Of a DNA stretch of 64,000 bases, positions 1-64,000 are shown one piece after another. The position numbers and the translations under genes were made by a program. This DNA is from Flagellimonas amoyensis. Lineage in GTDB: Bacteria > Bacteroidota > Bacteroidia > Flavobacteriales > Flavobacteriaceae. Each line of letters starts with the position of its first letter. Within the stretch, counting starts at the first letter, position 1. The notes under the pieces were generated by a model. The model searched no databases. It saw only the letters and a list, made by a program, of their open reading frames with translations, and had not been told where the DNA came from. The stretch lies in NCBI RefSeq assembly GCF_003058265.1, contig NZ_QBUK01000003.1:62001-126000 (forward strand). Reading direction: 5' to 3'.

Positions 1-172
1 GAGTAGTATATTCTTCATTTTATTATTTATAATAGGTCTAAATAAATTTTCGAATGCAAATGTAAATCCCAACACTTGTTTGGCCAAAGAAAATTTAGAC
101 TAATTATAAATAAAGATTAAAAAATTTTTTATCTACCTGTAATTCAATGAATTAAATTTTGGAATTTGGGTA
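1..172. other. AT-rich left edge without a gene
   Basis: AT-rich sequence beyond the 3' end of kdsA. I see no open frame, RNA gene or convincing terminator hairpin in it. Confidence 0.5.
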
Positions 173-991
173 CTAAAGCGAGTTGATGGTGGTTCTGATT
201 GCAGTGAGATCGGTCAGTAGTTTTTCCAATAAACTTAGATCCAGCATATTGGCGCCATCACTTTTGGCATTGGCTGGATCAAAGTGGGTTTCCATGAAGA
301 GTCCGTCCACCCCAGCAGCGATTCCTGCCCTGGACATGGTGCCTATCAAGGCGGGTCTTCCGCCCGTTACACCAGAAGATTGGTTGGGCTGTTGCAAAGA
401 ATGGGTCACATCCAGCACCACGGGGGCATATTTCTTCATGGTTGGAATACCCCGAAAATCCACGATCATGTCCTGATACCCAAACATGGTTCCACGATCG
501 GTAATGATAGCTTGTTCGTTCCCGGTTTCGGTGACCTTGGTCACGGCATGTTTCATGCTTTCCGGGCTCATGAACTGTCCTTTTTTCAGGTTGACGACCT
601 TGCCGGTTTCAGCTGCGGCGACCACCAAATCGGTTTGGCGTACCAAAAAAGCAGGAATTTGGAGTACATCCACATATTCGGCGGCCATGGCGGCATCCGA
701 AATTTCATGGATGTCGGTAACGGTGGGTACCCCGAAAGTATCGGAAACTTTTTTGAGGATTTTCAACGCCTTTTCATCACCAATGCCAGTAAACGAATCA
801 ATGCGGCTACGGTTGGCCTTTTTAAAACTTCCTTTGAACACATAGGGAATCTGCAACTTGTCGGTTATGGAGACCACGGTTTCTGCAATCCGCATGGCCA
901 TGTCCTCCCCTTCAATGGCGCAAGGTCCTGCCAAGAGGAAAAAGTTGTTGCTGTCCGTATGTTTTATCTGGGGTATTTTGGTGATGTCCAT
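173..991 (-). CDS. kdsA: 3-deoxy-8-phosphooctulonate synthase (KdsA)
   Basis: Condenses phosphoenolpyruvate with arabinose 5-phosphate to Kdo-8-phosphate in the cytoplasm, the first committed step to the Kdo of lipid A/LPS. The 272 residues span a normal TIM barrel: LLAGPCAIEGE (about 19-29) near the N-terminus, a Lys/Arg-rich KGSFKKANRSR substrate segment, DVTHSLQQP and METHFDP near the C-terminus. Cys24 in AGPC, the His of DVTHS, the Glu of METH and the Asp of KSDGAN match the four ligands of the metal-dependent Kdo8P synthases (Aquifex type); the E. coli type has Asn in place of the Cys. A metal-dependent enzyme is inferred from that. A TATATTTG box sits just upstream on the minus strand. 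Confidence 0.96.
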   Translation of the reverse strand: MDITKIPQIKHTDSNNFFLLAGPCAIEGEDMAMRIAETVVSITDKLQIPYVFKGSFKKANRSRIDSFTGIGDEKALKILKKVSDTFGVPTVTDIHEISDAAMAAEYVDVLQIPAFLVRQTDLVVAAAETGKVVNLKKGQFMSPESMKHAVTKVTETGNEQAIITDRGTMFGYQDMIVDFRGIPTMKKYAPVVLDVTHSLQQPNQSSGVTGGRPALIGTMSRAGIAAGVDGLFMETHFDPANAKSDGANMLDLSLLEKLLTDLTAIRTTINSL

Positions 992-1006
992 ATCTTAAAG
1001 TTTGCA

Positions 1007-1014
1007 CAAATATA
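1007..1014 (-). promoter_or_regulatory. Putative -7 promoter box of kdsA
   Basis: On the minus strand this reads TATATTTG, a perfect match to the Bacteroidota -7 consensus TAnnTTTG, 16-23 bases upstream of the kdsA start codon. No clear TTG -33 element was found at the usual spacing. Confidence 0.5.
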
Positions 1015-1066
1015 CTACATAAGCTTGGTAACCTTTTTAGATTTATTGGCATCAAAACCATCTATC

Positions 1067-1651
1067 ATGATCCAAAAACTACTCGTTTTTTCCGTATTGA
1101 TCTTAAGTTGTTTTGGGGTTTTTGCCCAGTTTCAAGAGCGCGGGAAAACCTTTGACCTGGTCAATCTGGAACGTCATCAGGTCAGGTTCGACCTATTGAG
1201 CCCGGGATTCAGTTATGAATTGGGACTCTTCCGAAACCAAAGTATCTCTACCGGATTGGGTCTGGCCACGGCCACGTATGAGGAGGGTTACGCTTTTGGA
1301 TTGACATCGAATAACAGGTATCGCTATTACCACAATTTCCAGAGACGGATAGGCATGGATAAGAATGTTTCCGGAAATTCGGGCAATTATATTGCCGCGG
1401 CGCAGGCCATTTTCTTTTCGCAACTGCGGGTGTCCACCAACATTGAGGGGCCAAAGGATTTCAACCTTGGTTTTTATGGGATGGTCTATGGCATCCAACG
1501 GACGTATAAGAATGGGTTCAATTTTAATGCGGAACTGGGAGCAGGACTTTACAAAGGCGATGGCGTTCCCGACGGCTATGGCCCATTGATCCATTTTACC
1601 TTCGGATGGGTCGCCACCAAACGAAAATCAAGGGAACCTGAATTTGATTAG
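1067..1651 (+). CDS. Exported protein of unknown function, tandem paralogue 1
   Basis: 194 residues beginning MIQKLLVFSVLILSC, a Sec signal peptide ending about FGVFAQ. The start at 1067 is chosen because the open frame further upstream overlaps kdsA and would put the signal peptide in the interior. The mature part is rich in aromatic and glycine residues in alternating beta-type patterns (YRYYHNF, SGNYIAAAQ, YGMVYGIQRTY, FGWVATKR), fitting a small outer-membrane barrel or periplasmic beta protein. It shares YRYYHNF, GNSGNYIA and a GxVYGIQR block in the same order with the next gene, so the two are tandem duplicates. Function not recognised; beta-barrel is an inference from pattern only. Confidence 0.75.
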   Translation: MIQKLLVFSVLILSCFGVFAQFQERGKTFDLVNLERHQVRFDLLSPGFSYELGLFRNQSISTGLGLATATYEEGYAFGLTSNNRYRYYHNFQRRIGMDKNVSGNSGNYIAAAQAIFFSQLRVSTNIEGPKDFNLGFYGMVYGIQRTYKNGFNFNAELGAGLYKGDGVPDGYGPLIHFTFGWVATKRKSREPEFD

Positions 1652-1734
1652 GAGTTGCTGCTGTCAAAGATATCTTCCGGTTCAGATACTATTTTGAAAA
1701 AGACGTTGTTATAAGATGACCAAATTGACCTACT

Positions 1735-2298
1735 ATGTGCCGTTCCTTTTTGTTGGTGATGTTGTTCTGCGGAATGATGGGCCATGCCCAATATGGCAAA
1801 AACTGTGAGATACGACAGATCAAACTCAACATCTTCAATCCTGGACTTGAATATGAAATGGGCGTGGGGGTGAACAGCACCTTGGACTTTAGGGTGGCAT
1901 GGCAAGTGGCCTTGGAACCTTCCCATACAGAACCTCTTGACCTTGAAAATCTGGATTTCTTCCCGGCTATTACGGCTCAGTACCGCTATTACCACAATTT
2001 TGATGGACGCTACCACCGCAGAAGGTCCATTTACGGAAACTCAGGGAACTATATCGCTCCCACCGTGGCCCTTTTTTCACCGGGGGAACGGACGGTGGAG
2101 GGGCAGTTGGTCGATGGTGTGCATGGGTATGGAGGCTTGGTCTATGGTATACAACGCAGCTATAATTCAGGGCTTAGCTTTTCCATTGATGCAGGGGCTG
2201 GCTATTATGCAGGGCCCTTCAAAGGCGGTATTTATCCCGTTGTAAACCTCAGTATTGGTTTCATCATCAGCGAAAAACGCTGGTGCGTGGGTCTGTAG
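1735..2298 (+). CDS. Exported protein of unknown function, tandem paralogue 2
   Basis: 187 residues starting MCRSFLLVMLFCGMMGHAQ, a signal peptide with cleavage likely after GHA. It repeats the architecture of the gene just upstream: YRYYHNFDGR, YGNSGNYIAP, GGLVYGIQRSY and a final glycine-rich strand. The 83-base gap and same strand suggest co-transcription. Apart from the shared blocks the two have diverged a good deal, so they are probably not redundant copies. Function unknown; small outer-membrane or periplasmic beta protein is the best guess. Confidence 0.72.
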   Translation: MCRSFLLVMLFCGMMGHAQYGKNCEIRQIKLNIFNPGLEYEMGVGVNSTLDFRVAWQVALEPSHTEPLDLENLDFFPAITAQYRYYHNFDGRYHRRRSIYGNSGNYIAPTVALFSPGERTVEGQLVDGVHGYGGLVYGIQRSYNSGLSFSIDAGAGYYAGPFKGGIYPVVNLSIGFIISEKRWCVGL

Positions 2299-2368
2299 TT
2301 CTCAAACTACCACTAAATCAATAAGATAAAAATAACATTTGGATGTATGGACAAGTGGAAAATAGCAG

Positions 2369-2376
2369 TATCTTTG
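2369..2376 (+). promoter_or_regulatory. Putative -7 promoter box of typA
   Basis: TATCTTTG matches TAnnTTTG perfectly and ends 18 bases before the typA ATG. An upstream TTTG exists but at a spacing longer than usual. Confidence 0.5.
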
Positions 2377-2394
2377 CGCCCTTAAAATCAGGTT

Positions 2395-4194
2395 ATGTCC
2401 AAAATCAAGAATATTGCAATCATTGCCCACGTTGACCACGGTAAGACCACTTTGGTGGATAAAATCATGTACCATTGCCAATTGTTCCGAGACAACGAGA
2501 ACAAGGGCGATCTGATATTGGACAACAATGACCTGGAGCGGGAACGTGGGATCACCATTGTCTCCAAGAACGTTTCCGTGGTGTACAAGGATACCAAAAT
2601 AAACATTATAGATACTCCTGGGCACGCCGATTTCGGTGGTGAAGTGGAGCGAGTGCTGAATATGGCCGATGGGGTGCTGTTGTTGGTGGATGCCTTCGAA
2701 GGTCCCATGCCACAGACCCGTTTCGTACTACAAAAAGCCATCGACCTTGGTCTGAAGCCCTGTGTGGTGATCAACAAGGTGGACAAGGAAAACTGTACGC
2801 CTGAAGAGGTCCACGAAAAAGTATTCGATCTCATGTTCGAACTTGGGGCAGAGGAGTGGCAGTTGGATTTCCCAACCGTATATGGTTCTGCCAAGAACAA
2901 TTGGATGAGCACGGATTGGCAGAAGCCGACCCAGAACATCGAGCCGCTTTTGGACATGGTCATTGAGCATGTGCCCGAGTTCAAGCCAGAACAAGGAACC
3001 ACCCAAATGTTGATCACTTCTTTGGATTTCTCCTCTTTTACGGGGCGTATCGCCATTGGAAGGTTGCAAAGAGGGACGCTGAAGGAAGGACAGAACATTT
3101 CCTTGGTAAAAAGGGATGGAAAAATCATCAAGACCAAAGTGAAGGAGCTCTTTACCTTTGAAGGTCTGGGACGCCAAAAAGTACAGGAGGTGGTAGCAGG
3201 AGATATCTGTGCCATTGTGGGGATGGAAGGTTTTGAGATTGGTGACACCGTTGCCGATTTTGAAAACCCAGAGCAATTGAAGACCATCGCCATTGATGAG
3301 CCTACCATGAGCATGCTCTTTACCATCAACGACAGTCCATTTTTTGGAAAGGATGGAAAGTTTGTGACCTCAAGGCACATCAAGGAACGTTTGGAAAGGG
3401 AGTTGGAAAAGAACCTGGCCCTAAGGGTACAGGAAACCAACAGTGCCGATAAGTTTATGGTTTTTGGCCGTGGGGTATTGCACCTTTCGGTATTGATAGA
3501 GACCATGAGAAGGGAAGGTTACGAGGTCCAGATAGGCCAGCCTCAGGTAATCATCAAGGAAATAGACGGTGTAAAATGTGAACCTGTGGAGCACTTGACC
3601 ATTGACCTGCCCGAAGAAGTTTCAGGTAGGGCCGTGGAAATGGTATCCATGCGTAAAGGGGAGATGACCAGTATGGAAGCCAAAGGTTCCCGAATGCTGT
3701 GTGAATTCCTTATTCCGTCCCGAGGAATCATTGGTCTGCGTAACCAATTGTTGACCGCAACGGCAGGAGAGGCCATTATGGCACACCGCTTTTTGGAATA
3801 CCAACCTTTGAAAGGGGACATCCCCCAGCGATTGAACGGTTCGTTGGTATCCATGGAAAATGGTACCGCCATTCCATATTCCATCGATAAACTACAGGAA
3901 AGAGGCAAATTCTTTATTGATCCGGGAGAGGATATCTACGAAGGTCAGGTGATTGGGGAAAATTCACGTGGTGATGATATGACGGTGAACGTGACCAAGA
4001 CCAAAAAACTGTCCAACGTCCGATCTTCAGGAGCGGATGAAAAGGCAAAGATTGTACCTGCCATCAAGTTTTCTTTGGAAGAGGCACTCGAATATATCCA
4101 GAAGGACGAATACGTCGAAGTGACCCCAAAACACCTTAGGATCCGGAAAATTTACCTGAAAGAGGTAGATAGAAAGCGAAACAAGGTAGTTTAA
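2395..4194 (+). CDS. typA: Translational GTPase TypA/BipA
   Basis: Ribosome-associated GTPase of the EF-G/LepA superfamily, involved in ribosome assembly and stress adaptation. The 599 residues are full length. Near the N-terminus are the P-loop [12 protein letters not shown], the switch regions with RERGITI and [12 protein letters not shown], and NKVDKEN for guanine recognition; domain 2, the EF-G-like domains and the TypA-specific C-terminal domain ([12 protein letters not shown] onward) follow. It is preceded by its own promoter box and converges with the glucokinase gene, the stop codons overlapping. Confidence 0.97.
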
Positions 4195-4955
4195 CCTTTG
4201 GTCAGATGTCCGTGGTGCTGCTCCCTTAGGCAGGCCACGGCCGCACCTATGATTCCGGCGTGGTTCATCAGTTCCGCTTTGATCACTGGAGTATCAATGT
4301 CAATGATATGACTGAACTCGTCCCAGTCTTTTGAGGTTCCCCCACCAACGATGATGAGGTCGGGACTTACGATCAGTTCCACCAATTTCAAGAACTTGTT
4401 GAATCGTTTGCCCCATTTGTTATAGTCCAGGTCTTCCCTGTCCTTGGCGGAAGCTGCGGCCCAAATTTCAATTTTCTTGTGCTTTTTATAGGGAATCTGT
4501 CCCAGTTCAAAATTCGGGATGAGCACCCCGTTGAAAAAGGCACCACTGCCGAGTCCGGTGCCAATGGTGATCATGATCACCAACCCGTTTTTTCCTTTTC
4601 CCACACCGTAGTTCATGGAGGCATATCCGGCTGCATCGGCATCGTTCAGTACCGTAAATTCTTGTCCGGTAGTTTCGGTGAAGAGCTCATCGATGTTCAC
4701 ACCCACCCAGCTTTTGTGAAGGTTGCCCTTGGACAAGCACACGCCATTTTTCACTATGGAAGGAAAACCACAGCCCACGGGACCAGTATAATTGAAATGC
4801 TCCACAATTTGGGCCACCACTTTGGCCATGGCCTGGGGCTTTTTGGATTTTGGAGTGGGGATACGGAAACGTTCGGTCAGCATTTCACCGGTTTCGGCAT
4901 TCACTAGGGCACCTTTGATGCCACTTCCTCCAATATCGATACCAAGAATTTCCAT
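4191..4955 (-). CDS. ppgK: ROK-family glucokinase, polyphosphate glucokinase type
   Basis: 254-residue sugar kinase. The phosphate-binding motif [15 protein letters not shown] is at the N-terminus, [14 protein letters not shown] carries the catalytic Asp region, and [12 protein letters not shown] is the second phosphate motif. It lacks the CxCGxxGC zinc cluster of ordinary ROK glucokinases and repressors and resembles polyphosphate/ATP glucokinases, so polyphosphate use is likely but inferred. I chose the ATG at 4955 because the frame upstream opens only with TTG and adds nine residues ahead of the conserved start. The 3' end overlaps the typA stop by 4 bases. Confidence 0.85.
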
Positions 4956-5041
4956 AAACGGAAGGGTGTTTTGTTTAGACAAAGAAACAAAAAACTTTTC
5001 GGGTCTGAAGATTTAGCCGTTATCTAATCCCGAAATAGGGG

Positions 5042-5725
5042 TCAAACAGCCTTTTGTACCACCTCAAAAACCTTGCTCCCGTCACATTTTAAGGTTTTGT
5101 GCGGATATTTGAGGATAAGGGCATAATCGTGGGTGGCCATGATGATGGTCCGCCCATTTTGGTTGATGTCCTGGAGCACCTTCATGACCTCAACGCTGGT
5201 CTGGGGGTCCAAGTTCCCTGTAGGCTCATCGGCAAGGATGAGCTCTGGGTCGTTCAGCAGGGCACGGGCAATGGCAATGCGCTGTTGTTCCCCGCCCGAA
5301 AGTTCATGTGGAAACTTGAATCCCTTGGTCTTCATGCCGACCTTGTCCAGTACCGCCTCGATTTTTTCGTCCATTTTGGTGGCTTCCGTCCATCCGGTCG
5401 CCTTCAGGACAAAGCGAAGGTTATTGTTCACATTGCGATCGGGCAACAACTTGAAATCTTGAAAAACAATGCCCAATTTCCTGCGCAGAAAGGGAATGTC
5501 CTTTTCTTTGAGCGTTTTCAAATCAAAATCCACCACTTGCCCTGTCCCTTGCCTGAGGGGAAGATCGGCATAGAGGGTCTTCATAAAACTGCTTTTGCCA
5601 CTCCCCGTTTTTCCTATCACATACACAAACTCCCCTTTCTTTACTTCCAGGTCGATATGGTTCAGTACTAGGTTCTCCTCTTGGAATACGGCAACGTCCT
5701 CTAATTTTACAATGGTCTCGGGCAT
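5042..5725 (-). CDS. ftsE: FtsE-like cell-division ABC ATPase
   Basis: 227-residue ABC ATP-binding subunit. Walker [11 protein letters not shown]-loop [12 protein letters not shown] (the DFKLL segment is typical of FtsE), signature [14 protein letters not shown], Walker [14 protein letters not shown] and the H-loop ATHDY are all intact. FtsE works with the membrane protein FtsX to control peptidoglycan hydrolases at the division septum; no ftsX lies next to it here, which is common in Bacteroidota. The gene stands between a glucokinase and the DUF3137 operon, all on the minus strand, but the gaps suggest it is separately transcribed. Confidence 0.88.
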
Positions 5726-5823
5726 AATTTGAATTCAAAATCAGTACAAAAGTATCTGAAATTAAGCGATTGAAATCAAAATTTATGGTTAAAGCCCATT
5801 TTTTTCAAGAAATGGGACATAAA

Positions 5824-6954
5824 TCACGTTTTCCAGATTTTGGTGTTCAGATCTAGGTATTCCACAATCCCGATAGCATTGGAGATGTTTTCAAGGAACA
5901 GTTCAAACGCATTGGAAGTGATCAGGTTTTTGTTCTGTGGAAGACTGAAAAAGCCATCAGGATGTTGGATGGCCATGTACAATTTATCATCAATGAATGA
6001 TAGCATAATGGGGCGGTTCACTTTTCGTTTTAGGGTTACGATCCGTTCCATCAAAGCAATCGAAAGAATATAGCGTGCCTCTATTTGGTCGGTGCTATAG
6101 ACCACAAACTCTTCTTCAAACCCAGTATGTTCAAGATTGACCAATTGGCTCCGATTGAGTTTGAGGGACTGGATGGTCTTGGCAAGGTACCCTATCCTTT
6201 TTTCGAGTCTGTCCGGTAAGACTACCGTATGGCCATTGAATTTTTTATTGAAATCGATGATGGCAAACATGCCCATAAAACTGTGTCCTATCTGGTCAAC
6301 GGAGTGATTCTTGGAAAACCAGGGTCTAAGATAGCTGTAAACAAAATAGAGATGGGTGAATAGTGGGATATACATGAAATAGGAACCAAAAATGCTTTGG
6401 TTGATGATCTTCACATCACCCATGGCAACTGATGTGTTCCCAATCTTGCCAGATACAAGGCCAGCACTCATATTATATGCTTTTTGGTGCTTGTCCTTAG
6501 TGCCGGGCACTTGGGAATAGGTGGGCATCAACTGACTTTTGGTGATGGCATCTGAGGTAATCTGTTTCTGTGGATTGAATTTGAGATTTGAAATCAATTT
6601 GTCCAATACCGATGGTAAAACTTCACTTTCGATTTTCTTGAATTTGATGCCAAGACGGTTCGCTCTTATCATGAAAATGAAATAGAATGCCCAGTACAGA
6701 ATAAAAAAAAATTGGAAGGTTGCCCCAAAGCCGTCTCTGGTCATTTCGGTGATCCACTCATTGTTGAGATAGGTGAATAGTGGCAGGAAAAATATGCCCA
6801 GTACGAATATGAGTATGATCAGATTGCTACCCGTGTTGTAAAAACGATACTTTTTTCTCAATTTTTCTGCTTGATGGAGCAAGGGCATAAGTTGTACTTT
6901 GATATGTGGATGATTGTCCATTTGATCAGAATAATTATGGAAAGATTGTTTCAT
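5824..6954 (-). CDS. DUF3137 membrane protein, copy 2 of the lemA operon
   Basis: 376 residues. Two hydrophobic segments near the N-terminus (about 43-63 and 80-98) and a third weaker one about residue 190 suggest a membrane-anchored protein with a large soluble C-terminal domain, typical of DUF3137. Its last 130 residues are very similar to those of the neighbour upstream (shared runs TDQIEARYILS, RPIMLSF, LDLNT), while the first half has diverged. It is the distal gene of lemA-DUF3137-DUF3137 and its start overlaps the previous gene's end by 20 bases, indicating translational coupling. Function unknown; DUF3137 proteins often neighbour LemA. Confidence 0.82.
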   Translation of the reverse strand: MKQSFHNYSDQMDNHPHIKVQLMPLLHQAEKLRKKYRFYNTGSNLIILIFVLGIFFLPLFTYLNNEWITEMTRDGFGATFQFFFILYWAFYFIFMIRANRLGIKFKKIESEVLPSVLDKLISNLKFNPQKQITSDAITKSQLMPTYSQVPGTKDKHQKAYNMSAGLVSGKIGNTSVAMGDVKIINQSIFGSYFMYIPLFTHLYFVYSYLRPWFSKNHSVDQIGHSFMGMFAIIDFNKKFNGHTVVLPDRLEKRIGYLAKTIQSLKLNRSQLVNLEHTGFEEEFVVYSTDQIEARYILSIALMERIVTLKRKVNRPIMLSFIDDKLYMAIQHPDGFFSLPQNKNLITSNAFELFLENISNAIGIVEYLDLNTKIWKT

Positions 6955-8026
6955 TGGATTTTCTCCAGATTCTGGTATTCAGGTCAAGGTCTTTTACAAT
7001 GCCAATGGCACAGGCGATATTTTCATGGAACAGTTCCAGTGCATTGGAGTGGACCAGATTTTTGTTTTCGGGTAGGTTAAAAAAGCCATACGGATGTTCG
7101 ATGGCGATGTACAGCTTGTCATTTTTGAAGGACAACATGATGGGTCTGCCCATTTTTTTCTTTAAAGCAACGATCCGATCCATAATGGCAGTTGAAAGAA
7201 TGTAGCGCGCTTCGATTTGATCGGTTCCGTACACAACAAACTCCTTTTCAAACTCAGTGTTTTCAAGATGGATAAGCAGTCTGTTTTTGAGGTTGAGCGA
7301 TTGGATGCTCTTGGCCAAATAGCCAATTCTTTTCTCTAATTTATCAGGCAAAACCACTATTACCCCATGTATTTTTTTGTTGAAGTTGGCCACTGCAAGC
7401 ATTCCTGTAAAGTTTTTGCCAACATGGTCAACAGTCTTGGAAGTAAACCATGGTCTGAGGTATATCACCAAAATTGCTATGATATTGATGATGGGCAGGA
7501 CCAATAAAAGAGTTGTTCTGGACCTTTGGTGGAAGAGGTCTATGCTGCCTATGCGAATGGTGGTATGCCCAATGCGGCCCATTAAAATGCTTTGGGGCGG
7601 ATTCTCTATGTGATTTGAATGTTTTTTGCCCTTACCCGGGGGCAGAATGATTTCACTATCGGCGATTTCTTGAAGACTTATGGAATTGTCGTTCTCAAAT
7701 TTCAACCTTTTGTCAATTTTACGCACAATGGTTTGCACTACTTCCTTTTCAAGTTGTGTATATCTGACTTTGAAATACATGCTCGCAAACATGCTTACAA
7801 AAAAAATGATCCAATACAGTTTGTGGGGCACAAGGTACCTTTCTAAATTATGGACCTGAAAGGTTTCCCCCAATCTTGACCCATCCAGTAATAGTGGAGC
7901 AAAGGCGATTGTCACGAAAATCAACAGGATGATTTGGATTTGAAAAAAATAAAACAACTTAAAAAAGCGATAGTACTTCCTTTTTACCTCAGCTTTCTGA
8001 AGAAGGAGCAGTAGTGATTTTTCCAT
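6935..8026 (-). CDS. DUF3137 membrane protein, copy 1 of the lemA operon
   Basis: 363 residues, middle gene of the lemA operon. Predicted membrane segments lie at about 25-45, 65-85 and 175-195, followed by a soluble domain with RIGYLAKSIQSL, GTDQIEARYILST and PIMLSFKNDKLYIA. The start is 26 bases after lemA. It is the paralogue of the downstream gene. Biochemical role unknown. Association with LemA suggests an envelope function, an inference from context alone. Confidence 0.82.
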   Translation of the reverse strand: MEKSLLLLLQKAEVKRKYYRFFKLFYFFQIQIILLIFVTIAFAPLLLDGSRLGETFQVHNLERYLVPHKLYWIIFFVSMFASMYFKVRYTQLEKEVVQTIVRKIDKRLKFENDNSISLQEIADSEIILPPGKGKKHSNHIENPPQSILMGRIGHTTIRIGSIDLFHQRSRTTLLLVLPIINIIAILVIYLRPWFTSKTVDHVGKNFTGMLAVANFNKKIHGVIVVLPDKLEKRIGYLAKSIQSLNLKNRLLIHLENTEFEKEFVVYGTDQIEARYILSTAIMDRIVALKKKMGRPIMLSFKNDKLYIAIEHPYGFFNLPENKNLVHSNALELFHENIACAIGIVKDLDLNTRIWRKSNETIFP

Positions 8027-8052
8027 AAACTCAATTTTGTCACGACTTCTGC

Positions 8053-8598
8053 CTAGAAATTGATGTGGGGTGCTTCCTTGTCTTCAGTTTCGATAGTGAA
8101 CAGTTCTTTTTGGGAATAGCCCATCATTTTCCCCATGATATTGGAAGGAAACATTTCCAAGGTGTTGTTGAAGGTGTTTACAGCTGCATTGTAAGCCCTA
8201 CGGGCAGCTGAAAGTTGCTCCTCCACCTCGTTCAGGCTAGCCTGGAGCATAAGAAAGTTTTCATTTGATTTGAGATCTGGATAGGCTTCTGACCTTAGTT
8301 GTACTTTTTCCAACAACGTCCCTAACTGGCTTTCCAGATTGAATCGGGCAGTGGGCTGTACATTTTCAGCCATGACTTTTTCCCGTAGTTGTGTGATTTC
8401 TGTCAGGGTTGCACGTTCGTGCTCCATGTATCCTTTAACGGTGTTTACAAGACGGGGAATCAGGTCCGTTCTTTTTTTGAGCATTACATCAATACTGCTA
8501 TAAGCTTCATGAACCTTGTTCTTTTTTGCGATAAGATTGTTGAACAGAAAAATGGTAAAGAGCAACAGGGCTCCAAAAATGATGATGGCGTAGGTCAT
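8053..8598 (-). CDS. lemA: LemA family membrane protein
   Basis: 181 residues: a single N-terminal membrane helix (about 3-22) followed by a long helical domain with the family motifs KKNKVHEAYSSIDVMLKKR, DLIPRLVNTVKGY, AYPDLKSNENF and RRAYNAAVNTFNN. LemA proteins are anchored in the inner membrane with the helical bundle outside; their role is not settled. It leads a three-gene minus-strand operon with two DUF3137 proteins. Length and motifs are normal for the family. Confidence 0.93.
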   Translation of the reverse strand: MTYAIIIFGALLLFTIFLFNNLIAKKNKVHEAYSSIDVMLKKRTDLIPRLVNTVKGYMEHERATLTEITQLREKVMAENVQPTARFNLESQLGTLLEKVQLRSEAYPDLKSNENFLMLQASLNEVEEQLSAARRAYNAAVNTFNNTLEMFPSNIMGKMMGYSQKELFTIETEDKEAPHINF

Positions 8599-8925
8599 TC
8601 GTTCCTTGTTTTAGGATTAAGATTCAAATGTGAAAATATATGGGTCTAAGACTGAAGAGGTTGTTGTCTAAAACCAGTACTGTGGGGTTATGGAATTGTC
8701 TTCAAAAACAATGGTTGCCTCCGAAGAGGTTTCATGTCAACAACATTGTTATTTTTGATAACCAAAAGCTCTAGAGGTCATTGAGCCTTTCGGAATAAAA
8801 GTAATCATAATTGGCAATACCACAGATCTTACCTATTGAAAATTGAACATATTGTACACCCAACATACTTTGGCCTTACTTTTGACGTTATTGTGTAAAG
8901 TCAGTCGAGAACAGCGTAGAACACT
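8599..8925. promoter_or_regulatory. Divergent intergenic region, lemA operon / TPR operon
   Basis: 327 bases between divergent operons. A rightward promoter is plausible: TTG at 8852-8854 and TACTTTTG at 8877-8884 (22-base spacing), 41 bases before the TPR gene start. I see no RNA gene or repeat in the rest. Confidence 0.45.
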
Positions 8926-11900
8926 ATGAATCGAAAAAACCTCTTTGTGATTCCCATTTTTTTGGGAACTTTTTTTGTGCTCAGTGCACAGGAAACCGAA
9001 ATTTATACCCACGAAAACAAAGCCTATCAAGATGCCTTGGCGCTGTACAACAACCAGCAGTACCAGGCCGCGCAGACCATTTTCCAAACGGTTAAGTCCA
9101 GTACCAAGGATGGCGAGACGGAGGCCAACAGTGCCTACTATGCCGCCAATGCCGCCATACGCCTGAACCAGCGTGGAGCGGACAAAATGATGGAGGACTT
9201 TGTGGAACGATATCCCACTTCCACCAAGCGGAATTCCGCTTTTTTGGATGTGGCCGATTATTATTTTGAGACGGGAAAATACCCATTTGCCCTTAAATGG
9301 TACAAAAAAGTGGACGAGTCTTCCATGTCCTACGCGGACAAAGAGCGGTTCAACTTCAATAACGGTTATGCCCTTTATGCTTCCAATAGACCCGGTGAGG
9401 CGGAACGCTATCTGACGAAGGTCACCACCTCGCAAAAATATGGTTCGCAGGCCAAGTATTACCTGGGATACATTGCCTACGAGCAGGACGACTACAACCA
9501 GGCCAGTGCCCGTTTTGACCAGATAACGGATCCAGAGTTGCTCAATGAGAAGCTGTCCTATTACCAGGCCGATCTGAATTTTAAACTGGGCAAGTTCGAA
9601 GAGGCCATCGCCATGGCAGAAAAGCAATTGCCCAAATCGGACCGGCAGGAAGTTTCCGAGCTCAACAAGATCATTGGTGAGAGCTATTTCAATCTGGAAC
9701 AATATGGAAAGGCCATTCCTTATTTGGAAGGCTATAAGGGCAAACGGGGCAAGTTCAACAACACCGATTACTATTTGCTGGGGTACAGCCATTACAAACA
9801 AGGGGACTACCAGAATGCCATACAGCAATTCAATAAGATCATTGGAGGGTCCAACAATGTGTCGCAGAACGCCTACTATCATTTGGCGGAATGCTATTTG
9901 AAGTTGGACAAGAAACCTGAGGCGCTCAATGCCTTCCGAAATGCTTCGCAGATGGATTTCAGTCCCGAGATTCAAAAAGATGCCATGCTCAACTACGCCA
10001 GATTGAGCTACGAAATAGGCAATGCTTACGAGCCTGTTCCTCAGGTTTTGACCGCTTATTTGGAAAAATATCCAAAGGATGGGAACCAAATGGAGATCCA
10101 GGAACTTCTGGTGGACTCGTACATCACTTCCCGTAATTTTGAAGGGGCCATGCAGCTTTTGGAGAAGAACAAGAACTATGCGAGCAAGGAAACCTATCAA
10201 AAAGTGGCCTATTATCGTGGGGTGGAGCTTTTTATCGATGGCGATTATGAAGCGGCCTTGGACCGTTTTTCCAAATCTTTGAAAAGTGCCGACAATGCAA
10301 CTTTTGAGGCCAGGACCTTATATTGGAAAGCGGAATCTGCCTATCGATTGAACCGTTTTCAAGAAGCCTTGGTCGATTTTGTGAAATTCCAGCAACTTCC
10401 TGCATCCAAGACATTGCCGGAATACCAAGAATTGGATTATAATCTAGGCTATTGTTACTTCAAGCTGAAGGATTACAACAATGCAATTGCCTATTTCAAG
10501 AACGTGGTCAATTCCAACGCTCTTGATGAGGACCGAAAGAACGATGGCTATCTCCGTTTGGGGGACAGCTACTTCGTGACCAGCAAATATCAGTTTGCCA
10601 TGAACGCCTATGATGCATCTTCCAAGTTGAACGGACCGGAAAGGGACTATGCTGCGTTTCAGAAAACATTGTGCAGTGGGTTTTTGGGCAACAACTCGGC
10701 CAAGATCGATGGGCTGATCGAGTTTTTGGAACGTTACCCCAACTCTTCGCTGCGGGATGATGCCCTTTTTGAACTCGGCAATTCCTATATCAAAAACAAC
10801 CAGGAGAATTTGGGTCTACGCACCTATGACCGTCTTGTGGACGAATATGCAAAAAGCAAGTTTGCCCCCCAAGGCATGTTGCGTCAGGGCCTTGTGCACT
10901 ACAATGCCAGTAGGAACCAGCAGGCTTTGGACAAGTTGAAGGAAGTGGTGCAGAAATATCCGAACACCCAGGAGGCCAAGCAGGCGGTAGCCACGGCCAA
11001 ATTGGTCTATGTGGACGAAGGTAGGGTGAGCGAGTATGCCGCATGGGCCAGAAACTTGGATTTTGTGGAAGTGACCGACTCCGAACTGGACAATGCCAGT
11101 TTTGAATCGGCCGAAAAGAAGCAGATAGAGGGTAAGACCGATGTGGCCATCAAAGGCTATGAGGACTATTTGAAACAGTTCCCGAACGGCCTTCATTCCG
11201 GAAGCGCCAATTTTGCCTTGGCCCAGCTTTATTTTGCCAAGGGGCAAAAAGACAAGGCCCTGCCAAGGTACAAAGCCGTGGCCGATGGAGGGAACGGTGA
11301 ATATACCGAGCAGGCATTGACCCGTGTCTGTGAGATCTATGTGGAAAAACAAGATTATCAAAGTGCCATTCCCTATCTGAAACGATTGGAGACGACGGCC
11401 GATATTTCCGAGAACAGGACCTTTGCCCAATCCAATCTGATGAAAGGGTATTACGGTCAAAAAGACTACGGGCAGACCATAGCCTATGCCGAAAAGGTGT
11501 TGAAGGCCCCCAAAATTGACGATAGGATCAAGAGTGATGCGCAGATCATGATCGCACGCTCGGCCATCGCCACAGAAAATGAATCCTTGGCCAAGACCGC
11601 CTATCAGGATGTGAAGAAAATTGCAACGGGAGAATTGGCTGCTGAATCTTGGTACTACGATGCCTACTTTAAAAACAAGGAAGGCGATTTTGAGGCCTCC
11701 AACACATCGGTACAGAAATTGGCGAAGGATTACTCGGCCTACAAGACATGGGCCGGTAAGGGATTGGTGATCATGGCCAAAAATTTCTACAATTTGGGAG
11801 ATGCCTTCCAGGCCACGTACATTTTGGAAAGCGTGATTTCCAATTTTTCGGACTATGATGAGATTGTCACTGAGGCCAAGAGCGAACTGGCCATGATCAA

Positions 11901-11949
11901 GACGAAGGAAGCAGAGAGCAATTCATCCGTAGATCCCAACGAAAATTAA
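8926..11949 (+). CDS. Large exported tetratricopeptide-repeat protein
   Basis: 1007 residues. A signal peptide (MNRKNLFVIPIFLGTFFVLS, cut near SAQ) is followed by TPR-like helical repeats to nearly the end, with typical units such as YQDALALYNNQQYQAAQ, ALKWYKKVDESS, YHLAECYLKLDKKPEALNAF and LALAQLY-like segments; many resemble the BamD/YbgF class. The extreme C-terminus is acidic and unstructured. It should lie in the periplasm or on a membrane face as a scaffold. The outer-membrane barrel gene begins 12 bases later, so the two are almost certainly co-expressed and probably partners. Partner identity beyond that is unknown. Confidence 0.9.
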   Translation: MNRKNLFVIPIFLGTFFVLSAQETEIYTHENKAYQDALALYNNQQYQAAQTIFQTVKSSTKDGETEANSAYYAANAAIRLNQRGADKMMEDFVERYPTSTKRNSAFLDVADYYFETGKYPFALKWYKKVDESSMSYADKERFNFNNGYALYASNRPGEAERYLTKVTTSQKYGSQAKYYLGYIAYEQDDYNQASARFDQITDPELLNEKLSYYQADLNFKLGKFEEAIAMAEKQLPKSDRQEVSELNKIIGESYFNLEQYGKAIPYLEGYKGKRGKFNNTDYYLLGYSHYKQGDYQNAIQQFNKIIGGSNNVSQNAYYHLAECYLKLDKKPEALNAFRNASQMDFSPEIQKDAMLNYARLSYEIGNAYEPVPQVLTAYLEKYPKDGNQMEIQELLVDSYITSRNFEGAMQLLEKNKNYASKETYQKVAYYRGVELFIDGDYEAALDRFSKSLKSADNATFEARTLYWKAESAYRLNRFQEALVDFVKFQQLPASKTLPEYQELDYNLGYCYFKLKDYNNAIAYFKNVVNSNALDEDRKNDGYLRLGDSYFVTSKYQFAMNAYDASSKLNGPERDYAAFQKTLCSGFLGNNSAKIDGLIEFLERYPNSSLRDDALFELGNSYIKNNQENLGLRTYDRLVDEYAKSKFAPQGMLRQGLVHYNASRNQQALDKLKEVVQKYPNTQEAKQAVATAKLVYVDEGRVSEYAAWARNLDFVEVTDSELDNASFESAEKKQIEGKTDVAIKGYEDYLKQFPNGLHSGSANFALAQLYFAKGQKDKALPRYKAVADGGNGEYTEQALTRVCEIYVEKQDYQSAIPYLKRLETTADISENRTFAQSNLMKGYYGQKDYGQTIAYAEKVLKAPKIDDRIKSDAQIMIARSAIATENESLAKTAYQDVKKIATGELAAESWYYDAYFKNKEGDFEASNTSVQKLAKDYSAYKTWAGKGLVIMAKNFYNLGDAFQATYILESVISNFSDYDEIVTEAKSELAMIKTKEAESNSSVDPNEN

Positions 11950-11961
11950 ACGAGACACAAC

Positions 11962-13710
11962 ATGCAAAAGAGAACCTATATATTTCCATTACTTTTTTTG
12001 AGCCTTTTTGGAACCCTTTTCGGTCAGGAGACCGATGATATTGGCACGGAGACGGTAACGGTGGTGAAACCGTATTCCCCGACCGTTTCAGATGCCTTCA
12101 AGATCAAATCGGCACCCAACCTGAACGATTCCATCGTGCTGCAAAAAAAGAAGATAGATTACAGTATTTTTTCCGTGCCGGTGGCGTCCACATTTACCCC
12201 TGCGAAGGGAAAGGCATCGGGAGTGAAGAAGACCCCGCCTCCCACGCTGTACAATTCGTATGCTTCGGTAGGATTGGGCAACTATAACAATGCCTTGGTG
12301 GATTTTTATACCAGCAGGGAGTTCAACAGGGGAGAGGACCTATTGGATTTTGGCCTGACCCACAATTCATCAAGGGGCGATCTGGATTCCACGCCCTTGG
12401 AAACGGATTTCTACAACACAAAGTTTGATGCGTCCTATGCCAAAAGGGACAGATATATGGATTGGGGTGCCAGTGTGGGGCTCCAACACCAACTGTACAA
12501 CTGGTACGGGATAGAGAACGACGTGTATAGCGATGATCTTGTTGCCTCCATGGACGAACAGCAAAATTATTTCAATGCAGAGGCAAAGGCCCATTTGAGT
12601 ATGGAGGATTCCTTTTTCAAACAAGGGAACCTGCTCTTGAGGCGTTTTTGGGATGCCACGGAATCCGCCGAAAACCGTGTGGTAATAAACCCGACCTTGG
12701 AACTGCCCATTACCGAGGAGTTGATCACCATTTCTGCCAAGTTGGATTATGTGGGCGGAAATTTCAAAAATGCATCGCTGAACAATGCGACCAATACCGG
12801 GGAGATCAATTACAGCCATTTACAGGCGGGGGTGACCCCAAGCCTTCTCATTTTGCGAGACGACCTTACCGTGAACTTGGGAGCGAACATCGTATATGGT
12901 CTGGACACCGAAAACAGCGACAGTAATTTTTACATCTATCCGGCCGTGACCGCTTCTTATCGGGTGTTGGATGAGAACGTGATTGCCTATGGAGGTATTG
13001 AGGGACAGTTGAAACAAAATTCCTATCACGATTTTGTGGATGAAAACCCTTATGTGTCGCCGACCTTGGATATTCTGCCCACCGATCAGCAGTATGAAGG
13101 CTATTTGGGGCTGAAAGGTCAGTTGACCTCCAATGTGGGGTATAACATCAAAGGTTCATACATGGCCGAGAACAGAAAGCCATTGTTCTATCATAATCCC
13201 ATCAATACGTTTAGGGATGATGAGAAAAGCTATTACTACGGCAATTCTTTTCAGGTATTTTATGATGATGTGAAGACCTTGGGTGTTTTTGGTGAAATCA
13301 ATGTGGACATCAACCGGAATTTTTCATTGGGGATCAATGGAGAATTTTATGACTATGATACCGAAACGGACAATCCGGCTTGGAACCTACCTTCCATAAA
13401 GGGTTCTGTGTTCATGGACTATCAAATCAGCGATCAATGGTACATGGGAGCCAACCTGTTCTATGTAGGGGAGAGGGATGATCTGTTGTCCCAGGTGATA
13501 GACCCTCTTGATTCGGAGTTGCAATTCCAACAGGTGACCTTGGATGGCTTTTTTGATGTCAATGCACATGTGGGATATCGGTTCAACGAACAACTTTCCA
13601 TTTTTGTGAAGGCTTCCAATATCGCCAACAACAACTATCAAAACTGGGCCAATTTCAGGGTGCAGGGCTTTCAGGCCTTGGCAGGGGTATCCTATAAGTT
13701 TGATTTTTAA
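11962..13710 (+). CDS. Outer-membrane beta-barrel protein (TonB-dependent-receptor-like, plugless)
   Basis: 582 residues with a signal peptide (MQKRTYIFPLLFLSLFGTLF). Just after it comes the motif VVKPYSPTVSDAFKIKSAP, then a linker and a long barrel region of alternating aromatic/polar strands ending in VSYKFDF, a typical barrel C-terminus. Some relatives are annotated as TonB-dependent receptors, but I see no plug domain. It is the second gene of the TPR operon. Transport substrate unknown; the N-terminal motif may contact the TPR protein or another envelope component, which is inference. Confidence 0.85.
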   Translation: MQKRTYIFPLLFLSLFGTLFGQETDDIGTETVTVVKPYSPTVSDAFKIKSAPNLNDSIVLQKKKIDYSIFSVPVASTFTPAKGKASGVKKTPPPTLYNSYASVGLGNYNNALVDFYTSREFNRGEDLLDFGLTHNSSRGDLDSTPLETDFYNTKFDASYAKRDRYMDWGASVGLQHQLYNWYGIENDVYSDDLVASMDEQQNYFNAEAKAHLSMEDSFFKQGNLLLRRFWDATESAENRVVINPTLELPITEELITISAKLDYVGGNFKNASLNNATNTGEINYSHLQAGVTPSLLILRDDLTVNLGANIVYGLDTENSDSNFYIYPAVTASYRVLDENVIAYGGIEGQLKQNSYHDFVDENPYVSPTLDILPTDQQYEGYLGLKGQLTSNVGYNIKGSYMAENRKPLFYHNPINTFRDDEKSYYYGNSFQVFYDDVKTLGVFGEINVDINRNFSLGINGEFYDYDTETDNPAWNLPSIKGSVFMDYQISDQWYMGANLFYVGERDDLLSQVIDPLDSELQFQQVTLDGFFDVNAHVGYRFNEQLSIFVKASNIANNNYQNWANFRVQGFQALAGVSYKFDF

Positions 13711-13968
13711 GTAAATAGATTGTTTATGTAGCGTCTTGTGCCTAAAGAATTCTTTTGGCAACGTCAATCCGATTGCAATCCAGAGGATTTTCGTGTTATG
13801 AGTTAAGGGGTCAAGTTAGCTGATTTAAATTAGGCTTCTAATTCTGGTTTTCGATATAAACTTACTAGGACCGACAAATTTTTAGACAAGAACAGCAAAG
13901 GCGAATTTTACTGACAAAAAAAACCCCGTGGGCTTTCCCACGGGGTTTTATATTTTAGGCGGTTGGGA
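13711..13968. other. Intergenic end of the TPR/barrel operon
   Basis: Contains a short open stretch without a recognisable product and the strong hairpin at 13916-13950. Nothing else identified. Confidence 0.4.
13916..13950 (-). terminator. Strong rho-independent terminator, usable on both strands
   Basis: Nine perfect pairs, CCCCGTGGG with CCCACGGGG, loop CTTT; flanked by A8 on the left (T8 on the minus strand) and TTTTA on the right. It is placed correctly to end the former susD gene on the minus strand, and also follows the + strand barrel gene. Confidence 0.85.
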
Positions 13969-14121
13969 TTACCAACCTGGGTTCTGTTGTTCTGCCAAAG
14001 TTGGGTTGGCATTCACCTCTACTTGGGGTATTGGCCAAATAAACTTGAAATCAGCATAAGGGACAGCAGGTACACCGTAAGGACCATCGTATGCGGTTCC
14101 CAGAGTGTACAGGTCGTGTTC
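13969..14121 (-). pseudogene. C-terminal remnant of a SusD/RagB-family gene
   Basis: The minus strand encodes 50 residues ending in a stop, including VPYADFKFIWPIPQ, VEVNANP and EQQNPGW. That Trp-Pro-Ile-Pro then Asn-Pro-Gly-Trp ending is the hallmark C-terminus of SusD-like outer-membrane nutrient-binding lipoproteins. An in-frame stop (TGA at 14122-14124) and loss of similarity follow directly upstream, so the other roughly 450 residues and any SusC partner are gone from this locus. The terminator of the old operon is still in place just downstream. I read it as a deletion or rearrangement scar. Confidence 0.82.
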
Positions 14122-14124
14122 TCA

Positions 14125-14516
14125 TTTCGGTCCATTTCTATCACAACCCCTTTTATAGGCTTTGAACTTAATTAGAAAACGTTAACAATTGGATTGGCTA
14201 AAAGGGAATAGTTCATCATGTTTTATCTGGAAAATTTTTACCTTTTCTTACAACGTAATTATATTTTTCCTACTTTTAATTTAATCCCCCATATTGTTAA
14301 GTTGATTAAAAAAAAGTTTTGTCTAGTATTTATACAAAGAAAGAATGAGGGGATTTTTATGGCCTTATGACATGTTAAATATAGACAAAAGAAAAACTCA
14401 ATACTATCTTAAAATATCAAAAAAAATTTAAAAAAACCATTAAATATCAATACTTATGGCTAAATAAAGCACTTTATAAAAAAGACACTACATAACTATA
14501 AAAATAGGTAAATGTC
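14125..14516. other. AT-rich spacer without a recognisable gene
   Basis: About 390 very AT-rich bases between the susD remnant and the barrel fragment, with oligo-A/T runs. No supported ORF, RNA gene or terminator seen. Confidence 0.4.
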
Positions 14517-14711
14517 TTGAGTCAAATTGGCTGTACCTATTTTGGAAGCAACAGTTCGGTGAACAATAGTTCATCATTTGATCTCAAAACTGATCTGACA
14601 CTGTTTTTAAGCAATAGAGTTGCCTTGGAGACGATTCTTGGCTATAACAATCTAATTGTACTGCAAAACAACATAAATAGTATAGGGATCAGTCTTTGCA
14701 TACATCTATAA
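14517..14711 (+). pseudogene. Probable fragment of a small outer-membrane beta-barrel gene
   Basis: An open stretch of 64 codons with no ATG near its beginning (only TTG) and no signal peptide. The text, e.g. SSSFDLKTDLTLFLSNRVAL followed by ETILGYNN and a final GISLCIHL, resembles pieces of Bacteroidota small barrels, which commonly have SxxLxxxxGYFLSDNLALExxLGY. No N-terminal part is found upstream. A decayed fragment is more likely than a functional gene; chance similarity cannot be excluded. Confidence 0.4.
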
Positions 14712-14730
14712 AACATTAAAAATAACCCCT

Positions 14731-16287
14731 ATGAAACAAATATTACTTTTAACAATATCCTTTTTAACCTTCATTAACTTAAGTGCTCAAATTACCCCAT
14801 CAATCGAAAGTGTTTTGTTGAACAATCAAACGACCGTAAATAACTGTAACACCTTGGACTTTGGGACTAATCAGAATAACAGTTTGGTCATTACATACAA
14901 ACTATCCCGGCCATCAACATTACCAAGTGGGACAGGCACGGTCAACCTTATGTTCATGAACAACTCTAGTTCTACTCCACAAAATCTAAACTCCATGGGC
15001 ATATCGGACACAAATTGGTCCAATCAAACCTTTCAATCAACAATTTCCAGCAATCTATCAGCGAGTGAAGTTGGAACATCGGGAAGTTATATTTATATCG
15101 AGTTTGTAACTTCTGGAGACATTGAAACCAAGAGCTGTAATAGTCCCATTATCAAAACTATTATTCCAACTTTCACCTTGTCCCCCAATAGTGTTAGTCT
15201 GCCTTGCGGCAATACAAGTTCAAGGACCTTTACCGTGACTTCCTCCAATGTCCCAAGTGGTTCAACGGTCACCTATAACTGGAGCCATACCGGATGGACG
15301 CAGGTCAGCTCCACAACCAATTCAAAGACCTTACAGCCGAGTTCTGGGACCGTATTGCCCTCTACTGTAACAGTAACCCCTTATATAAATGGTGTTGCCC
15401 AATCCTCGCGTTCCTCTACGGTGTCCCGCGCCACCTTCTCCTCCACATTAACCATTTCGGGACCAAACAATATGTGTAATTCGGCCAGTTATTCCGTAAA
15501 CACCTCTGGGACCAATTTACAGGTAATCGGTTGGAATGTATCCAATTCCAGTATTGCCAGCATTTCAGGAAGTAGCAATTCAGCCACATTGACCGCAACT
15601 GGCAATGGAGTAATCAACATTACGGCAACCTTACAAAATCCCTGTGGACAGACCACCACCATTTCAAAATCGGGTATTTCCATAGGTACTGGGGCCCCTG
15701 TGGCAACAGGGTTTGACGTTATTAGTCAAAACACCCATTACACCCCTAATGGAAATTATGGCACCGGATTCATCATTTGTCCCATAGAATATTTATCCAT
15801 TACACCAAAACCATATAGGGCCGATGTCCTTGAGCACCAATGGACAGTGACGGGAAATTATAGTGGAACCTATAATTCCAGTTCCCCAATACTTTCGATT
15901 GCCTCAACTTCCCTAGTTGGTGCAACTTTCCAAATTAAATACCGTGCACGCAGCGCCTGCGGTTGGGGTCCTTGGACAACTGGAAATTTCACCAACATGG
16001 ATTGTGACGGCGGTGAAGAGCCATGGTTTGTATATCCAAACCCTTCATCTGAAACACTTACCATTGAAAAATCCGCAAACCAATATAGTAAAGGCAAAAA
16101 AGGAAAAGCTGATAGTTTGTCGGTTACCACCTACAGTCTTTATGATTTCAATGGTAGCTTGGTCAAGGAAGGTTCATTTAATGATAAAACAACACTGGAT
16201 GTTTCCAAACTTAAAAAAGGAAGGTATGTGCTTAAAGCAAAGGGAAGCGATAACCGGGAAACCATTAAACATATTATCATAAATTAA
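14731..16287 (+). CDS. Secreted protein with type A T9SS sorting domain
   Basis: 518 residues. The signal peptide MKQILLLTISFLTFINLSAQ is followed by Ser/Thr/Asn-rich beta domains with PKD/Ig-like patterns (TLSPNSVSLPCGN, YNWSHTGWTQVS, ISGPNNMCNSASYSV) and paired cysteines. The last 85 residues, from FVYPNPSSETLTIEK through LKKGRYVLKAKG to ETIKHIIIN, are a type A T9SS C-terminal domain, so the protein should cross the outer membrane by type IX secretion and be attached to or released from the surface. No enzymatic domain is recognised; an adhesin or matrix role is inferred. It lies in the degraded AT-rich stretch. Confidence 0.88.
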   Translation: MKQILLLTISFLTFINLSAQITPSIESVLLNNQTTVNNCNTLDFGTNQNNSLVITYKLSRPSTLPSGTGTVNLMFMNNSSSTPQNLNSMGISDTNWSNQTFQSTISSNLSASEVGTSGSYIYIEFVTSGDIETKSCNSPIIKTIIPTFTLSPNSVSLPCGNTSSRTFTVTSSNVPSGSTVTYNWSHTGWTQVSSTTNSKTLQPSSGTVLPSTVTVTPYINGVAQSSRSSTVSRATFSSTLTISGPNNMCNSASYSVNTSGTNLQVIGWNVSNSSIASISGSSNSATLTATGNGVINITATLQNPCGQTTTISKSGISIGTGAPVATGFDVISQNTHYTPNGNYGTGFIICPIEYLSITPKPYRADVLEHQWTVTGNYSGTYNSSSPILSIASTSLVGATFQIKYRARSACGWGPWTTGNFTNMDCDGGEEPWFVYPNPSSETLTIEKSANQYSKGKKGKADSLSVTTYSLYDFNGSLVKEGSFNDKTTLDVSKLKKGRYVLKAKGSDNRETIKHIIIN

Positions 16288-16348
16288 ATGATGTGAAATA
16301 GGCAACAGATAGAATCCAACTTCTGCCTAACAACATTTTAAAGATTGT

Positions 16349-16381
16349 AAACGGCCTTTGGTTCAAATCCTCGGGTCGTTT
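16349..16381 (+). terminator. Possible terminator after the T9SS-A gene
   Basis: AAACGGCC pairs with GGTCGTTT (one G-T pair) around an inner TTTG/CAAA hairpin, followed by a run TTTTTCTTTT. Placement 60 bases after the stop fits; the interrupted stem makes it weaker than the others in the window. Confidence 0.45.
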
Positions 16382-16887
16382 TTCTTTTAAATCAAGGAGC
16401 TTTACTTTCCCTTCATCATAAAACGGTTGGAACTCGTTAAAACCACAAAGGAATCACTCTATTGTGCTTTACAGTTACCCGTAATCCTCATAGCGCCTAA
16501 TCCTTCACAACACCAACCATAAGAGTAGGTAGACTAACATTAGCAATCCGAATATTCCTTGTAAATACCCGATTTTTAGGACAGTTTTTCCATTAACCCA
16601 AAAAAATTGTCAAACTGATTTTTTGAATAGATAGATGGATTAATAATTTATCTGGTTTATCCGTTTTTAGTGAAAAATTCCTTGATTTTACTGAGCTGAA
16701 CTCTTTTTCCATGAAAAATGGACATATTTGAATTAGCTATAGAATATGTCTCGAAAAGTAATGATTATTACGTATTTAAACCCCTAAAAAAGTATCAACA
16801 TATTTCAATCATGGTTTCACAGTAGGCTTTTCCAATGTGAAGAGAGCATCAGAAATTGATGGGGAATAACGATACCAAAGGTTCATT

Positions 16888-16941
16888 GGTCAATTGAAAA
16901 GTAATATAGGTCAATTCAAAAGCAGCATCCATCAATTCATG
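16888..16941 (+). repeat. Three imperfect direct repeats, 21-base period
   Basis: TCAATT begins at 16890, 16911 and 16932, exactly 21 bases apart. The first two copies share GGTCAATTnAAAAGnA; the third is weaker (ATCAATTCATGACA). The array ends about 20 bases before the first possible start of the downstream gene. Two-turn phasing fits a response-regulator-type operator (for example LytTR), which is inference. Confidence 0.55.
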
Positions 16942-16961
16942 ACAAATGGTATTGGTGTTAA

Positions 16962-17591
16962 ATGTATTTTTATCGAATGGCTCTGATGAAAAATACGCAT
17001 GTTACACTCGGTTTTATTGCCGTATATGCTTTGGGAACTGTTGGTCTGTTTGCACAGTATGTGGAACATCCAAAATTTGGGAGCAGGTTTTATCCTACAG
17101 AGGTTTATGCACTGACCAAATCTATATGGGCTGATATGGATGAAGATTCATTAATGCTTTTGGATTATCATGCCACATCTCCAATTTACTTATTGAAGGA
17201 AAATGATACGCTTATTCCAGTTTTGAATCAGTATGCGATTGATGTGCAAGATTCCAGTCTAGAAGTTTGGGTAAACGATTCGCCAAATATTCCAGGACTC
17301 AAAAGAGTCATATTGGTCGAAGATTACTATACTTTTTGCTGCCTGTCAATAAGGTTGAATTACATAATTGAAACCACCGAGGGTCGTTTTGTTCACTTGC
17401 CTGAATTAAAGGTCGAAAATTGTGGGGAAGAATTTAATTTTTGGCAGTATAGGTTTCCCAACGAGCTATATGGTCTCCAAAATAAGATTGTACTCGGCTA
17501 TTTAAACCTTACACAGGCATATGAAGTTATATCATTTGAAAAAGAAGAAGTATTTTTATGGGATGGTGAAAAATTAATCCCGGAACAATGA
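16962..17591 (+). CDS. Hypothetical exported or membrane-anchored protein
   Basis: Up to 209 residues; the ATGs at 16962, 16977 and 16986 are all possible starts. MKNTHVTLGFIAVYALGTVG from the third looks like a signal peptide with LFAQ as the likely cleavage site, so 16986 is my preference although the longest frame is given. The mature part is acidic and aromatic (YHATSPIYLLKEN, VEDYYTFCCLSIRLNY, EEFNFWQYRFPNELYG) with no family I recognise. Its stop overlaps the start of the amidohydrolase gene (ATGA), so the two are translationally coupled. Phased repeats lie just upstream. Confidence 0.62.
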   Translation: MYFYRMALMKNTHVTLGFIAVYALGTVGLFAQYVEHPKFGSRFYPTEVYALTKSIWADMDEDSLMLLDYHATSPIYLLKENDTLIPVLNQYAIDVQDSSLEVWVNDSPNIPGLKRVILVEDYYTFCCLSIRLNYIIETTEGRFVHLPELKVENCGEEFNFWQYRFPNELYGLQNKIVLGYLNLTQAYEVISFEKEEVFLWDGEKLIPEQ

Positions 17592-19207
17592 AAAAATACA
17601 CACTCCTACTTCTTATCCCACTTCTCTTTGCCTGTAACTCCAAGCAAGAAGTGGACATGATCGTTCACAATGCCAACATCTACACGGTGGACGAGGAATT
17701 TTCCAAAGCAAGTGCCGTGGCCATCAAGGATGGGAAATTTTTGGAAGTGGGAGAAGACGAAGACCTTCAGAAAAAATACAAGGCCAAGGAATTGTTGGAT
17801 GCCAAAGGAAAGACAATGGTTCCCGGACTTATTGATGCCCATTGCCATTTTTATGGACTTGGATTGAACCAGCAAGTAGTGGATTTGGTGGGCACTTCAA
17901 GCTTTGATGAAATCGTGGACAAGGTGGCTGCTTTCCAAAAAGAACGCCCCTCAAGTTTTATACGCGGAAGGGGTTGGGACCAAAATGATTGGGACGAAAA
18001 GGAATTTCCGACCAAAGACAAACTGGATGAACTGTTCCCGGATATTCCAGTTGTTTTGGAGCGGATTGATGGCCATGCCTATCTGGTGAACCAAAAAGCA
18101 CTGAACCTGGCGGGAATAACTGATGAGACCCAAGTGGACGGTGGCGAAATTGTAAAGAAAGATGGTGCGATCACAGGGGTTCTGGTGGACAATCCCATGG
18201 GACTGGTGGATGCCGTTGTGCCACAACCCATCAAAGAACAACAGATCCAGGCCCTGAAAGATGCCGAACGGATAAGTTTGGGTTATGGCCTCACTACGGT
18301 CAATGACGCAGGTTTGGGAAGATGGACCATTGAGCTGATTGACAGCCTACAGCAAGCTGGGGAGCTGTCCATAAGAATCTATGCAATGGTTTCCAATACT
18401 CCGGACAACCTAGATCATTTTTTGGAAAAAGGAATCATCAAAACGGACCAATTGAATGTCCGATCCATAAAAGTTTACGGGGATGGAGCCCTGGGATCTA
18501 GGGGAGCGGCCCTAAAAGCTCCTTATTCCGATCAGCCAGGACACTTCGGGGCCATGGTCACCCCAGTAGCGGAAATCGGTGCCCTTGCCGAACGCATAGC
18601 AGCCTCCGATTACCAAATGAACACCCACGCCATAGGGGATTCTGCCAATGTGGTCGTGCTCAGGGCCTATCAAAAGGTGTTGCAGGACAAGGAGGACCGA
18701 CGTTGGAAGGTGGAGCATGCCCAGGTGGTATCGCTACAGGATTTCGATTATTTTGAAGACGGGATCATTCCTTCCGTGCAGCCGACGCATGCCATCAGCG
18801 ATATGTATTGGGCGGGGGACAGGTTGGGTCCTGAGCGGATCAAGGGAGCCTATGCCTACAAAACGTTATTGGAGAAAGCTGGGATTGTGGCTTTGGGAAC
18901 TGATTTTCCCGTGGAGCAGGTAAGCCCATTCCTCACATTTTATGCGGCTGTGGCCCGGCAAGACCAAGAACAGTATCCCGAAGGAGGGTTTCAGATGAAG
19001 GATGCCCTTACGCGGGAAGAGACCTTGAGGGGAATGACCCTCTGGGCAGCCTATTCCAACTTTGAGGAAAATGAAAAAGGGAGCATTGAGCCGGGTAAGT
19101 TTGCGGATTTTGTGATCCTGAGCGACGATATCATGACCGTTCCGGTCGAAAGTATTCCCAATATAAGCGCGGAGCAGGTTTTCTTGGGAGGTGTTCGGGT
19201 AAAATAA
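17588..19207 (+). CDS. YtcJ-like amidohydrolase, lipoprotein
   Basis: 539 residues. The N-terminus MKKYTLLLLIPLLFACNSK is a lipoprotein signal with the lipobox LFAC, so the enzyme is membrane-tethered. Metal-dependent hydrolase features follow in order: NAxIYTVD of the first beta-sandwich, VPGLIDAHCHFYGLG with the HxH metal pair, the long insertion with GWDQNDW, KVYGDGALGSRGAAL, KVEHAQV, QPTHAISD and the final catalytic Asp in LGTDFPVE. This matches the YtcJ (amidohydrolase 3) group, which hydrolyse amides, carbamates or cyclic substrates; substrate unknown. The ATG overlaps the stop of the preceding gene. Confidence 0.88.
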   Translation: MKKYTLLLLIPLLFACNSKQEVDMIVHNANIYTVDEEFSKASAVAIKDGKFLEVGEDEDLQKKYKAKELLDAKGKTMVPGLIDAHCHFYGLGLNQQVVDLVGTSSFDEIVDKVAAFQKERPSSFIRGRGWDQNDWDEKEFPTKDKLDELFPDIPVVLERIDGHAYLVNQKALNLAGITDETQVDGGEIVKKDGAITGVLVDNPMGLVDAVVPQPIKEQQIQALKDAERISLGYGLTTVNDAGLGRWTIELIDSLQQAGELSIRIYAMVSNTPDNLDHFLEKGIIKTDQLNVRSIKVYGDGALGSRGAALKAPYSDQPGHFGAMVTPVAEIGALAERIAASDYQMNTHAIGDSANVVVLRAYQKVLQDKEDRRWKVEHAQVVSLQDFDYFEDGIIPSVQPTHAISDMYWAGDRLGPERIKGAYAYKTLLEKAGIVALGTDFPVEQVSPFLTFYAAVARQDQEQYPEGGFQMKDALTREETLRGMTLWAAYSNFEENEKGSIEPGKFADFVILSDDIMTVPVESIPNISAEQVFLGGVRVK

Positions 19208-19231
19208 AAAAGCGGGGATTTCCCCGCTTTT
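19206..19231. terminator. Bidirectional terminator between convergent genes
   Basis: AAAAGCGGGGA pairs perfectly with TCCCCGCTTTT around a two-base centre; T-runs on both strands. Serves the amidohydrolase gene and the convergent DUF2911 gene. Confidence 0.85.
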
Positions 19232-19252
19232 GATATCATAATCAGTGTTGGA

Positions 19253-19783
19253 TTAGAAGCTGATCGGAAGTGAAACCCGTGTAGTGCTCCATCCCATGAC
19301 CATTTTTCCATCATCTTCAAAAGCAATGGAAAAAGCCTCAAGCTCCTCTTCATCAGTGCTGGCCGTGGCAGGAATCCTGGCTACGTCACCTTCACTGTCA
19401 TAGGAGTAGGCGCCCCATTGGTTCAGGTTACTGTTCAGGATCACGGTCCATTCATTGTCCCCGGGAATGGTGAACAGGGCATAGGTGCCGGCCTTGATGG
19501 CTTTTCCGCCTACAGTGGCATCTTTGTAGAAAGTCACTTCAGTGGCCTCATTGGCACCGGTCCTCCAAACTTTACCCTCAGGAGCTAGGTCTTCCAAGCT
19601 GCGGCCTTTCAACTGTGGGCGGCTGTAAATGACGCGAACAGATTTATCGGCCTCCTTGTAACTGGCAGGAAAAGATGCAATGTCCAAAGGACTTTTATCC
19701 AGACCGCTGAACTTTTGGGCCGTGGCCTCAGTGGAAAATACTAGGGCAAAGGCAAAGAATGTCAATAAAAATAGATTTTTCAT
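19253..19783 (-). CDS. DUF2911 domain exported protein
   Basis: About 176 residues from the ATG at 19783; a longer frame would add eight residues before the signal peptide. MKNLFLLTFFAFALVF with cleavage near TEATAQ is a Sec signal. The mature protein has the DUF2911 signatures SPLDIASFP, VIYSRPQLKGR, WRTGANEATEVTFYKD, AGTYALFTIPG and WTVILN. Such proteins are common exported proteins of Bacteroidota with no assigned function. The gene converges with the amidohydrolase across a shared terminator. Confidence 0.85.
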   Translation of the reverse strand: MKNLFLLTFFAFALVFSTEATAQKFSGLDKSPLDIASFPASYKEADKSVRVIYSRPQLKGRSLEDLAPEGKVWRTGANEATEVTFYKDATVGGKAIKAGTYALFTIPGDNEWTVILNSNLNQWGAYSYDSEGDVARIPATASTDEEELEAFSIAFEDDGKMVMGWSTTRVSLPISF

Positions 19784-20024
19784 GATTGTGATTTTAGTTG
19801 TTTTCAAAACTAGAATTAATTCAATGTGTTTCTATAAAAAAGACGTTAAAATTGAAGAACCTTACAGAATGCCTCAGATTGATGTATTCTTTTACTAAAA
19901 AAGTATCAATAGTATATGTTTTTACATTTTAAACAAATAAAATGTAATTGAATATTGTTTTATTGTTTTATTTCAAAACTTGAATGTTCATTTTTGTATC
20001 AAAATTGTTATAAACTATATTTAT

Positions 20025-21695
20025 ATGTGTGGAATTGTTTGCGCATTTGATGTGAAGGAAAGCACGGAAGTGTTGAGGCCCCAATTATTGGAAATGTCCA
20101 AAAAAGTGAGACATAGAGGGCCGGATTGGAGTGGGATCTATTCGGATGACAAGGCCATTTTGGCCCATGAAAGGTTGGCGATCGTGGATCCGGCCTCTGG
20201 GAAGCAGCCTTTGTTGAGTGCCGATGGAAAACTTGTGCTGGCTGCCAATGGCGAAATCTATAACCATCAAGAACTGAGAAAACAGTTTGAAGGGAAATAC
20301 GAGTTCAAGACCCAATCCGATTGTGAGGTCATATTGGCCCTTTACCGAGAAAAGGGTGTGGATTTTATTGATGAAATGAACGGAATCTTTGGTTTTGCCA
20401 TATACGATAGCGAAAAAGATGAGTATTTCATCGCCCGTGACCATATGGGGATCATTCCATTGTACATCGGTTGGGACAAGAACGGCACCTTTTACGTGGC
20501 TTCCGAATTGAAGGCCTTGGAAGGTACCTGTTCCAAGATCCAGCTTTTTCCTCCCGGACACTATTTGCACAGTTCGGATGGGGAGTTCAAAAGATGGTAC
20601 CAACGGGATTGGATGGAATACGATACCGTCAAGGAGAACGAGACCAGTATAGAAGAGATCAAAGTGGCCTTGGAGGCCGCTGTGCACCGTCAGTTGATGT
20701 CCGATGTGCCTTATGGGGTATTGCTCTCCGGAGGTTTGGACTCTTCCGTGACCTCGGCCATTGCCAAAAGATATTCCCAAAAAAGGATAGAATCCGGTGA
20801 TACCGCCGATGCGTGGTGGCCCCAATTGCATTCCTTTTCAGTGGGATTGGAAGGTTCGCCAGATTTGGCCGCTGCCCAAAAAGTGGCTGCACATATTGGG
20901 ACCATCCATCACGAGATAAAGTTCACCATCCAGGAAGGGTTGGATGCCATAAAAGATGTCATCTATAACCTGGAGACCTATGATATTACCACCATCAGGG
21001 CGAGCACGCCCATGTATTTGATGGCAAGGGTCATCAAGTCCATGGGGATCAAAATGGTGTTGTCCGGAGAGGGTGCCGATGAGTTGTTCGGAGGCTACCT
21101 GTATTTCCACAAAGCACCAAGTCCAAAGGACTTTCATGAAGAAACCGTGCGCAAGTTGGACAAACTCCACATGTACGATTGTCTCAGGGCCAACAAATCA
21201 TTGGCGGCATGGGGAATAGAGGGCAGGGTCCCATTTTTGGACAAGGAGTTTATGGATGTGGCGATGCGCATCAACCCAAAGGACAAGATGATCAACGGGG
21301 AGCGCATGGAAAAATGGGTGGTCCGAAAAGCTTTTGAATCCTACCTTCCCGAAAGTGTGGCTTGGAGGCAAAAGGAGCAGTTTTCCGATGGAGTGGGGTA
21401 TAGCTGGATAGACACCCTAAAATCGATGGTGCAGGAAGAGGTGACCGATGAGCAATTGCAGAACGCCCACTTCAAGTTCCCGATACAGACACCTACAACC
21501 AAGGAGGAGTATTATTACCGTTCCATCTTTGAAGGGCATTTCCCTTCGGATGCAGCTGCGCTGAGCGTTCCGCAAGAACCTTCTGTGGCCTGTAGCACCC
21601 GGATAGCCCTGGAGTGGGACGAAGCCTTCAAAAACATGAACGACCCATCAGGAAGGGCCGTTGCCAAAGTGCATGCCGATGCTTACGTAAAATAA
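20025..21695 (+). CDS. asnB: Asparagine synthase B, glutamine-hydrolysing
   Basis: Makes asparagine from aspartate, glutamine and ATP. The ATG at 20025 gives MCGIVCAFD, so Cys2 becomes the N-terminal nucleophile of the glutaminase domain after Met removal; the frame open further upstream cannot be the start. RHRGPDWSG, LAANGEIYNHQEL and SDCEVIL follow in the N-terminal half; the synthetase half has the ATP pyrophosphate loop LLSGGLDSSV, VLSGEGADELFGGYL and EGRVPFLDKEF. 556 residues is the normal AsnB length. A strong terminator follows. Confidence 0.97.
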   Translation: MCGIVCAFDVKESTEVLRPQLLEMSKKVRHRGPDWSGIYSDDKAILAHERLAIVDPASGKQPLLSADGKLVLAANGEIYNHQELRKQFEGKYEFKTQSDCEVILALYREKGVDFIDEMNGIFGFAIYDSEKDEYFIARDHMGIIPLYIGWDKNGTFYVASELKALEGTCSKIQLFPPGHYLHSSDGEFKRWYQRDWMEYDTVKENETSIEEIKVALEAAVHRQLMSDVPYGVLLSGGLDSSVTSAIAKRYSQKRIESGDTADAWWPQLHSFSVGLEGSPDLAAAQKVAAHIGTIHHEIKFTIQEGLDAIKDVIYNLETYDITTIRASTPMYLMARVIKSMGIKMVLSGEGADELFGGYLYFHKAPSPKDFHEETVRKLDKLHMYDCLRANKSLAAWGIEGRVPFLDKEFMDVAMRINPKDKMINGERMEKWVVRKAFESYLPESVAWRQKEQFSDGVGYSWIDTLKSMVQEEVTDEQLQNAHFKFPIQTPTTKEEYYYRSIFEGHFPSDAAALSVPQEPSVACSTRIALEWDEAFKNMNDPSGRAVAKVHADAYVK

Positions 21696-21765
21696 ACCGA
21701 CCGGTAATAACCAACCAACGATATGGAGCAGGAAATGTAGTTTTGTTTCATTTTCAATTAGTCAG

Positions 21766-21791
21766 AAAAGCCCCTTCGACGAGGGGCTTTT
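21766..21791 (+). terminator. Terminator of asnB
   Basis: AAAAGCCCCT with AGGGGCTTTT around TCGACG, followed by T-rich sequence; 70 bases after the asnB stop. Confidence 0.85.
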
Positions 21792-21836
21792 CGTTGGTGG
21801 TTGGTGTATGACCCTGGACATTTCCAGAGGCCTCCG

Positions 21837-21859
21837 TTTTCCACAGATTTTGTTGATAA
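21837..21859. promoter_or_regulatory. Pair of DnaA-box-like sites upstream of gyrB
   Basis: TTTTCCACA at 21837-21845 and TGTTGATAA at 21851-21859 (TTATCAACA on the other strand) each differ by one base from TTATCCACA and face each other across five bases. Could be DnaA control of gyrB, an origin fragment, or chance. Confidence 0.35.
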
Positions 21860-21908
21860 CTTAGGGGGTTCGTTGTCGCCCTATGGCCCAATTCCAGTGG
21901 CTATTCCT

Positions 21909-21916
21909 TATATTTG
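21909..21916 (+). promoter_or_regulatory. Putative -7 promoter box of gyrB
   Basis: TATATTTG, a perfect TAnnTTTG match, 37 bases before the gyrB ATG. No well-spaced TTG -33 element identified. Confidence 0.5.
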
Positions 21917-21953
21917 TAAGATTTGAAAATTTCAAGGCAAATACTAAGAATAT

Positions 21954-23894
21954 ATGAGCGAAGAAGCGAACAAGAAACAATACTCAGAGGATAGTATCCA
22001 GGCCCTCGAGGGCATGGAGCACGTGCGTATGAGACCTTCCATGTATATTGGTGATGTAGGGGTCAGGGGGTTGCACCATTTGGTATATGAAGTCGTGGAT
22101 AACTCCATCGATGAGGCCATGGCCGGATATTGCGATTCAATAGATGTGATCATCAATGAGGACAACTCCATTACCGTTAAGGACAACGGTAGGGGTATAC
22201 CTGTGGGACTTCACAAAAAGGAAGGGGTTTCTGCCTTGGAAGTGGTCATGACCAAGATCGGTGCCGGTGGTAAATTCGATAAGGACTCGTACAAGGTTTC
22301 CGGAGGTCTTCACGGTGTGGGGGTTTCTTGTGTGAACGCACTGTCCAACCATTTAAGGGCTACCGTCTATAGGGAAGGAAAAGTTTGGGAGCAGGAATAC
22401 GAAAAAGGAAAGGCCCTGTATCCCGTCAAAAGTATTGGTGACAGTAATGAAACGGGTACCGTGGTGACCTTTATTCCAGATGATACCATTTTTACCCAGA
22501 CCACGGAATATAGCTATGATACCCTTGCCAACCGTATGCGGGAGTTGTCCTATTTGAACAAGGGCATCACCATTACGCTTACCGATAAAAGAAATAAAGA
22601 CGAAAAAGGGGAGTATATCCATGAAACCTTTCATTCCAAGGAAGGATTGAAGGAATTCATCAAGTTCTTGGATGGAAACCGGGAAGCACTTACCCAAAGC
22701 GTCATCTCCATGGAAGGGGAGAAGAACGGCATACCAGTGGAAGTGGCCATGGTCTACAATACAGGCTATACGGAAAACCTCCATTCCTATGTGAACAATA
22801 TCAATACACACGAAGGAGGTACGCACCTTTCAGGATTTAGGAGGGGGTTGACCACCACCTTGAAAAAATATGCCGACAATTCCGGTATGTTGGACAAACT
22901 AAAGTTTGAAATTTCAGGGGACGATTTCCGTGAGGGGCTTACCGCCATTGTTTCCGTTAAGGTTGCAGAACCCCAGTTTGAAGGTCAGACCAAAACAAAA
23001 TTGGGTAACCGAGAGGTGACCAGTGCCGTGAGCCAGGCCGTTTCCGAAATGCTGACGGACTATTTGGAAGAACATCCCGAGGATGCCAAACAGATCGTGG
23101 AAAAAGTAAAATTGGCCGCACAGGCCAGACATGCTGCTGCCAAGGCCCGTGAAATGGTTCAGCGTAAAAACCCAATGAGTGTTGGTGGCCTACCTGGTAA
23201 ACTTTCCGATTGTTCCGAGCAGGACCCTACCAAATGCGAAGTGTTCCTCGTTGAGGGAGATTCGGCAGGTGGTACCGCCAAGCAAGGACGGGACCGAAAT
23301 TTTCAGGCCATTCTGCCGCTTAGGGGTAAAATCCTGAATGTGGAAAAGGCCATGCAGCACAAGGTATTCGAAAACGAAGAGATCAAGAACATCTATACCG
23401 CATTGGGAGTTACCATCGGTACAGAAGAGGACAGCAAAGCACTGAACTTGGATAAGCTGCGTTACCACAAAGTGGTCATCATGTGTGATGCCGACGTGGA
23501 TGGTAGCCACATTGAAACCTTGATCCTTACCTTCTTCTTCCGGTACATGCGGGAATTGATAGAGGCAGGGCACGTTTACATTGCCACGCCACCATTATAT
23601 TTGGTGAAGAAAGGATCCAAGAAACGCTATGCCTGGAACGATAAGGAACGTGATGAGATAGTGGCCTCCATGAACGGTGGAGCTGGTATCCAACGGTACA
23701 AAGGTCTTGGGGAAATGAACGCGGAACAATTGTGGGACACCACCATGAACCCGGAGTTCAGGACCCTTAGGCAGGTCAGTATAGACAACGCCACCGAGTC
23801 GGACCGCATCTTCTCCATGTTGATGGGGGATGAGGTGCCACCAAGGAGGGAATTCATCGAAAAAAATGCCGTCTATGCCAACATAGATGCATAG
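21954..23894 (+). CDS. gyrB: DNA gyrase subunit B
   Basis: ATPase subunit of DNA gyrase, which introduces negative supercoils. 646 residues, the usual Bacteroidota length without the large insertion of enterobacterial GyrB. GHKL ATPase motifs are clear: EVVDNSIDEAMAGYC, DNGRGIPVG, GGLHGVGVSCVNALS; then the transducer domain and the TOPRIM domain with EGDSAGGTAKQGRDR, PLRGKILNVEKA and the metal-binding DADVDGSHI, ending with the conserved RRxFIEKNA region. The promoter box and DnaA-like sites are upstream; a terminator follows the stop. Confidence 0.98.
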   Translation: MSEEANKKQYSEDSIQALEGMEHVRMRPSMYIGDVGVRGLHHLVYEVVDNSIDEAMAGYCDSIDVIINEDNSITVKDNGRGIPVGLHKKEGVSALEVVMTKIGAGGKFDKDSYKVSGGLHGVGVSCVNALSNHLRATVYREGKVWEQEYEKGKALYPVKSIGDSNETGTVVTFIPDDTIFTQTTEYSYDTLANRMRELSYLNKGITITLTDKRNKDEKGEYIHETFHSKEGLKEFIKFLDGNREALTQSVISMEGEKNGIPVEVAMVYNTGYTENLHSYVNNINTHEGGTHLSGFRRGLTTTLKKYADNSGMLDKLKFEISGDDFREGLTAIVSVKVAEPQFEGQTKTKLGNREVTSAVSQAVSEMLTDYLEEHPEDAKQIVEKVKLAAQARHAAAKAREMVQRKNPMSVGGLPGKLSDCSEQDPTKCEVFLVEGDSAGGTAKQGRDRNFQAILPLRGKILNVEKAMQHKVFENEEIKNIYTALGVTIGTEEDSKALNLDKLRYHKVVIMCDADVDGSHIETLILTFFFRYMRELIEAGHVYIATPPLYLVKKGSKKRYAWNDKERDEIVASMNGGAGIQRYKGLGEMNAEQLWDTTMNPEFRTLRQVSIDNATESDRIFSMLMGDEVPPRREFIEKNAVYANIDA

Positions 23895-23914
23895 ATAACG
23901 GTTGTTTCACAACA

Positions 23915-23943
23915 AAAACTCGCCTCAAAAAGGCGAGTTTTTT
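23915..23943 (+). terminator. Terminator of gyrB
   Basis: AACTCGCCT with AGGCGAGTT around CAAAA, followed by TTTTT; 20 bases after the gyrB stop. Confidence 0.85.
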
Positions 23944-23967
23944 AGTTTTAGGAAAAATTTTACAAAA

Positions 23968-24981
23968 ATGAGAAAAATCATACTGCTCGCAGCCCTGTTG
24001 GGGGCAACCTTCGGCAAGGCCCAAGATTTGAACGACATTTTCGTTTCCGGGGTCAACGATGCGGAACGTTTTGCCAACGCTTATTTGGCACCTGTTTCCG
24101 AAGCGGCCATCTACACGATCTCCACAGGATGGTACAACAGTGCGGATTCCAAACCCTTGGGTGGTTTTGAGATATCCATCGTGGGAAACATGACGGGGTT
24201 CAAGAACAAGGATGACAAAAAAGCCTTTCTGCTTGATCCTTCGGAATATGAAAACCTGGATTTTGTGCAAAACCCAGGGGAAGCGCGTTTGGTTTCCACG
24301 GCTCTTGGCGACATTGAGGGGGTCGAAGTCTTTGTTGAGGATGAAACTACCCTCTTTAGCAGCACCTTTGAACTCCCTTCGGGATTGGCTTCTGAAAACA
24401 TCAATTTTGTCCCATCGGGGTATCTTCAGGGAAGTGTGGGGCTTATCAAGGGATTGGAAGTGAAGGCCCGTTTCTTGCCCAAGATGAAATTTGACGACGA
24501 TAATGTCAAATTGGGATTGTTCGGTGCCGGTGTCCAATACGATTTCACCAAGTTGCTTCCGGCCGATAAACTATTGCCTGTGGCCATTTCGGCGGTCATA
24601 GGGTATACCAATCTCAATGGCGAGTATGATTTCACGGATTCTGACATCATTGCGGGCAGCGACCAGCGTATCGATGCATCGTTCAAGACCTGGAACTTCA
24701 GTGCCGTGGTTTCCACCCGAAATATTCCCGTGATCAACTTTTATGGAGGTCTGGGCTATATCACGGGGAAATCGGATATCGATGTTTTGGGCACCTATCA
24801 GGCCAACGGCCCGTTCTTTTCCGAGACCGTGGTGGACCCTTTTTCCGTTTCCCAAAAGGCCAGTGGGGTCAATGCCAATCTGGGCACCAAACTGAAACTG
24901 GGATTCTTTAGGATCAATGCGGAATATAACATTGCCGAGTTCAGCACCTTTACCTTCGGTCTGAACTTTGGATTCAGATAG
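23968..24981 (+). CDS. DUF6588-type outer-membrane barrel protein
   Basis: 337 residues from the ATG at 23968 (MRKIILLAALLGATFGKAQ, a signal peptide). The frame open 66 bases further upstream runs through the gyrB terminator and is not the start. The mature protein begins DLNDIFVSGVNDAERFANAY, then has FGAGVQYDFTKLLP and glycine/aromatic strands up to a final FGLNFGFR, so an outer-membrane beta-barrel is likely. It resembles the DUF6588 family found across Flavobacteriia; function unknown. Confidence 0.75.
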   Translation: MRKIILLAALLGATFGKAQDLNDIFVSGVNDAERFANAYLAPVSEAAIYTISTGWYNSADSKPLGGFEISIVGNMTGFKNKDDKKAFLLDPSEYENLDFVQNPGEARLVSTALGDIEGVEVFVEDETTLFSSTFELPSGLASENINFVPSGYLQGSVGLIKGLEVKARFLPKMKFDDDNVKLGLFGAGVQYDFTKLLPADKLLPVAISAVIGYTNLNGEYDFTDSDIIAGSDQRIDASFKTWNFSAVVSTRNIPVINFYGGLGYITGKSDIDVLGTYQANGPFFSETVVDPFSVSQKASGVNANLGTKLKLGFFRINAEYNIAEFSTFTFGLNFGFR

Positions 24982-25006
24982 TGCCACCAACCGACCAACC
25001 AAAATA

Positions 25007-25042
25007 AAGTGGGCCCCGACATTTGTCGAGGCCCACTATTTT
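25007..25042. terminator. Bidirectional terminator between convergent genes
   Basis: GTGGGCC...GACA pairs with TGTC...GGCCCAC with one mismatch; T-rich on the right and A-rich on the left. Serves the DUF6588 gene and the convergent lipoprotein gene. Confidence 0.75.
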
Positions 25043-25063
25043 CATATATGTTGGTCTTCAGGT

Positions 25064-25435
25064 TCACTCCCTAGTGGCGAAGACCGCGCCGTTCCCTAGG
25101 GTCAAAATTTCAGGATCTTGGGCTTTCATCAAGCTGACCGTGACATCGGTCACCTGCGGATCGCCATATATAATGGTGTAGGTCCCGTTTTCAACGGACC
25201 ATTTAAAATCGGTATAAAAAACTAGTTTTGAATTGGAGTAGCTCTGGTATCTGCCCAGATAAACATCGTTGAAGATCCATTCTTCACGGGTCGTTTCGGT
25301 ACCCTTGTTTTCTATGGTGGAAGATTCAATTTTTGCCCAGACGCCTAGAATGGGGTCGTTGTTCTCTGGAATGCGGCTACAGTTGCTTACGGCAATTATG
25401 CCTATGATGGACAACAATGAAAAGAGCTTTTTCAT
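25064..25435 (-). CDS. Small lipoprotein, possibly lipocalin-like
   Basis: 123 residues. MKKLFSLLSIIGIIAVSNCS is a lipoprotein signal with the lipobox Cys at 19. The mature part, with ILGVWAKIESSTIEN, REEWIFNDVYLGRY and WSVENGTYTIIYG, has the G-x-W start and alternating strands of small lipocalin-like domains common in Bacteroidota. Partner and ligand unknown. Convergent with the DUF6588 gene. Confidence 0.7.
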   Translation of the reverse strand: MKKLFSLLSIIGIIAVSNCSRIPENNDPILGVWAKIESSTIENKGTETTREEWIFNDVYLGRYQSYSNSKLVFYTDFKWSVENGTYTIIYGDPQVTDVTVSLMKAQDPEILTLGNGAVFATRE

Positions 25436-25644
25436 AGGTCAGTAGGTTAAATTAAGTTTGGGACTTAGAGAACGCTCTTTTGTAGGAAACTATTGCGCCT
25501 CTTACTTCAAAAAAAGAAGAAAAAAGGATTTCTTCGATGAATGGTTCGTTTCCTTAACATTTATGGGGTCGATTATTTGGGGACATTTGCAAAATCGATA
25601 CATTAAAACTAGTGTAAGTCAGCTTTTTTCTAAGTGAAATGCCT

Positions 25645-25652
25645 TATTTTTG
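25645..25652 (+). promoter_or_regulatory. Putative -7 promoter box of mdh
   Basis: TATTTTTG, a perfect TAnnTTTG match, 25 bases before the mdh ATG. Confidence 0.5.
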
Positions 25653-25677
25653 AGCGTTAAAATTTAAACTTATACAA

Positions 25678-26604
25678 ATGAAAGTTACCGTAGTTGGAGC
25701 AGGCGCAGTAGGAGCTAGCTGTGCAGAATACATAGCAATGAAAAATTTTGCCTCGGAAGTGGTCGTGTTGGATATCAAGGAAGGATATGCTGAAGGAAAG
25801 GCGATGGATTTGATGCAGACCGCCTCCCTAATGGGCTTTGATACCAAAATCACCGGAAGCACCAACGATTATAGTAAAACGGCCAATAGTGACGTGGCAG
25901 TGATCACCTCTGGGATTCCCCGCAAGCCAGGAATGACCCGTGAGGAACTTATCGGCATCAATGCAGGTATTGTAAAGACCGTGGCCACAAACCTTTTGGA
26001 GCATTCGCCCAATACCACTATCATCGTGGTGAGCAACCCTATGGACACCATGACCTATTTAGTACACAAGGCCACTGGCCTGCCAAAGAACAAGATCATT
26101 GGTATGGGAGGTGCTTTGGACAGTGCCCGTTTCAAATACAGATTGGCAGAGGCCCTTGGTGCCCCTATCTCCGATGTTGACGGTATGGTGATCGGTGGCC
26201 ACAGCGATGTGGGCATGGTTCCCCTTATTGGCCATGCAACCAGGAACAGTGTGAAAGTCTCCGAGTTCCTTTCCGAAGAAACAATGGAATGGGTAGTGGA
26301 AGAGACCAAGGTAGGTGGTGCCACCTTGACCAAGCTTTTGGGCACCAGTGCATGGTATGCACCCGGAGCAGCAGTTTCGTCAATGGTACAGGCCATTGCC
26401 TGCGACCAAAAGAAAATGTTCCCATGTTCCACTATGCTGGATGGGGAATATGGTCTTTCAGACATCTGTATCGGTGTGCCTGTGATCTTGGGCAAAGATG
26501 GTATCGAGCAGATTGTTGAGATCGAACTTTCCGATGCCGAAAAGGCCAAAATGCAGGAAAGTGCCGAAGGAGTTAAAAAGACCAACGGATTACTTCAAGT
26601 ATAA
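25678..26604 (+). CDS. mdh: Malate dehydrogenase
   Basis: NAD-dependent oxidation of malate to oxaloacetate in the TCA cycle. 308 residues of the LDH-like MDH class. The Rossmann motif VVGAGAVGASCAEY starts the protein; Asp in VVLDIKEG selects NAD over NADP. The active-site loop SGIPRKPGMTREEL carries two substrate arginines, VVSNPMDTMTY the Asn, LDSARFKY a further Arg and VIGGHSDVGMVP the catalytic His. Length and motifs are normal. Confidence 0.96.
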   Translation: MKVTVVGAGAVGASCAEYIAMKNFASEVVVLDIKEGYAEGKAMDLMQTASLMGFDTKITGSTNDYSKTANSDVAVITSGIPRKPGMTREELIGINAGIVKTVATNLLEHSPNTTIIVVSNPMDTMTYLVHKATGLPKNKIIGMGGALDSARFKYRLAEALGAPISDVDGMVIGGHSDVGMVPLIGHATRNSVKVSEFLSEETMEWVVEETKVGGATLTKLLGTSAWYAPGAAVSSMVQAIACDQKKMFPCSTMLDGEYGLSDICIGVPVILGKDGIEQIVEIELSDAEKAKMQESAEGVKKTNGLLQV

Positions 26605-26626
26605 TCCATAAAAACTTGACCAAAAG

Positions 26627-26705
26627 ATTGTCATTTCGGGTTTGAACGCCGGTAAATCCCAAACGAATGTTTTGGGGAGGACCGTATCGGATTCGGAATG
26701 ACAAT
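26627..26705. repeat. Imperfect inverted-repeat element in the mdh-secDF gap
   Basis: Ends ATTGTCATTTCG (26627-26638) and CGGAATGACAAT (26694-26705), 11 of 12 bases complementary, enclosing 55 bases. Similar TGTCATTCCG-ended elements are common in flavobacterial intergenic DNA, so a dispersed repeat or MITE-like remnant is likely. Confidence 0.5.
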
Positions 26706-26757
26706 TTTGTTTTGACCAACCAATGCTGAGGCGTATTTGCAATTCAATCAATTTCTA

Positions 26758-26788
26758 TTGTCAAATCTTATCGGAAATGATATATTTG
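26758..26788 (+). promoter_or_regulatory. Putative promoter of secDF
   Basis: TTG (26758-26760), 20 bases, then TATATTTG (26781-26788): a good Bacteroidota consensus promoter, 38 bases before the secDF ATG. Confidence 0.65.
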
Positions 26789-26826
26789 CACGCTGTTTAA
26801 GAAAACATCTAAAAATTTAATAATCA

Positions 26827-29793
26827 ATGCAAAATAAAGGACTTGTAAGGCTTTTCGCGATCCTTTTTGGCTTGGTGAGCATCTATCAGCTATCCTTTAC
26901 CTTCATCACAAGTAAGTTGGAGAAGGACGCTGAAGCTCATGCAGTTAGCCAAATTTCGGAAGCTGAGGAAGATTATGTGGCAAAGCGCGAAGCTTTAGAG
27001 GCATCGTATCTGGACTCTATCAGTGACAACTCTGTTTTAGGTTTTACCAGCTATGAGGATGCCAAGAAAAAGGAGTTGAACAAAGGTCTTGACCTTAAGG
27101 GAGGTATCAACGTTACCCTACAGATTTCCGTAAAGGACATTTTGAAAGGTTTGGCGAACAATACCAAGAACCCCGTTTTCAACAAGGCGCTGGCCGATGC
27201 CGATGTGGCATCAACCAATAGTGACCAAACCTATTTGGAACTATTTTTTGATGCATTTGACAAGATCAAGGGCGAAACCAAATTGGCTTCCCCAGATATC
27301 TTTGCCAACAAAGGGCTTAGCGATGATGTCAATTTCCAAATGAGCGATGAAGAGGTAAAGCCCATCATCCGAAGGAAGATAGACGAGTCCATCGTTTCTG
27401 CATTTGAAGTACTCCGTGAGCGTATCGATGGTTTCGGTGTGACCCAGCCCAACATCCAAAGGGAAGGGAACTCCGGACGTATCTTGGTGGAGCTGCCAGG
27501 TGCTAGGGATATTGCCCGTGCACAGGAATTGCTTTCCAGTACCGCACAGTTGGAGTTTTGGGAAACCTATCCCCAAAGCAATCCAAGTTTGGGAACCTTC
27601 TTGGTGAGCGCCAACGAGCGATTGAAAGAAATCCTAAAACCTGAGCAGACCAAAGAGGAGGTGTCCAAGCCAGAATCTGAGATTGATTCCTTGCTTTCGG
27701 ATGTTTCCCAAGATTCTTTGGAAACCGCCCCTCAGGCCAACCCAATTTTGGGTAAATTGATACCTGCCAACCCAGGTAGCCATGCCATAGCAAGAGCCAT
27801 GGTTTCGGACACGGCCGAGATCGGGAAGTACCTGAGAATGCCAGAGATCAAGAGATTGCTGCCCAACGATATCCAATTCACCAAATTCCTTTGGGAAAGA
27901 CCTGCCCAAGATGTGGAAGTGGTGGATCTATACGCACTTAAATCTAACAGGGACGGTGTGCCCAGGATCAGCGGTGACGTGGTTTCCGATGCACAGGATA
28001 CCTTTGACCAGTTCAACAAGCCTGCGGTGAGCATGACCATGAACACCCGTGGTGCCAAGGAATGGGAAGCACTTACCGGAGATGCTTACAACAACCAGAC
28101 CGGTATAGCCATTGTTTTGGACAATAAAGTATATACTGCCCCTGGTGTGTCTTCAGGACCTATTTCAGGCGGACGTTCCGAGATTACCGGAACTTTCACC
28201 GTAAACGAGACCAAGGATATTGCCAACGTATTGCGTGCAGGTAAATTGCCAGCTTCTGCGGACATCATCCAATCTGAGGTGGTAGGTCCATCTTTGGGTC
28301 AGGAAGCCATCGACAGTGGATTCATCTCCTTTATGATTGCCATGGCCTTTGTATTGCTATGGATGATCTTTTACTATGGCAAGGCAGGAGTTTTTGCTGA
28401 TATCGCCCTTATATTCAACATCTTGCTCATTTTTGGGGTGTTGACCAGCTTGGGTGCTGTTTTGACCCTTCCAGGTATTGCGGGTATCGTGTTGACCATC
28501 GGTATGTCGGTGGATGCCAACGTACTTATCTTTGAAAGGATCAAGGAAGAATTGGCAAAAGGCAAGGGCAAGGCACAAGCGATTGCGGACGGTTTCGGAA
28601 ACGCACTGTCCTCTATCTTGGATGCCAACATCACTACAGGACTTACGGCGATCATTCTTTTCATTTTCGGTTCAGGACCGATCAAAGGATTTGCCACTAC
28701 CTTGCTGATAGGTATCGTTACGTCATTGTTCACGGCCATATTCGTGACCCGATTGATGATCGATGCATATTCTGCGAAAAAAGGCAGACGCTTGGATTTC
28801 ACCACAGGAATCACGAAGAACCTGTTCACCAATATGAACATCGATTTCTTGGCTAAGCGCAAGTTCGCTTATATCCTATCTGGTATCTTGGTGGTTGTCT
28901 CCGTGTTCTCGCTATTGACCTCTGGTCTTCAGCAAGGAGTTGACTTTATCGGAGGCCGTTCTTATCAGATTCGTTTTGAAAAAGCAGTGAACCCTTCGGA
29001 AATCGCTTCTGAACTCAATACAGTATTTGGTAGCGGAACCAACGTAAAAACGTTTGGGGATGCCAATCAGATAAAGGTGACCACTCCTTACAAAGTAGAT
29101 GAGGAAGGTGTGGAAGTGGATACCGAAATCCAGACCAAACTCTACACTACATTACAAAAATACCTTCCAGATGGTACTTCTTTCGAAGACTTTACCATAG
29201 GGGCTTCGGAAAAATCGATAGGTATCCTACAATCAGTTAAAGTAGGGCCTACCATTGCCGATGATATTAAAAAGAATGCCTTCTTGGCCATTTTGGGATC
29301 CTTGGCGGTCGTGTTCCTTTACATCCTATTGAGATTCAGGAAATGGCAATTCTCCTTGGGTGCCGTTGTTGCGGTTTTCCATGACGTGATGATTGTATTG
29401 GGCATATTCTCCCTTACTGGTAAGATAATGCCTTTCAATATGGAGATCGATCAAGCCTTTATAGCGGCCATCTTGACGGTGATTGGATATTCCTTGAACG
29501 ATACCGTGGTCGTGTTCGACCGTATCCGTGAAATAACAGGAATCAAAGGTTTCAGAGGCGGAGAGAACATCAACGATGCCTTGAACAGCACATTGAGCCG
29601 TACCTTGAACACCTCATTGACCACCTTGATCGTATTGTTGGCCATCTTCATCTTTGGTGGGGAAAGCTTGCGAGGGTTTATGTTCGCCATGATCATTGGT
29701 GTGGTAGTGGGTACCTATTCTTCGGTATTCATCGCAACGCCGATCATGTTCGATACCCTCAAGAAAAAAATTGCAGCCGCCACAGCTGCATAG
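26827..29793 (+). CDS. secDF: Fused protein translocase SecDF
   Basis: Proton-driven inner-membrane accessory to SecYEG that pulls exported proteins out. 988 residues in one chain, SecD then SecF, as usual in Bacteroidota. SecD half: first membrane helix about 7-27, GLDLKGGINVTLQI, ERIDGFGVTQPNIQREG, a low-complexity linker at about 277-310, NTRGAKEWEALTG, then six membrane helices with GIAGIVLTIGMSVDANVLIFERIKEE. SecF half: the second GGRSYQIRFE domain and TVIGYSLNDTVVVFDRIRE. The RND motifs with acidic residues are complete. Promoter and terminator flank it as a single gene. Confidence 0.97.
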   Translation: MQNKGLVRLFAILFGLVSIYQLSFTFITSKLEKDAEAHAVSQISEAEEDYVAKREALEASYLDSISDNSVLGFTSYEDAKKKELNKGLDLKGGINVTLQISVKDILKGLANNTKNPVFNKALADADVASTNSDQTYLELFFDAFDKIKGETKLASPDIFANKGLSDDVNFQMSDEEVKPIIRRKIDESIVSAFEVLRERIDGFGVTQPNIQREGNSGRILVELPGARDIARAQELLSSTAQLEFWETYPQSNPSLGTFLVSANERLKEILKPEQTKEEVSKPESEIDSLLSDVSQDSLETAPQANPILGKLIPANPGSHAIARAMVSDTAEIGKYLRMPEIKRLLPNDIQFTKFLWERPAQDVEVVDLYALKSNRDGVPRISGDVVSDAQDTFDQFNKPAVSMTMNTRGAKEWEALTGDAYNNQTGIAIVLDNKVYTAPGVSSGPISGGRSEITGTFTVNETKDIANVLRAGKLPASADIIQSEVVGPSLGQEAIDSGFISFMIAMAFVLLWMIFYYGKAGVFADIALIFNILLIFGVLTSLGAVLTLPGIAGIVLTIGMSVDANVLIFERIKEELAKGKGKAQAIADGFGNALSSILDANITTGLTAIILFIFGSGPIKGFATTLLIGIVTSLFTAIFVTRLMIDAYSAKKGRRLDFTTGITKNLFTNMNIDFLAKRKFAYILSGILVVVSVFSLLTSGLQQGVDFIGGRSYQIRFEKAVNPSEIASELNTVFGSGTNVKTFGDANQIKVTTPYKVDEEGVEVDTEIQTKLYTTLQKYLPDGTSFEDFTIGASEKSIGILQSVKVGPTIADDIKKNAFLAILGSLAVVFLYILLRFRKWQFSLGAVVAVFHDVMIVLGIFSLTGKIMPFNMEIDQAFIAAILTVIGYSLNDTVVVFDRIREITGIKGFRGGENINDALNSTLSRTLNTSLTTLIVLLAIFIFGGESLRGFMFAMIIGVVVGTYSSVFIATPIMFDTLKKKIAAATAA

Positions 29794-29815
29794 TTTAAGT
29801 TTTTAGATGAATAGC

Positions 29816-29846
29816 AAAAAGGGCCGCTCTTTAGAGCGGCCCTTTT
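29816..29846. terminator. Strong bidirectional terminator between secDF and the ABC gene
   Basis: AAAAAGGGCCGCTCT pairs perfectly with AGAGCGGCCCTTTTT, the longest clean stem in the window, between convergent genes. Confidence 0.9.
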
Positions 29847-29865
29847 TTGTGCTTGTATTGTTTTT

Positions 29866-31116
29866 CTATGGAGTCCCAACACTGCCTATGGATCCCGTTT
29901 CCCTAACATTCAGGATGTAATTGAATTGGGGATACAGGCCGGGCTCTTTTCTGTGGGATACAAAAACAATGGCTGTATCGCTTTCTGATGCAATTTTGTT
30001 CACCAAGTCAACGAACAAGGCTGCGCCAGAATCGTCCAGGCCGGCCGTGGGTTCGTCCAAAATAAGTAGGGGCGGGTGTTTGATCATGGCCCTGGCCACC
30101 ATCACCAACCTTTTCTCGCCAGTGGACAGGTCACGAAAATGTTCCTCTCTTTTGTGGTTTAGTCCCAAAAGCTTCAACCACTCATGGGCCAAACGCTTTT
30201 CGGTATCCGTTGGGATGACATAAAGACCTATGGAGTCGTGCAGACCGGAGATGATCATATGTTCCAGACTATGGTAGCCCCTGAACTTGTCCGTGACCGC
30301 AGGAGTGAAGTAGCCTATTTTCTTCTTTAGGTCCCAAACACTTTCCCCGCTTCCTTTCTTCTGTCCGAATAGCGTCAGGTCCTGCCCGTAGGCTTTATGG
30401 CTGTCCCCGGTGATCATGGAGAGCAAGGTGCTTTTCCCACTTCCATTGGGACCAATCAATTGCCAGAATTCCCCTCGGTTTATGGTCCAATCGATTTGGT
30501 CCAATACCTGTCGCCCGTCAAAACTGACCGAAACCTTTTCAAATTTGACCAATTCTGTACCAGTTGCTTCCAAAGGCAGGAGTGGAGGTGGTATGTTACC
30601 GCTGAAAGCGATGGATTGTCCTTGGTTTTCCTCCCAAAATGCCTCTGCTGTTTCGTAAGGATGCAATTGTTCTCCATCAAGTTTGAAAAAATCCGTGGTC
30701 ACGGGCAAAATATCCTCCAGTCGGCTGACCAATTGCACCACGGTTTTGGTGGAGGCAATGGTACAGAGTTGTTCTTTAAGTTGCGCCTGGGTGGCCACGT
30801 CCAGATTGTCAAAAGGGTTCACCAAGACCAAAAAATCAGGTTCCTGCTGGAGCAAATAGCGCAACAAAGCCTTTTTCTGTTCCCCACTGCTCATGGTCTT
30901 CAGAAATTGTTGGGTTTCCCGGGTCAAGATCTTGATATCGTGACGCTCTTCTTCGTCCATATAACGATCGATCTCTGACCGTGAAAAAAGAAGTCCCTTC
31001 AAATCTTGCAGTTGCTGTAGTCCTGGAATCGATATATTGGCCAATAATCGGTCCACGATGCTGTGCGTTTGTGACGTGTTATTGGTAAGTATCGCGTAGC
31101 TTTTGGGTTGATGCAT
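29866..31116 (-). CDS. ModF-like tandem ABC ATPase with degenerate first domain
   Basis: 416 residues from the ATG at 31116; a longer frame opens only with TTG. Two ABC domains in one chain without membrane segments, as in ModF/PhrA. Domain 2 is complete: LIGPNGSGKSTLLSMITG, LSTGEKRLVMVARAMIK, LLILDEPTAGLDD, FVSHRKE. Domain 1 keeps a signature-like MSSGEQKKALLRYLL and a Walker-B-like FLVLVNPFDNLD (Glu replaced) but has no Walker A. Last gene of the lgt operon, nine bases after the frameshifted acetyltransferase gene. Role unknown; a soluble non-transport ABC protein is inferred. Confidence 0.8.
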   Translation of the reverse strand: MHQPKSYAILTNNTSQTHSIVDRLLANISIPGLQQLQDLKGLLFSRSEIDRYMDEEERHDIKILTRETQQFLKTMSSGEQKKALLRYLLQQEPDFLVLVNPFDNLDVATQAQLKEQLCTIASTKTVVQLVSRLEDILPVTTDFFKLDGEQLHPYETAEAFWEENQGQSIAFSGNIPPPLLPLEATGTELVKFEKVSVSFDGRQVLDQIDWTINRGEFWQLIGPNGSGKSTLLSMITGDSHKAYGQDLTLFGQKKGSGESVWDLKKKIGYFTPAVTDKFRGYHSLEHMIISGLHDSIGLYVIPTDTEKRLAHEWLKLLGLNHKREEHFRDLSTGEKRLVMVARAMIKHPPLLILDEPTAGLDDSGAALFVDLVNKIASESDTAIVFVSHRKEPGLYPQFNYILNVRETGSIGSVGTP

Positions 31117-31148
31117 GTAATCTGGGAATAAAAATCCCAAAATTACGA

Positions 31149-31674
31149 TTATCCTTGGTTTACCCTAAAAATATGGACGGGATTGTCCTTATAGGAGGTG
31201 GTTTTGTCCAAGAGCATCCCATTTTTCAAAGCTACTTTTTGGGAAGGTACATTGTCCACATGGATGATGGAGATCAAAGAGTCCGAAAACCCCTCTTGAA
31301 AGGCATAATGCTTGCATTTTTGTGCCGCCTCAAAGGCGTAGCCCTGTAGCCAGAACTTGGGCAGTATGGAATATCCGATTTCGAGTTCCTCCACACCGTC
31401 CACTTATTTGGATCAAAAGTCCGCAGATGCCCACCAATTGCCCTGAATTCTTTAAGGTAAGGGCATTCATGCCGCCCAGATCATTTGCATAGCGCTCAAA
31501 TACCCGGTCAAATTGCGCTTTGCAGGCTTCCTCGGGAAGGGAGGGCAATCCTTCCCAATATTGTGTGGATCTGGGGTCGTGGTAGAACGGCAACCATGCC
31601 TCAAAGTCTGAGGGTTGTAAACTCCTGAACAGCAATCGCTCCGATGCCTCGTTTTCTAAAAGATATTTGGACAT
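31149..31674 (-). pseudogene. GNAT acetyltransferase gene broken by a frameshift
   Basis: Two overlapping frames make one RimJ/RimL-type acetyltransferase. The N-terminal part starts MSKYLLENEASERLLFRSL at 31674 and reads to GICGLLIQ; there it would run into junk, while a second frame continues with DGVEELEIGYSILPKFWLQG, the acetyl-CoA-binding region, and ends NPVHIFRVNQG at 31149. The break lies at about 31401-31410 and is explained by one extra base or two missing ones. Its ATG overlaps the stop of the DUF192 gene (TAATG). Either a real inactivation or a sequencing error. Confidence 0.8.
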
Positions 31675-32156
31675 TACTTTCTTGTGAAGGCAATACTGTC
31701 CCCTACTTGTAGTCCCAATTTATCGGACAGTCCCGCATTTATCTCAAGGACATATTTGGCGGGTACGTTGGAGGGCAGGCTGCTCTCATCGTAGGGTTTG
31801 GCATTTTTTTGAAAGCTAACGATTTTCAGTCCTTCATCTATATAGATGATGTCCAAGGGAAACTCGGTGTTCTTCATGTAAAAAGAACGGGCGGAGACAT
31901 TGGGGAAGATGAACAACATGCCTTGGCTCTCTTCCATGGATTGACGGTACATGAGCCCGGTCTGAGTTTCGTACTCAGATTCGGCGATCTCGATGTCAAA
32001 GCTTGTTTTAAGGGAATCCGTTTCGGTGGCAAGAATGGACAATTCACCTTCCTTGGTGAACGATACCGTCTCGGTTTTCAGGGCCTGCTTGGTCTCTGAC
32101 TTGCAGGAGGCCATGAAAAGGATTAAAACAGATAAAATTAAGCCGATATGTTTCAT
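31674..32156 (-). CDS. DUF192 lipoprotein
   Basis: 160 residues from the ATG at 32156: MKHIGLILSVLILFMASCKS, with the lipobox MASC. The DUF192 core follows: IEIAESEYETQTGLMYRQSM, GMLFIFPNVSARSFYMKNT, PLDIIYIDEG, VLEINAGLSDKLGLQVGD. DUF192 proteins are exported, small, beta-rich and of unknown function. The start four bases after the lgt stop and its overlap with the next gene place it in the lgt operon. An alternative start 60 bases upstream lies inside lgt and is unlikely. Confidence 0.88.
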   Translation of the reverse strand: MKHIGLILSVLILFMASCKSETKQALKTETVSFTKEGELSILATETDSLKTSFDIEIAESEYETQTGLMYRQSMEESQGMLFIFPNVSARSFYMKNTEFPLDIIYIDEGLKIVSFQKNAKPYDESSLPSNVPAKYVLEINAGLSDKLGLQVGDSIAFTRK

Positions 32157-32160
32157 GTCC

Positions 32161-33129
32161 TTAATCCCTGTAGAAGATTGGTGATGGTCTGTACATAAAA
32201 TAGAACCCAATGGCAATCATGGGGAGGCTCAACCATTGTCCTGTGGAGAGAAGTCCCAGGGAACTCTCAAAACCTCCTTGGCTCTTTTTAAAGAACTCCA
32301 CAAAAAATCGGACGGTGAACAAGAGCACCATGAACAATCCAAATATGTAACCTTGCTTCTCTTTTTTATCCGTTTTCCAATAGATCATCTGCAGAAAGAG
32401 AAAGACAAAAAAGTAGCAAATGGCCTCGTACAACTGTGCAGGATGGCGATAAGGTATGGTCTGTAGGATGCCCGCAAATTCAGGATTGTGCTCTATGGCC
32501 TTGTACGCGGCATTTTCTGTGGCCTCTTTGGTGATTGCCATCGCTTTGTAAGCTGGCATGTCATCAGAATCCCTGATAAAACGTGTGGCCAAGAAATAGG
32601 ATTTGTGGACCACTTTTCCATTGATTTCCGAGTTGAAAAAATTACCCAGACGCACAAAACAGGCACCAATGGCCGAAGGGATCACCAAACGGTCCAGCAT
32701 CCAGAGCATTCGGATATCATCCCATTTTCTGCAAAAGAGCCACACCCCGATGATAGCGGCGATGGTGGCCCCGTGGCTGGCCAGCCCGGTAAACCCGGTA
32801 AACTCATAGCCGTTTATGATGCCGAACAGCGAGCTGTTCGCACTTTCCCTGATGGGCAAAAGAATTTCCACCAAATGGTCTTTATAGTAGTCCCAGTCAT
32901 AAAAAAAGACGTGCCCCAAGCGTGCGCCCAACATAATGGAAACCACCGTGTAGATGAACAGGGAATCCAGTTTTTCCATGGACTTTTTTTCGTTCTGGAA
33001 TATTTTCTTCATGATGAACCAGCCCACCACAAAGGCTGCGATCCAAAGCAGGTTGTAGTATTTTATTTGAACGAAGCCCAGTTTGAAAAGGGTGCCTTCC
33101 GGGTTCCAATTGATTCCGAGGAAATACAT
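32161..33129 (-). CDS. lgt: Prolipoprotein diacylglyceryl transferase (Lgt)
   Basis: Inner-membrane enzyme that transfers diacylglycerol to the lipobox cysteine of prolipoproteins. 322 residues with about seven membrane helices. Family signatures: GLASHGATIAAI (essential His), RLGNFFNSEINGK (Arg and Asn of the active site) and the RHPAQLYEAI motif. Slightly longer than E. coli Lgt owing to an extra loop with KAMAITKEATENAAYK. Heads an operon with a DUF192 lipoprotein, an acetyltransferase and an ABC protein. Confidence 0.96.
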   Translation of the reverse strand: MYFLGINWNPEGTLFKLGFVQIKYYNLLWIAAFVVGWFIMKKIFQNEKKSMEKLDSLFIYTVVSIMLGARLGHVFFYDWDYYKDHLVEILLPIRESANSSLFGIINGYEFTGFTGLASHGATIAAIIGVWLFCRKWDDIRMLWMLDRLVIPSAIGACFVRLGNFFNSEINGKVVHKSYFLATRFIRDSDDMPAYKAMAITKEATENAAYKAIEHNPEFAGILQTIPYRHPAQLYEAICYFFVFLFLQMIYWKTDKKEKQGYIFGLFMVLLFTVRFFVEFFKKSQGGFESSLGLLSTGQWLSLPMIAIGFYFMYRPSPIFYRD

Positions 33130-33245
33130 CTAGTTAAATTTTGGACTAATATAACCACTTTGGGTGGTTGATGCCCATGTTTAAGTAATTTTTGGCTACA
33201 GATAACCTTTTTGGAACGATTTGGATACCTTCTTTGGGTTCCATG

Positions 33246-33467
33246 TCAGGGAACCGGATCGTATCCGCTCCCGCCCCATGGATTACAGCTTGCTATACGT
33301 TTCATGGAGAGCCACCCGCCTTTGAACAGACCGTGCTTTTTCAAGGCCTCCAAAGTGTATTGCGAACAGGTGGGGGAGTACCGGCATGTGGCCGGGAACA
33401 TGGGAGAAATGAAATTCTGGTAAAATTTCACCAATAGAATGAAGGGTGCGATCAGGATGTGTTTCAT
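33246..33467 (-). CDS. yidD: Membrane protein insertion efficiency factor YidD
   Basis: 73 residues, typical YidD length. An N-terminal amphipathic segment [19 protein letters not shown] is followed by the family core [19 protein letters not shown] and [16 protein letters not shown] with conserved cysteines. YidD helps YidC insert membrane proteins. It precedes lgt by 116 bases on the same strand, possibly in one transcript. The open frames on the other strand here are shadows. Confidence 0.93.
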
Positions 33468-33492
33468 TCGTTGTATTGAGGAACTGCAAGGT

Positions 33493-33519
33493 AAAAAAAA
33501 GCCCCGACAAAGTCGGGGC
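33493..33519 (-). terminator. Terminator of the aldehyde dehydrogenase operon
   Basis: GCCCCGAC pairs with GTCGGGGC around AAA; on the minus strand it is followed by T8. Lies just after the DUF779 stop and ahead of yidD. Confidence 0.88.
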
Positions 33520-33524
33520 GTTCA

Positions 33525-33914
33525 TCAAACTTCCTCGGATGCCGGATGTACGGGCACCAAATATTCCGCTTCCTCATCCGTGTACAATCGGGATTTTATC
33601 ACAAAACGCAGTCCCAAAGGGATTTCCAAACTGAAGCTGGAGCCTCTCCCGGTCGTAATGTCCACGGTCAACTGGGTGTGTTTCCAGTATTCAAACTGAT
33701 CTTTGCTGATGAAAAAATCGCATCCATGGATGTTGCCCAACCAAATATCGGTTTCGTTGAGCATCAGCTCACCCTTTGGAAAACACATGGGCGAGGAGCC
33801 ATCGCAGCACCCTCCGCTTTGGTGGAACATCAATTCGCCGTGGCGTTCCCTGAGTTGATCGATGATTTTTTCGGCACGATCGGTAACAAGGACCCGTTTT
33901 ATTGCCCTGGCCAT
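33525..33914 (-). CDS. DUF779 protein, partner of aldehyde dehydrogenase
   Basis: 129 residues. Core motifs HQSGGCCDGSSPMCFPKGE, the middle region DIWLGNIHGCDFFIS and FEYWKHTQLTVDITTGRGSSF match DUF779. Cysteines of GGCC and MC with the His suggest a metal or thiol site, not proven. DUF779 genes typically sit directly behind an AcoD/ExaC-like aldehyde dehydrogenase; here only one base separates them. A role in assembly or protection of the dehydrogenase is a guess from this linkage. Confidence 0.88.
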   Translation of the reverse strand: MARAIKRVLVTDRAEKIIDQLRERHGELMFHQSGGCCDGSSPMCFPKGELMLNETDIWLGNIHGCDFFISKDQFEYWKHTQLTVDITTGRGSSFSLEIPLGLRFVIKSRLYTDEEAEYLVPVHPASEEV

Positions 33915-33915
33915 T

Positions 33916-35439
33916 TTAGAAAAAGCCCAATTTGCTCTTGTCGTAGGAGATGAGCATGTTCTTGGTCTGGCGATAGTGGTTCAACATCATCTTGTGCGTT
34001 TCCCTACCGATACCCGACTTTTTGTAACCTCCGAAAGGGGCGTGTGCAGGATAGGCATGGTAACAGTTCACCCAGACCCTTCCGGCCTGTACCTGCCTCG
34101 AAATCTTATAGGCCTGGTGCATGTCGCGTGTCCAGACCCCGGCACCCAATCCATATAGGGTATCGTTGGCGATTTCCAGGGCTTCGGCTTCATCCTTAAA
34201 AGTGGTCACGCAAACTACCGGACCAAAAATCTCTTCTTGGAAAACCCTCATTTTGTTGTTTCCCTTCAAAATGGTGGGTTGGATGTAGTATCCACCTTCC
34301 AGTCCTTCATTGTAGGCGGCCTCGCCTCCGGTCAGTACTTCGCAGCCTTCTTCTTTCCCTATTTGGATGTAATTCAGGATTTTCTCGTACTGGTCGTTGG
34401 AAGCCTGTGCGCCCATCATGGTGTTCGGGTCCAGGGGGTGGCCCAATTTAATGGCCTTGGTGCGTTCCACCACCCGTTCCATGAACTTGTCAAAAATGTT
34501 TTCCTGTACCAGGATCCTGGAGGGGCAGGTGCAGACTTCTCCTTGGTTCAAGGCGAACATAACGGCACCTTCCAAGCATTTGTCGAAGAATTCATCATCG
34601 GCATCCATGATGCTCTCAAAGAAAATATTGGGGGATTTTCCGCCCAATTCCAAGGTCACTGGAATGATGTTCTTGGAGGCATATTGCATGATCAATTGGC
34701 CTGTGGTGGTCTCTCCGGTAAAGGCGATTTTGTTGATCCTGGGATTTGACGCCAAAGGCTTTCCTGCTTCTATTCCAAACCCGTTCACAATGTTCAGTAC
34801 TCCAGCGGGAAGAATATCCTCGATAAGCTCCATCAACACCAAAATGCCCACAGGGGTCTGCTCGGCCGGTTTCAAGACCACACAGTTCCCGGCTGCAAGT
34901 GCAGGGGCTATTTTCCAAGCGGCCATCAATAGGGGGAAGTTCCATGGAATGATCTGGCCCACCACGCCAAGCGGTTCCAGAATGTTCATGGACACCGTGT
35001 TGGAATCCAATTCGCTCACCGAACCTTCCTCGGCCCTGATCACCCCGGCGAAATACCTAAAATGGTCCAAGGCCAAGGGCAGGTCGGCCGCACGGGTTTC
35101 CCTCAATGGTTTTCCGTTGTCCCAGGTTTCGGCACGGGCCAGTACCTCTAGGTTTTGTTCCATTCGGTCGGCAATCTTCAACAAGAGGTTGCTTCGGTAG
35201 GTGGCCGATGAATTGTTCCATTGTGGTGCGGCTGCCCATGCGGCATCCAAGGCTTTTTCAATGTCCTCTGCCGATGATCGGGCAATTTTTGTGAATGCAT
35301 TTCCATCCACGGGGGAGATGTTGTCGAAATAATCGCCATTGGTTGGGGGTGTCCATTTCCCACCGATGTAATTTTCATACTGGTCCTTGAACTTGGGTTT
35401 TTCCAGAACGTTGCGCTCTGTTGTTTGTACATTGCTCAT
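33916..35439 (-). CDS. NAD-dependent aldehyde dehydrogenase, AcoD/ExaC type
   Basis: Oxidises an aldehyde, probably acetaldehyde or a relative, to the acid. 507 residues, full length. Motifs in order: cofactor-binding [28 protein letters not shown], the general base Glu in [14 protein letters not shown], the catalytic Cys in [12 protein letters not shown] and [12 protein letters not shown]. Forms an operon with DUF779, and the divergent AraC-type regulator at 35660 probably activates it. The operon ends at a strong terminator. Confidence 0.92.
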
Positions 35440-35659
35440 GATCGAAACTTTTAGTTGTTAACGTTTAATTTTATGTGCTGGACGATGGTCTGTCCAAGTG
35501 TCTGATTTTAAAAGTATTGATTTTGCGACCCAAGCATCTGACGTATTCTATTATTGTTGTGACCAATCCTCTTTGTTTTTATATATTTAACAATATTCAG
35601 TAGTATATTTTTTATATTTAATAAGTTTTTATATAATATTTTAAGGACTGATTATTGGT
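35440..35659. promoter_or_regulatory. Divergent control region, aldehyde dehydrogenase / AraC
   Basis: 220 bases. Contains TGGAC (35479-35483) and GTCCA (35492-35496), an inverted repeat, and an imperfect direct repeat CAAGTGTCTGAT (35495) and CAAGCATCTGAC (35531), 36 bases apart. These are candidate AraC-type operators; the right part is very AT-rich. Function inferred from position. Confidence 0.45.
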
Positions 35660-36565
35660 ATGCAGCTTTCTGATAGATTTTATAAAGAGCGTAAGTTGGA
35701 GCATTTGGTGGAGAACCAGACTTCCTACACCTTGAACAATGCCGCCATGCATGTGTTCGAGACGCATCTTCAAGCGGAGCGGGTGATGTTGCAGTTCGAT
35801 CAACCTGTGCTCGCATCCATGCTCATTGGAAAAAAGGTGATGCACTTGCGGGATAAAAAAGCCTTTGATTTTCTGCCGGGTGAATCTTTGATCTTGCCTT
35901 CCAATGAAGTCATGTGCATCGATTTTCCTGAAGCTGACCACGAGAACCCTACCCGTTGCTTGGCCATGGCCATTTCCGAAGAAAAGATCAATAAGGTCAT
36001 CACATTGATGAACGAGGGGATGCCCAAGAACGATGGCTCGGAATGGGCCTTGATGGACTATAACTATCACTTTACGAACGATGCCAGCATCTATGGTATC
36101 ATCCAACGGCTGCTATACCTGTTTACCGAGAACCATCCGTCCAAGGACTTTTTTGTGGACAATATGCTGCAAGAGCTCATCATACGTATTTTGCAGGGCA
36201 ATGCCAGGGAAACCTACACGGAGAATGCTTCCAGATTAAGCACGAACAATCGCTTGGCCTATGCATTGGAGTATATTGCCGCACATCTGCATGAACCCAT
36301 TTCTGTGGGCGATTTGAGCAAAAAGGCATGCATGAGCGAATCCCATTTCCATAAGACCTTTAAGGATGAATTGGGGGTGACGCCCATAGACTACATCAAC
36401 AACGAACGTATAAAACTGGCCGTTCGCCTGCTACAGGATCCCCATAGAAAAATCAAAGAGATTTATCTGGAATGTGGTTTTGAGAACCGATCCTACTTTA
36501 ATCGGCTCTTCAAACGGAAGATCAATACATCGCCTGGGGAGTATCAGTCCAAGTTTGTGGATTAG
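35660..36565 (+). CDS. AraC-family transcriptional regulator
   Basis: 301 residues. The N-terminal half (about 1-165) matches the AraC_N type sensor domain, with RFYKERKLEHLVENQTSY, GKKVMHLRDKKAFDF and LPGESLILPSNEVM. The C-terminal 100 residues hold two helix-turn-helix motifs: ISVGDLSKKACMSESHFHKT and KIKEIYLECGFENRSYFNRL, with the closing SPGEYQ. Divergent to the aldehyde dehydrogenase operon, so probably its aldehyde- or alcohol-responsive activator. Converges with cysS, the stops two bases apart. Confidence 0.88.
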   Translation: MQLSDRFYKERKLEHLVENQTSYTLNNAAMHVFETHLQAERVMLQFDQPVLASMLIGKKVMHLRDKKAFDFLPGESLILPSNEVMCIDFPEADHENPTRCLAMAISEEKINKVITLMNEGMPKNDGSEWALMDYNYHFTNDASIYGIIQRLLYLFTENHPSKDFFVDNMLQELIIRILQGNARETYTENASRLSTNNRLAYALEYIAAHLHEPISVGDLSKKACMSESHFHKTFKDELGVTPIDYINNERIKLAVRLLQDPHRKIKEIYLECGFENRSYFNRLFKRKINTSPGEYQSKFVD

Positions 36566-36567
36566 GC

Positions 36568-38049
36568 TTAGTTGATGCTGAACGAAGTGCCATCCTTGCC
36601 ATCCTTGAGTTGAATGCCCAGAGCGGTGAGCTCGTCCCGTATCTTGTCCGAAGTGGCAAAATCCTTGTTGGCCCTGGCGTCGTTCCTGATTTGGATCAAT
36701 AATTCCATCACCCCGTTCAGTGCATTGGAATCATCTTTGGCCAAAGCTTGGTTTTCTATACCCAAAACATCATACACAAAAGCGTTCAGGGTCATTTCCA
36801 GAAGTTCCTTGTCCTCGCCGCTGATAGTTTCTTGGTCATCCTTGATTAGATTGATGTGCTTGACGGCATCGAACAGGTGTGCAATCAGGATAGGGGTATT
36901 GAAGTCGTCGTTCATGGCATCGTAGCACTTTTGCTTCCACGTAGCCACATCAAAATCCGATGTTGTGCCAGTTTTAAGGTCTTTAAGGCCTGTCATGGCT
37001 TCCATTAGGCGATGATAGCCTTTTTCGGATGCCAAAAGGGCGTCGTCACTAAGGTCCAGAATGCTGGTATAGTGGGCCTGCATCATAAAAAAGCGTACAA
37101 CGGCAGGGGAATATACCTTGCTCAAAATGTTGTTGTCCCCACTGAAAATTTCCGAGGGGTAGATGTTGTTCCCGGTGGATTTGGACATTTTCTTCCCATT
37201 GAGGGTCAGCATATTGGCATGCATCCAATATTTTACCGGTGATTTTCCGGTACTGGCCTCCGCTTGTGCAATTTCGCACTCGTGATGGGGGAATTTCAGG
37301 TCCATTCCGCCTCCGTGGATGTCAAAGATCTCTCCTAAATACTTGGTGCTCATGGCCGTACACTCCAGGTGCCAGCCAGGGAAACCATCTCCCCAAGGTG
37401 AGGGCCAACGCATGATGTGTTGGGGTTCTGCCTTTTTCCATAGGGCAAAATCCTGCGGATTTTTTTTCTCGTCCTGAGCGGTCAGTTCGCGGGTATTGGC
37501 GATCATGTCCTCAAGTTTCCTCCCGCTGAGCTTGCCATATTCGTGGGCCTCGTTGAACTTGACCACATCAAAATAAACGGAACCGTTCACTTCATAGGCC
37601 AATCCTTTCTTCAGGATATCCTTGATGATCTCGATCTGTTCAATGATGTGCCCCGTTGCCGTAGGTTCAATACTGGGTGGCAACAGGTTGAATTTTTGCA
37701 GGGTATTATGGAAATCCACGGTATAGCGTTGCACCACTTCCATGGGTTCTATCTGTTCCAATTTTGCCTTTTTGGCAATTTTGTCCTCGCCTTCGTCCGC
37801 ATCGTTTTCCAAATGCCCGGCATCGGTGATGTTACGGACATAGCGCACTTTAAAGCCCAAATGCTTGAAATACCTAAAGATCATATCGAAGGACATGAAG
37901 GTGCGGCAGTTTCCAAGATGTACATTGCTATAGACCGTGGGGCCGCAGACATACATGCCTATATGGCCTTCATTTATGGGTTGAAAAAGCTCTTTTTTTC
38001 CTGAAAGTGAATTGTGTACTCTAAGGTTTTGGTCCTTGTAAAGCTGCAT
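36568..38049 (-). CDS. cysS: Cysteinyl-tRNA synthetase
   Basis: 493 residues, full-length class I synthetase. [20 protein letters not shown] supplies the first zinc Cys and the HIGH-type motif (HLGN); WHLECTAMS and [13 protein letters not shown] give other zinc ligands; KMSKSTGNN is the KMSKS loop. The C-terminal DALR-like helical domain is present. A 15-base gap separates it from folE upstream on the same strand, so the two are likely co-transcribed. Confidence 0.97.
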
Positions 38050-38064
38050 GGAAAAAACGTAGGG

Positions 38065-38745
38065 TTAAAACTCGGTATCTAGGTTGATGTAATCCAAAAA
38101 CTCCCTTCTCACGGCCTCATCCTTGAACTTGCCGCCATATTCTGCAGTGACCGTGCTGCTTTCGATATCGCGAATACCCCTTGAGTTTACACAAAGGTGT
38201 TTGGCATCGATGACGCAGGCCACATCCTCAGTGCCCAAAACTTTCTGCATTTCCTTTACGATCTGGATGTTCAATCGTTCCTGGACCTGTGGTCTCTTGG
38301 CATAATAATCCACGATACGGTTCATTTTGGAAAGACCGACCACGGTGCCGTTGGAGATATAGGCAATGTGCGCGCGGCCCACAATGGGCAGCAAGTGGTG
38401 CTCGCAGGTGGAATAGACCACAATGTTCTTCTCCACCAACATTTCACCATATTTATATTTATTGTCAAAGGTGGAAGATGTAGGTCTTCTGTCTGGGTGG
38501 AGCCCACCAAAGATTTCCTTCACATACATCTTGGCCACTCTTTTTGGGGTGCCCTTTAGGCTGTCATCATCCAGATCCAGACCAAGGGTCAACATGATTT
38601 CCCTGACATTTTTCTGGATACGTTCTATTTTTTCCTCATCGCTCAGCACAAAGGCATCCTTTCGCATAGGGGTATCCGAGGATGATCCAACGTGATCGTT
38701 CCCCCTTTCTTCATATTGTTCTTCCAAAGCCTGCTCTAGTTTCAT
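38065..38745 (-). CDS. folE: GTP cyclohydrolase I
   Basis: Converts GTP to dihydroneopterin triphosphate for folate synthesis. 226 residues with an N-terminal extension of about 40 residues ahead of the core. Zinc and catalytic residues are in VVYSTCEHHLLPIVGRAHIAY (trimmed: STCEHHLLP), with KMNRIVDYYAKRPQVQERL, and the third zinc Cys in HLCVNSRGIRD. First gene of the folE-cysS pair. folP for the same pathway lies near 57 kb. Confidence 0.96.
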   Translation of the reverse strand: MKLEQALEEQYEERGNDHVGSSSDTPMRKDAFVLSDEEKIERIQKNVREIMLTLGLDLDDDSLKGTPKRVAKMYVKEIFGGLHPDRRPTSSTFDNKYKYGEMLVEKNIVVYSTCEHHLLPIVGRAHIAYISNGTVVGLSKMNRIVDYYAKRPQVQERLNIQIVKEMQKVLGTEDVACVIDAKHLCVNSRGIRDIESSTVTAEYGGKFKDEAVRREFLDYINLDTEF

Positions 38746-38972
38746 CTGATCATCTTTAACAGAACAAACAGGTCAGATTGCAGTGGCCGTAGGAAATTTC
38801 GGATGGTCTGTGCCAGCCTAGTGGCTGCGGCTTGTTTCCTTGCTGTTTCTTCAAGACAGCAAAGATAACATTAATGAATGATTTAACATCTGGTACCGAT
38901 GGTTTGACAACATAAATTATTGTTAAGGCAACTGCCATACTACTTTTATAATATCCAAACCTACAGTCTTTT

Positions 38973-40775
38973 ATGGTCAAATCCATCATAAGAACCTTTA
39001 TTGTCCTCTTTTTTTGCCCATTGGTGCATTCCCAGGTTTCCCAAGAATGTGTCAGTGCAATCCCTATTTGTAACAATACGCCAATCAATGGTGGTACGAA
39101 TGGCTATGGCTCTGATGATTTCAACGGTGCGGCTACCAGTGGGTGTTTGGAACGTACCACAACAGGGTCCATAGAATCCAATTCGGCATGGTACCGATTC
39201 CGGACGGCCGCTTCAGGACAATTGGGCTTCAATATAGGACATGACAATGGCGAAGATTGGGATTTTGCACTCTATCGGTCATCGGATTGCTCCAATTTGG
39301 GAGAGCCGGTGCGTTGCAATTTTTTTGATAACAGCGAGGCTGCCAGTTTCATAGGGGTGGGGGAAGATCCAACGGGTATTTCGGATTCTGTGCATTATGA
39401 GGAATGGCTCCAAGTGGAGGCCGGCGAAGACTATTATCTTTTCATCAATAATTTCAGCAATGTAAACTCTGGTTTTTCCATACAGTTCACGGGGACCATA
39501 TGGGACAGCCATCCCAACGACGCTCTGGACTGTTCCATTATCAATAATCTTTTGGGACCGCCCATAGCGGCCTGTGAGAACGATACTGTGGTGTTGGATG
39601 CCACAACTACTGGTGCCATGGGTTATGAATGGTATGTCGATATTGGAAGTGGGTACCAACTTATTTCGGGTGCGGCAATGTCCACCTATCAAGTGCTGGA
39701 TTCCGGGCAGTACCGCGTTGTGGTCACCACGTCCAGTGGCAGTATTGTGAGCGATGTTCAGGTAGGTTTCAATGAAGTTCCGGTGACGCAGCCTTTGGCC
39801 GATGAGATTTTTTGTTGGTCCATGGGAATGGTGTACGATCTTTCGAATAAGGATACCGAGGCTCTTGGTTCGGCGGCTTCCAACGATTTTATGGTCAGTT
39901 ACCATAGTTCGCAACTCGATGCCGATGCTGGGACCAATCCATTGCAAAAACCATATGAAAAAGGTCTGGGACAGGAAACCATCTATGTCCGCACCACTTC
40001 CTTGGCCAATCCGAACTGCTATGATGCTTCAGAAAGTTTTGTATTGGAGGCTGTGGAGACCCCAGAGCTCACTTTTCCAGAGGAAATGGTCATCTGTGAG
40101 GCTGTTGGGAGCGTGGAAATCGGAGAGACTACGGCCAATCCAAATTATACCTATCTATGGAGTACGGGGCAACAGACGCCCAGCATTATGATCTCCCAAG
40201 CTGGGGAATACACGTTGACAGTCACCAATGTTTCCAACGGTACTTCCTGCGAAGCAAGCCGGAGTGTGGTGGTTTCCATATCCACAATGCCTGTCATCTC
40301 CAGTGTGGAAAAAGAGGATATGAGCACCAACAATACGGTGACCATCCATACAGAAAACCAAGGGGAATATGAATTCAGCATGGACAACGGTGAATTTCAG
40401 TCCAGCAATGTCTTCCAAGGAGTCGCTCCAGGTGTTCATATAGTGACCATGCGAGACCCCTATGGTTGTGGAGAGGTGCAGGAAGAAATTGTGGTGGTCG
40501 GCTTTTTGTCCATATTTTCGCCCAACGGCGATGTGCTCAATGAAACCTGGCAGATAGAAGGACTTTCCACGTTGAATTCGCCCATTGTCACCATTTATGA
40601 CCGATACGGAAAGCTCATCAAGCAGATGAACGAGTTTGACCCAGGATGGGATGGTAGTTTCAATGGAAAACCCATGCCTTCCACGGATTATTGGTTCAAA
40701 CTGTCCTACGTGGATAATGCAGGGAACCGTACCTATGCCAAGTATCTCCAGAGCCATTTTTCCTTACGAAGATAA
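38973..40775 (+). CDS. Secreted protein with type B T9SS sorting domain, paralogue 1
   Basis: 600 residues. Signal peptide IIRTFIVLFFCPLVHSQ; the next 150 residues form a beta domain seen also in the next gene (CVSAIPICNN, SNSAWYRFRTAASGQLGFNI, EWLQVEAGEDYYLFINNF). An Ig/PKD-like region with YEWYVDIGSGYQLI and YLWSTGQQTPSI follows, then the gliding-motility-associated type B sorting domain: IFSPNGDVLNETWQIEG, VTIYDRYGKLIKQM, GSFNGKPMPSTDYWFKL. It should be exported by T9SS and stay at the surface, probably as an adhesin. Confidence 0.9.
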   Translation: MVKSIIRTFIVLFFCPLVHSQVSQECVSAIPICNNTPINGGTNGYGSDDFNGAATSGCLERTTTGSIESNSAWYRFRTAASGQLGFNIGHDNGEDWDFALYRSSDCSNLGEPVRCNFFDNSEAASFIGVGEDPTGISDSVHYEEWLQVEAGEDYYLFINNFSNVNSGFSIQFTGTIWDSHPNDALDCSIINNLLGPPIAACENDTVVLDATTTGAMGYEWYVDIGSGYQLISGAAMSTYQVLDSGQYRVVVTTSSGSIVSDVQVGFNEVPVTQPLADEIFCWSMGMVYDLSNKDTEALGSAASNDFMVSYHSSQLDADAGTNPLQKPYEKGLGQETIYVRTTSLANPNCYDASESFVLEAVETPELTFPEEMVICEAVGSVEIGETTANPNYTYLWSTGQQTPSIMISQAGEYTLTVTNVSNGTSCEASRSVVVSISTMPVISSVEKEDMSTNNTVTIHTENQGEYEFSMDNGEFQSSNVFQGVAPGVHIVTMRDPYGCGEVQEEIVVVGFLSIFSPNGDVLNETWQIEGLSTLNSPIVTIYDRYGKLIKQMNEFDPGWDGSFNGKPMPSTDYWFKLSYVDNAGNRTYAKYLQSHFSLRR

Positions 40776-40890
40776 CCGCTTGGTCAATTTCATCGATTAA
40801 CGGCAGATTTTTTCGACGATCATATACTAAAAACGCGTTTTGTGGAGTTATAGTGGTGGAAATAGAATAACCAAATAGCCCCACAATTCT

Positions 40891-42351
40891 ATGAGAGCCC
40901 TATTTAGCGCTGCATGCTGTGTATTCCTTTTCTCTTTGGCAGCCAGTGCGCAGAATTCACCTGATTGCAGAACGGCCATACCTGTCTGTGCGGATGCCCC
41001 GATCATGGGCACCACGGATGGTAGTGGGGATATTGATGATTTTGACCCTGAGGTCATTACGCAAACAGGATGTCTGGAAAAGGGCAGTGTCAGCTCGGCC
41101 AATATTGAAAACAATACAGGTTGGTATGTGTTCAGGGCCGGTACCGATGGGCAAATAGGGTTTGATATTGAGGCCCTTCCGGTGAACCCAGGAAGCCCGA
41201 TCACGGCAGAATGGGATTTTGCCCTCTATGGTCCGTTTGATGAAACTTCAGGAGAGAATTACTGTACCATTGTGGGAAATGGTTCCGCCCAACCCATACG
41301 CTGCAATTACGAATACAACGATACCGGCTTTACCGGGATAGGGGTGAACCCTGTGGATGGAAGGGTAGGTGCGCCTTTTGTGAAACAGAGCCAGAACACC
41401 TATGATGAATGGCTGAATGTGACCGCTGGGGAAATCTATTACCTCTACATCAACAACTACAACACCAACTTTGACGAAGACCCGGAATCATTCATTTTGA
41501 CCTTTACGGGCAGTTCCGTGGATGCAGATCAGGATTCCGCTTTGGACTGTACCCTTCGGGATGAGTTTTTAGGATTGGACATCGTGGCCTGCGAGGGCGA
41601 CCCGGATATTGTACTGAGTGCACTGAATTCTCCCGCTGGAGCAGACATAGCTTCAGTGGAGTGGACAGTAGATTATGATGACGATGGCACCATAGATGAT
41701 ACGTTGGTAGGGACTGGTGCTTACGGTGCTGAATTGATTGTCACTAGCCCCAATTCTGGAAGATATTTTGCAGAAATTACTACAGCTTCGGGGACTCCAC
41801 CTACTGTGGTAGACCAAGGAGGGATCCTGATCACCTTTTATGGTGCCCCAGAGTTGGATGAAGTGGTGATCATTGACGACCTGGTCCATAGCGACCAGAC
41901 CGACCCCTACAATGTGGAAATTGTGCCCTTGGGTGATGGTAATTATGAGTATTCCTTGAATGGGGGTGAATATCAGGACGATCCTGTTTTTTATGATGTC
42001 CCTCCTGGGGTGAACGAAGTGGTCATCAATGATAAAAATGGCTGTGGCACTTCAGATCCCTATCAGTTTCTGGTGGTGGGCTACCCCAAGTTTTTCACGC
42101 CCAATGGCGATAGTGTGCATGACAACTGGAACGTGTATGGTATTGAGCAACTGAACAACCCTGTGGTCTATATCTTTGACCGATACGGCAAACTTTTGAA
42201 ACAAATGGACCTCAATACGGGGTGGGACGGTACCTTCAATGGGAGGGAGTTGCCTTCTTCGGATTATTGGTTCCGATTGGATTATGACCGTGACGATGAA
42301 GGGGTGTTGGTGGCACGTTCTGTACGTAGGCACTTTTCCTTGGTGCGATAA
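40891..42351 (+). CDS. Secreted protein with type B T9SS sorting domain, paralogue 2
   Basis: 486 residues. MRALFSAACCVFLFSLAASA is the signal peptide. The N-terminal domain repeats that of the previous gene: CRTAIPVCADAP, ENNTGWYVFRAGTDGQIGFDI, WDFALYGPF, EWLNVTAGEIYYLYINNY. It has acidic, Asp-rich patches (DYDDDGTIDD) that may bind calcium. The C-terminal type B domain has FFTPNGDSVHDNWNVYG, VYIFDRYGKLLKQMD, GTFNGRELPSSDYWFRL and a last HFSLVR. Gap of 115 bases from its paralogue. Surface adhesin or gliding-linked role inferred. Confidence 0.9.
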   Translation: MRALFSAACCVFLFSLAASAQNSPDCRTAIPVCADAPIMGTTDGSGDIDDFDPEVITQTGCLEKGSVSSANIENNTGWYVFRAGTDGQIGFDIEALPVNPGSPITAEWDFALYGPFDETSGENYCTIVGNGSAQPIRCNYEYNDTGFTGIGVNPVDGRVGAPFVKQSQNTYDEWLNVTAGEIYYLYINNYNTNFDEDPESFILTFTGSSVDADQDSALDCTLRDEFLGLDIVACEGDPDIVLSALNSPAGADIASVEWTVDYDDDGTIDDTLVGTGAYGAELIVTSPNSGRYFAEITTASGTPPTVVDQGGILITFYGAPELDEVVIIDDLVHSDQTDPYNVEIVPLGDGNYEYSLNGGEYQDDPVFYDVPPGVNEVVINDKNGCGTSDPYQFLVVGYPKFFTPNGDSVHDNWNVYGIEQLNNPVVYIFDRYGKLLKQMDLNTGWDGTFNGRELPSSDYWFRLDYDRDDEGVLVARSVRRHFSLVR

Positions 42352-42352
42352 A

Positions 42353-42379
42353 AAAAGGCCGGATTGTGTCCGACCTTTT
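42353..42379. terminator. Bidirectional terminator between convergent genes
   Basis: AAAAGGCCGGA pairs with TCCGACCTTTT with one mismatch, around a five-base loop, directly after the T9SS-B stop and before the porin stop. Confidence 0.78.
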
Positions 42380-42402
42380 ATCCGTTTCTTCAATCTATTT
42401 CT

Positions 42403-43902
42403 TTAGAATTTCATGGTATAGCCCAATGAAATATTGGTGTTGATCCTGTTGACCAGGGCTGCATTGTCGATACCGCTGTCAAAAAGATAGGTGTTCACAT
42501 CCTGTTCGGAACGGCTATAGGCCAGATCCAACCTGCTTCCTCCAAAATCGTACCCAATACCGGCCGAGAATCCGTTGAGGTCGCCCACAAAGTCAGTGTT
42601 CTCATAGGGGCTCTCCTCAAATCGGTAACCGGCCCTTAAGCTCACGCGTTCAATTCGGTATTCACCACCCAGTTTGAAGGAATTCACGGCTCCCAATTCG
42701 GTGGAAATAAAATCGTTCTCTGCGGCAAAGTTGGGGTCCGAGGTGGGTCCGAGCTCTGCTTTGGACATATCCTGATAGCCATAATCAAAACTGATGAGTC
42801 CATCTTGCCCAAACACTATGGCCACACTACCTGTATATTTTTCAGGGGTCCTGATTTTGTATTCATCGTACAGGTTTACGATGCCAAAATTGATGAAATT
42901 GATGTCCGACACGGCCAATGTGGAATTGATGCGTTGGGATGTATCATCAGTAAGTCTGTACCACGTTGGGGATTGATAGCTACCGCCCACGCGTACACTT
43001 TCGTTCAACTTGGCAATGGCACCCAAGCTAAATGAAAAACCATAGCCTTCGGTGTGGAGGAAGTTGTCAAAAGAGGTGGACTGGACAGGGGAGGCTTGGT
43101 TATATCCAGTTTCATCAAAATAGGTGACCCTGTCATAAAGCACGTTGTGGAAGTTCACCGTGGCCCCCAGATAGAGGTTTTCTTCGTATTGTGTGGCAAA
43201 GTTCAATGTGAACTTGCTGTTGTAGCCCGAAGTGGTCCTTAAATAGCTTTGGTTCAAGCTGCTGTATTCTGCATTGGGAAAGTAACCGGTATTTGCATCA
43301 TCATCCACATTGGGTTCGATGAGTCCTGCTTGAAACCCGAGGAAAGCCTGTTGTGCGGCATAGCCAAGGTTCGCACCGATATCGAGATAGGCATCCTCGA
43401 TGTATTCGCCCTGCTGAACCCGTAACGGACCCAAAGGTTGTCCTTGGGCAAAGTTCAGAAAATAGTTGTCGATGCCCGATGTGGAGCTTCCGGCAGCAAA
43501 AAATTCATTGTCAAAATTTTGCACCATGTCATAATTGAAGGCCAACGCCACTTTTTTCCATGGACTGTCCGTGGATTTGAACACAAAAACACCACCGACT
43601 TGGTTCAGGTCCAAAGAATTGTCCTTGGTGTTCCTGAGGCTGTTTCCGTAATATACATCATTGTTGGTGTGATAGTTGGACCCTGTGATCCCTACTTCGC
43701 TATAATTGAAGACTGCCGATCCCGAAGGGTTCACGTTAAGGGAGGACAAATCCCCGCCCAAGGCACCAAAGGCCCCGCCCATGGCTTGGAACCGCGCGGT
43801 TCCCTGTATGTTTTCGGTGCTATAACGAACTACATCGTCTATGGTCTGCGCGCTTGCAAAAGTGCATGCCAATACCATGATGAAAGTTGAGATTCTTTTC
43901 AT
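42403..43902 (-). CDS. OmpP1/FadL-family outer-membrane transporter
   Basis: 499 residues with signal peptide MKRISTFIMVLACTFASA. The mature start QTIDDVVRYSTENIQGTARF then MGGAFGALGGDLSSLNVNPS has the conserved Gly-Gly and Asn-Pro region of OmpP1/FadL barrels; alternating strands continue to a final ISLGYTMKF. FadL-type channels carry hydrophobic compounds across the outer membrane; the substrate here is unknown. It follows the Gly/Tyr/Trp-rich lipoprotein by 37 bases on the same strand, so the two probably share a transcript. Confidence 0.9.
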   Translation of the reverse strand: MKRISTFIMVLACTFASAQTIDDVVRYSTENIQGTARFQAMGGAFGALGGDLSSLNVNPSGSAVFNYSEVGITGSNYHTNNDVYYGNSLRNTKDNSLDLNQVGGVFVFKSTDSPWKKVALAFNYDMVQNFDNEFFAAGSSTSGIDNYFLNFAQGQPLGPLRVQQGEYIEDAYLDIGANLGYAAQQAFLGFQAGLIEPNVDDDANTGYFPNAEYSSLNQSYLRTTSGYNSKFTLNFATQYEENLYLGATVNFHNVLYDRVTYFDETGYNQASPVQSTSFDNFLHTEGYGFSFSLGAIAKLNESVRVGGSYQSPTWYRLTDDTSQRINSTLAVSDINFINFGIVNLYDEYKIRTPEKYTGSVAIVFGQDGLISFDYGYQDMSKAELGPTSDPNFAAENDFISTELGAVNSFKLGGEYRIERVSLRAGYRFEESPYENTDFVGDLNGFSAGIGYDFGGSRLDLAYSRSEQDVNTYLFDSGIDNAALVNRINTNISLGYTMKF

Positions 43903-43939
43903 TTCCCTTGATTTAGTTTAAATGATACTGTTTTGGAAT

Positions 43940-45223
43940 TTATGATCTTCCACCTCTGCCACCGGAACGGGACGATCCTGAGGACCTGCTAGCGCCACCA
44001 GAACTTCTTGATGAAGAGCTGCCCCCAGAACTTCTATAGCTTCCCGAACTCCTTGAACTGCTACTACTGCTGCTCCTGTAACTGCCCGAACTTCTGGAAG
44101 TTCCTGAAGACGACCTGTTGTAGTTGCTGCTTGGCGTCGACTGATAGCTTCTGCTGCTGCCAGAACTTCTGTTGTAGCTTGGAGAAGAACTCCTGGTGGC
44201 CGAATTGCTTCGACTGTAGGTGCTGTTGCTCCTGGTGGATGGAGAAGTCCCATACGAGCGGTAGGTTCTGGAAGTTCCGCTGTAGGTTGGATTGGAACGT
44301 GTGCTCCTGCTGGTCCTGTAATCCCTGTTTCGATTGACTGCATCTGCACTCACAGTTCTTCTGGCCGTGGTACCATTGCTGTTATAACTCCTTGAGGTCC
44401 TATCCGCATTGGAGCGACCGCTATACGTTCTGGTTCCGCTGGTCCTTGAGGCAAGGTTGGACCTACCTCGAAGGGTGGTGCCGGGGATATAACTATTGCT
44501 ATAACCTCTTCTACCGGACATGTAGGCATAGTCCCTACTATAGTTGTTGTAGTAATAAGGTCTGTTCCAATGGCCATAATAGCCTCCCCAACCATAATAG
44601 CCGGCATATCCCCAGCCATTGTACGGGTAGCCCCAGCCATAATAACCGGCCCAGCCCCAATTGTTATACCTCCAGGGTCTGTTCCATCCCCATCCCCAAC
44701 CGTAGTAAGGGGAGTTCCAGCCATAGCCCCAGAAAGGATCGTTCCATCCCCAACCCCATCCGCTGTACATGCCTCCCCAGCCCCAGCTGTTGTCATATAC
44801 GTTTATGGTAACGTTGGATGCATTGTCTCCCCAACCTGGATTTCCGTTATAGGTATTGTTATAGGCAAAGTAATCGGTTTGCTCTCCATAAGGAATGCTG
44901 TCATTTGCCATTTGACTGGAGTAGCCATCGATATCGGTAAAAATCTCGCTGTCCAAGATTTCTTCGTACTCGCTCGCTTTTTGTCCAAAATAATCTCCGT
45001 AAATATTGCTTTCCTGCTGTTCCATCCGAACGGCATCTGCGTTTTTCTTTTCCACACGGACCACACGGTCACCGCTGGAATAAATGCCATCATCGTAATA
45101 AGATGCTTGTTGGTAAGAGCCACAGGAGGCCACCAAGAGGGCGCCCACTATGGGTATGGCGAAAATATGGATTTTGTTGTGGGGTAAAGACTTTAACATG
45201 GCGCAATTTTTATTGTTGAACAT
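43940..45223 (-). CDS. Low-complexity lipoprotein, Gly/Tyr/Trp-rich then Ser/Arg-rich
   Basis: 427 residues (ATG at 45223; 45199 is an alternative). IFAIPIVGALLVASCGS is a lipoprotein signal with the lipobox VASC. An acidic segment comes first, then about 100 residues of Gly, Tyr, Trp, Asn and Pro (for example GWGWGWNDPFWGYGWNSPYY), then about 180 residues mostly Ser, Arg, Thr, Tyr and Gly with repeats like SSGSYRSS. Related flavobacterial genes have been labelled vitellogenin-like, which says nothing about function. Probably a sticky or disordered surface protein. Divergent to proS. Confidence 0.8.
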   Translation of the reverse strand: MFNNKNCAMLKSLPHNKIHIFAIPIVGALLVASCGSYQQASYYDDGIYSSGDRVVRVEKKNADAVRMEQQESNIYGDYFGQKASEYEEILDSEIFTDIDGYSSQMANDSIPYGEQTDYFAYNNTYNGNPGWGDNASNVTINVYDNSWGWGGMYSGWGWGWNDPFWGYGWNSPYYGWGWGWNRPWRYNNWGWAGYYGWGYPYNGWGYAGYYGWGGYYGHWNRPYYYNNYSRDYAYMSGRRGYSNSYIPGTTLRGRSNLASRTSGTRTYSGRSNADRTSRSYNSNGTTARRTVSADAVNRNRDYRTSRSTRSNPTYSGTSRTYRSYGTSPSTRSNSTYSRSNSATRSSSPSYNRSSGSSRSYQSTPSSNYNRSSSGTSRSSGSYRSSSSSSSRSSGSYRSSGGSSSSRSSGGASRSSGSSRSGGRGGRS

Positions 45224-45293
45224 ACTAAAAATAATTAGTTTTACCGAATTATTTTATTAATAAAATCACAAGTTTTGTGCCAAACTATAATAG

Positions 45294-46769
45294 ATGAGTA
45301 AAAATTTGACAAGCCGGGCCGAGGATTATTCCAAATGGTATAATGAACTTGTTGTAAAGTCGGATTTGGCTGAGAATTCAGGAGTTAGGGGCTGCATGGT
45401 GATAAAACCCTATGGCTATGCGGTATGGGAGAAGATGCAGGCGCAATTGGACAAGATGTTCAAGGAAACAGGCCATGAGAATGCCTATTTTCCCTTGTTC
45501 ATCCCTAAATCTTATTTAAGCAAAGAAGCCAGTCATGTGGAAGGTTTTGCCAAGGAATGTGCCGTTGTGACACATTACAGGTTAAAAAATGCAGAGGATG
45601 GCAGCGGTATTGTTGTGGATGAGGATGCCAAATTGGAAGAAGAACTCATCGTCCGTCCAACTTCGGAAACCATCATCTGGGATACCTATAGGAAATGGAT
45701 ACAGTCCTACAGGGATCTCCCTATTTTGGTGAACCAGTGGGCCAATGTGGTCCGTTGGGAAATGCGTACGCGTTTGTTTTTGCGAACTGCTGAATTTTTA
45801 TGGCAAGAAGGGCATACGGCCCACGCCACGAAAGAAGAAGCCTTGGAAGAAGCGGAACAGATGATGAACGTGTACGCCGAGTTTGCCGAAAGCTATATGG
45901 GAGTGCCGGTGATCAAAGGGACCAAGACCGAGAGCGAGCGTTTTGCCGGGGCCGAGGAAACCTATTGCATTGAGGCATTGATGCAGGACGGGAAGGCACT
46001 TCAGGCGGGAACCTCGCACTTTTTGGGACAGAACTTTGCCAAGGCATTTGATGTGAAATTTGCCACTAAAGAAGGAAGCCAAGACTATGTTTGGGCCACT
46101 TCTTGGGGCGTTTCCACCCGATTGATGGGAGCTTTGGTGATGACGCACAGTGATGACAACGGGTTGGTGCTGCCTCCAAAATTGGCGCCCATCCAAGTGG
46201 TGATCGTGCCTATTTATAAAGGATTGGACCAGTTGGATGCCATTTCGGAAAAAGTGGAACCCTTGGTCAAGGAACTGCGTTCCAAAGGAATTTCCGTGAA
46301 GTATGATAAGAGGGATACCCACAAGCCGGGCTTTAAGTTCAATGAATATGAACTCAAGGGTGTTCCCGTGCGTTTGGCTGTTGGGCAGCGCGATTTGGAG
46401 AACGGTACCTATGAAGTGGCCCGAAGGGATACGCTGACCAAAGAATCCGTGAAGGCCGAAGGAATTGTGGAAAAGGTAACCTCGCTGTTGGAGGACATCC
46501 AAGAAAATATCTACAACAAGGCGTTGGATTTCAGAAAGGAGCACATCACCGAAGTGGATGCGTATGATGATTTCAAAAAAGTGATCGAGGAAAAAGGAGG
46601 TTTCGTATCGGCCCACTGGGACGGTACCGCAGAGACAGAGGACAAGATAAAGGAGGAGACCAAGGCCACCATACGCTGTATTCCTTTGGGTGTCCAAAAG
46701 GAAGAAGGGAAGTGCATGGTGACTAGGAAACCTTCCGTGCAACGGGTGTTGTTTGCAAAGGCTTATTAA
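45294..46769 (+). CDS. proS: Prolyl-tRNA synthetase, short archaeal/eukaryal type
   Basis: 491 residues, class II synthetase without the bacterial editing insertion. Motif 2 region with [36 protein letters not shown], and [14 protein letters not shown] (motif 3 part of the active site is [12 protein letters not shown]) are clear, followed by the anticodon-binding domain and the C-terminal domain ending VLFAKAY. Bacteroidota usually carry this form. Two tRNA-Glu genes follow about 80 bases downstream. Confidence 0.97.
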
Positions 46770-46796
46770 ACAGGCTGCAAAAAATAAAATTTACTG

Positions 46797-46826
46797 TTGC
46801 AAGACTTAAAAATAGTTGTATTTTTG
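46797..46826 (+). promoter_or_regulatory. Promoter of the tRNA-Glu/rpsT unit
   Basis: TTG (46797-46799), 19 bases, TATTTTTG (46819-46826): an almost ideal Bacteroidota promoter, ending 24 bases before the first tRNA. Confidence 0.72.
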
Positions 46827-46850
46827 CATCCGCAATTGTGCAACCATAAT

Positions 46851-46922
46851 GGCCCGTTCGTCTAGGGGTTAGGACGCCAGGTTTTCATCCTGGTAACAGG
46901 GGTTCGATTCCCCTACGGGCTA
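46851..46922 (+). tRNA. tRNA-Glu (TTC), copy 1
   Basis: 72 bases. Acceptor GGCCCGT pairs with ACGGGCT, discriminator A; the D arm, the anticodon stem CCAGG/CCTGG with loop TTTTCAT (anticodon TTC) and the T arm GGGGTTCGATTCCCC are all sound. CCA is not encoded. Identical to the second copy; together with rpsT downstream it forms one unit. Confidence 0.97.
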
Positions 46923-46981
46923 CGAAGTTCAATGAAATAGTGAAAATCAAGGGTTTTTTAAGCCTTTGGTTTCATTTAAAC

Positions 46982-47053
46982 GGCCCGTTCGTCTAGGGGT
47001 TAGGACGCCAGGTTTTCATCCTGGTAACAGGGGTTCGATTCCCCTACGGGCTA
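46982..47053 (+). tRNA. tRNA-Glu (TTC), copy 2
   Basis: Identical in all 72 bases to copy 1, 59 bases downstream. The spacer is not duplicated, so the copies are conserved by selection or gene conversion and not the product of a very recent long duplication. Confidence 0.97.
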
Positions 47054-47087
47054 CAAAAAGAAATTTAGAAAGTAGAATAATAAGATA

Positions 47088-47339
47088 ATGGCAAACCATA
47101 AGTCAGCATTAAAGAGGATCAGAAGAAACGAAGCAGTACGCTTGCGTAACAGGTACCAGCACAAAACTGTGCGTAACGCAATCAAGAAATTGCGCAATGA
47201 AGAGGACAAGAAAGCTGCAGAGGCTTTGTTGCCCACTGTGGTTGGTATGATCGATAAGTTGGCCAAGCGCAACATTATCCATAACAACAAGGCTTCCAAC
47301 CTGAAAAGCAAATTGATGAGCAAGGTTGCTGGTATGTAA
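47088..47339 (+). CDS. rpsT: 30S ribosomal protein S20
   Basis: 83 residues, [20 protein letters not shown] at the start and [20 protein letters not shown] then [16 protein letters not shown] at the end: the three-helix, Lys/Arg-rich S20 that binds 16S rRNA early in assembly. Lies 34 bases after the second tRNA-Glu and shares its transcript. Terminator follows. Confidence 0.97.
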
Positions 47340-47363
47340 TCTCGATTCAGATCAACATATAGT

Positions 47364-47395
47364 AAAAAGCGTTCCAAACAGGAGCGCTTTTTTTT
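47364..47395 (+). terminator. Terminator of the tRNA-Glu/rpsT unit
   Basis: AAAGCGTTCC pairs with GGAGCGCTTT (one G-T) around AAACA, followed by T8. Confidence 0.85.
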
Positions 47396-47400
47396 GGTCC

Positions 47401-48093
47401 TTATCGGAACGCTTTGCGGCGTGAGATGATGAAGCCCAGCATGAAGGTCCCATACATGAACAGGATCAGTACTTTCAATACTTGGCGCAGTTGGTAGTCT
47501 ATCCATATGGTTGGCGCTTCATAGGCCACCAAAAACAAGAAGGGGGAAATGGAGTGGAATGTGACCAGTCCCAAGCTGATCCAGAACATGAGATTATACT
47601 TCAAGGAATGCAGATGGGGCCCCTCATCCATTTTCTCTTTAAAATACAAGGCTATGCTGGCCAAAAGTGCCATGGATGCAATCAAATCTGCATAGTACAG
47701 GTTCATGTGCAGTGGGTCTTGAAAGAAAAGACTGATCGCATAGGCCAATATGCTTATCCCGGCACCATATCGTACCCAGTTTTTATGTTTTTCCATCTTC
47801 AGTACCCTCCAATAGATGTAATAAAAAAACAAGAATACAATGACCGAATAGATGTTGTAGATGATCACATTGTGCCATTTATATCGCTCATCGGAGAAAA
47901 ACTGGAAGGCATCATGGTACCTGATAAAATAACCCAACAATTCGGTCAAGAAAGTGTACATCAAATAAATGGGGAAATATTTTAGGGGCGTGTCAAAATA
48001 GGATCTGTATCGGAAAACCGCCACTAACCAAACAAGGAAGTAAAGAGGAATATAATATTGGTTTGTGATGAATTTATAAAGCTCCTCTGCCAT
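47401..48093 (-). CDS. Multispan membrane protein of unknown function, paralogue B
   Basis: 230 residues with about seven hydrophobic helices. Shared in order with the gene upstream: YIPLYFLVWLVAVFRYRSYF, FDTPLKYFPIY, FLTELLGYFIRY, FQFFSDERYKWHNVIIYNIY and the basic C-terminal end RRKAFR. No catalytic or transport motif recognised. The conserved WHNVIIYNIY block and charged loops suggest a specific function rather than a mere anchor. Its own terminator-like hairpin separates it from the upstream paralogue. Confidence 0.72.
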   Translation of the reverse strand: MAEELYKFITNQYYIPLYFLVWLVAVFRYRSYFDTPLKYFPIYLMYTFLTELLGYFIRYHDAFQFFSDERYKWHNVIIYNIYSVIVFLFFYYIYWRVLKMEKHKNWVRYGAGISILAYAISLFFQDPLHMNLYYADLIASMALLASIALYFKEKMDEGPHLHSLKYNLMFWISLGLVTFHSISPFLFLVAYEAPTIWIDYQLRQVLKVLILFMYGTFMLGFIISRRKAFR

Positions 48094-48129
48094 TTGTTGT
48101 TCTGTACCCTTTTTTATTGAGGGATAAAT

Positions 48130-48166
48130 TTAAAAAATAAAAAACGCCCCCAGTGATCGAGGGCGT
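48130..48166 (-). terminator. Terminator between the two multispan membrane genes
   Basis: On the minus strand ACGCCC pairs with GGGCGT across an 11-base loop region, followed by a long T-rich run. Lies after the stop of the upstream paralogue. Confidence 0.65.
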
Positions 48167-48189
48167 GCATGTTCTTGCTTCGTTGTGTC

Positions 48190-48879
48190 TTATCTGAATG
48201 CTTTCCGCTTTCCAATCAACAGGCCAATGATGAAACAACTATATTGTAGTACTATGGATCCCAATAAAATTGGCCTGAGGTAGACATTGACCGTAATCCC
48301 CAAATTGAGCTTGTACATGGTCAAAATGATGGGGAACAGGGTGTAGAAAGCGAATAACCCCATACTTACCCAGAACAATAGGTTGTACCTCAGTGGTTGC
48401 TGGTTCTCTTCTGTGCGCTTCTCCTTAAAATAGAGCACAAGAACAGCAATCAGTAGGAGGGAAACAGCGATGTGGGCATAGGTCAATTGGTCGTGTAGCG
48501 GATTGCAAAAAAGAGTATTTATGAGATAGATGAGCACGCATGAAACACTTCCGTAGAAAATCCACTTTTTTACCAACGGTTTTTTGGTGGTCTTCCGATA
48601 TACCTCAAAGAAGAAAAGGAAGAACACCAGTTGGTAGATGTTATAGATGATGACGTTGTGCCATGCAAAACGGTCATCCGAAAAAAATTGAAACTCGTTC
48701 GAATATTTGATGAAATAACCCAACAGCTCCGTAAAAAAAGTATAGATGATAACCATGGGAAGGTATTTCAATGGAGTGTCGAAATACCTTCTGTACCTAT
48801 ACACCGCAATTATCCATGTTAGCAGATAGAGGGGGATATAGAAATGGGCTATCAAATATTTGAAAAGCTCGTTGAGCAT
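48190..48879 (-). CDS. Multispan membrane protein of unknown function, paralogue A
   Basis: 229 residues, about seven membrane helices. Blocks YIPLYLLTWIIAVYRYRRYF, FFTELLGYFIKY, FQFFSDDRFAWHNVIIYNIY and a C-terminal GKRKAFR are nearly the same as in the next gene, so these are tandem duplicates. The start is only six bases after the lipoprotein stop, so the lipoprotein and this protein are co-translated. Function unknown. Confidence 0.72.
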   Translation of the reverse strand: MLNELFKYLIAHFYIPLYLLTWIIAVYRYRRYFDTPLKYLPMVIIYTFFTELLGYFIKYSNEFQFFSDDRFAWHNVIIYNIYQLVFFLFFFEVYRKTTKKPLVKKWIFYGSVSCVLIYLINTLFCNPLHDQLTYAHIAVSLLLIAVLVLYFKEKRTEENQQPLRYNLLFWVSMGLFAFYTLFPIILTMYKLNLGITVNVYLRPILLGSIVLQYSCFIIGLLIGKRKAFR

Positions 48880-48885
48880 AGTGGT

Positions 48886-49563
48886 TTAATCAAAATCATC
48901 AGGATAGGGTGGAGGTCCTGAGCTGCCGTGGTTCAAGTTCAGGCTCTGGTCAATGGATGCTGATGAAAGGCTGGGGACAAAACCGGCCTCAGACCTTTCC
49001 ACTTGGTTGGATCTGTAGCCGATACCGGTCTCTCCAACAGCATTTTTGATCAATTTGGCCTTTCCATCGGCACCAATATAGAAGCCATAATCCATGCTGT
49101 CCACTCTCATGGTGGGCACAATGAAGATGGAGTTTTGTCTCGGATGGACCACCTTGTCCCCATCAGGAAAACGATCTTTGTCCGGATAGTTTGCAAAATA
49201 GATCCGAAGTGTGGAGATGTCCACTTTGGCCTCTTTGGCCTCCTGTTGAATAAAGGCGATGTACTGTTTGATAGTGGCATAATCAAAATCACTGAAACGG
49301 GCAGGAACAAATTTTTCGTCCGGTTTTCGTTCCATTTCAAACTGTTGGATCATGTCCACCCGATTTTTGGTGTAATTGTCATACAGGGATTTGGATTCTT
49401 CCAGCGTAATGATCCCACTTGGTGCGGAGACCACCTCTTCTTGGGGTTCTTCTGGGTTTTTCGGATCGGTCGTGTCGTCTTTCTTTGGTCCTTGTTGGCA
49501 AGAGCTGGCCAAGAGCAGGATGGAACCCAAAAAAGCAATAGCGGTTTTTCTGTTGTTTTTCAT
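48886..49563 (-). CDS. Flavobacterial lipoprotein of unknown function
   Basis: 225 residues. MKNNRKTAIAFLGSILLLAS then SCQQ is a lipoprotein signal; a Pro/Glu/Asp-rich linker follows (about 25-48), then a domain with ITLEESKSLYDNYTKNRV, FVPARFSDFDYATIKQYIAF, IYFANYPDKDRFPDGD and NSIFIVPTMRVDSMD. The C-terminus is Ser/Gly/Pro-rich. No family with a known function recognised. First of the three minus-strand genes with the two multispan proteins. Confidence 0.72.
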   Translation of the reverse strand: MKNNRKTAIAFLGSILLLASSCQQGPKKDDTTDPKNPEEPQEEVVSAPSGIITLEESKSLYDNYTKNRVDMIQQFEMERKPDEKFVPARFSDFDYATIKQYIAFIQQEAKEAKVDISTLRIYFANYPDKDRFPDGDKVVHPRQNSIFIVPTMRVDSMDYGFYIGADGKAKLIKNAVGETGIGYRSNQVERSEAGFVPSLSSASIDQSLNLNHGSSGPPPYPDDFD

Positions 49564-49634
49564 TGAATAAGTGTTTAAAGTTCAGTTTTGAGGAAACCAA
49601 TTTAAAGATATGCCTTTTCTTCAAATTGAGTCAA

Positions 49635-49669
49635 TAAAAAACCCTCCAAGAAATTTTGAAGGGTTTTTA
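49635..49669 (-). terminator. Terminator of rho
   Basis: AAAAACCCTCCAA pairs with TTGAAGGGTTTTT (one mismatch); T-run on the minus strand. Lies between the rho stop and the divergent lipoprotein region. Confidence 0.72.
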
Positions 49670-49699
49670 TTTTATTGAAATTGAATCATTTACAGAATT

Positions 49700-51301
49700 C
49701 TATTCGTTCATTGTGAGTAAAAATTCCTCATTGTTCCGGGTCTGCTTGATGCGTTGCTCCATAAACTCCATGGCCTCCACAGGGTTCATGTCCGCCAGAT
49801 ACTTGCGCATGATCCACATACGTTGGATGGTGTTTTCGTCCAACAGCAGGTCGTCCCTACGTGTAGAGGAAGAAATAAGGTCGATGGCAGGGAAAATCCT
49901 TCGGTTGGAGATCCTACGATCCAATTGAAGTTCCATGTTACCGGTACCCTTGAATTCCTCAAAGATCACCTCGTCCATCTTAGAACCTGTTTCGGTAAGG
50001 GCCGTTGCAATGATGGAAAGTGACCCACCATTTTCAATGTTCCTTGCAGCTCCGAAGAAGCGTTTGGGTTTGTGAAGGGCATTGGCGTCCACACCACCAC
50101 TCAATACTTTACCGGAAGCGGGTTGTACGGTGTTGTAGGCACGCGCCAAACGGGTGATGGAATCCAAAAGGATCACCACGTCATGGCCACATTCCACCAA
50201 TCTTTTGGCCTTGTCCAAGACAATGTTGGCCACCTTTACGTGTTCGGAAGCTTCCTTATCGAAAGTGGAAGCAACCACTTCCCCGCGAACGTTGCGCTGC
50301 ATATCGGTAACCTCTTCAGGTCTTTCATCGATCAAAAGGATTATCTGATAAACTTCCGGGTGGTTGGCCGCGATGGCATTGGCGATGTCCTTCAGCAACA
50401 TGGTCTTACCTGTTTTGGGCTGGGACACGATCATTCCCCTTTGTCCTTTTCCAATAGGCGAGAACAGGTCCATGATCCTAGTGGAAATGGTGCTCTGTTT
50501 TTCTGCCAATTTAAATTTTTCCTTGGGGAACAATGGGGTCAAGTGTTCAAAGGAAACCCTGTCCCTTACCACTTGAGGGTCAAGTCCGTTGATTTTGTTC
50601 ACCTTGATCAGAGGGAAATATTTTTCACCCTCTTTTGGGGGTCGGATGTTCCCCAAAACAGTATCTCCGGATTTTAGTCCGAACAATCGGATCTGCGATT
50701 GGGATACATAAATATCGTCAGGGGAGGAGAGATAGTTGTAGTCGGAAGACCTCAAAAATCCATATCCGTCCTGCATAATGTCCAACACGCCCTCACTTTC
50801 AATAATGCTATCGAATTCAAATTCAGGCTCTTTGTACCTGTTCTTGAGATCCTTGTCAAAATTGTTGTTCTTTTTGTCGTGTTTTTCGTGGTGGGTGTTC
50901 TTCTGGTGAGGCTGCTGGTGTTGGTTTGTTCTTTTGGCATTGCCCTGGGTTTTCGGGGCATTGTTGTGCTTGTTCTCCTTTCTTTGCGGTTGTCCCTTGG
51001 AGTCTTCTTTTACCTCCTTGGCTTCGGTTTCGGGAGCTTTTTCAGCGGTTTCTACCTTGACTTCTTTAGGCTCGGCCATTTTGGGCCTGGGGGTCCTTTC
51101 ACGTTTGGGTTTGGGTGCGGGCCTTTCTTGGGGGGCGGCAGCGTTCTCTGCCACTGCTTTAGGGTTGGATGCCTGGACATCAAGTATCTGATATACAAGA
51201 TCCAGCTTTTTTAGGGTTTTGAATTTAGGAACATTAAGATCCTTTGCAATTTCTTGCAGTTCAGGAAGCTTTTTAGCTTTTAGATCTGAAATCTCGAACA
51301 T
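49700..51301 (-). CDS. rho: Transcription termination factor Rho
   Basis: 533 residues. Rho_N helical domain at the start ([20 protein letters not shown]), then a Bacteroidota-type insertion of about 110 residues rich in Lys, Glu, Asn, Pro and Gln, and the RNA-binding OSB fold with [20 protein letters not shown]. The ATPase core has [17 protein letters not shown] (Walker A), [15 protein letters not shown] and [15 protein letters not shown] (Walker B), with the Q/R-loops. Terminator follows. Transcribed alone. Confidence 0.97.
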
Positions 51302-51463
51302 TAAGTAAAGAATAAGTTAAACGTGTCTAATCTGAATAAATTGAAGTAAAAGTTATTTGGGTGCTACTGGAGGAAAGATTTCCTAGGTAAGTACTTCGCT
51401 AATAACGACACAATAATACAAATAATTTTTCAAGAATAAGCCTTCATTTATCAAAAAGACAGT

Positions 51464-51471
51464 TATTTTTG
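51464..51471 (+). promoter_or_regulatory. Putative -7 promoter box of the DUF4293 gene
   Basis: TATTTTTG, a perfect match, 22 bases before the ATG at 51494; its position argues against the TTG start at 51476. Confidence 0.5.
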
Positions 51472-51493
51472 CGTTTTGAAATCAATTTGTGCA

Positions 51494-51904
51494 ATGATTC
51501 AACGGATTCAGACGTTTTTTATGGTGATAGTGGCCCTGATGGCAGGCATTCTCCCCTTCTTTCTGAACCTTTGGGTCGAAGTGGACGGTGTAGAGGTGTA
51601 CGCCCAGAATGAAGTTTTGGTGAGTGCGGCCTTCTATGCTTCAGCCGTTTTGGCCGTCATTGCCATTTTGTTGTACAAGAAAAGACAAAATCAATTTGTG
51701 GTGAACAGATTGAACATCATATTGAATCTTTTTTTACTAGGATTTTTCGTTTATCGATCGCTAAGCTTATCCGGAGAAGCTGTGGTTTCTGAGAAGGGTA
51801 TTGGGATGCTGATTCCTGTATTTTCTATCGTTTTTCTGGTCCTGGCCAACAGGGCTATCAAAAAGGATGAAGATCTTGTAAAATCTGTTGATCGCTTACG
51901 TTGA
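51494..51904 (+). CDS. DUF4293 membrane protein
   Basis: 136 residues from the ATG at 51494, which follows the promoter box; a TTG at 51476 would lie too close to it. MIQRIQTFFMVIVALMAGIL opens the first of four membrane helices, with AAFYASAVLAVIAILLYKKR, LNIILNLFLLGFFVYRSLSL and LIPVFSIVFLVLANRAIKKD. This is DUF4293, found next to rho across Flavobacteriia; function unknown. Confidence 0.88.
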   Translation: MIQRIQTFFMVIVALMAGILPFFLNLWVEVDGVEVYAQNEVLVSAAFYASAVLAVIAILLYKKRQNQFVVNRLNIILNLFLLGFFVYRSLSLSGEAVVSEKGIGMLIPVFSIVFLVLANRAIKKDEDLVKSVDRLR

Positions 51905-51932
51905 ACCTAACATCTTAGTAGTATTAGTGCGA

Positions 51933-51960
51933 GAAAACCCTGGCTTCGGCCGGGGTTTTT
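51933..51960 (+). terminator. Terminator of the DUF4293 gene
   Basis: AAAACCCTGGC pairs with GCCGGGGTTTT around TTCG, followed by T-rich sequence; one mismatched pair in the stem. Confidence 0.8.
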
Positions 51961-51970
51961 ATGTTTTTGG

Positions 51971-52465
51971 CTAGCGTTTTCCCAGTTCTATCACTTCCAA
52001 GTCCGAAATCTTGTCCCCATCGATCACGAACCGAAGCATGGTCCGTACTTGATGGAACCCATGTTTTCCACAGGCGCCCGGGTTCATGTGGAGCAGCCCC
52101 AGTTTCTTGTCATACATCACCTTCAGGATATGGGAATGCCCACAAACAAAAAGCTTTGGCGGATGCTGTCTGATCTCGTCCCTTACCCGAACATTGTAAC
52201 TGCCGGGATAACCGCCAATGTGCGTGATCCAAACATCGACCCCTTCACACATGAACCTGTTGTTCTCCGGATATTCCTTTTGGATGATGTGGTCATCGAT
52301 GTTTCCATGTACACCCCGTAGTGGCTTTACGGCCATCAGGGCATCCATCACCCCAAGGTTGCCAATGTCGCCGGCATGCCAGATTTCATCGGCCTGGGCA
52401 GCATATTTTAAGATGGACTTGTCCATGTGGCCATGGGTGTCGGAAAGCAATAAAATCTTGGTCAT
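51971..52465 (-). CDS. YfcE/MJ0936-type metallophosphoesterase
   Basis: 164 residues. Metal-ligand motifs in order: LLLSDTHGHMD, WHAGDIGNLG, GVHGNIDDHI, ITHIGGYPG and VCGHSHI, then MNPGACGKHG. Small calcineurin-like phosphoesterases of this type act on phosphodiesters in vitro; the substrate is unknown. Divergent from truA. Confidence 0.93.
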   Translation of the reverse strand: MTKILLLSDTHGHMDKSILKYAAQADEIWHAGDIGNLGVMDALMAVKPLRGVHGNIDDHIIQKEYPENNRFMCEGVDVWITHIGGYPGSYNVRVRDEIRQHPPKLFVCGHSHILKVMYDKKLGLLHMNPGACGKHGFHQVRTMLRFVIDGDKISDLEVIELGKR

Positions 52466-52553
52466 AACGCTAAAAATATGCTAAAAAAAGAAGGCGGGAT
52501 TTGTGTTGGAAAGGTTTGGACTATCTTTAACGACTTAAAAGTAAGGGATTCCA

Positions 52554-53309
52554 TTGAGATATTTTATCCAATTTTCCTATTTCGGGAAAGCATACCACGG
52601 ATGGCAGAACCAACCCAATGCCATAACCGTGCAAGAGGTATTGGAAAAAGCCCTGTCCACCCTTCTGCGCCAAAAAGTGGAGGTCGTGGGAGCAGGAAGG
52701 ACCGATACCGGAGTGCACGCCAAGGAAATGTTCGCCCATTTCGATTTTGATCCTATTGAAGATACGTCACAATTGGTGTACCGTTTGAATGCCTTCCTTC
52801 CAGAGGACATCGCGGTCCAGGATATCCACCGGATGGTCCCCGGGGCCCATGCCCGGTTCGATGCCGTTGAGCGCTCTTATGAGTATTGGTTGGTGCGGGA
52901 AAAGAACCCTTTCTATGTTGACCATGCCCACGCGGTAACATATCCTTTGGATATGGACGCCATGAACCAAGCTGCCCTAAAGTTGCTGGAACATACGGAT
53001 TTTGAATGTTTTTCCAAATCCAACACTGATGTGAAAACGTTCCATTGCGATGTCCGCCATGCAGTTTGGGAGGTACGGGAGGACAGGTGGGTCTTTACCA
53101 TCACGGCCGACCGATTTTTGAGAAATATGGTACGGGCCATAGTAGGTACCCTATTGGATGTGGGTCTAGGAAAAATGGCCCCAGAGGACATCGATGCCAT
53201 ATTGGCAAGCAAGGATAGGGGGGAGGCAGGTGTCTCCGTCCCTGCAAAAGGTTTATATTTGACCAAGGTTTTATATCCAAAAGAACTATTTGATGAGCAA
53301 AAAGGATGA
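52554..53309 (+). CDS. truA: tRNA pseudouridine synthase A
   Basis: Makes pseudouridine at positions 38-40 of the tRNA anticodon arm. 251 residues. YFIQFSYFGKAYHGWQNQPN opens the protein; the catalytic Asp is in VEVVGAGRTDTGVHAKEM; RSYEYWL and RFLRNMVRAIVGTLLDVG complete the family pattern. The start codon is TTG: no ATG or GTG is in frame at the conserved N-terminus. Overlaps the next gene by 17 bases. Confidence 0.95.
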   Translation: MRYFIQFSYFGKAYHGWQNQPNAITVQEVLEKALSTLLRQKVEVVGAGRTDTGVHAKEMFAHFDFDPIEDTSQLVYRLNAFLPEDIAVQDIHRMVPGAHARFDAVERSYEYWLVREKNPFYVDHAHAVTYPLDMDAMNQAALKLLEHTDFECFSKSNTDVKTFHCDVRHAVWEVREDRWVFTITADRFLRNMVRAIVGTLLDVGLGKMAPEDIDAILASKDRGEAGVSVPAKGLYLTKVLYPKELFDEQKG

Positions 53310-55065
53310 TGTAGGAAAAGCGTTTGATTTTCGACTGTTCAAGCGCATTTTTTCACGGACTAGGCCCTACAGGGGCATCTTTTGGTTGGTGGCCATTGTG
53401 GCCATTCTTTCCGCTGCATTTGCCATTGTAACACCGTTGCTGGTTAAAAATATCATCAACCAATCCCTGGAAAACAAGGATGCGGGCCAATTACTCTACA
53501 ATGTGGTGTTGATGTTGGTCTTTTTGCTCGGACAGGTCACCACCCAGTTGTTGTTCAACTATTATGCGAATTTGTTGGGCGAATCGGTGATCCGGGACAT
53601 CCGTATCAATCTTTTTGAAAAGATGACCAGTTTTAAGATGACCTTTTTTGACAATTCGTCCATTGGCGTTTTGGTCACCAGGGCCGTTGCAGATATGCAA
53701 CGTATCGGTGAGATTTTCAGCCAAGGATTTTTTATGATCGTGGCCGATGCCTTGAAAATGTTGTCCGCGGCCATCATCATGGTGGTCATCAATTGGAAAT
53801 TGGCCTTGATCGTATTTGCGATTATGCCGATTATCCTTATCGCCACACGACTGTTCCAACAGGCCATGAAGGTGGCTTTCGTGGAAGTGCGGGCGCAGGT
53901 GGCCAACCTCAATTCCTTTGTGCAGGAACGCATCGCGGGAATGAAGATTGTCCAACTGTTCAATCGGGAAGAAATCGAAAAGGAAAAATTCAGGGTCATC
54001 AACGAAAAACACCAAAATGCTTGGTTGAAGACAGTTTGGTACAACTCCATATTTTTTCCCATCGCGGAAATTGCAAACTCCATCGGCATTGGTTTGGTGG
54101 TCTATTTTGGACTGATCCAGAACATTCAGAATGTTGGGTTGGACAATAAAGGAGCCATCATTGCCTTCTTTTTCTTGATGGACCTTCTTTTCCGGCCATT
54201 GCGTCAGATTGCGGACAAGTTCAATACCCTTCAGATGGGTATGGTGGCCGCGAACAGGGTGTTCAATGTTTTGGATACCAATAGCCACATTGCGGACGAG
54301 GGCACTCAGGAAAGGGAACAGGTCTTGGGGGACATTGAGTTCAAGGATGTCCGCTTCAGCTATGTCAAGGACGAAGAGGTGCTCCACGGAATCTCATTCC
54401 AGGTGAAGGCCGGCGAGACGGTTGCCATTGTTGGTGCCACGGGAGCGGGAAAATCCACCATCATCAACTTGCTCAACCGTTTTTATGAGATCGATTCGGG
54501 ACAGATATTGGTGGACGGAGTCAATGTAAGGGATTATACACTGCGGTCCCTGAGGTCGCACATAGCCATTGTGTTGCAGGACGTTTTCCTTTTTGCGGAC
54601 ACTATTGCCAATAACATTTCACTTCGTGACGGGAACGTTACCACTGCCGATATTGAGGCCGCTGCCAAGCAAATTGGGGTGCACGAGTTTATATCGAGCC
54701 TTCCCGGCGGATACCAGTACAATGTGAAAGAGCGGGGTACCATGCTTTCCAGTGGACAGCGACAATTAATCGCTTTCCTGAGGGCCTATGTGAGCAATCC
54801 CAGTATCTTGATCTTGGATGAGGCCACATCTTCGGTGGACACTTATTCGGAACTATTGATCCAACAAGCTACCGATAAGATTACCGAAGGCAGGACCTCC
54901 ATAATCATTGCGCACCGTTTGGCGACCATCAAAAAGGCGGACAAGATCATCGTGATGGACGAAGGAAAGATCGTTGAAGTGGGAACGCACCAAGAGCTCC
55001 TTAAGAATGGAGGGTATTACAACGACCTATATACCGCCCAGTTTTTGGCCGAAGAGGTGGCTTAG
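53293..55065 (+). CDS. ABC-type multidrug/lipid exporter, half-transporter
   Basis: 590 residues from the ATG at 53293. Six membrane helices in the first 320 residues, then a full ATPase domain: VAIVGATGAGKSTIINLLNR, the Q-loop IVLQDVFLFADTI, LSSGQRQLIAFLRAYV, SILILDEATSSVDTYSE and IIAHRLATIKKAD. MsbA/LmrA-like homodimer, exporting lipids or drugs; substrate not predictable. Overlaps the truA end by 17 bases and converges with the DUF3667 gene (4-base overlap). Confidence 0.92.
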   Translation: MSKKDDVGKAFDFRLFKRIFSRTRPYRGIFWLVAIVAILSAAFAIVTPLLVKNIINQSLENKDAGQLLYNVVLMLVFLLGQVTTQLLFNYYANLLGESVIRDIRINLFEKMTSFKMTFFDNSSIGVLVTRAVADMQRIGEIFSQGFFMIVADALKMLSAAIIMVVINWKLALIVFAIMPIILIATRLFQQAMKVAFVEVRAQVANLNSFVQERIAGMKIVQLFNREEIEKEKFRVINEKHQNAWLKTVWYNSIFFPIAEIANSIGIGLVVYFGLIQNIQNVGLDNKGAIIAFFFLMDLLFRPLRQIADKFNTLQMGMVAANRVFNVLDTNSHIADEGTQEREQVLGDIEFKDVRFSYVKDEEVLHGISFQVKAGETVAIVGATGAGKSTIINLLNRFYEIDSGQILVDGVNVRDYTLRSLRSHIAIVLQDVFLFADTIANNISLRDGNVTTADIEAAAKQIGVHEFISSLPGGYQYNVKERGTMLSSGQRQLIAFLRAYVSNPSILILDEATSSVDTYSELLIQQATDKITEGRTSIIIAHRLATIKKADKIIVMDEGKIVEVGTHQELLKNGGYYNDLYTAQFLAEEVA

Positions 55066-55841
55066 CTTTTTATGGGTTGGAAATCTTTCAAAGTCAACTC
55101 CCCAGTGAGCAACATGATTATTGGAAACAAGGCGGACAACATAAAATAAAGTATCCCTGTCAAAAAAAAGAACAATAGGATTCGGGCCACTAATGCCATG
55201 CCTTTTGATGAGGAAATCCGCATGACTACATATCCGGCATAGGCCAACATGGACAATGAGCCAATCAAGGAAAATGAAAGATAAAATTGTGGCACAAAAG
55301 CCAAGACCAAGAGCGAAGGGATGAAGCTGAACAGGCTGAAATGGGCCAATGTGTACATAAAGATAGTGGTCCTCTCAGCGAAATTGTATTTTTTCTCATC
55401 AAAGCACAGCCAGCCAGCAACTGCCATCAAAGGAATGAAGAGGATAAAGATCAATGCTTGGAAATCCAAAATAAAACCCATCATTTTTTCTTGATAGACC
55501 GTCTGTGCCCCTATATCAAGAAAATCAAAATCCATGTTTCCCAAAGATCGGGCCATCAGATAAACAATGAACCCGGAAAGGGTAATCGCAATCCCCAAAT
55601 AACTGATAGGGTTCAGGTATTTTCTGCGTTGGCCTTGGATGTAGCCCTCGATGACGTTTTCAGGCTTGGTGAAAAGGTGTACAAAGGTTTTGATGAAGGT
55701 GTTGTCCAAATTGAAATACCGATCCATGATGTCCACCCAAAGGTTTTTGATGGTGATCCTGTTGCGGATCACTTTTCCACCACAATTGGGACAGTAGAGG
55801 TAGTCGGTCCTCAGCGTGTCGTCACAGTTTTTACATTTCAT
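55062..55841 (-). CDS. DUF3667 zinc-ribbon membrane protein
   Basis: 259 residues. The N-terminal ribbon has two CxxC pairs, KCKNCDDTLR and YCPNCGGKVIRNRIT. The stretch FIKTFVHLFTKPENVIEGYI and RRKYLNPISYLGIAITL matches DUF3667. Four to five membrane helices follow. Function unknown. The start is two bases after the cdaA stop, so it is co-translated with cdaA, and the 3' end overlaps the convergent ABC exporter. Confidence 0.85.
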   Translation of the reverse strand: MKCKNCDDTLRTDYLYCPNCGGKVIRNRITIKNLWVDIMDRYFNLDNTFIKTFVHLFTKPENVIEGYIQGQRRKYLNPISYLGIAITLSGFIVYLMARSLGNMDFDFLDIGAQTVYQEKMMGFILDFQALIFILFIPLMAVAGWLCFDEKKYNFAERTTIFMYTLAHFSLFSFIPSLLVLAFVPQFYLSFSLIGSLSMLAYAGYVVMRISSSKGMALVARILLFFFLTGILYFMLSALFPIIMLLTGELTLKDFQPIKS

Positions 55842-55843
55842 GC

Positions 55844-56629
55844 TTAGTCTAGGTCCTTTTTGATGAGCTTGATGAGCTCTTCCGCTCCTTTGAAGGGAAC
55901 AAATTCACCATTTTTGATATAGGAAATAGATCCCGTTTCCTCACTGACCACGAGACAGACGGCATCCGTCTTCTCCGTGATTCCCACAGCGGCCCGGTGT
56001 CTCAGTCCAAAGCGGAGCGGAATGTTACGGTCGTTGGAAACGGGAAGGATCACCCTTGTGGCCGTTATAAAATTGTCCTGCAGCACAATGGCCCCATCGT
56101 GCAAAGGACTGTTCTTGAAGAAAATACTCTCCAAAATGGGCTGGGTGACCATTATGTTCATGGCATCCCCGGATGATTTGACAAAGTCAAGGGAGTTGTT
56201 CCGTTCAATGACGATAAGAGCGCCCGTTTTGCTGCTGCCCATACGCTCACAGGCACCAATGATGGCTTCCACGTTGGTGTTGGTGGATATCGTTTCCTGC
56301 TTGAGGAATTTGAAATATCTGAGAAAATTCCGTTTGGTCGCAAAATTGGTGGAGCCCACCATCAACAAAAATTTACGAATCTCTTGTTGGAAAACGATGA
56401 TGAGCGCGATCAATCCAATGTTCATGAAACCGCCCACCATACTACTGATCATTTTCATCTGGAGCAACTCGGTCAGTTTCCACAAGGCCCAAACAATCAC
56501 AATACCGATAAAAATATTGATGGCCACGGTGCCCTTGACCAGCTTATAGATGTAATAGAGCAATGCGGCCACGAGGACAATGTCGATAATATCCGTGATC
56601 TTGAAATCGAGAAAATTTAGAAAATCCAA
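55844..56629 (-). CDS. cdaA: Diadenylate cyclase CdaA (DacA)
   Basis: Makes cyclic di-AMP from two ATP. 261 residues, starting with TTG: MDFLNFLDFKITDIIDIVLV is the usual flavobacterial start, and no ATG lies upstream in frame. Three membrane helices fill the first 90 residues, then the DAC domain with GALIVIERNN, the catalytic HDGAIVLQD, and LRHRAAVGITEKTDA. Gene order folP-cdaA is conserved in Bacteroidota; DUF3667 follows. c-di-AMP controls potassium and wall homeostasis in other bacteria. Confidence 0.94.
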   Translation of the reverse strand: MDFLNFLDFKITDIIDIVLVAALLYYIYKLVKGTVAINIFIGIVIVWALWKLTELLQMKMISSMVGGFMNIGLIALIIVFQQEIRKFLLMVGSTNFATKRNFLRYFKFLKQETISTNTNVEAIIGACERMGSSKTGALIVIERNNSLDFVKSSGDAMNIMVTQPILESIFFKNSPLHDGAIVLQDNFITATRVILPVSNDRNIPLRFGLRHRAAVGITEKTDAVCLVVSEETGSISYIKNGEFVPFKGAEELIKLIKKDLD

Positions 56630-56673
56630 CCGCAGTGTTTTTGTAAAATTAGCAAAAATAGAAGAACCACAAA

Positions 56674-57507
56674 TCAGAGGGCGTTCGCTTTTAAGGCTTC
56701 CACAAGTTTAATACATTCCACCGCTTCTTTTACATCGTGTGCCCTGATAATATTGGCCCCTTTCAACAAGGCAATCGTATGCAGGGCCGTGGTGCCGTTC
56801 AGTGCCTCTTGGGGTGTGCTTTCCAAAACCTTGTAGATCATGGATTTTCGGCTAAGGCCGATCAGTATGGGCAGCCTAAAGGTCTGTAACTGATTCAGAT
56901 GGTTCAAAAGGGAGTAGTTCTGTCCCGTGGTCTTGGCAAAACCAAAACCGGGATCTATGATGATGTCGTTGATTTTTAGCGATGTGGCCTGTTGCACTTT
57001 CTCGGAGAAATACCATCGTAGGTCTTTGATGAGATCGTCATAAGTGGCCTCCTTTTGCATGGACTGCGGCGTTCCCTTCATGTGCATCATGATATAGGGC
57101 ACCTGGTGTTTGGCCACCGTAGAAAGCATTTCTGCATCTAGGTTCCCCGCAGCAATGTCGTTGATCATGGCAGCACCGTGATCGATACTTTCCGAGGCCA
57201 CCTTGCTCCTGAACGTATCAATGGAGATCAACGTTTTGGGGAAATGTTCCAAGATGAGGTCAACAATCGGGATGATTCGTTTCAGTTCCTCGTCCTCTGG
57301 GACATGTTCGGCACCCGGTCTGGAACTATAGGCCCCTATATCGATAAAATCGGCACCCTCATGAAGCATTTCCTCCACTCGTTTCAGGATGGAAGGCCCA
57401 TCTTTGTATTTCCCGCCATCAAAAAAGGAATCCGGGGTAAGGTTCAGGATGCCCATTGCCTTGGGCACGGTCAGGTCCATCAATTCACCTTTGCAGTTTA
57501 TGGTCAT
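56674..57507 (-). CDS. folP: Dihydropteroate synthase
   Basis: Couples p-aminobenzoate with dihydropterin pyrophosphate in folate synthesis; the sulfonamide target. 277 residues. Conserved segments: AMGILNLTPDSFFDGGKYK, DIGAYSSRPGAEHVPEDEE, MINDIAAGNLDAEML, DIIIDPGFGFAKTTGQN and IIRAHDVKEAVE. Upstream of cdaA on the same strand by 44 bases; DUF1599 is divergent. Confidence 0.96.
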   Translation of the reverse strand: MTINCKGELMDLTVPKAMGILNLTPDSFFDGGKYKDGPSILKRVEEMLHEGADFIDIGAYSSRPGAEHVPEDEELKRIIPIVDLILEHFPKTLISIDTFRSKVASESIDHGAAMINDIAAGNLDAEMLSTVAKHQVPYIMMHMKGTPQSMQKEATYDDLIKDLRWYFSEKVQQATSLKINDIIIDPGFGFAKTTGQNYSLLNHLNQLQTFRLPILIGLSRKSMIYKVLESTPQEALNGTTALHTIALLKGANIIRAHDVKEAVECIKLVEALKANAL

Positions 57508-57574
57508 AAAAAATACCTGCTTTGTTGGGTTTCATTATCTTTGGCAAGGAGGTTGTCCAAAAAATATTGGAAGT

Positions 57575-57655
57575 CGTCATTCTGAATTTATTTCAGAATC
57601 CCATCCTATTGATAAACAATATATTGTGGGAACCTGAATCAAGTTCAGGTTGACG
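57575..57655. repeat. Double-palindrome repeat in the folP/DUF1599 gap
   Basis: CGTCATTCTGAATTTATTTC and CAGAATCCCA (57575-57603) face TGGGAACCTGAATCAAG and TTCAGGTTGACG (57627-57655). The two arms are complementary at 22 of 29 positions, and each arm is itself a small palindrome (TCTGAA/TTCAGA, CCTGAA/TTCAGG). This is a well-known style of dispersed intergenic element in flavobacteria. Confidence 0.6.
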
Positions 57656-57719
57656 AAAACCGACTTTTTGGGCATCCGCATTACAATTGGACGAAATTTA
57701 CGCAAATTAGCAACAATAC

Positions 57720-58295
57720 ATGCAGCAGACATCCCAACAATACGATGCAGTGATACATACCTGTAGAGAATTGTTCCTGAAAAAGGCCCAAGATTATGGT
57801 ACCGCTTGGCGGATTTTGCGGCTCCCATCCCTTACCGATCAGATCTTTATAAAGGCACAGCGCATCCGAAGCCTGCAGCAGAACGCCGTGAGGAAGGTGG
57901 ATGAAGATGAACGGTCCGAATTTATCGGGATCATCAATTATTCCCTTATGGCACTTATCCAGATCAAAAAGGGAGTGGTGGAGCAACCCGATCTTTCAGC
58001 AACCGAGGCCATTGAACTGTATGATGGGGAGGTGGCCACCACCAAGAAACTGATGGAGGACAAAAACCACGACTATGGAGAGGCATGGCGGGACATGCGC
58101 GTAAGTTCACTGACAGATCTAATTTTACAGAAAGTGCTCCGGGTGAAGCAAATTGAGAACAACAAAGGCAACACTTTGGTGAGCGAGGGAGTGGATGCCA
58201 ATTATCAGGATATGGTCAACTACGCTGTGTTTGCATTGATTCATCTTAGTGGGGACACAAATTCCAAATCACAAATTCCAAATCACAAAGCATGA
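57720..58295 (+). CDS. DUF1599 protein with two internal repeats
   Basis: 191 residues, two copies of the same unit: LFLKKAQDYGTAWRILRLPS then LTDQIFIKAQRIRSL, and KLMEDKNHDYGEAWRDMRVS then SLTDLILQKVLRVKQIE. Conserved Asp/Glu/Tyr residues and YG.AWR fit a DUF1599 nucleotide-related fold; activity not established. The last residues, NSKSQIPNHKA, are encoded by a copy of a dispersed AATTCCAAATCAC repeat, so the C-terminus is probably acquired. First gene of the tpiA cluster. Confidence 0.88.
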   Translation: MQQTSQQYDAVIHTCRELFLKKAQDYGTAWRILRLPSLTDQIFIKAQRIRSLQQNAVRKVDEDERSEFIGIINYSLMALIQIKKGVVEQPDLSATEAIELYDGEVATTKKLMEDKNHDYGEAWRDMRVSSLTDLILQKVLRVKQIENNKGNTLVSEGVDANYQDMVNYAVFALIHLSGDTNSKSQIPNHKA

Positions 58296-58477
58296 TACAG
58301 GTATTTGGATTTAAGAGAAAAGATACAAGAGCAAGGACAAAGTAAAATGGGTTTATTGCCAATCGAATACTTTTCCATGGCTGAGATGTATTGGTGAAAA
58401 TTAGTGGAATTCCTGCCTGTGGCAGACAGGCGTGTCAGACCAACATAGAGCTTTGGAAATTTGGGATTTGGATTTTT
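58258..58477. repeat. Dispersed inverted-repeat element overlapping a gene end
   Basis: Left arm 58258-58288 is a tandem AATTCCAAATCACA pair; right arm 58451-58477 reads TTTGGAAATTTGGGATTTGG, roughly its complement. A GC palindrome, CCTGCCTGTGGCAGACAGG (58412-58430), lies inside. Such AAATCCAAA elements are scattered through flavobacterial genomes. The left arm supplies the last 11 codons and stop of the DUF1599 gene. Confidence 0.65.
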
Positions 58478-58488
58478 TAATTTAAAAT

Positions 58489-59583
58489 ATGAAATATATA
58501 GTTTGGATTTCAAGGGTCATCGTTGGGATACTCTTTATTATCAGTGGTTTGATCAAACTGAACGATCCTATGGGATTTTCGTTCAAATTGGAGGAATACT
58601 TCAGCACCGGCGTATTGAACTTGCCTTTCCTGATGCCGATGGCATTGGGCATTTCCATTTTTGTGGTCATCGTGGAAGTAATCTTGGGCGTGTTGTTGCT
58701 GATTGGTTTTAAACCCAAGTTTACCGTTTGGAGCCTTTTGTTGATGATCGTTTTCTTCACGTTCCTCACCTTTTACTCTGCCTATTTCAACAAGGTGACT
58801 GATTGCGGATGTTTTGGAGATGCAGTAAAGTTGACCCCTTGGGAATCCTTCACCAAAGATGTGATCTTGCTGGTGTTGATCTTGGTGTTGTTCTTCGGAA
58901 GAAAATACATCACACCACTGTTCAACACAAAGACCAATTGGATCGTGGGCGGAGTTTCCCTAGTGGCCTGCATCCTCTTTGCCAACCATGTGCTCAATCA
59001 CTTGCCTTCCGTGGATTTTCGGCCCTACAAGATAGGGGCGAACATTGAAGAAGGGATGACGGTTCCCGAAGGAGCCCCGGAGCCCATTTATGAATATGCA
59101 TGGCGTTTCAAGGTGGGAGGGGCGGATAAAATCGTGGTGACCAACGGGGATTACCCTTCGGTGGATGGGGAATTTGTAGATGTGGAAACGACCATGATCC
59201 AAAAAGGCTATGAACCGCCCGTGCATGATTTCACCATTGAAAAGGATGGGGAGGATTTTGCGGCCGAACTTTTGAATGAGGAAAAACTGGTCATGGTGAT
59301 AGCTTATGACTTGGCCAAAAGCAACTATGATGCTTTTGCGGAAGTGGCAAAAGCGACAAAAAAGGCCAAGGAAAGCGGATACAGGGTAATTGGGATGTCG
59401 GCCTCCAGTGCAGATTTGGCGAACAGGATAAAGAGCCAATACGGTATGGAATTCGATTTTTACTTTACCGATGAAACGACCTTGAAGACCATTGTGCGTT
59501 CCAACCCGGCCCTATTGGTGCTCAAGAGAGGAACTATCCAACAAAAAGTACATTACAACGATATTGATCAACTTGAGTTTTAG
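58489..59583 (+). CDS. BT_3928-like DoxX-family protein with thioredoxin-like domain
   Basis: 364 residues. Four membrane helices in the first 160 residues (ISRVIVGILFIISGLIKLND opens them) with the TDCGCFGDAVKLTPWESF loop of the DoxX/MauE group, then a soluble C-terminal domain of about 200 residues with the order of a thioredoxin-like fold (VHDFTIEKDGEDFAAELLNE, VMVIAYDLAKS). No CxxC redox pair is seen in the soluble part. Function unknown; thiol or quinone chemistry in the membrane is inferred. Leads tpiA-prmA-clpS. Confidence 0.88.
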   Translation: MKYIVWISRVIVGILFIISGLIKLNDPMGFSFKLEEYFSTGVLNLPFLMPMALGISIFVVIVEVILGVLLLIGFKPKFTVWSLLLMIVFFTFLTFYSAYFNKVTDCGCFGDAVKLTPWESFTKDVILLVLILVLFFGRKYITPLFNTKTNWIVGGVSLVACILFANHVLNHLPSVDFRPYKIGANIEEGMTVPEGAPEPIYEYAWRFKVGGADKIVVTNGDYPSVDGEFVDVETTMIQKGYEPPVHDFTIEKDGEDFAAELLNEEKLVMVIAYDLAKSNYDAFAEVAKATKKAKESGYRVIGMSASSADLANRIKSQYGMEFDFYFTDETTLKTIVRSNPALLVLKRGTIQQKVHYNDIDQLEF

Positions 59584-59697
59584 GATTTATTGAAATCGAG
59601 GGGCAATTCGTATCAGGGAAATACCGAACATCAAGCACCAAAAACTTGAAACCATAAACATTGAACATAATAACAGAGTAACATAATAACACAACAC

Positions 59698-60447
59698 ATG
59701 AGAACAAAAATTGTGGCAGGCAACTGGAAAATGAACAATAACCTCAAAGAGACCGAAGCTTTGCTTACCGAGCTTTCGGCCAAATTGCCGGATACCAAAG
59801 CTGAAGTGATCGTGGCCCCAACATTTGTGAACCTAGCGGCGGCAAATGCTGCACTTCAATCATCTACCATAAAAGTGGCTGCGCAGAACATGCATTTTGC
59901 GGAGAGCGGTGCGTACACTGGCGAAATTTCTGCGGATATGCTCCTTGGCATCGATGTGGATATCGTTATTTTGGGCCATTCGGAAAGGCGAGCCTATTTT
60001 GGTGAAGACGATGCCCTTTTGGCCAAGAAAGTGAAGACCGCCGTGGACAAAGGATTGAAGGTCATTTTCTGCTTTGGTGAAGAATTGGAGGACAGAAAAG
60101 CGGACAAGCATTTTGCCTTGGTGGAAAGCCAATTGAAAAATGCCCTGTTCAATTTGGATGCCAGCGCATGGAAGAATATCATCCTGGCCTATGAACCAGT
60201 TTGGGCCATAGGAACAGGGGAAACGGCTAGCCCGGAACAGGCTCAGGAAATGCATGCCTTTATCAGAAAGACCATTTCGGATGCCTTTGGTTCGGCCGTG
60301 GCCGATGGGGTCTCCATCCTTTATGGAGGCAGTGTGAAACCGGGGAACGCCGCTGAGATTTTCTCCAAGCCCGATGTGGATGGTGGACTGATCGGAGGGG
60401 CATCATTGGTGGCATCGGATTTTGTGGCCATCATCGAGGCCATCTAA
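59698..60447 (+). CDS. tpiA: Triosephosphate isomerase
   Basis: Interconverts dihydroxyacetone phosphate and glyceraldehyde 3-phosphate. 249 residues. Substrate Lys in VAGNWKMNN, catalytic His in ILGHSERRAYF, catalytic Glu in LAYEPVWAIGTGETA, and phosphate loops YGGSVKPGNA and GGLIGGASL. The gene starts 115 bases after the BT_3928-like gene and is followed by prmA. Confidence 0.97.
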   Translation: MRTKIVAGNWKMNNNLKETEALLTELSAKLPDTKAEVIVAPTFVNLAAANAALQSSTIKVAAQNMHFAESGAYTGEISADMLLGIDVDIVILGHSERRAYFGEDDALLAKKVKTAVDKGLKVIFCFGEELEDRKADKHFALVESQLKNALFNLDASAWKNIILAYEPVWAIGTGETASPEQAQEMHAFIRKTISDAFGSAVADGVSILYGGSVKPGNAAEIFSKPDVDGGLIGGASLVASDFVAIIEAI

Positions 60448-60456
60448 TTCTTCTGC

Positions 60457-61290
60457 ATGGCATTGATCTATATTGAATACGATTTTAAGGTAAACCCAGC
60501 TCAACCGGCAACCGATATCCTGATTGCCGAGTTGGGTGAAGTGGGTTTTGAAAGTTTTGTGGAAAACGAGACGGGATTGTTGGCCTATATCCTCAAATCG
60601 GAATGGAAAGAAGGTCTTTTGGACGACTTTTTCATATTGCAGCATCCCGATTTCGAGATTTCATGGACCAGCACGGAAATTGAACAGAAAAACTGGAACG
60701 CCGAGTGGGAAAAGAATTTCCATCCCATCAAAGTGGGGGATAGGTGCATGGTCCGAGCCCCTTTTCATAAGGCCGAGGCAGTGGAGTACGATATTGTCAT
60801 CGAACCCAAAATGAGCTTTGGCACCGGGCACCATCAGACCACCTATATGATGTTGCAGCATATCCTGGATGACGATTTTGAAGGAAAATCTGCTCTGGAC
60901 ATGGGCTGTGGCACAGGGGTGTTGGCCATTCTCGCCAAAAAGCGCGGCGCAGGCCCTGTGGATGCCATCGATATTGATGAGTGGTGCTTTTTGAACAGCA
61001 AGGAGAATGTGGAGAGGAACGATTGTGTCGATATTGCCGTTTTTCAAGGCGACAGTGCCCTTCTGGAAGGACGAAAATATGATGTTATCCTGGCCAACAT
61101 CAACAGGAACATTCTGCTGGAAGATATCCCAATCTATGCACAATGCCTTCAAAAAGGAGGTGCCCTTTTTCTAAGTGGCTTCTATTTGCAGGATTTGGAT
61201 GCCATTTCCTCAAAATGTATGGCGCATGGTTTGGAATTTGAAAAAAAACTGGAGAAGGACAACTGGATTTCAGCAAAATATGTAAATTAG
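60457..61290 (+). CDS. prmA: Ribosomal protein L11 methyltransferase
   Basis: 277 residues. SAM-binding motif ALDMGCGTGVLAILAKKRGA and the PrmA motif ILANINRNILLEDIP; the N-terminal part (MALIYIEYDFKVNP) is the L11-binding domain. Trimethylates ribosomal protein L11. Nine bases after tpiA; clpS follows. Confidence 0.95.
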   Translation: MALIYIEYDFKVNPAQPATDILIAELGEVGFESFVENETGLLAYILKSEWKEGLLDDFFILQHPDFEISWTSTEIEQKNWNAEWEKNFHPIKVGDRCMVRAPFHKAEAVEYDIVIEPKMSFGTGHHQTTYMMLQHILDDDFEGKSALDMGCGTGVLAILAKKRGAGPVDAIDIDEWCFLNSKENVERNDCVDIAVFQGDSALLEGRKYDVILANINRNILLEDIPIYAQCLQKGGALFLSGFYLQDLDAISSKCMAHGLEFEKKLEKDNWISAKYVN

Positions 61291-61312
61291 AAAGGCATAA
61301 ACTCCACAGAAC

Positions 61313-61588
61313 ATGGGCACAAGGGAAAAACAGCTTGAGGATGTCCTTCTAGAGGAAGAGACGGTAAACCAGAACGAGATTGTACTTTTCAATGACAATG
61401 TCAACACATTTGACCACGTCATTGAGACCTTGATCAATGTGTGCGAGCATACGCCCGAACAAGCCGAGCAATGCTCCCTGATCGTGCACTACAATGGAAA
61501 ATGCACGGTAAAGACCGGGGAGTATTCCTTTCTGAAGCCCAAATGCACCCAACTTCTGGAGGCAGGGCTGAGCGCAGAGATCGTGTAG
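61313..61588 (+). CDS. clpS: ATP-dependent Clp protease adaptor ClpS
   Basis: 91 residues. Delivers N-end-rule substrates to ClpAP. LFNDNVNTFDHVIETL is the substrate-binding start, then EHTPEQAEQCSLIVHYNGKC and EAGLSAEIV. The Bacteroidota form with a short N-terminal tail. 22 bases after prmA; end of the tpiA cluster. Confidence 0.95.
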   Translation: MGTREKQLEDVLLEEETVNQNEIVLFNDNVNTFDHVIETLINVCEHTPEQAEQCSLIVHYNGKCTVKTGEYSFLKPKCTQLLEAGLSAEIV

Positions 61589-61789
61589 TCCTTCCCAACT
61601 TCCCCAAATCCCTTTTTGAACTTACCTTTTTTTGTCACATGATGGTTGCGGGCGACCCTTTTGATGGCTGAACATGAAATGTCATAAAAACATGGATTCT
61701 TCACAAAAATCAAAAAGGAGAAGCGCTTGAATAGTGTAAATTTACCAACAACCAAAAAAGTAAGAACCGTTAATCCTCCTTCCTGAAAC

Positions 61790-62386
61790 ATGAGCGAATT
61801 TTTTAAGGCAGAACTGAAAGACCGTTTTTTGGGGTATGCCTTGGAACGCAGCGATTATTTCGAGATCCAGACCCTCTACGATGAGTTTCTCCGCCCCAAC
61901 TATAGTCTGCAATACGTGGAAAGGTTGGTGGGGGAAATATTGGCATATGACCCCAATCTTTTAGATGTAATGAGTGGCAACGGCATGGACATTTTTATGC
62001 TGGCCTCCACTTCATCCACCGAGGATTTTTTGGAAGATGGTGGGTTCATGGACATGTATGTGAAAGAGGAGGAAAAGTGGGATGTGTTCCTAGATCAGTT
62101 ATCCAGCACTCGAAAGCCTTCCAACCAGCAAAAGAAACTGTTCAAGTCGCCAGGCTTGAAAAAGGAGAAAACCTTGCTCTTGGTGCTTTTATCTGCCATA
62201 GCCATGAGTTTCCTCTTCACGGTGATCAGTATTTTTAAGGAAGCCTTCTTGGAGCCCGAATATGTGCCAGTGGATGAGTTTGAGCGAAAAATGGAACTCC
62301 TGCAAGAACAATATTTCGAAGAAAAGAAACGCCTTCAAACCGAACTGGAACAGGCCCTTTTTGTATTGGATTCCTTGAACAGGTAG
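61790..62386 (+). CDS. Hypothetical membrane protein with coiled coil
   Basis: 198 residues. A soluble N-terminal domain (about 1-110; LERSDYFEIQTLYDEFLRPN, DIFMLASTSSTEDFLEDGGF), one membrane helix near 126-150 (LLLVLLSAIAMSFLFTVISI) and a C-terminal coiled coil of about 40 residues (RKMELLQEQYFEEKKRLQTE). No family recognised. Separated from clpS by about 200 bases and convergent with the regulator at 62392. Confidence 0.68.
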   Translation: MSEFFKAELKDRFLGYALERSDYFEIQTLYDEFLRPNYSLQYVERLVGEILAYDPNLLDVMSGNGMDIFMLASTSSTEDFLEDGGFMDMYVKEEEKWDVFLDQLSSTRKPSNQQKKLFKSPGLKKEKTLLLVLLSAIAMSFLFTVISIFKEAFLEPEYVPVDEFERKMELLQEQYFEEKKRLQTELEQALFVLDSLNR

Positions 62387-62391
62387 GGGGG

Positions 62392-63879
62392 TCATAAGCC
62401 TATATAATTGGAGATGATCCGTTCCATTTTGTTGATACTTTCCCTGATCTGTTTTGGATTGACGCAGCAAAAACCCATCACCAATCCGTTTTCCCCATTG
62501 CGGTGCACATAATATTTGCTGAGGGCATGCACTAGGATGTTATGTTCCAAAAGAACTTTTTCCAACTGTACATCGCTAAGCCCCTCCTTGGTGATATGCG
62601 CTATGAGGTGTAGTCCCGGATTTGTGGTGTCCAGATAAAAGTAGCGCCCCAAGACCTTTCTGAAATGATGTGCAAACACCTCTTTTCTTTCATTGGAAAT
62701 GTCTATCACGTTCCTTAGGTGTTTGTTCAGATGGTCTTTTTCAATAAAGGTGCTCATCGCCTTTTGGTTCTGTCTGGATACAAATCGACTCGATTGCTGG
62801 TAAAGGGCCACCACTGCATCAAACAGATAATGCGGGACGATCATGTATCCAAGCCGCATGGAAGGATGTATGAGTTTATTGAACGTGCCAAGGTAGATGA
62901 CCCGTTCCTGTTGGTCCATCCCGAACAAGGAACCGATCGGTCTTTCCCAATTGCTGAACTCGTGGTTATAGTCATCCTCCACAATGAAGGTCTCTTTTTC
63001 CGAAGCCCATTTCAAAAGTTCCTTTCGCCGTTCCATGCTCATCTTTATGCCAGTGGGATACTGGCTGGAGGGAGTGGTATAGACAAATTTTGGGGATTGG
63101 CAGTAGGTGTGCTGGATACGTAGGCCTTGGTCGTCCACATCGGTAGCACATATTTTGGCCCCCAGACTTTTAAAAAGGGCATGGGCCATGGGATAGGTCG
63201 GGTTTTCCACCACTACCTCATCATCGGTTTCCAGCAACACGTTGGACACAAGGTAAAGGGAGTGCAGTGATCCAGAGGTAACGATGATCTGGTCGGGGTC
63301 ACAGTCGATGTCACGGTACACCCTCAGATATTTGGCCAGGTTTTCCCGTAGGCATTGCAGGCCAATGGTACTGGAATAGGAAAGCTCGGATGGGGTGACA
63401 TATCTCCAATAATCCCCTATCAACTTTTTCCATAACTGTACAGGGAATATATCCAAAGGGGGGAGGCCGGGCCGGAAGGCAATCCCTTTTTCGGCACTTT
63501 CGCCATACCAATCTATGTTTTGCGAGAAGGCTTTTCCCTTACCGGAAAGTGACGGGTAGTTGCCCTTTTTGTCTTCTAGGGTAAAATTGAGCCTCAACTT
63601 TTTGTCCTTGGGAGACAGCACATAGTACCCGGACCCTTTGACGGAATCGATGTAGCGTTCCACAAGCAATAGATCCATGGCCTTCAGGACCGTGCTGCGT
63701 GATATGGCAAGATCTTTTGCCAAAATCCGAGAGGGAGGAAGCTTGGAACCTGGTTCCAAGGACCTCGTGAGGATGGCTTTCTTGAGCGCGTCGTATAGAC
63801 TTATATAAATTTGAGGTTGGAGGTTGACATTCAAGCTTAAGCCATTTCGTATTAAAATGCCTTTAATATTGAAATGCAT
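62392..63879 (-). CDS. MocR/PdxR-type regulator (GntR HTH plus aminotransferase fold)
   Basis: 495 residues. N-terminal winged helix of the GntR group at about 27-100 (PGSKLPPSRILAKDLAISRS, VERYIDSVKGSGYYV), then a fold-type I aminotransferase domain: IVTSGSLHSLYLVSNVLLET, VVENPTYPMAHALFKSLG, VEDDYNHEFSNWERPIG and the PLP-lysine region LGTFNKLIHPSMRLGYM, where the Lys is present. MocR proteins sense PLP or an amine ligand; many control vitamin B6 synthesis. The target is not visible here; it may be divergent beyond the right edge. Confidence 0.9.
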   Translation of the reverse strand: MHFNIKGILIRNGLSLNVNLQPQIYISLYDALKKAILTRSLEPGSKLPPSRILAKDLAISRSTVLKAMDLLLVERYIDSVKGSGYYVLSPKDKKLRLNFTLEDKKGNYPSLSGKGKAFSQNIDWYGESAEKGIAFRPGLPPLDIFPVQLWKKLIGDYWRYVTPSELSYSSTIGLQCLRENLAKYLRVYRDIDCDPDQIIVTSGSLHSLYLVSNVLLETDDEVVVENPTYPMAHALFKSLGAKICATDVDDQGLRIQHTYCQSPKFVYTTPSSQYPTGIKMSMERRKELLKWASEKETFIVEDDYNHEFSNWERPIGSLFGMDQQERVIYLGTFNKLIHPSMRLGYMIVPHYLFDAVVALYQQSSRFVSRQNQKAMSTFIEKDHLNKHLRNVIDISNERKEVFAHHFRKVLGRYFYLDTTNPGLHLIAHITKEGLSDVQLEKVLLEHNILVHALSKYYVHRNGENGLVMGFCCVNPKQIRESINKMERIISNYIGL

Positions 63880-63911
63880 AATTGGTATGCCCTTTCCGAT
63901 AAGAATTGGTA
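63880..63911. promoter_or_regulatory. Putative MocR-type operator
   Basis: AATTGGTA occurs at 63880-63887 and 63904-63911, 24 bases apart in the same orientation; on the minus strand this is TACCAATT, close to the ATACCA direct repeats bound by GabR. One copy abuts the regulator's start codon, fitting autoregulation or control of a divergent gene. Confidence 0.45.
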
Positions 63912-64000
63912 GGTGGAAGGTAGAAGTTTATCCTTTAATTTTCTGGTTTTTAACAGAAAGTTCACAATGAAAGTCCCAAATCCTATCATTAGAACTTTGC
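63912..64000. other. Right edge, no gene seen
   Basis: Short stretch to the edge of the window, with no supported frame. The divergent neighbour of the regulator, if any, starts outside. Confidence 0.5.

Follow-up and report, generated by a model that had tools for sequence, protein, structure and literature searches.

A periplasmic TPR protein and an apparently plug-less outer-membrane barrel in Flagellimonas amoyensis as a candidate outer-membrane end of a Tol/Ton-type machine

Several described envelope systems resemble parts of the locus reported here. In Escherichia coli, TolA of the Tol-Pal system pulls the N-terminus of TolB off Pal. Slam combines a TPR part and a barrel, smaller than the one described below, in one polypeptide. 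TolB has a disordered N-terminus (PMC8928145), CpoB is a TPR protein of Tol-Pal (PMC7391070), and PorE has been proposed to take over Tol-Pal tasks in Bacteroidota (PMC12204202).

The pair analysed here consists of a TPR protein, hereafter T, and a barrel, hereafter B. Together with its neighbours in relatives, it shares with Tol-Pal a TPR protein, a SPOR domain, TolQ-, TolR- and TonB/TolA-like genes in one run, and an outer-membrane-side partner with a disordered N-terminus. Unlike in Tol-Pal, however, this partner is a barrel, and neither TolB nor Pal was recognised among the operon genes read (a reading made without the PF04052, PF07676 and PF00691 profiles). With TonB-dependent transporters (TBDTs) such as BtuB, FhuA and FpvA, B shares the predicted barrel fold, a TonB-box-like strand near the N-terminus and, in relatives, an adjoining Ton/Tol-type motor, but it has some 75 unstructured residues in place of a plug, a PF00593 score below the cut-off and a tie to a TPR protein. 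PorE and CHU_0125, which are CpoB-TolB-Pal-like fusions, are lipoproteins with TPR, propeller and OmpA-like parts, and are encoded by different genes. Slam is alike in its two part types, whereas T and B are two genes; the likeness to the Bacteroidota BAM complex is that of conserved envelope machinery of the phylum. No description of the pair or of its gene run was found in the literature searched (open-access papers without preprints, available in part), and term searches of the accessible text found no 'TPR' in PMC12611786 and neither 'TPR' nor 'tetratricopeptide' in PMC12578637.

The window analysed is a 64,000-nt stretch of F. amoyensis (contig NZ_QBUK01000003.1, positions 62,001-126,000 of the forward strand). 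T (8926..11949, + strand) encodes a periplasmic TPR solenoid of 1007 aa with a signal peptide at about residues 1-20 and no lipobox, both as read by eye. After an in-frame gap of 12 bases between the T stop and the B ATG (11950..11961, +) follows B (11962..13710, +), with 582 aa, in agreement with the preliminary description of the two reading frames. A terminator scan placed a hairpin of 13 pairs, T-rich on both sides, at 13920..13949 (no strand assigned); it possibly marks the end of the T-B transcription unit, a sign that is weak on its own, and the region holds 12 terminator-like sites versus 6.9 expected. The promoter scan of the same region was uninformative, with 10 sites versus 11.9 expected.

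TPR-named Pfam families make up 16 of the 25 listed for T (26 in total), and the rest are mainly helical-repeat families of other kinds. The CpoB/YbgF model TIGR02795 scored 175.3 bits against a cut-off of 90.1, but as a sum over eight stretches of the 1007-residue solenoid, whereas a CpoB would be a small protein with a coiled coil. With the fused TPR model, the best 50 Foldseek matches listed were generic TPR or solenoid proteins (TM by query length never above 0.27), and thus the fold of T says nothing specific. TPR_Slam stayed below its cut-off (E 0.0034), and the PorE-type model NF053607 reached 28.7 bits against 620. Identification of T as PorW/SprE was rejected (NF052312, 75.3 bits versus 250 required). 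Porphyromonas gingivalis PG1028 was dropped as a counterpart on conflicting literature descriptions, being given as a TPR domain protein in PMC4335976 and grouped with OmpA-like peptidoglycan domain proteins in PMC4980022.

For B, no Pfam cut-off was passed and no NCBIfam model matched, PF00593 gave 15.2 bits where the gathering score is 27, and the best match in a PDB sequence search had an E of 1.1. In structural comparison of its model, the best 50 Foldseek matches listed were all TBDTs (top E 1.1e-19), FhuA was matched with the best Z of 21.9 (rmsd 3.0 Å, 443 aligned residues) and BtuB with a Z of 21.5. B is thus predicted to have the barrel fold of TBDTs, with the barrel domain at residues 97-582 (12250..13707, +) in the AlphaFold2 model and structure comparison. 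For this model DSSP lists 26 strand segments of at least three residues, a figure that need not be the number of barrel strands. The same model contains no plug domain, residues 19-92 being unstructured with pLDDT below 50; with these residues omitted, BtuB aligns from its residue 136 and FhuA from its residue 160. The earlier claim of a barrel with no visible plug is thus borne out, and the conserved motif discussed below is not buried in a plug in this model. An ordinary nutrient TBDT was rejected as an identity for B, since the plug is missing and the window's genome holds a single close copy.

The signal peptide of B probably ends after residue 21, as judged by eye. The motif VVKPYSPTVSDAFKIKSAP occupies residues 34-52, and so begins about 12 residues past that probable end and not, as first described, directly after the signal peptide. 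In a 62-row alignment (A3), of which 23 rows come from the window's own family, mean conservation was 2.01 bits at residues 29-35, 2.02 at 36-53 and 1.91 at 66-78, against 1.71 in the barrel; the stretches between and beyond these parts, 54-65 and 79-96, had 1.35 and 1.33 bits, and single columns such as V34, P40, A45, K47 and Y67 stood at 2.9 to 4.2 bits. The alignments were made from 74 matches (A1, 28 rows; A3, 62 rows), with A3 omitting an own-genome duplicate, two other own-genome ORFs, one fragment, one other-class barrel and seven near-duplicates. The motif had been called fixed; it is indeed conserved, but its exact letters are confined to the window's family, and elsewhere the pattern is kept with changed letters. 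Several tails of other classes start with LPEFVITG, LPEVIVTG or similar, and TBDT plugs begin in like manner. By this resemblance, the first part of the motif region (residues ~29-35; 12046..12066, +) looks like a TonB box and is a putative transducer-binding strand. A TonB-box-like strand pattern occurs in 42 of 61 tails versus 15.8 in shuffled ones, a figure of little weight because the pattern was picked after viewing the tails and the rows are related.

Modelling also points to a contact between the tail and T. Residues 39-78 of B, with pLDDT of 25-35 alone, rise to blocks of 67-77 when modelled behind T, and residues 29-35 remain at low confidence in the fused model (pTM 0.47; 19 of 47 alignment rows hold both parts). 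The fused alignment used 18 of 25 in-frame loci, omitting three with a shortened tail, one with nine stops, one of more than 1200 aa and two copies of one other-class locus. Residues 38-83 (12073..12210, +) are not among the fused model's low-confidence stretches and form the candidate T-binding stretch. The tail of B is therefore predicted to lie on T, and the suggestion that it serves as a docking peptide gains, for the TPR protein as its partner, some support from this rise, which is one of pLDDT alone.

The two genes are also linked by their distribution. B is present in 103 of 105 class genomes and T in 383 of 396 (the surveys scored three candidates per genome for B and two for T), where about five of the 383 T matches, at 1e-35 to 1e-47, may be fragments or other TPR proteins. 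Every one of the 63 T-bearing class genomes also sampled for B has it, and 12 of the 13 without T lack B as well (Fisher p 4e-13, with genomes counted as independent and relatedness uncorrected). Rescoring of those 13 genomes gave no match for T; the same query matched 14/16 in another genome set, and so was able to find it. Where T does not adjoin B, it is encoded elsewhere in 10 of 10 genomes tested (G053, G343 and eight of family f23). The T and B families thus do not occur independently, and on this co-occurrence and joint absence we discarded the idea that their distributions are independent. T is absent from eleven class genomes with a completeness of 90% or more, and none of the eleven has B; most are of normal size, so that the pair is not indispensable.

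Class-wide presence and the two part types shared with Slam would also suit a functionally split Slam counterpart that exports surface lipoproteins and fills the flippase role in Bacteroidota, named an open question in PMC12578637. Against this stand the TBDT type of the barrel, the association with TolQ/TolR and SPOR described below, and the absence of the pair from normal-sized genomes, which may or may not export lipoproteins. We consider such an exporter very improbable.

In many relatives, including those of other classes, B (usually with T) is followed by an HU and/or SPOR protein and TolQ-, TolR- and TonB/TolA-like genes; the relatives used for the wider gene-run comparison were the best 80 of 567, mostly Sphingobacteriaceae. 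Counting genes within 6 kb downstream on the same strand, with profiles partly built from these same loci, TolQ-/TolR-like genes lie near B in 17 of 40 loci outside the window's family, 15 of 20 other-class loci and 49 of 70 named loci; the corresponding figures are 24/40, 16/20 and 49/70 for an HU/SPOR-type protein, and 17/40, 8/20 and 49/70 for the transducer. The 40 loci comprise 38 of the window's class and two of others, the other-class loci (L120-L139) were picked by best barrel score and are not a random sample, and L106 and L070 are one locus. Within the window's family, motor or HU/SPOR genes were near T-B in 0 of 19 loci, and a second class sample, five loci of that family included, had TolQ/TolR-like genes near in 1 of 16. 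The window's genome has these genes dispersed, with the TolQ/TolR/TonB-like ones on a different contig from T-B and HU-SPOR on yet another. The gene run of relatives also includes a FolC-like gene whose role is probably metabolic. Overall, the link of T-B to a motor is supported by gene order.

The domains identified in the operon are MotA_ExbB, ExbD, SPOR and HU-CCDC81, the first two over the Pfam cut-off. Among NCBIfam models, all below cut-off, TolQ was nearest for the ExbB-like protein of the window's own genome (2.6e-26 versus 8.2e-13 for the best ExbB model) and was the best model in 2 of 2 cases; the partner's best model was TolR in the own genome and ExbD in L036. The HU/SPOR neighbour is variable: L036 and L039 have HU and SPOR, L053 has SPOR just below cut-off and no HU, and L055 has HU below cut-off and no SPOR. 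HU-CCDC81 is kept in G373, which lacks T-B, and is missing from two genomes with T-B. A 2017 paper by Burroughs and colleagues reportedly dealt with HU/CCDC81 proteins, and it might already mention SPOR fusions or the operons of these proteins. The transducer, read by eye, has a membrane segment, a linker and a C-terminal domain and is weakly TonB-like (TonB_C in 4 of 15 members, best 4.4e-5; PDB TonB E 0.19), with no Pfam match to TonB_C in the own-genome protein. In G373 and G269 the transducer is missing along with T and B, whereas 13 of 14 T-B genomes have it (p 0.025); in the exception, G041, it is absent at 1e-5, a threshold that admits second matches in G000 and G045.

These neighbourhoods bear on two further readings. 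In the first, T-B would serve as a scaffold in cell-wall synthesis or envelope biogenesis, B would be no more than a passive anchor, and shared regulation would account for the adjoining motor genes; the FolC-like gene in the run and the solitary T-B of the window's family would allow this. However, other classes, whose loci showed no FolC, keep the arrangement with TolQ/TolR and HU/SPOR, and the transducer is missing where T-B is missing (2/2 genomes), leaving a passive scaffold quite unlikely. A transport gate is unlikely too: here T-B would import or export a substrate with energy from TonB, and T or the B tail would stand in for the plug, opening the pore under a pull. The TBDT-type fold, the TonB-box-like tail with a TonB/TolA-like transducer adjoining in relatives, and the need for something to close an open pore of such size all fit this reading, but one close copy and class-wide presence are unlike nutrient TBDTs, SPOR and HU domains are ill-suited to uptake, and no shared substrate genes stood out in the neighbour clusters, where only the operon's were identified.

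Our preferred reading, which we hold to be evenly balanced between right and wrong, is that T and B together make up a single module, which would be the outer-membrane end of a dedicated Tol/Ton-type machine that spans the envelope and is driven by protons. B would supply a TBDT-type barrel with no plug and a flexible N-terminal periplasmic tail, whose residues ~29-35 would offer a TonB-box-like strand to the C-terminal domain of the TonB/TolA-like transducer, which a TolQ/TolR-like pair of its own would energise. The ~40 residues that follow would rest on the TPR solenoid of T, and a pull on the tail would either detach it from T or draw the whole T-B complex inwards, in the way that TolA acts on TolB and Pal in E. 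coli. The SPOR protein would be expected to bind peptidoglycan at the division site, and the machine would couple the outer membrane to the wall and inner membrane, filling part of Tol-Pal's place. We infer TonB-box binding, pulling and a role in envelope stability or constriction, and with them the cellular role of the pair.

A broader proposal is distinctly more tentative, and we regard it as possible but rather doubtful: that Bacteroidota and neighbouring classes have, instead of Tol-Pal, a separate trans-envelope machine whose TolQ/TolR-like motor and TonB/TolA-like rod detach the tail of a plug-less TBDT barrel from a TPR solenoid by pulling on it. The SPOR protein would steer this machine to the division site, and the HU-like domains of that protein, across the membrane, might also report on the chromosome.

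Beyond the preliminary description, the analysis adds the TonB-box likeness, the predicted TBDT-type barrel, and the motor and HU/SPOR neighbours in many relatives. The set of T, B, HU/SPOR, TolQ/TolR and TonB-like proteins is a testable candidate for energy supply to the outer membrane at division in Bacteroidota, a major phylum with members in the gut, the mouth and the environment. A plug-less TBDT-type barrel would represent a new use of a much-studied class of outer-membrane transporters, and T-B may form the outer terminus of a machine, so far undescribed, for transmitting force through the envelope of the cell.

The genes described in the preliminary description as a 1007-residue TPR protein and a 582-residue barrel separated by 12 bases were confirmed at window positions 8926-11949 (T, a periplasmic solenoid, assigned as a TPR protein by Pfam) and 11962-13710 (B, an outer-membrane barrel). 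B scored above the cut-off of no Pfam family and matched no NCBIfam model, and its best match in a PDB sequence search reached only E 1.1. The genome carries a single close copy, B itself; two further matches (E 0.001 and 0.02) both fall within other ORFs. Near the pair, a LemA-like protein accompanied by two related ones (363 and 376 aa) was recognised by eye on the minus strand at 5824-8598.

The structure of B was predicted with AlphaFold2 from a 62-row alignment (pTM 0.80, mean pLDDT 83.2). Among the matches listed, the nearest solved structures are TonB-dependent transporters (TBDTs) throughout, with BtuB and FpvA leading in Foldseek (E near 1e-19) and FhuA and BtuB in VIA (Z 21 to 22). 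When the unstructured part is removed, the aligned portion of BtuB begins at residue 136 and that of FhuA at 160, in both cases behind the plug; some untrimmed rows begin earlier. The model contains no plug and residues 19-92 have pLDDT below 50, so that the predicted structure agrees with the earlier view of a barrel with no visible plug. The C-terminal consensus, NNLLNxxYQRW...GFN, resembles those of TBDTs.

T and B are present or absent together. Within the window’s class, 103 of 105 listed genomes, family and order included, contain B (threshold E 1e-70; exceptions: genomes G269 and G373), and 383 of 396 contain T (threshold 1e-30). All 63 genomes drawn for both proteins that have T also have B. 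A renewed search of the 13 genomes lacking T recovered T in none and B in one, an 81% complete draft (G613), giving a Fisher p of 4e-13, uncorrected for relatedness; the two families thus do not occur independently. Seven genomes in which neither was found (G373, G554, G680, G269, G424, G458 and G486) measure 2.7 to 3.3 Mb.

The pair is real and conserved. In four sets of loci picked through B, T lies directly upstream in 39/40, 19/20, 15/16 and 13/19. In the non-adjacent cases T is encoded elsewhere, namely in G053, G343 and all eight tested genomes of family f23, whose loci (L072, L120-L122, L125, L126, L128, L132) show B followed by an HU/SPOR-type protein and a motor. A further 79 named loci were found through T, from the best 80 of 567 relatives; the census places B after T in 75, inspection adds one (L214), and in the remaining three the contig ends after T. 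In a single genus, six loci (L073, L074, L076, L078, L090, L092) have a PhzF-type gene, identified by eye, between the two.

Sphingobacteriaceae and several further families share the order T, B, HU/SPOR-type protein, MotA_ExbB, ExbD, TonB/TolA-like transducer and FolC-like gene. Some families retain only part of it: two loci (L067, L115) lack ExbB and ExbD but keep HU/SPOR, transducer and FolC, and elsewhere the HU-type protein alone remains. Same-strand neighbours were counted up to 6 kb downstream of B as HU/SPOR type, TolQ- or TolR-like, and transducer, respectively. Outside the window’s family (38 loci of its class, two others) the counts were 24/40, 17/40 and 17/40, the census profiles deriving partly from this set; a second class sample, with five of 16 loci from the window’s family, gave 6/16, 1/16 and 2/16, and other classes 16/20, 15/20 and 8/20. 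The named set (best 80 of 567 relatives) gave 49/70 for each, though these loci are mostly from Sphingobacteriaceae and hence not independent cases. None of the three types occurs within this distance in the window’s family (0/19 each). Its presence in other classes shows the order to be old, and such a repeated neighbourhood is very unlikely to have arisen by chance. In a good share of the relatives the pair is thus strongly linked to a Tol/Ton-type motor; for the window’s own family the link is indirect.

In the window’s genome, HU-SPOR lies on contig 2, and contig 17 carries ExbB, ExbD and the transducer in one run with the FolC-like gene. By NCBIfam, the ExbB-like proteins are closest to TolQ, and the ExbD-like protein to TolR in this genome and to ExbD in locus L036, all below cut-off. 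Transducer matches to TonB are weak, and the own-genome protein does not match TonB_C. Among 16 genomes tested, the transducer occurs in 13 of 14 with the pair and in neither of the two without it (G373, G269; p 0.025). HU-CCDC81 exceeds its cut-off in 11 of the 16, falls below it in G269, G007 and G033, is kept in G373, where the pair is missing, and had no match in two genomes with the pair, G017 and G091; this protein is therefore not strictly tied to T and B. A second, different motor cluster, in which an ExbB-like gene precedes a small ORF and four genes of ExbD type, lies at locus L102 5459-9038 of the window’s genome.

Between signal peptide and barrel, B carries a tail of ~75 residues, in which residues 29-53 and 66-78 are more conserved than the barrel mean and the stretches between these blocks less so. 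Across families the tail starts with EEIVVTTAYKP, EEIEVVRPYKP, KSVDILSEFKP, QEFVIRKDRVL and similar sequences, in other-class loci of f23 with INPQDIEIRSEF, and in some other-class loci with LPEFVITG or LPEVIVTGRE. As the latter closely resemble the starts of TBDT plugs in this phylum, we infer that the first part of the tail is a TonB box.

T residues 21-1007 and B residues 1-100 were also modelled as one chain, reading through the intervening stop, from 47 rows, 19 of which contain both parts. T forms a single long helical solenoid. Residues 39-78 of B reach mean pLDDT 67-77 per block, versus 25-31 in the T-free model (residues 41-80), the alignments of the two models being different. The block at 29-38, containing the TonB-box-like stretch, stays at 43, and the signal peptide, an inner control, at 29-35. 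The fused model has pTM 0.47, and its pLDDT values suggest a possible contact of the tail with T.

By the same logic as in PMC7391070, the transducer would exert its pull on the first residues of the tail. T would hold the following ~40 residues, and force would either detach the tail from T or move the whole complex inwards. The SPOR domain, a binder of septal peptidoglycan, would point to division. According to a survey, Bacteroidetes have no identifiable tol-pal loci except fused forms (PMC12204202). We propose this motor-linked function, possibly in division, as the cellular role of the pair.
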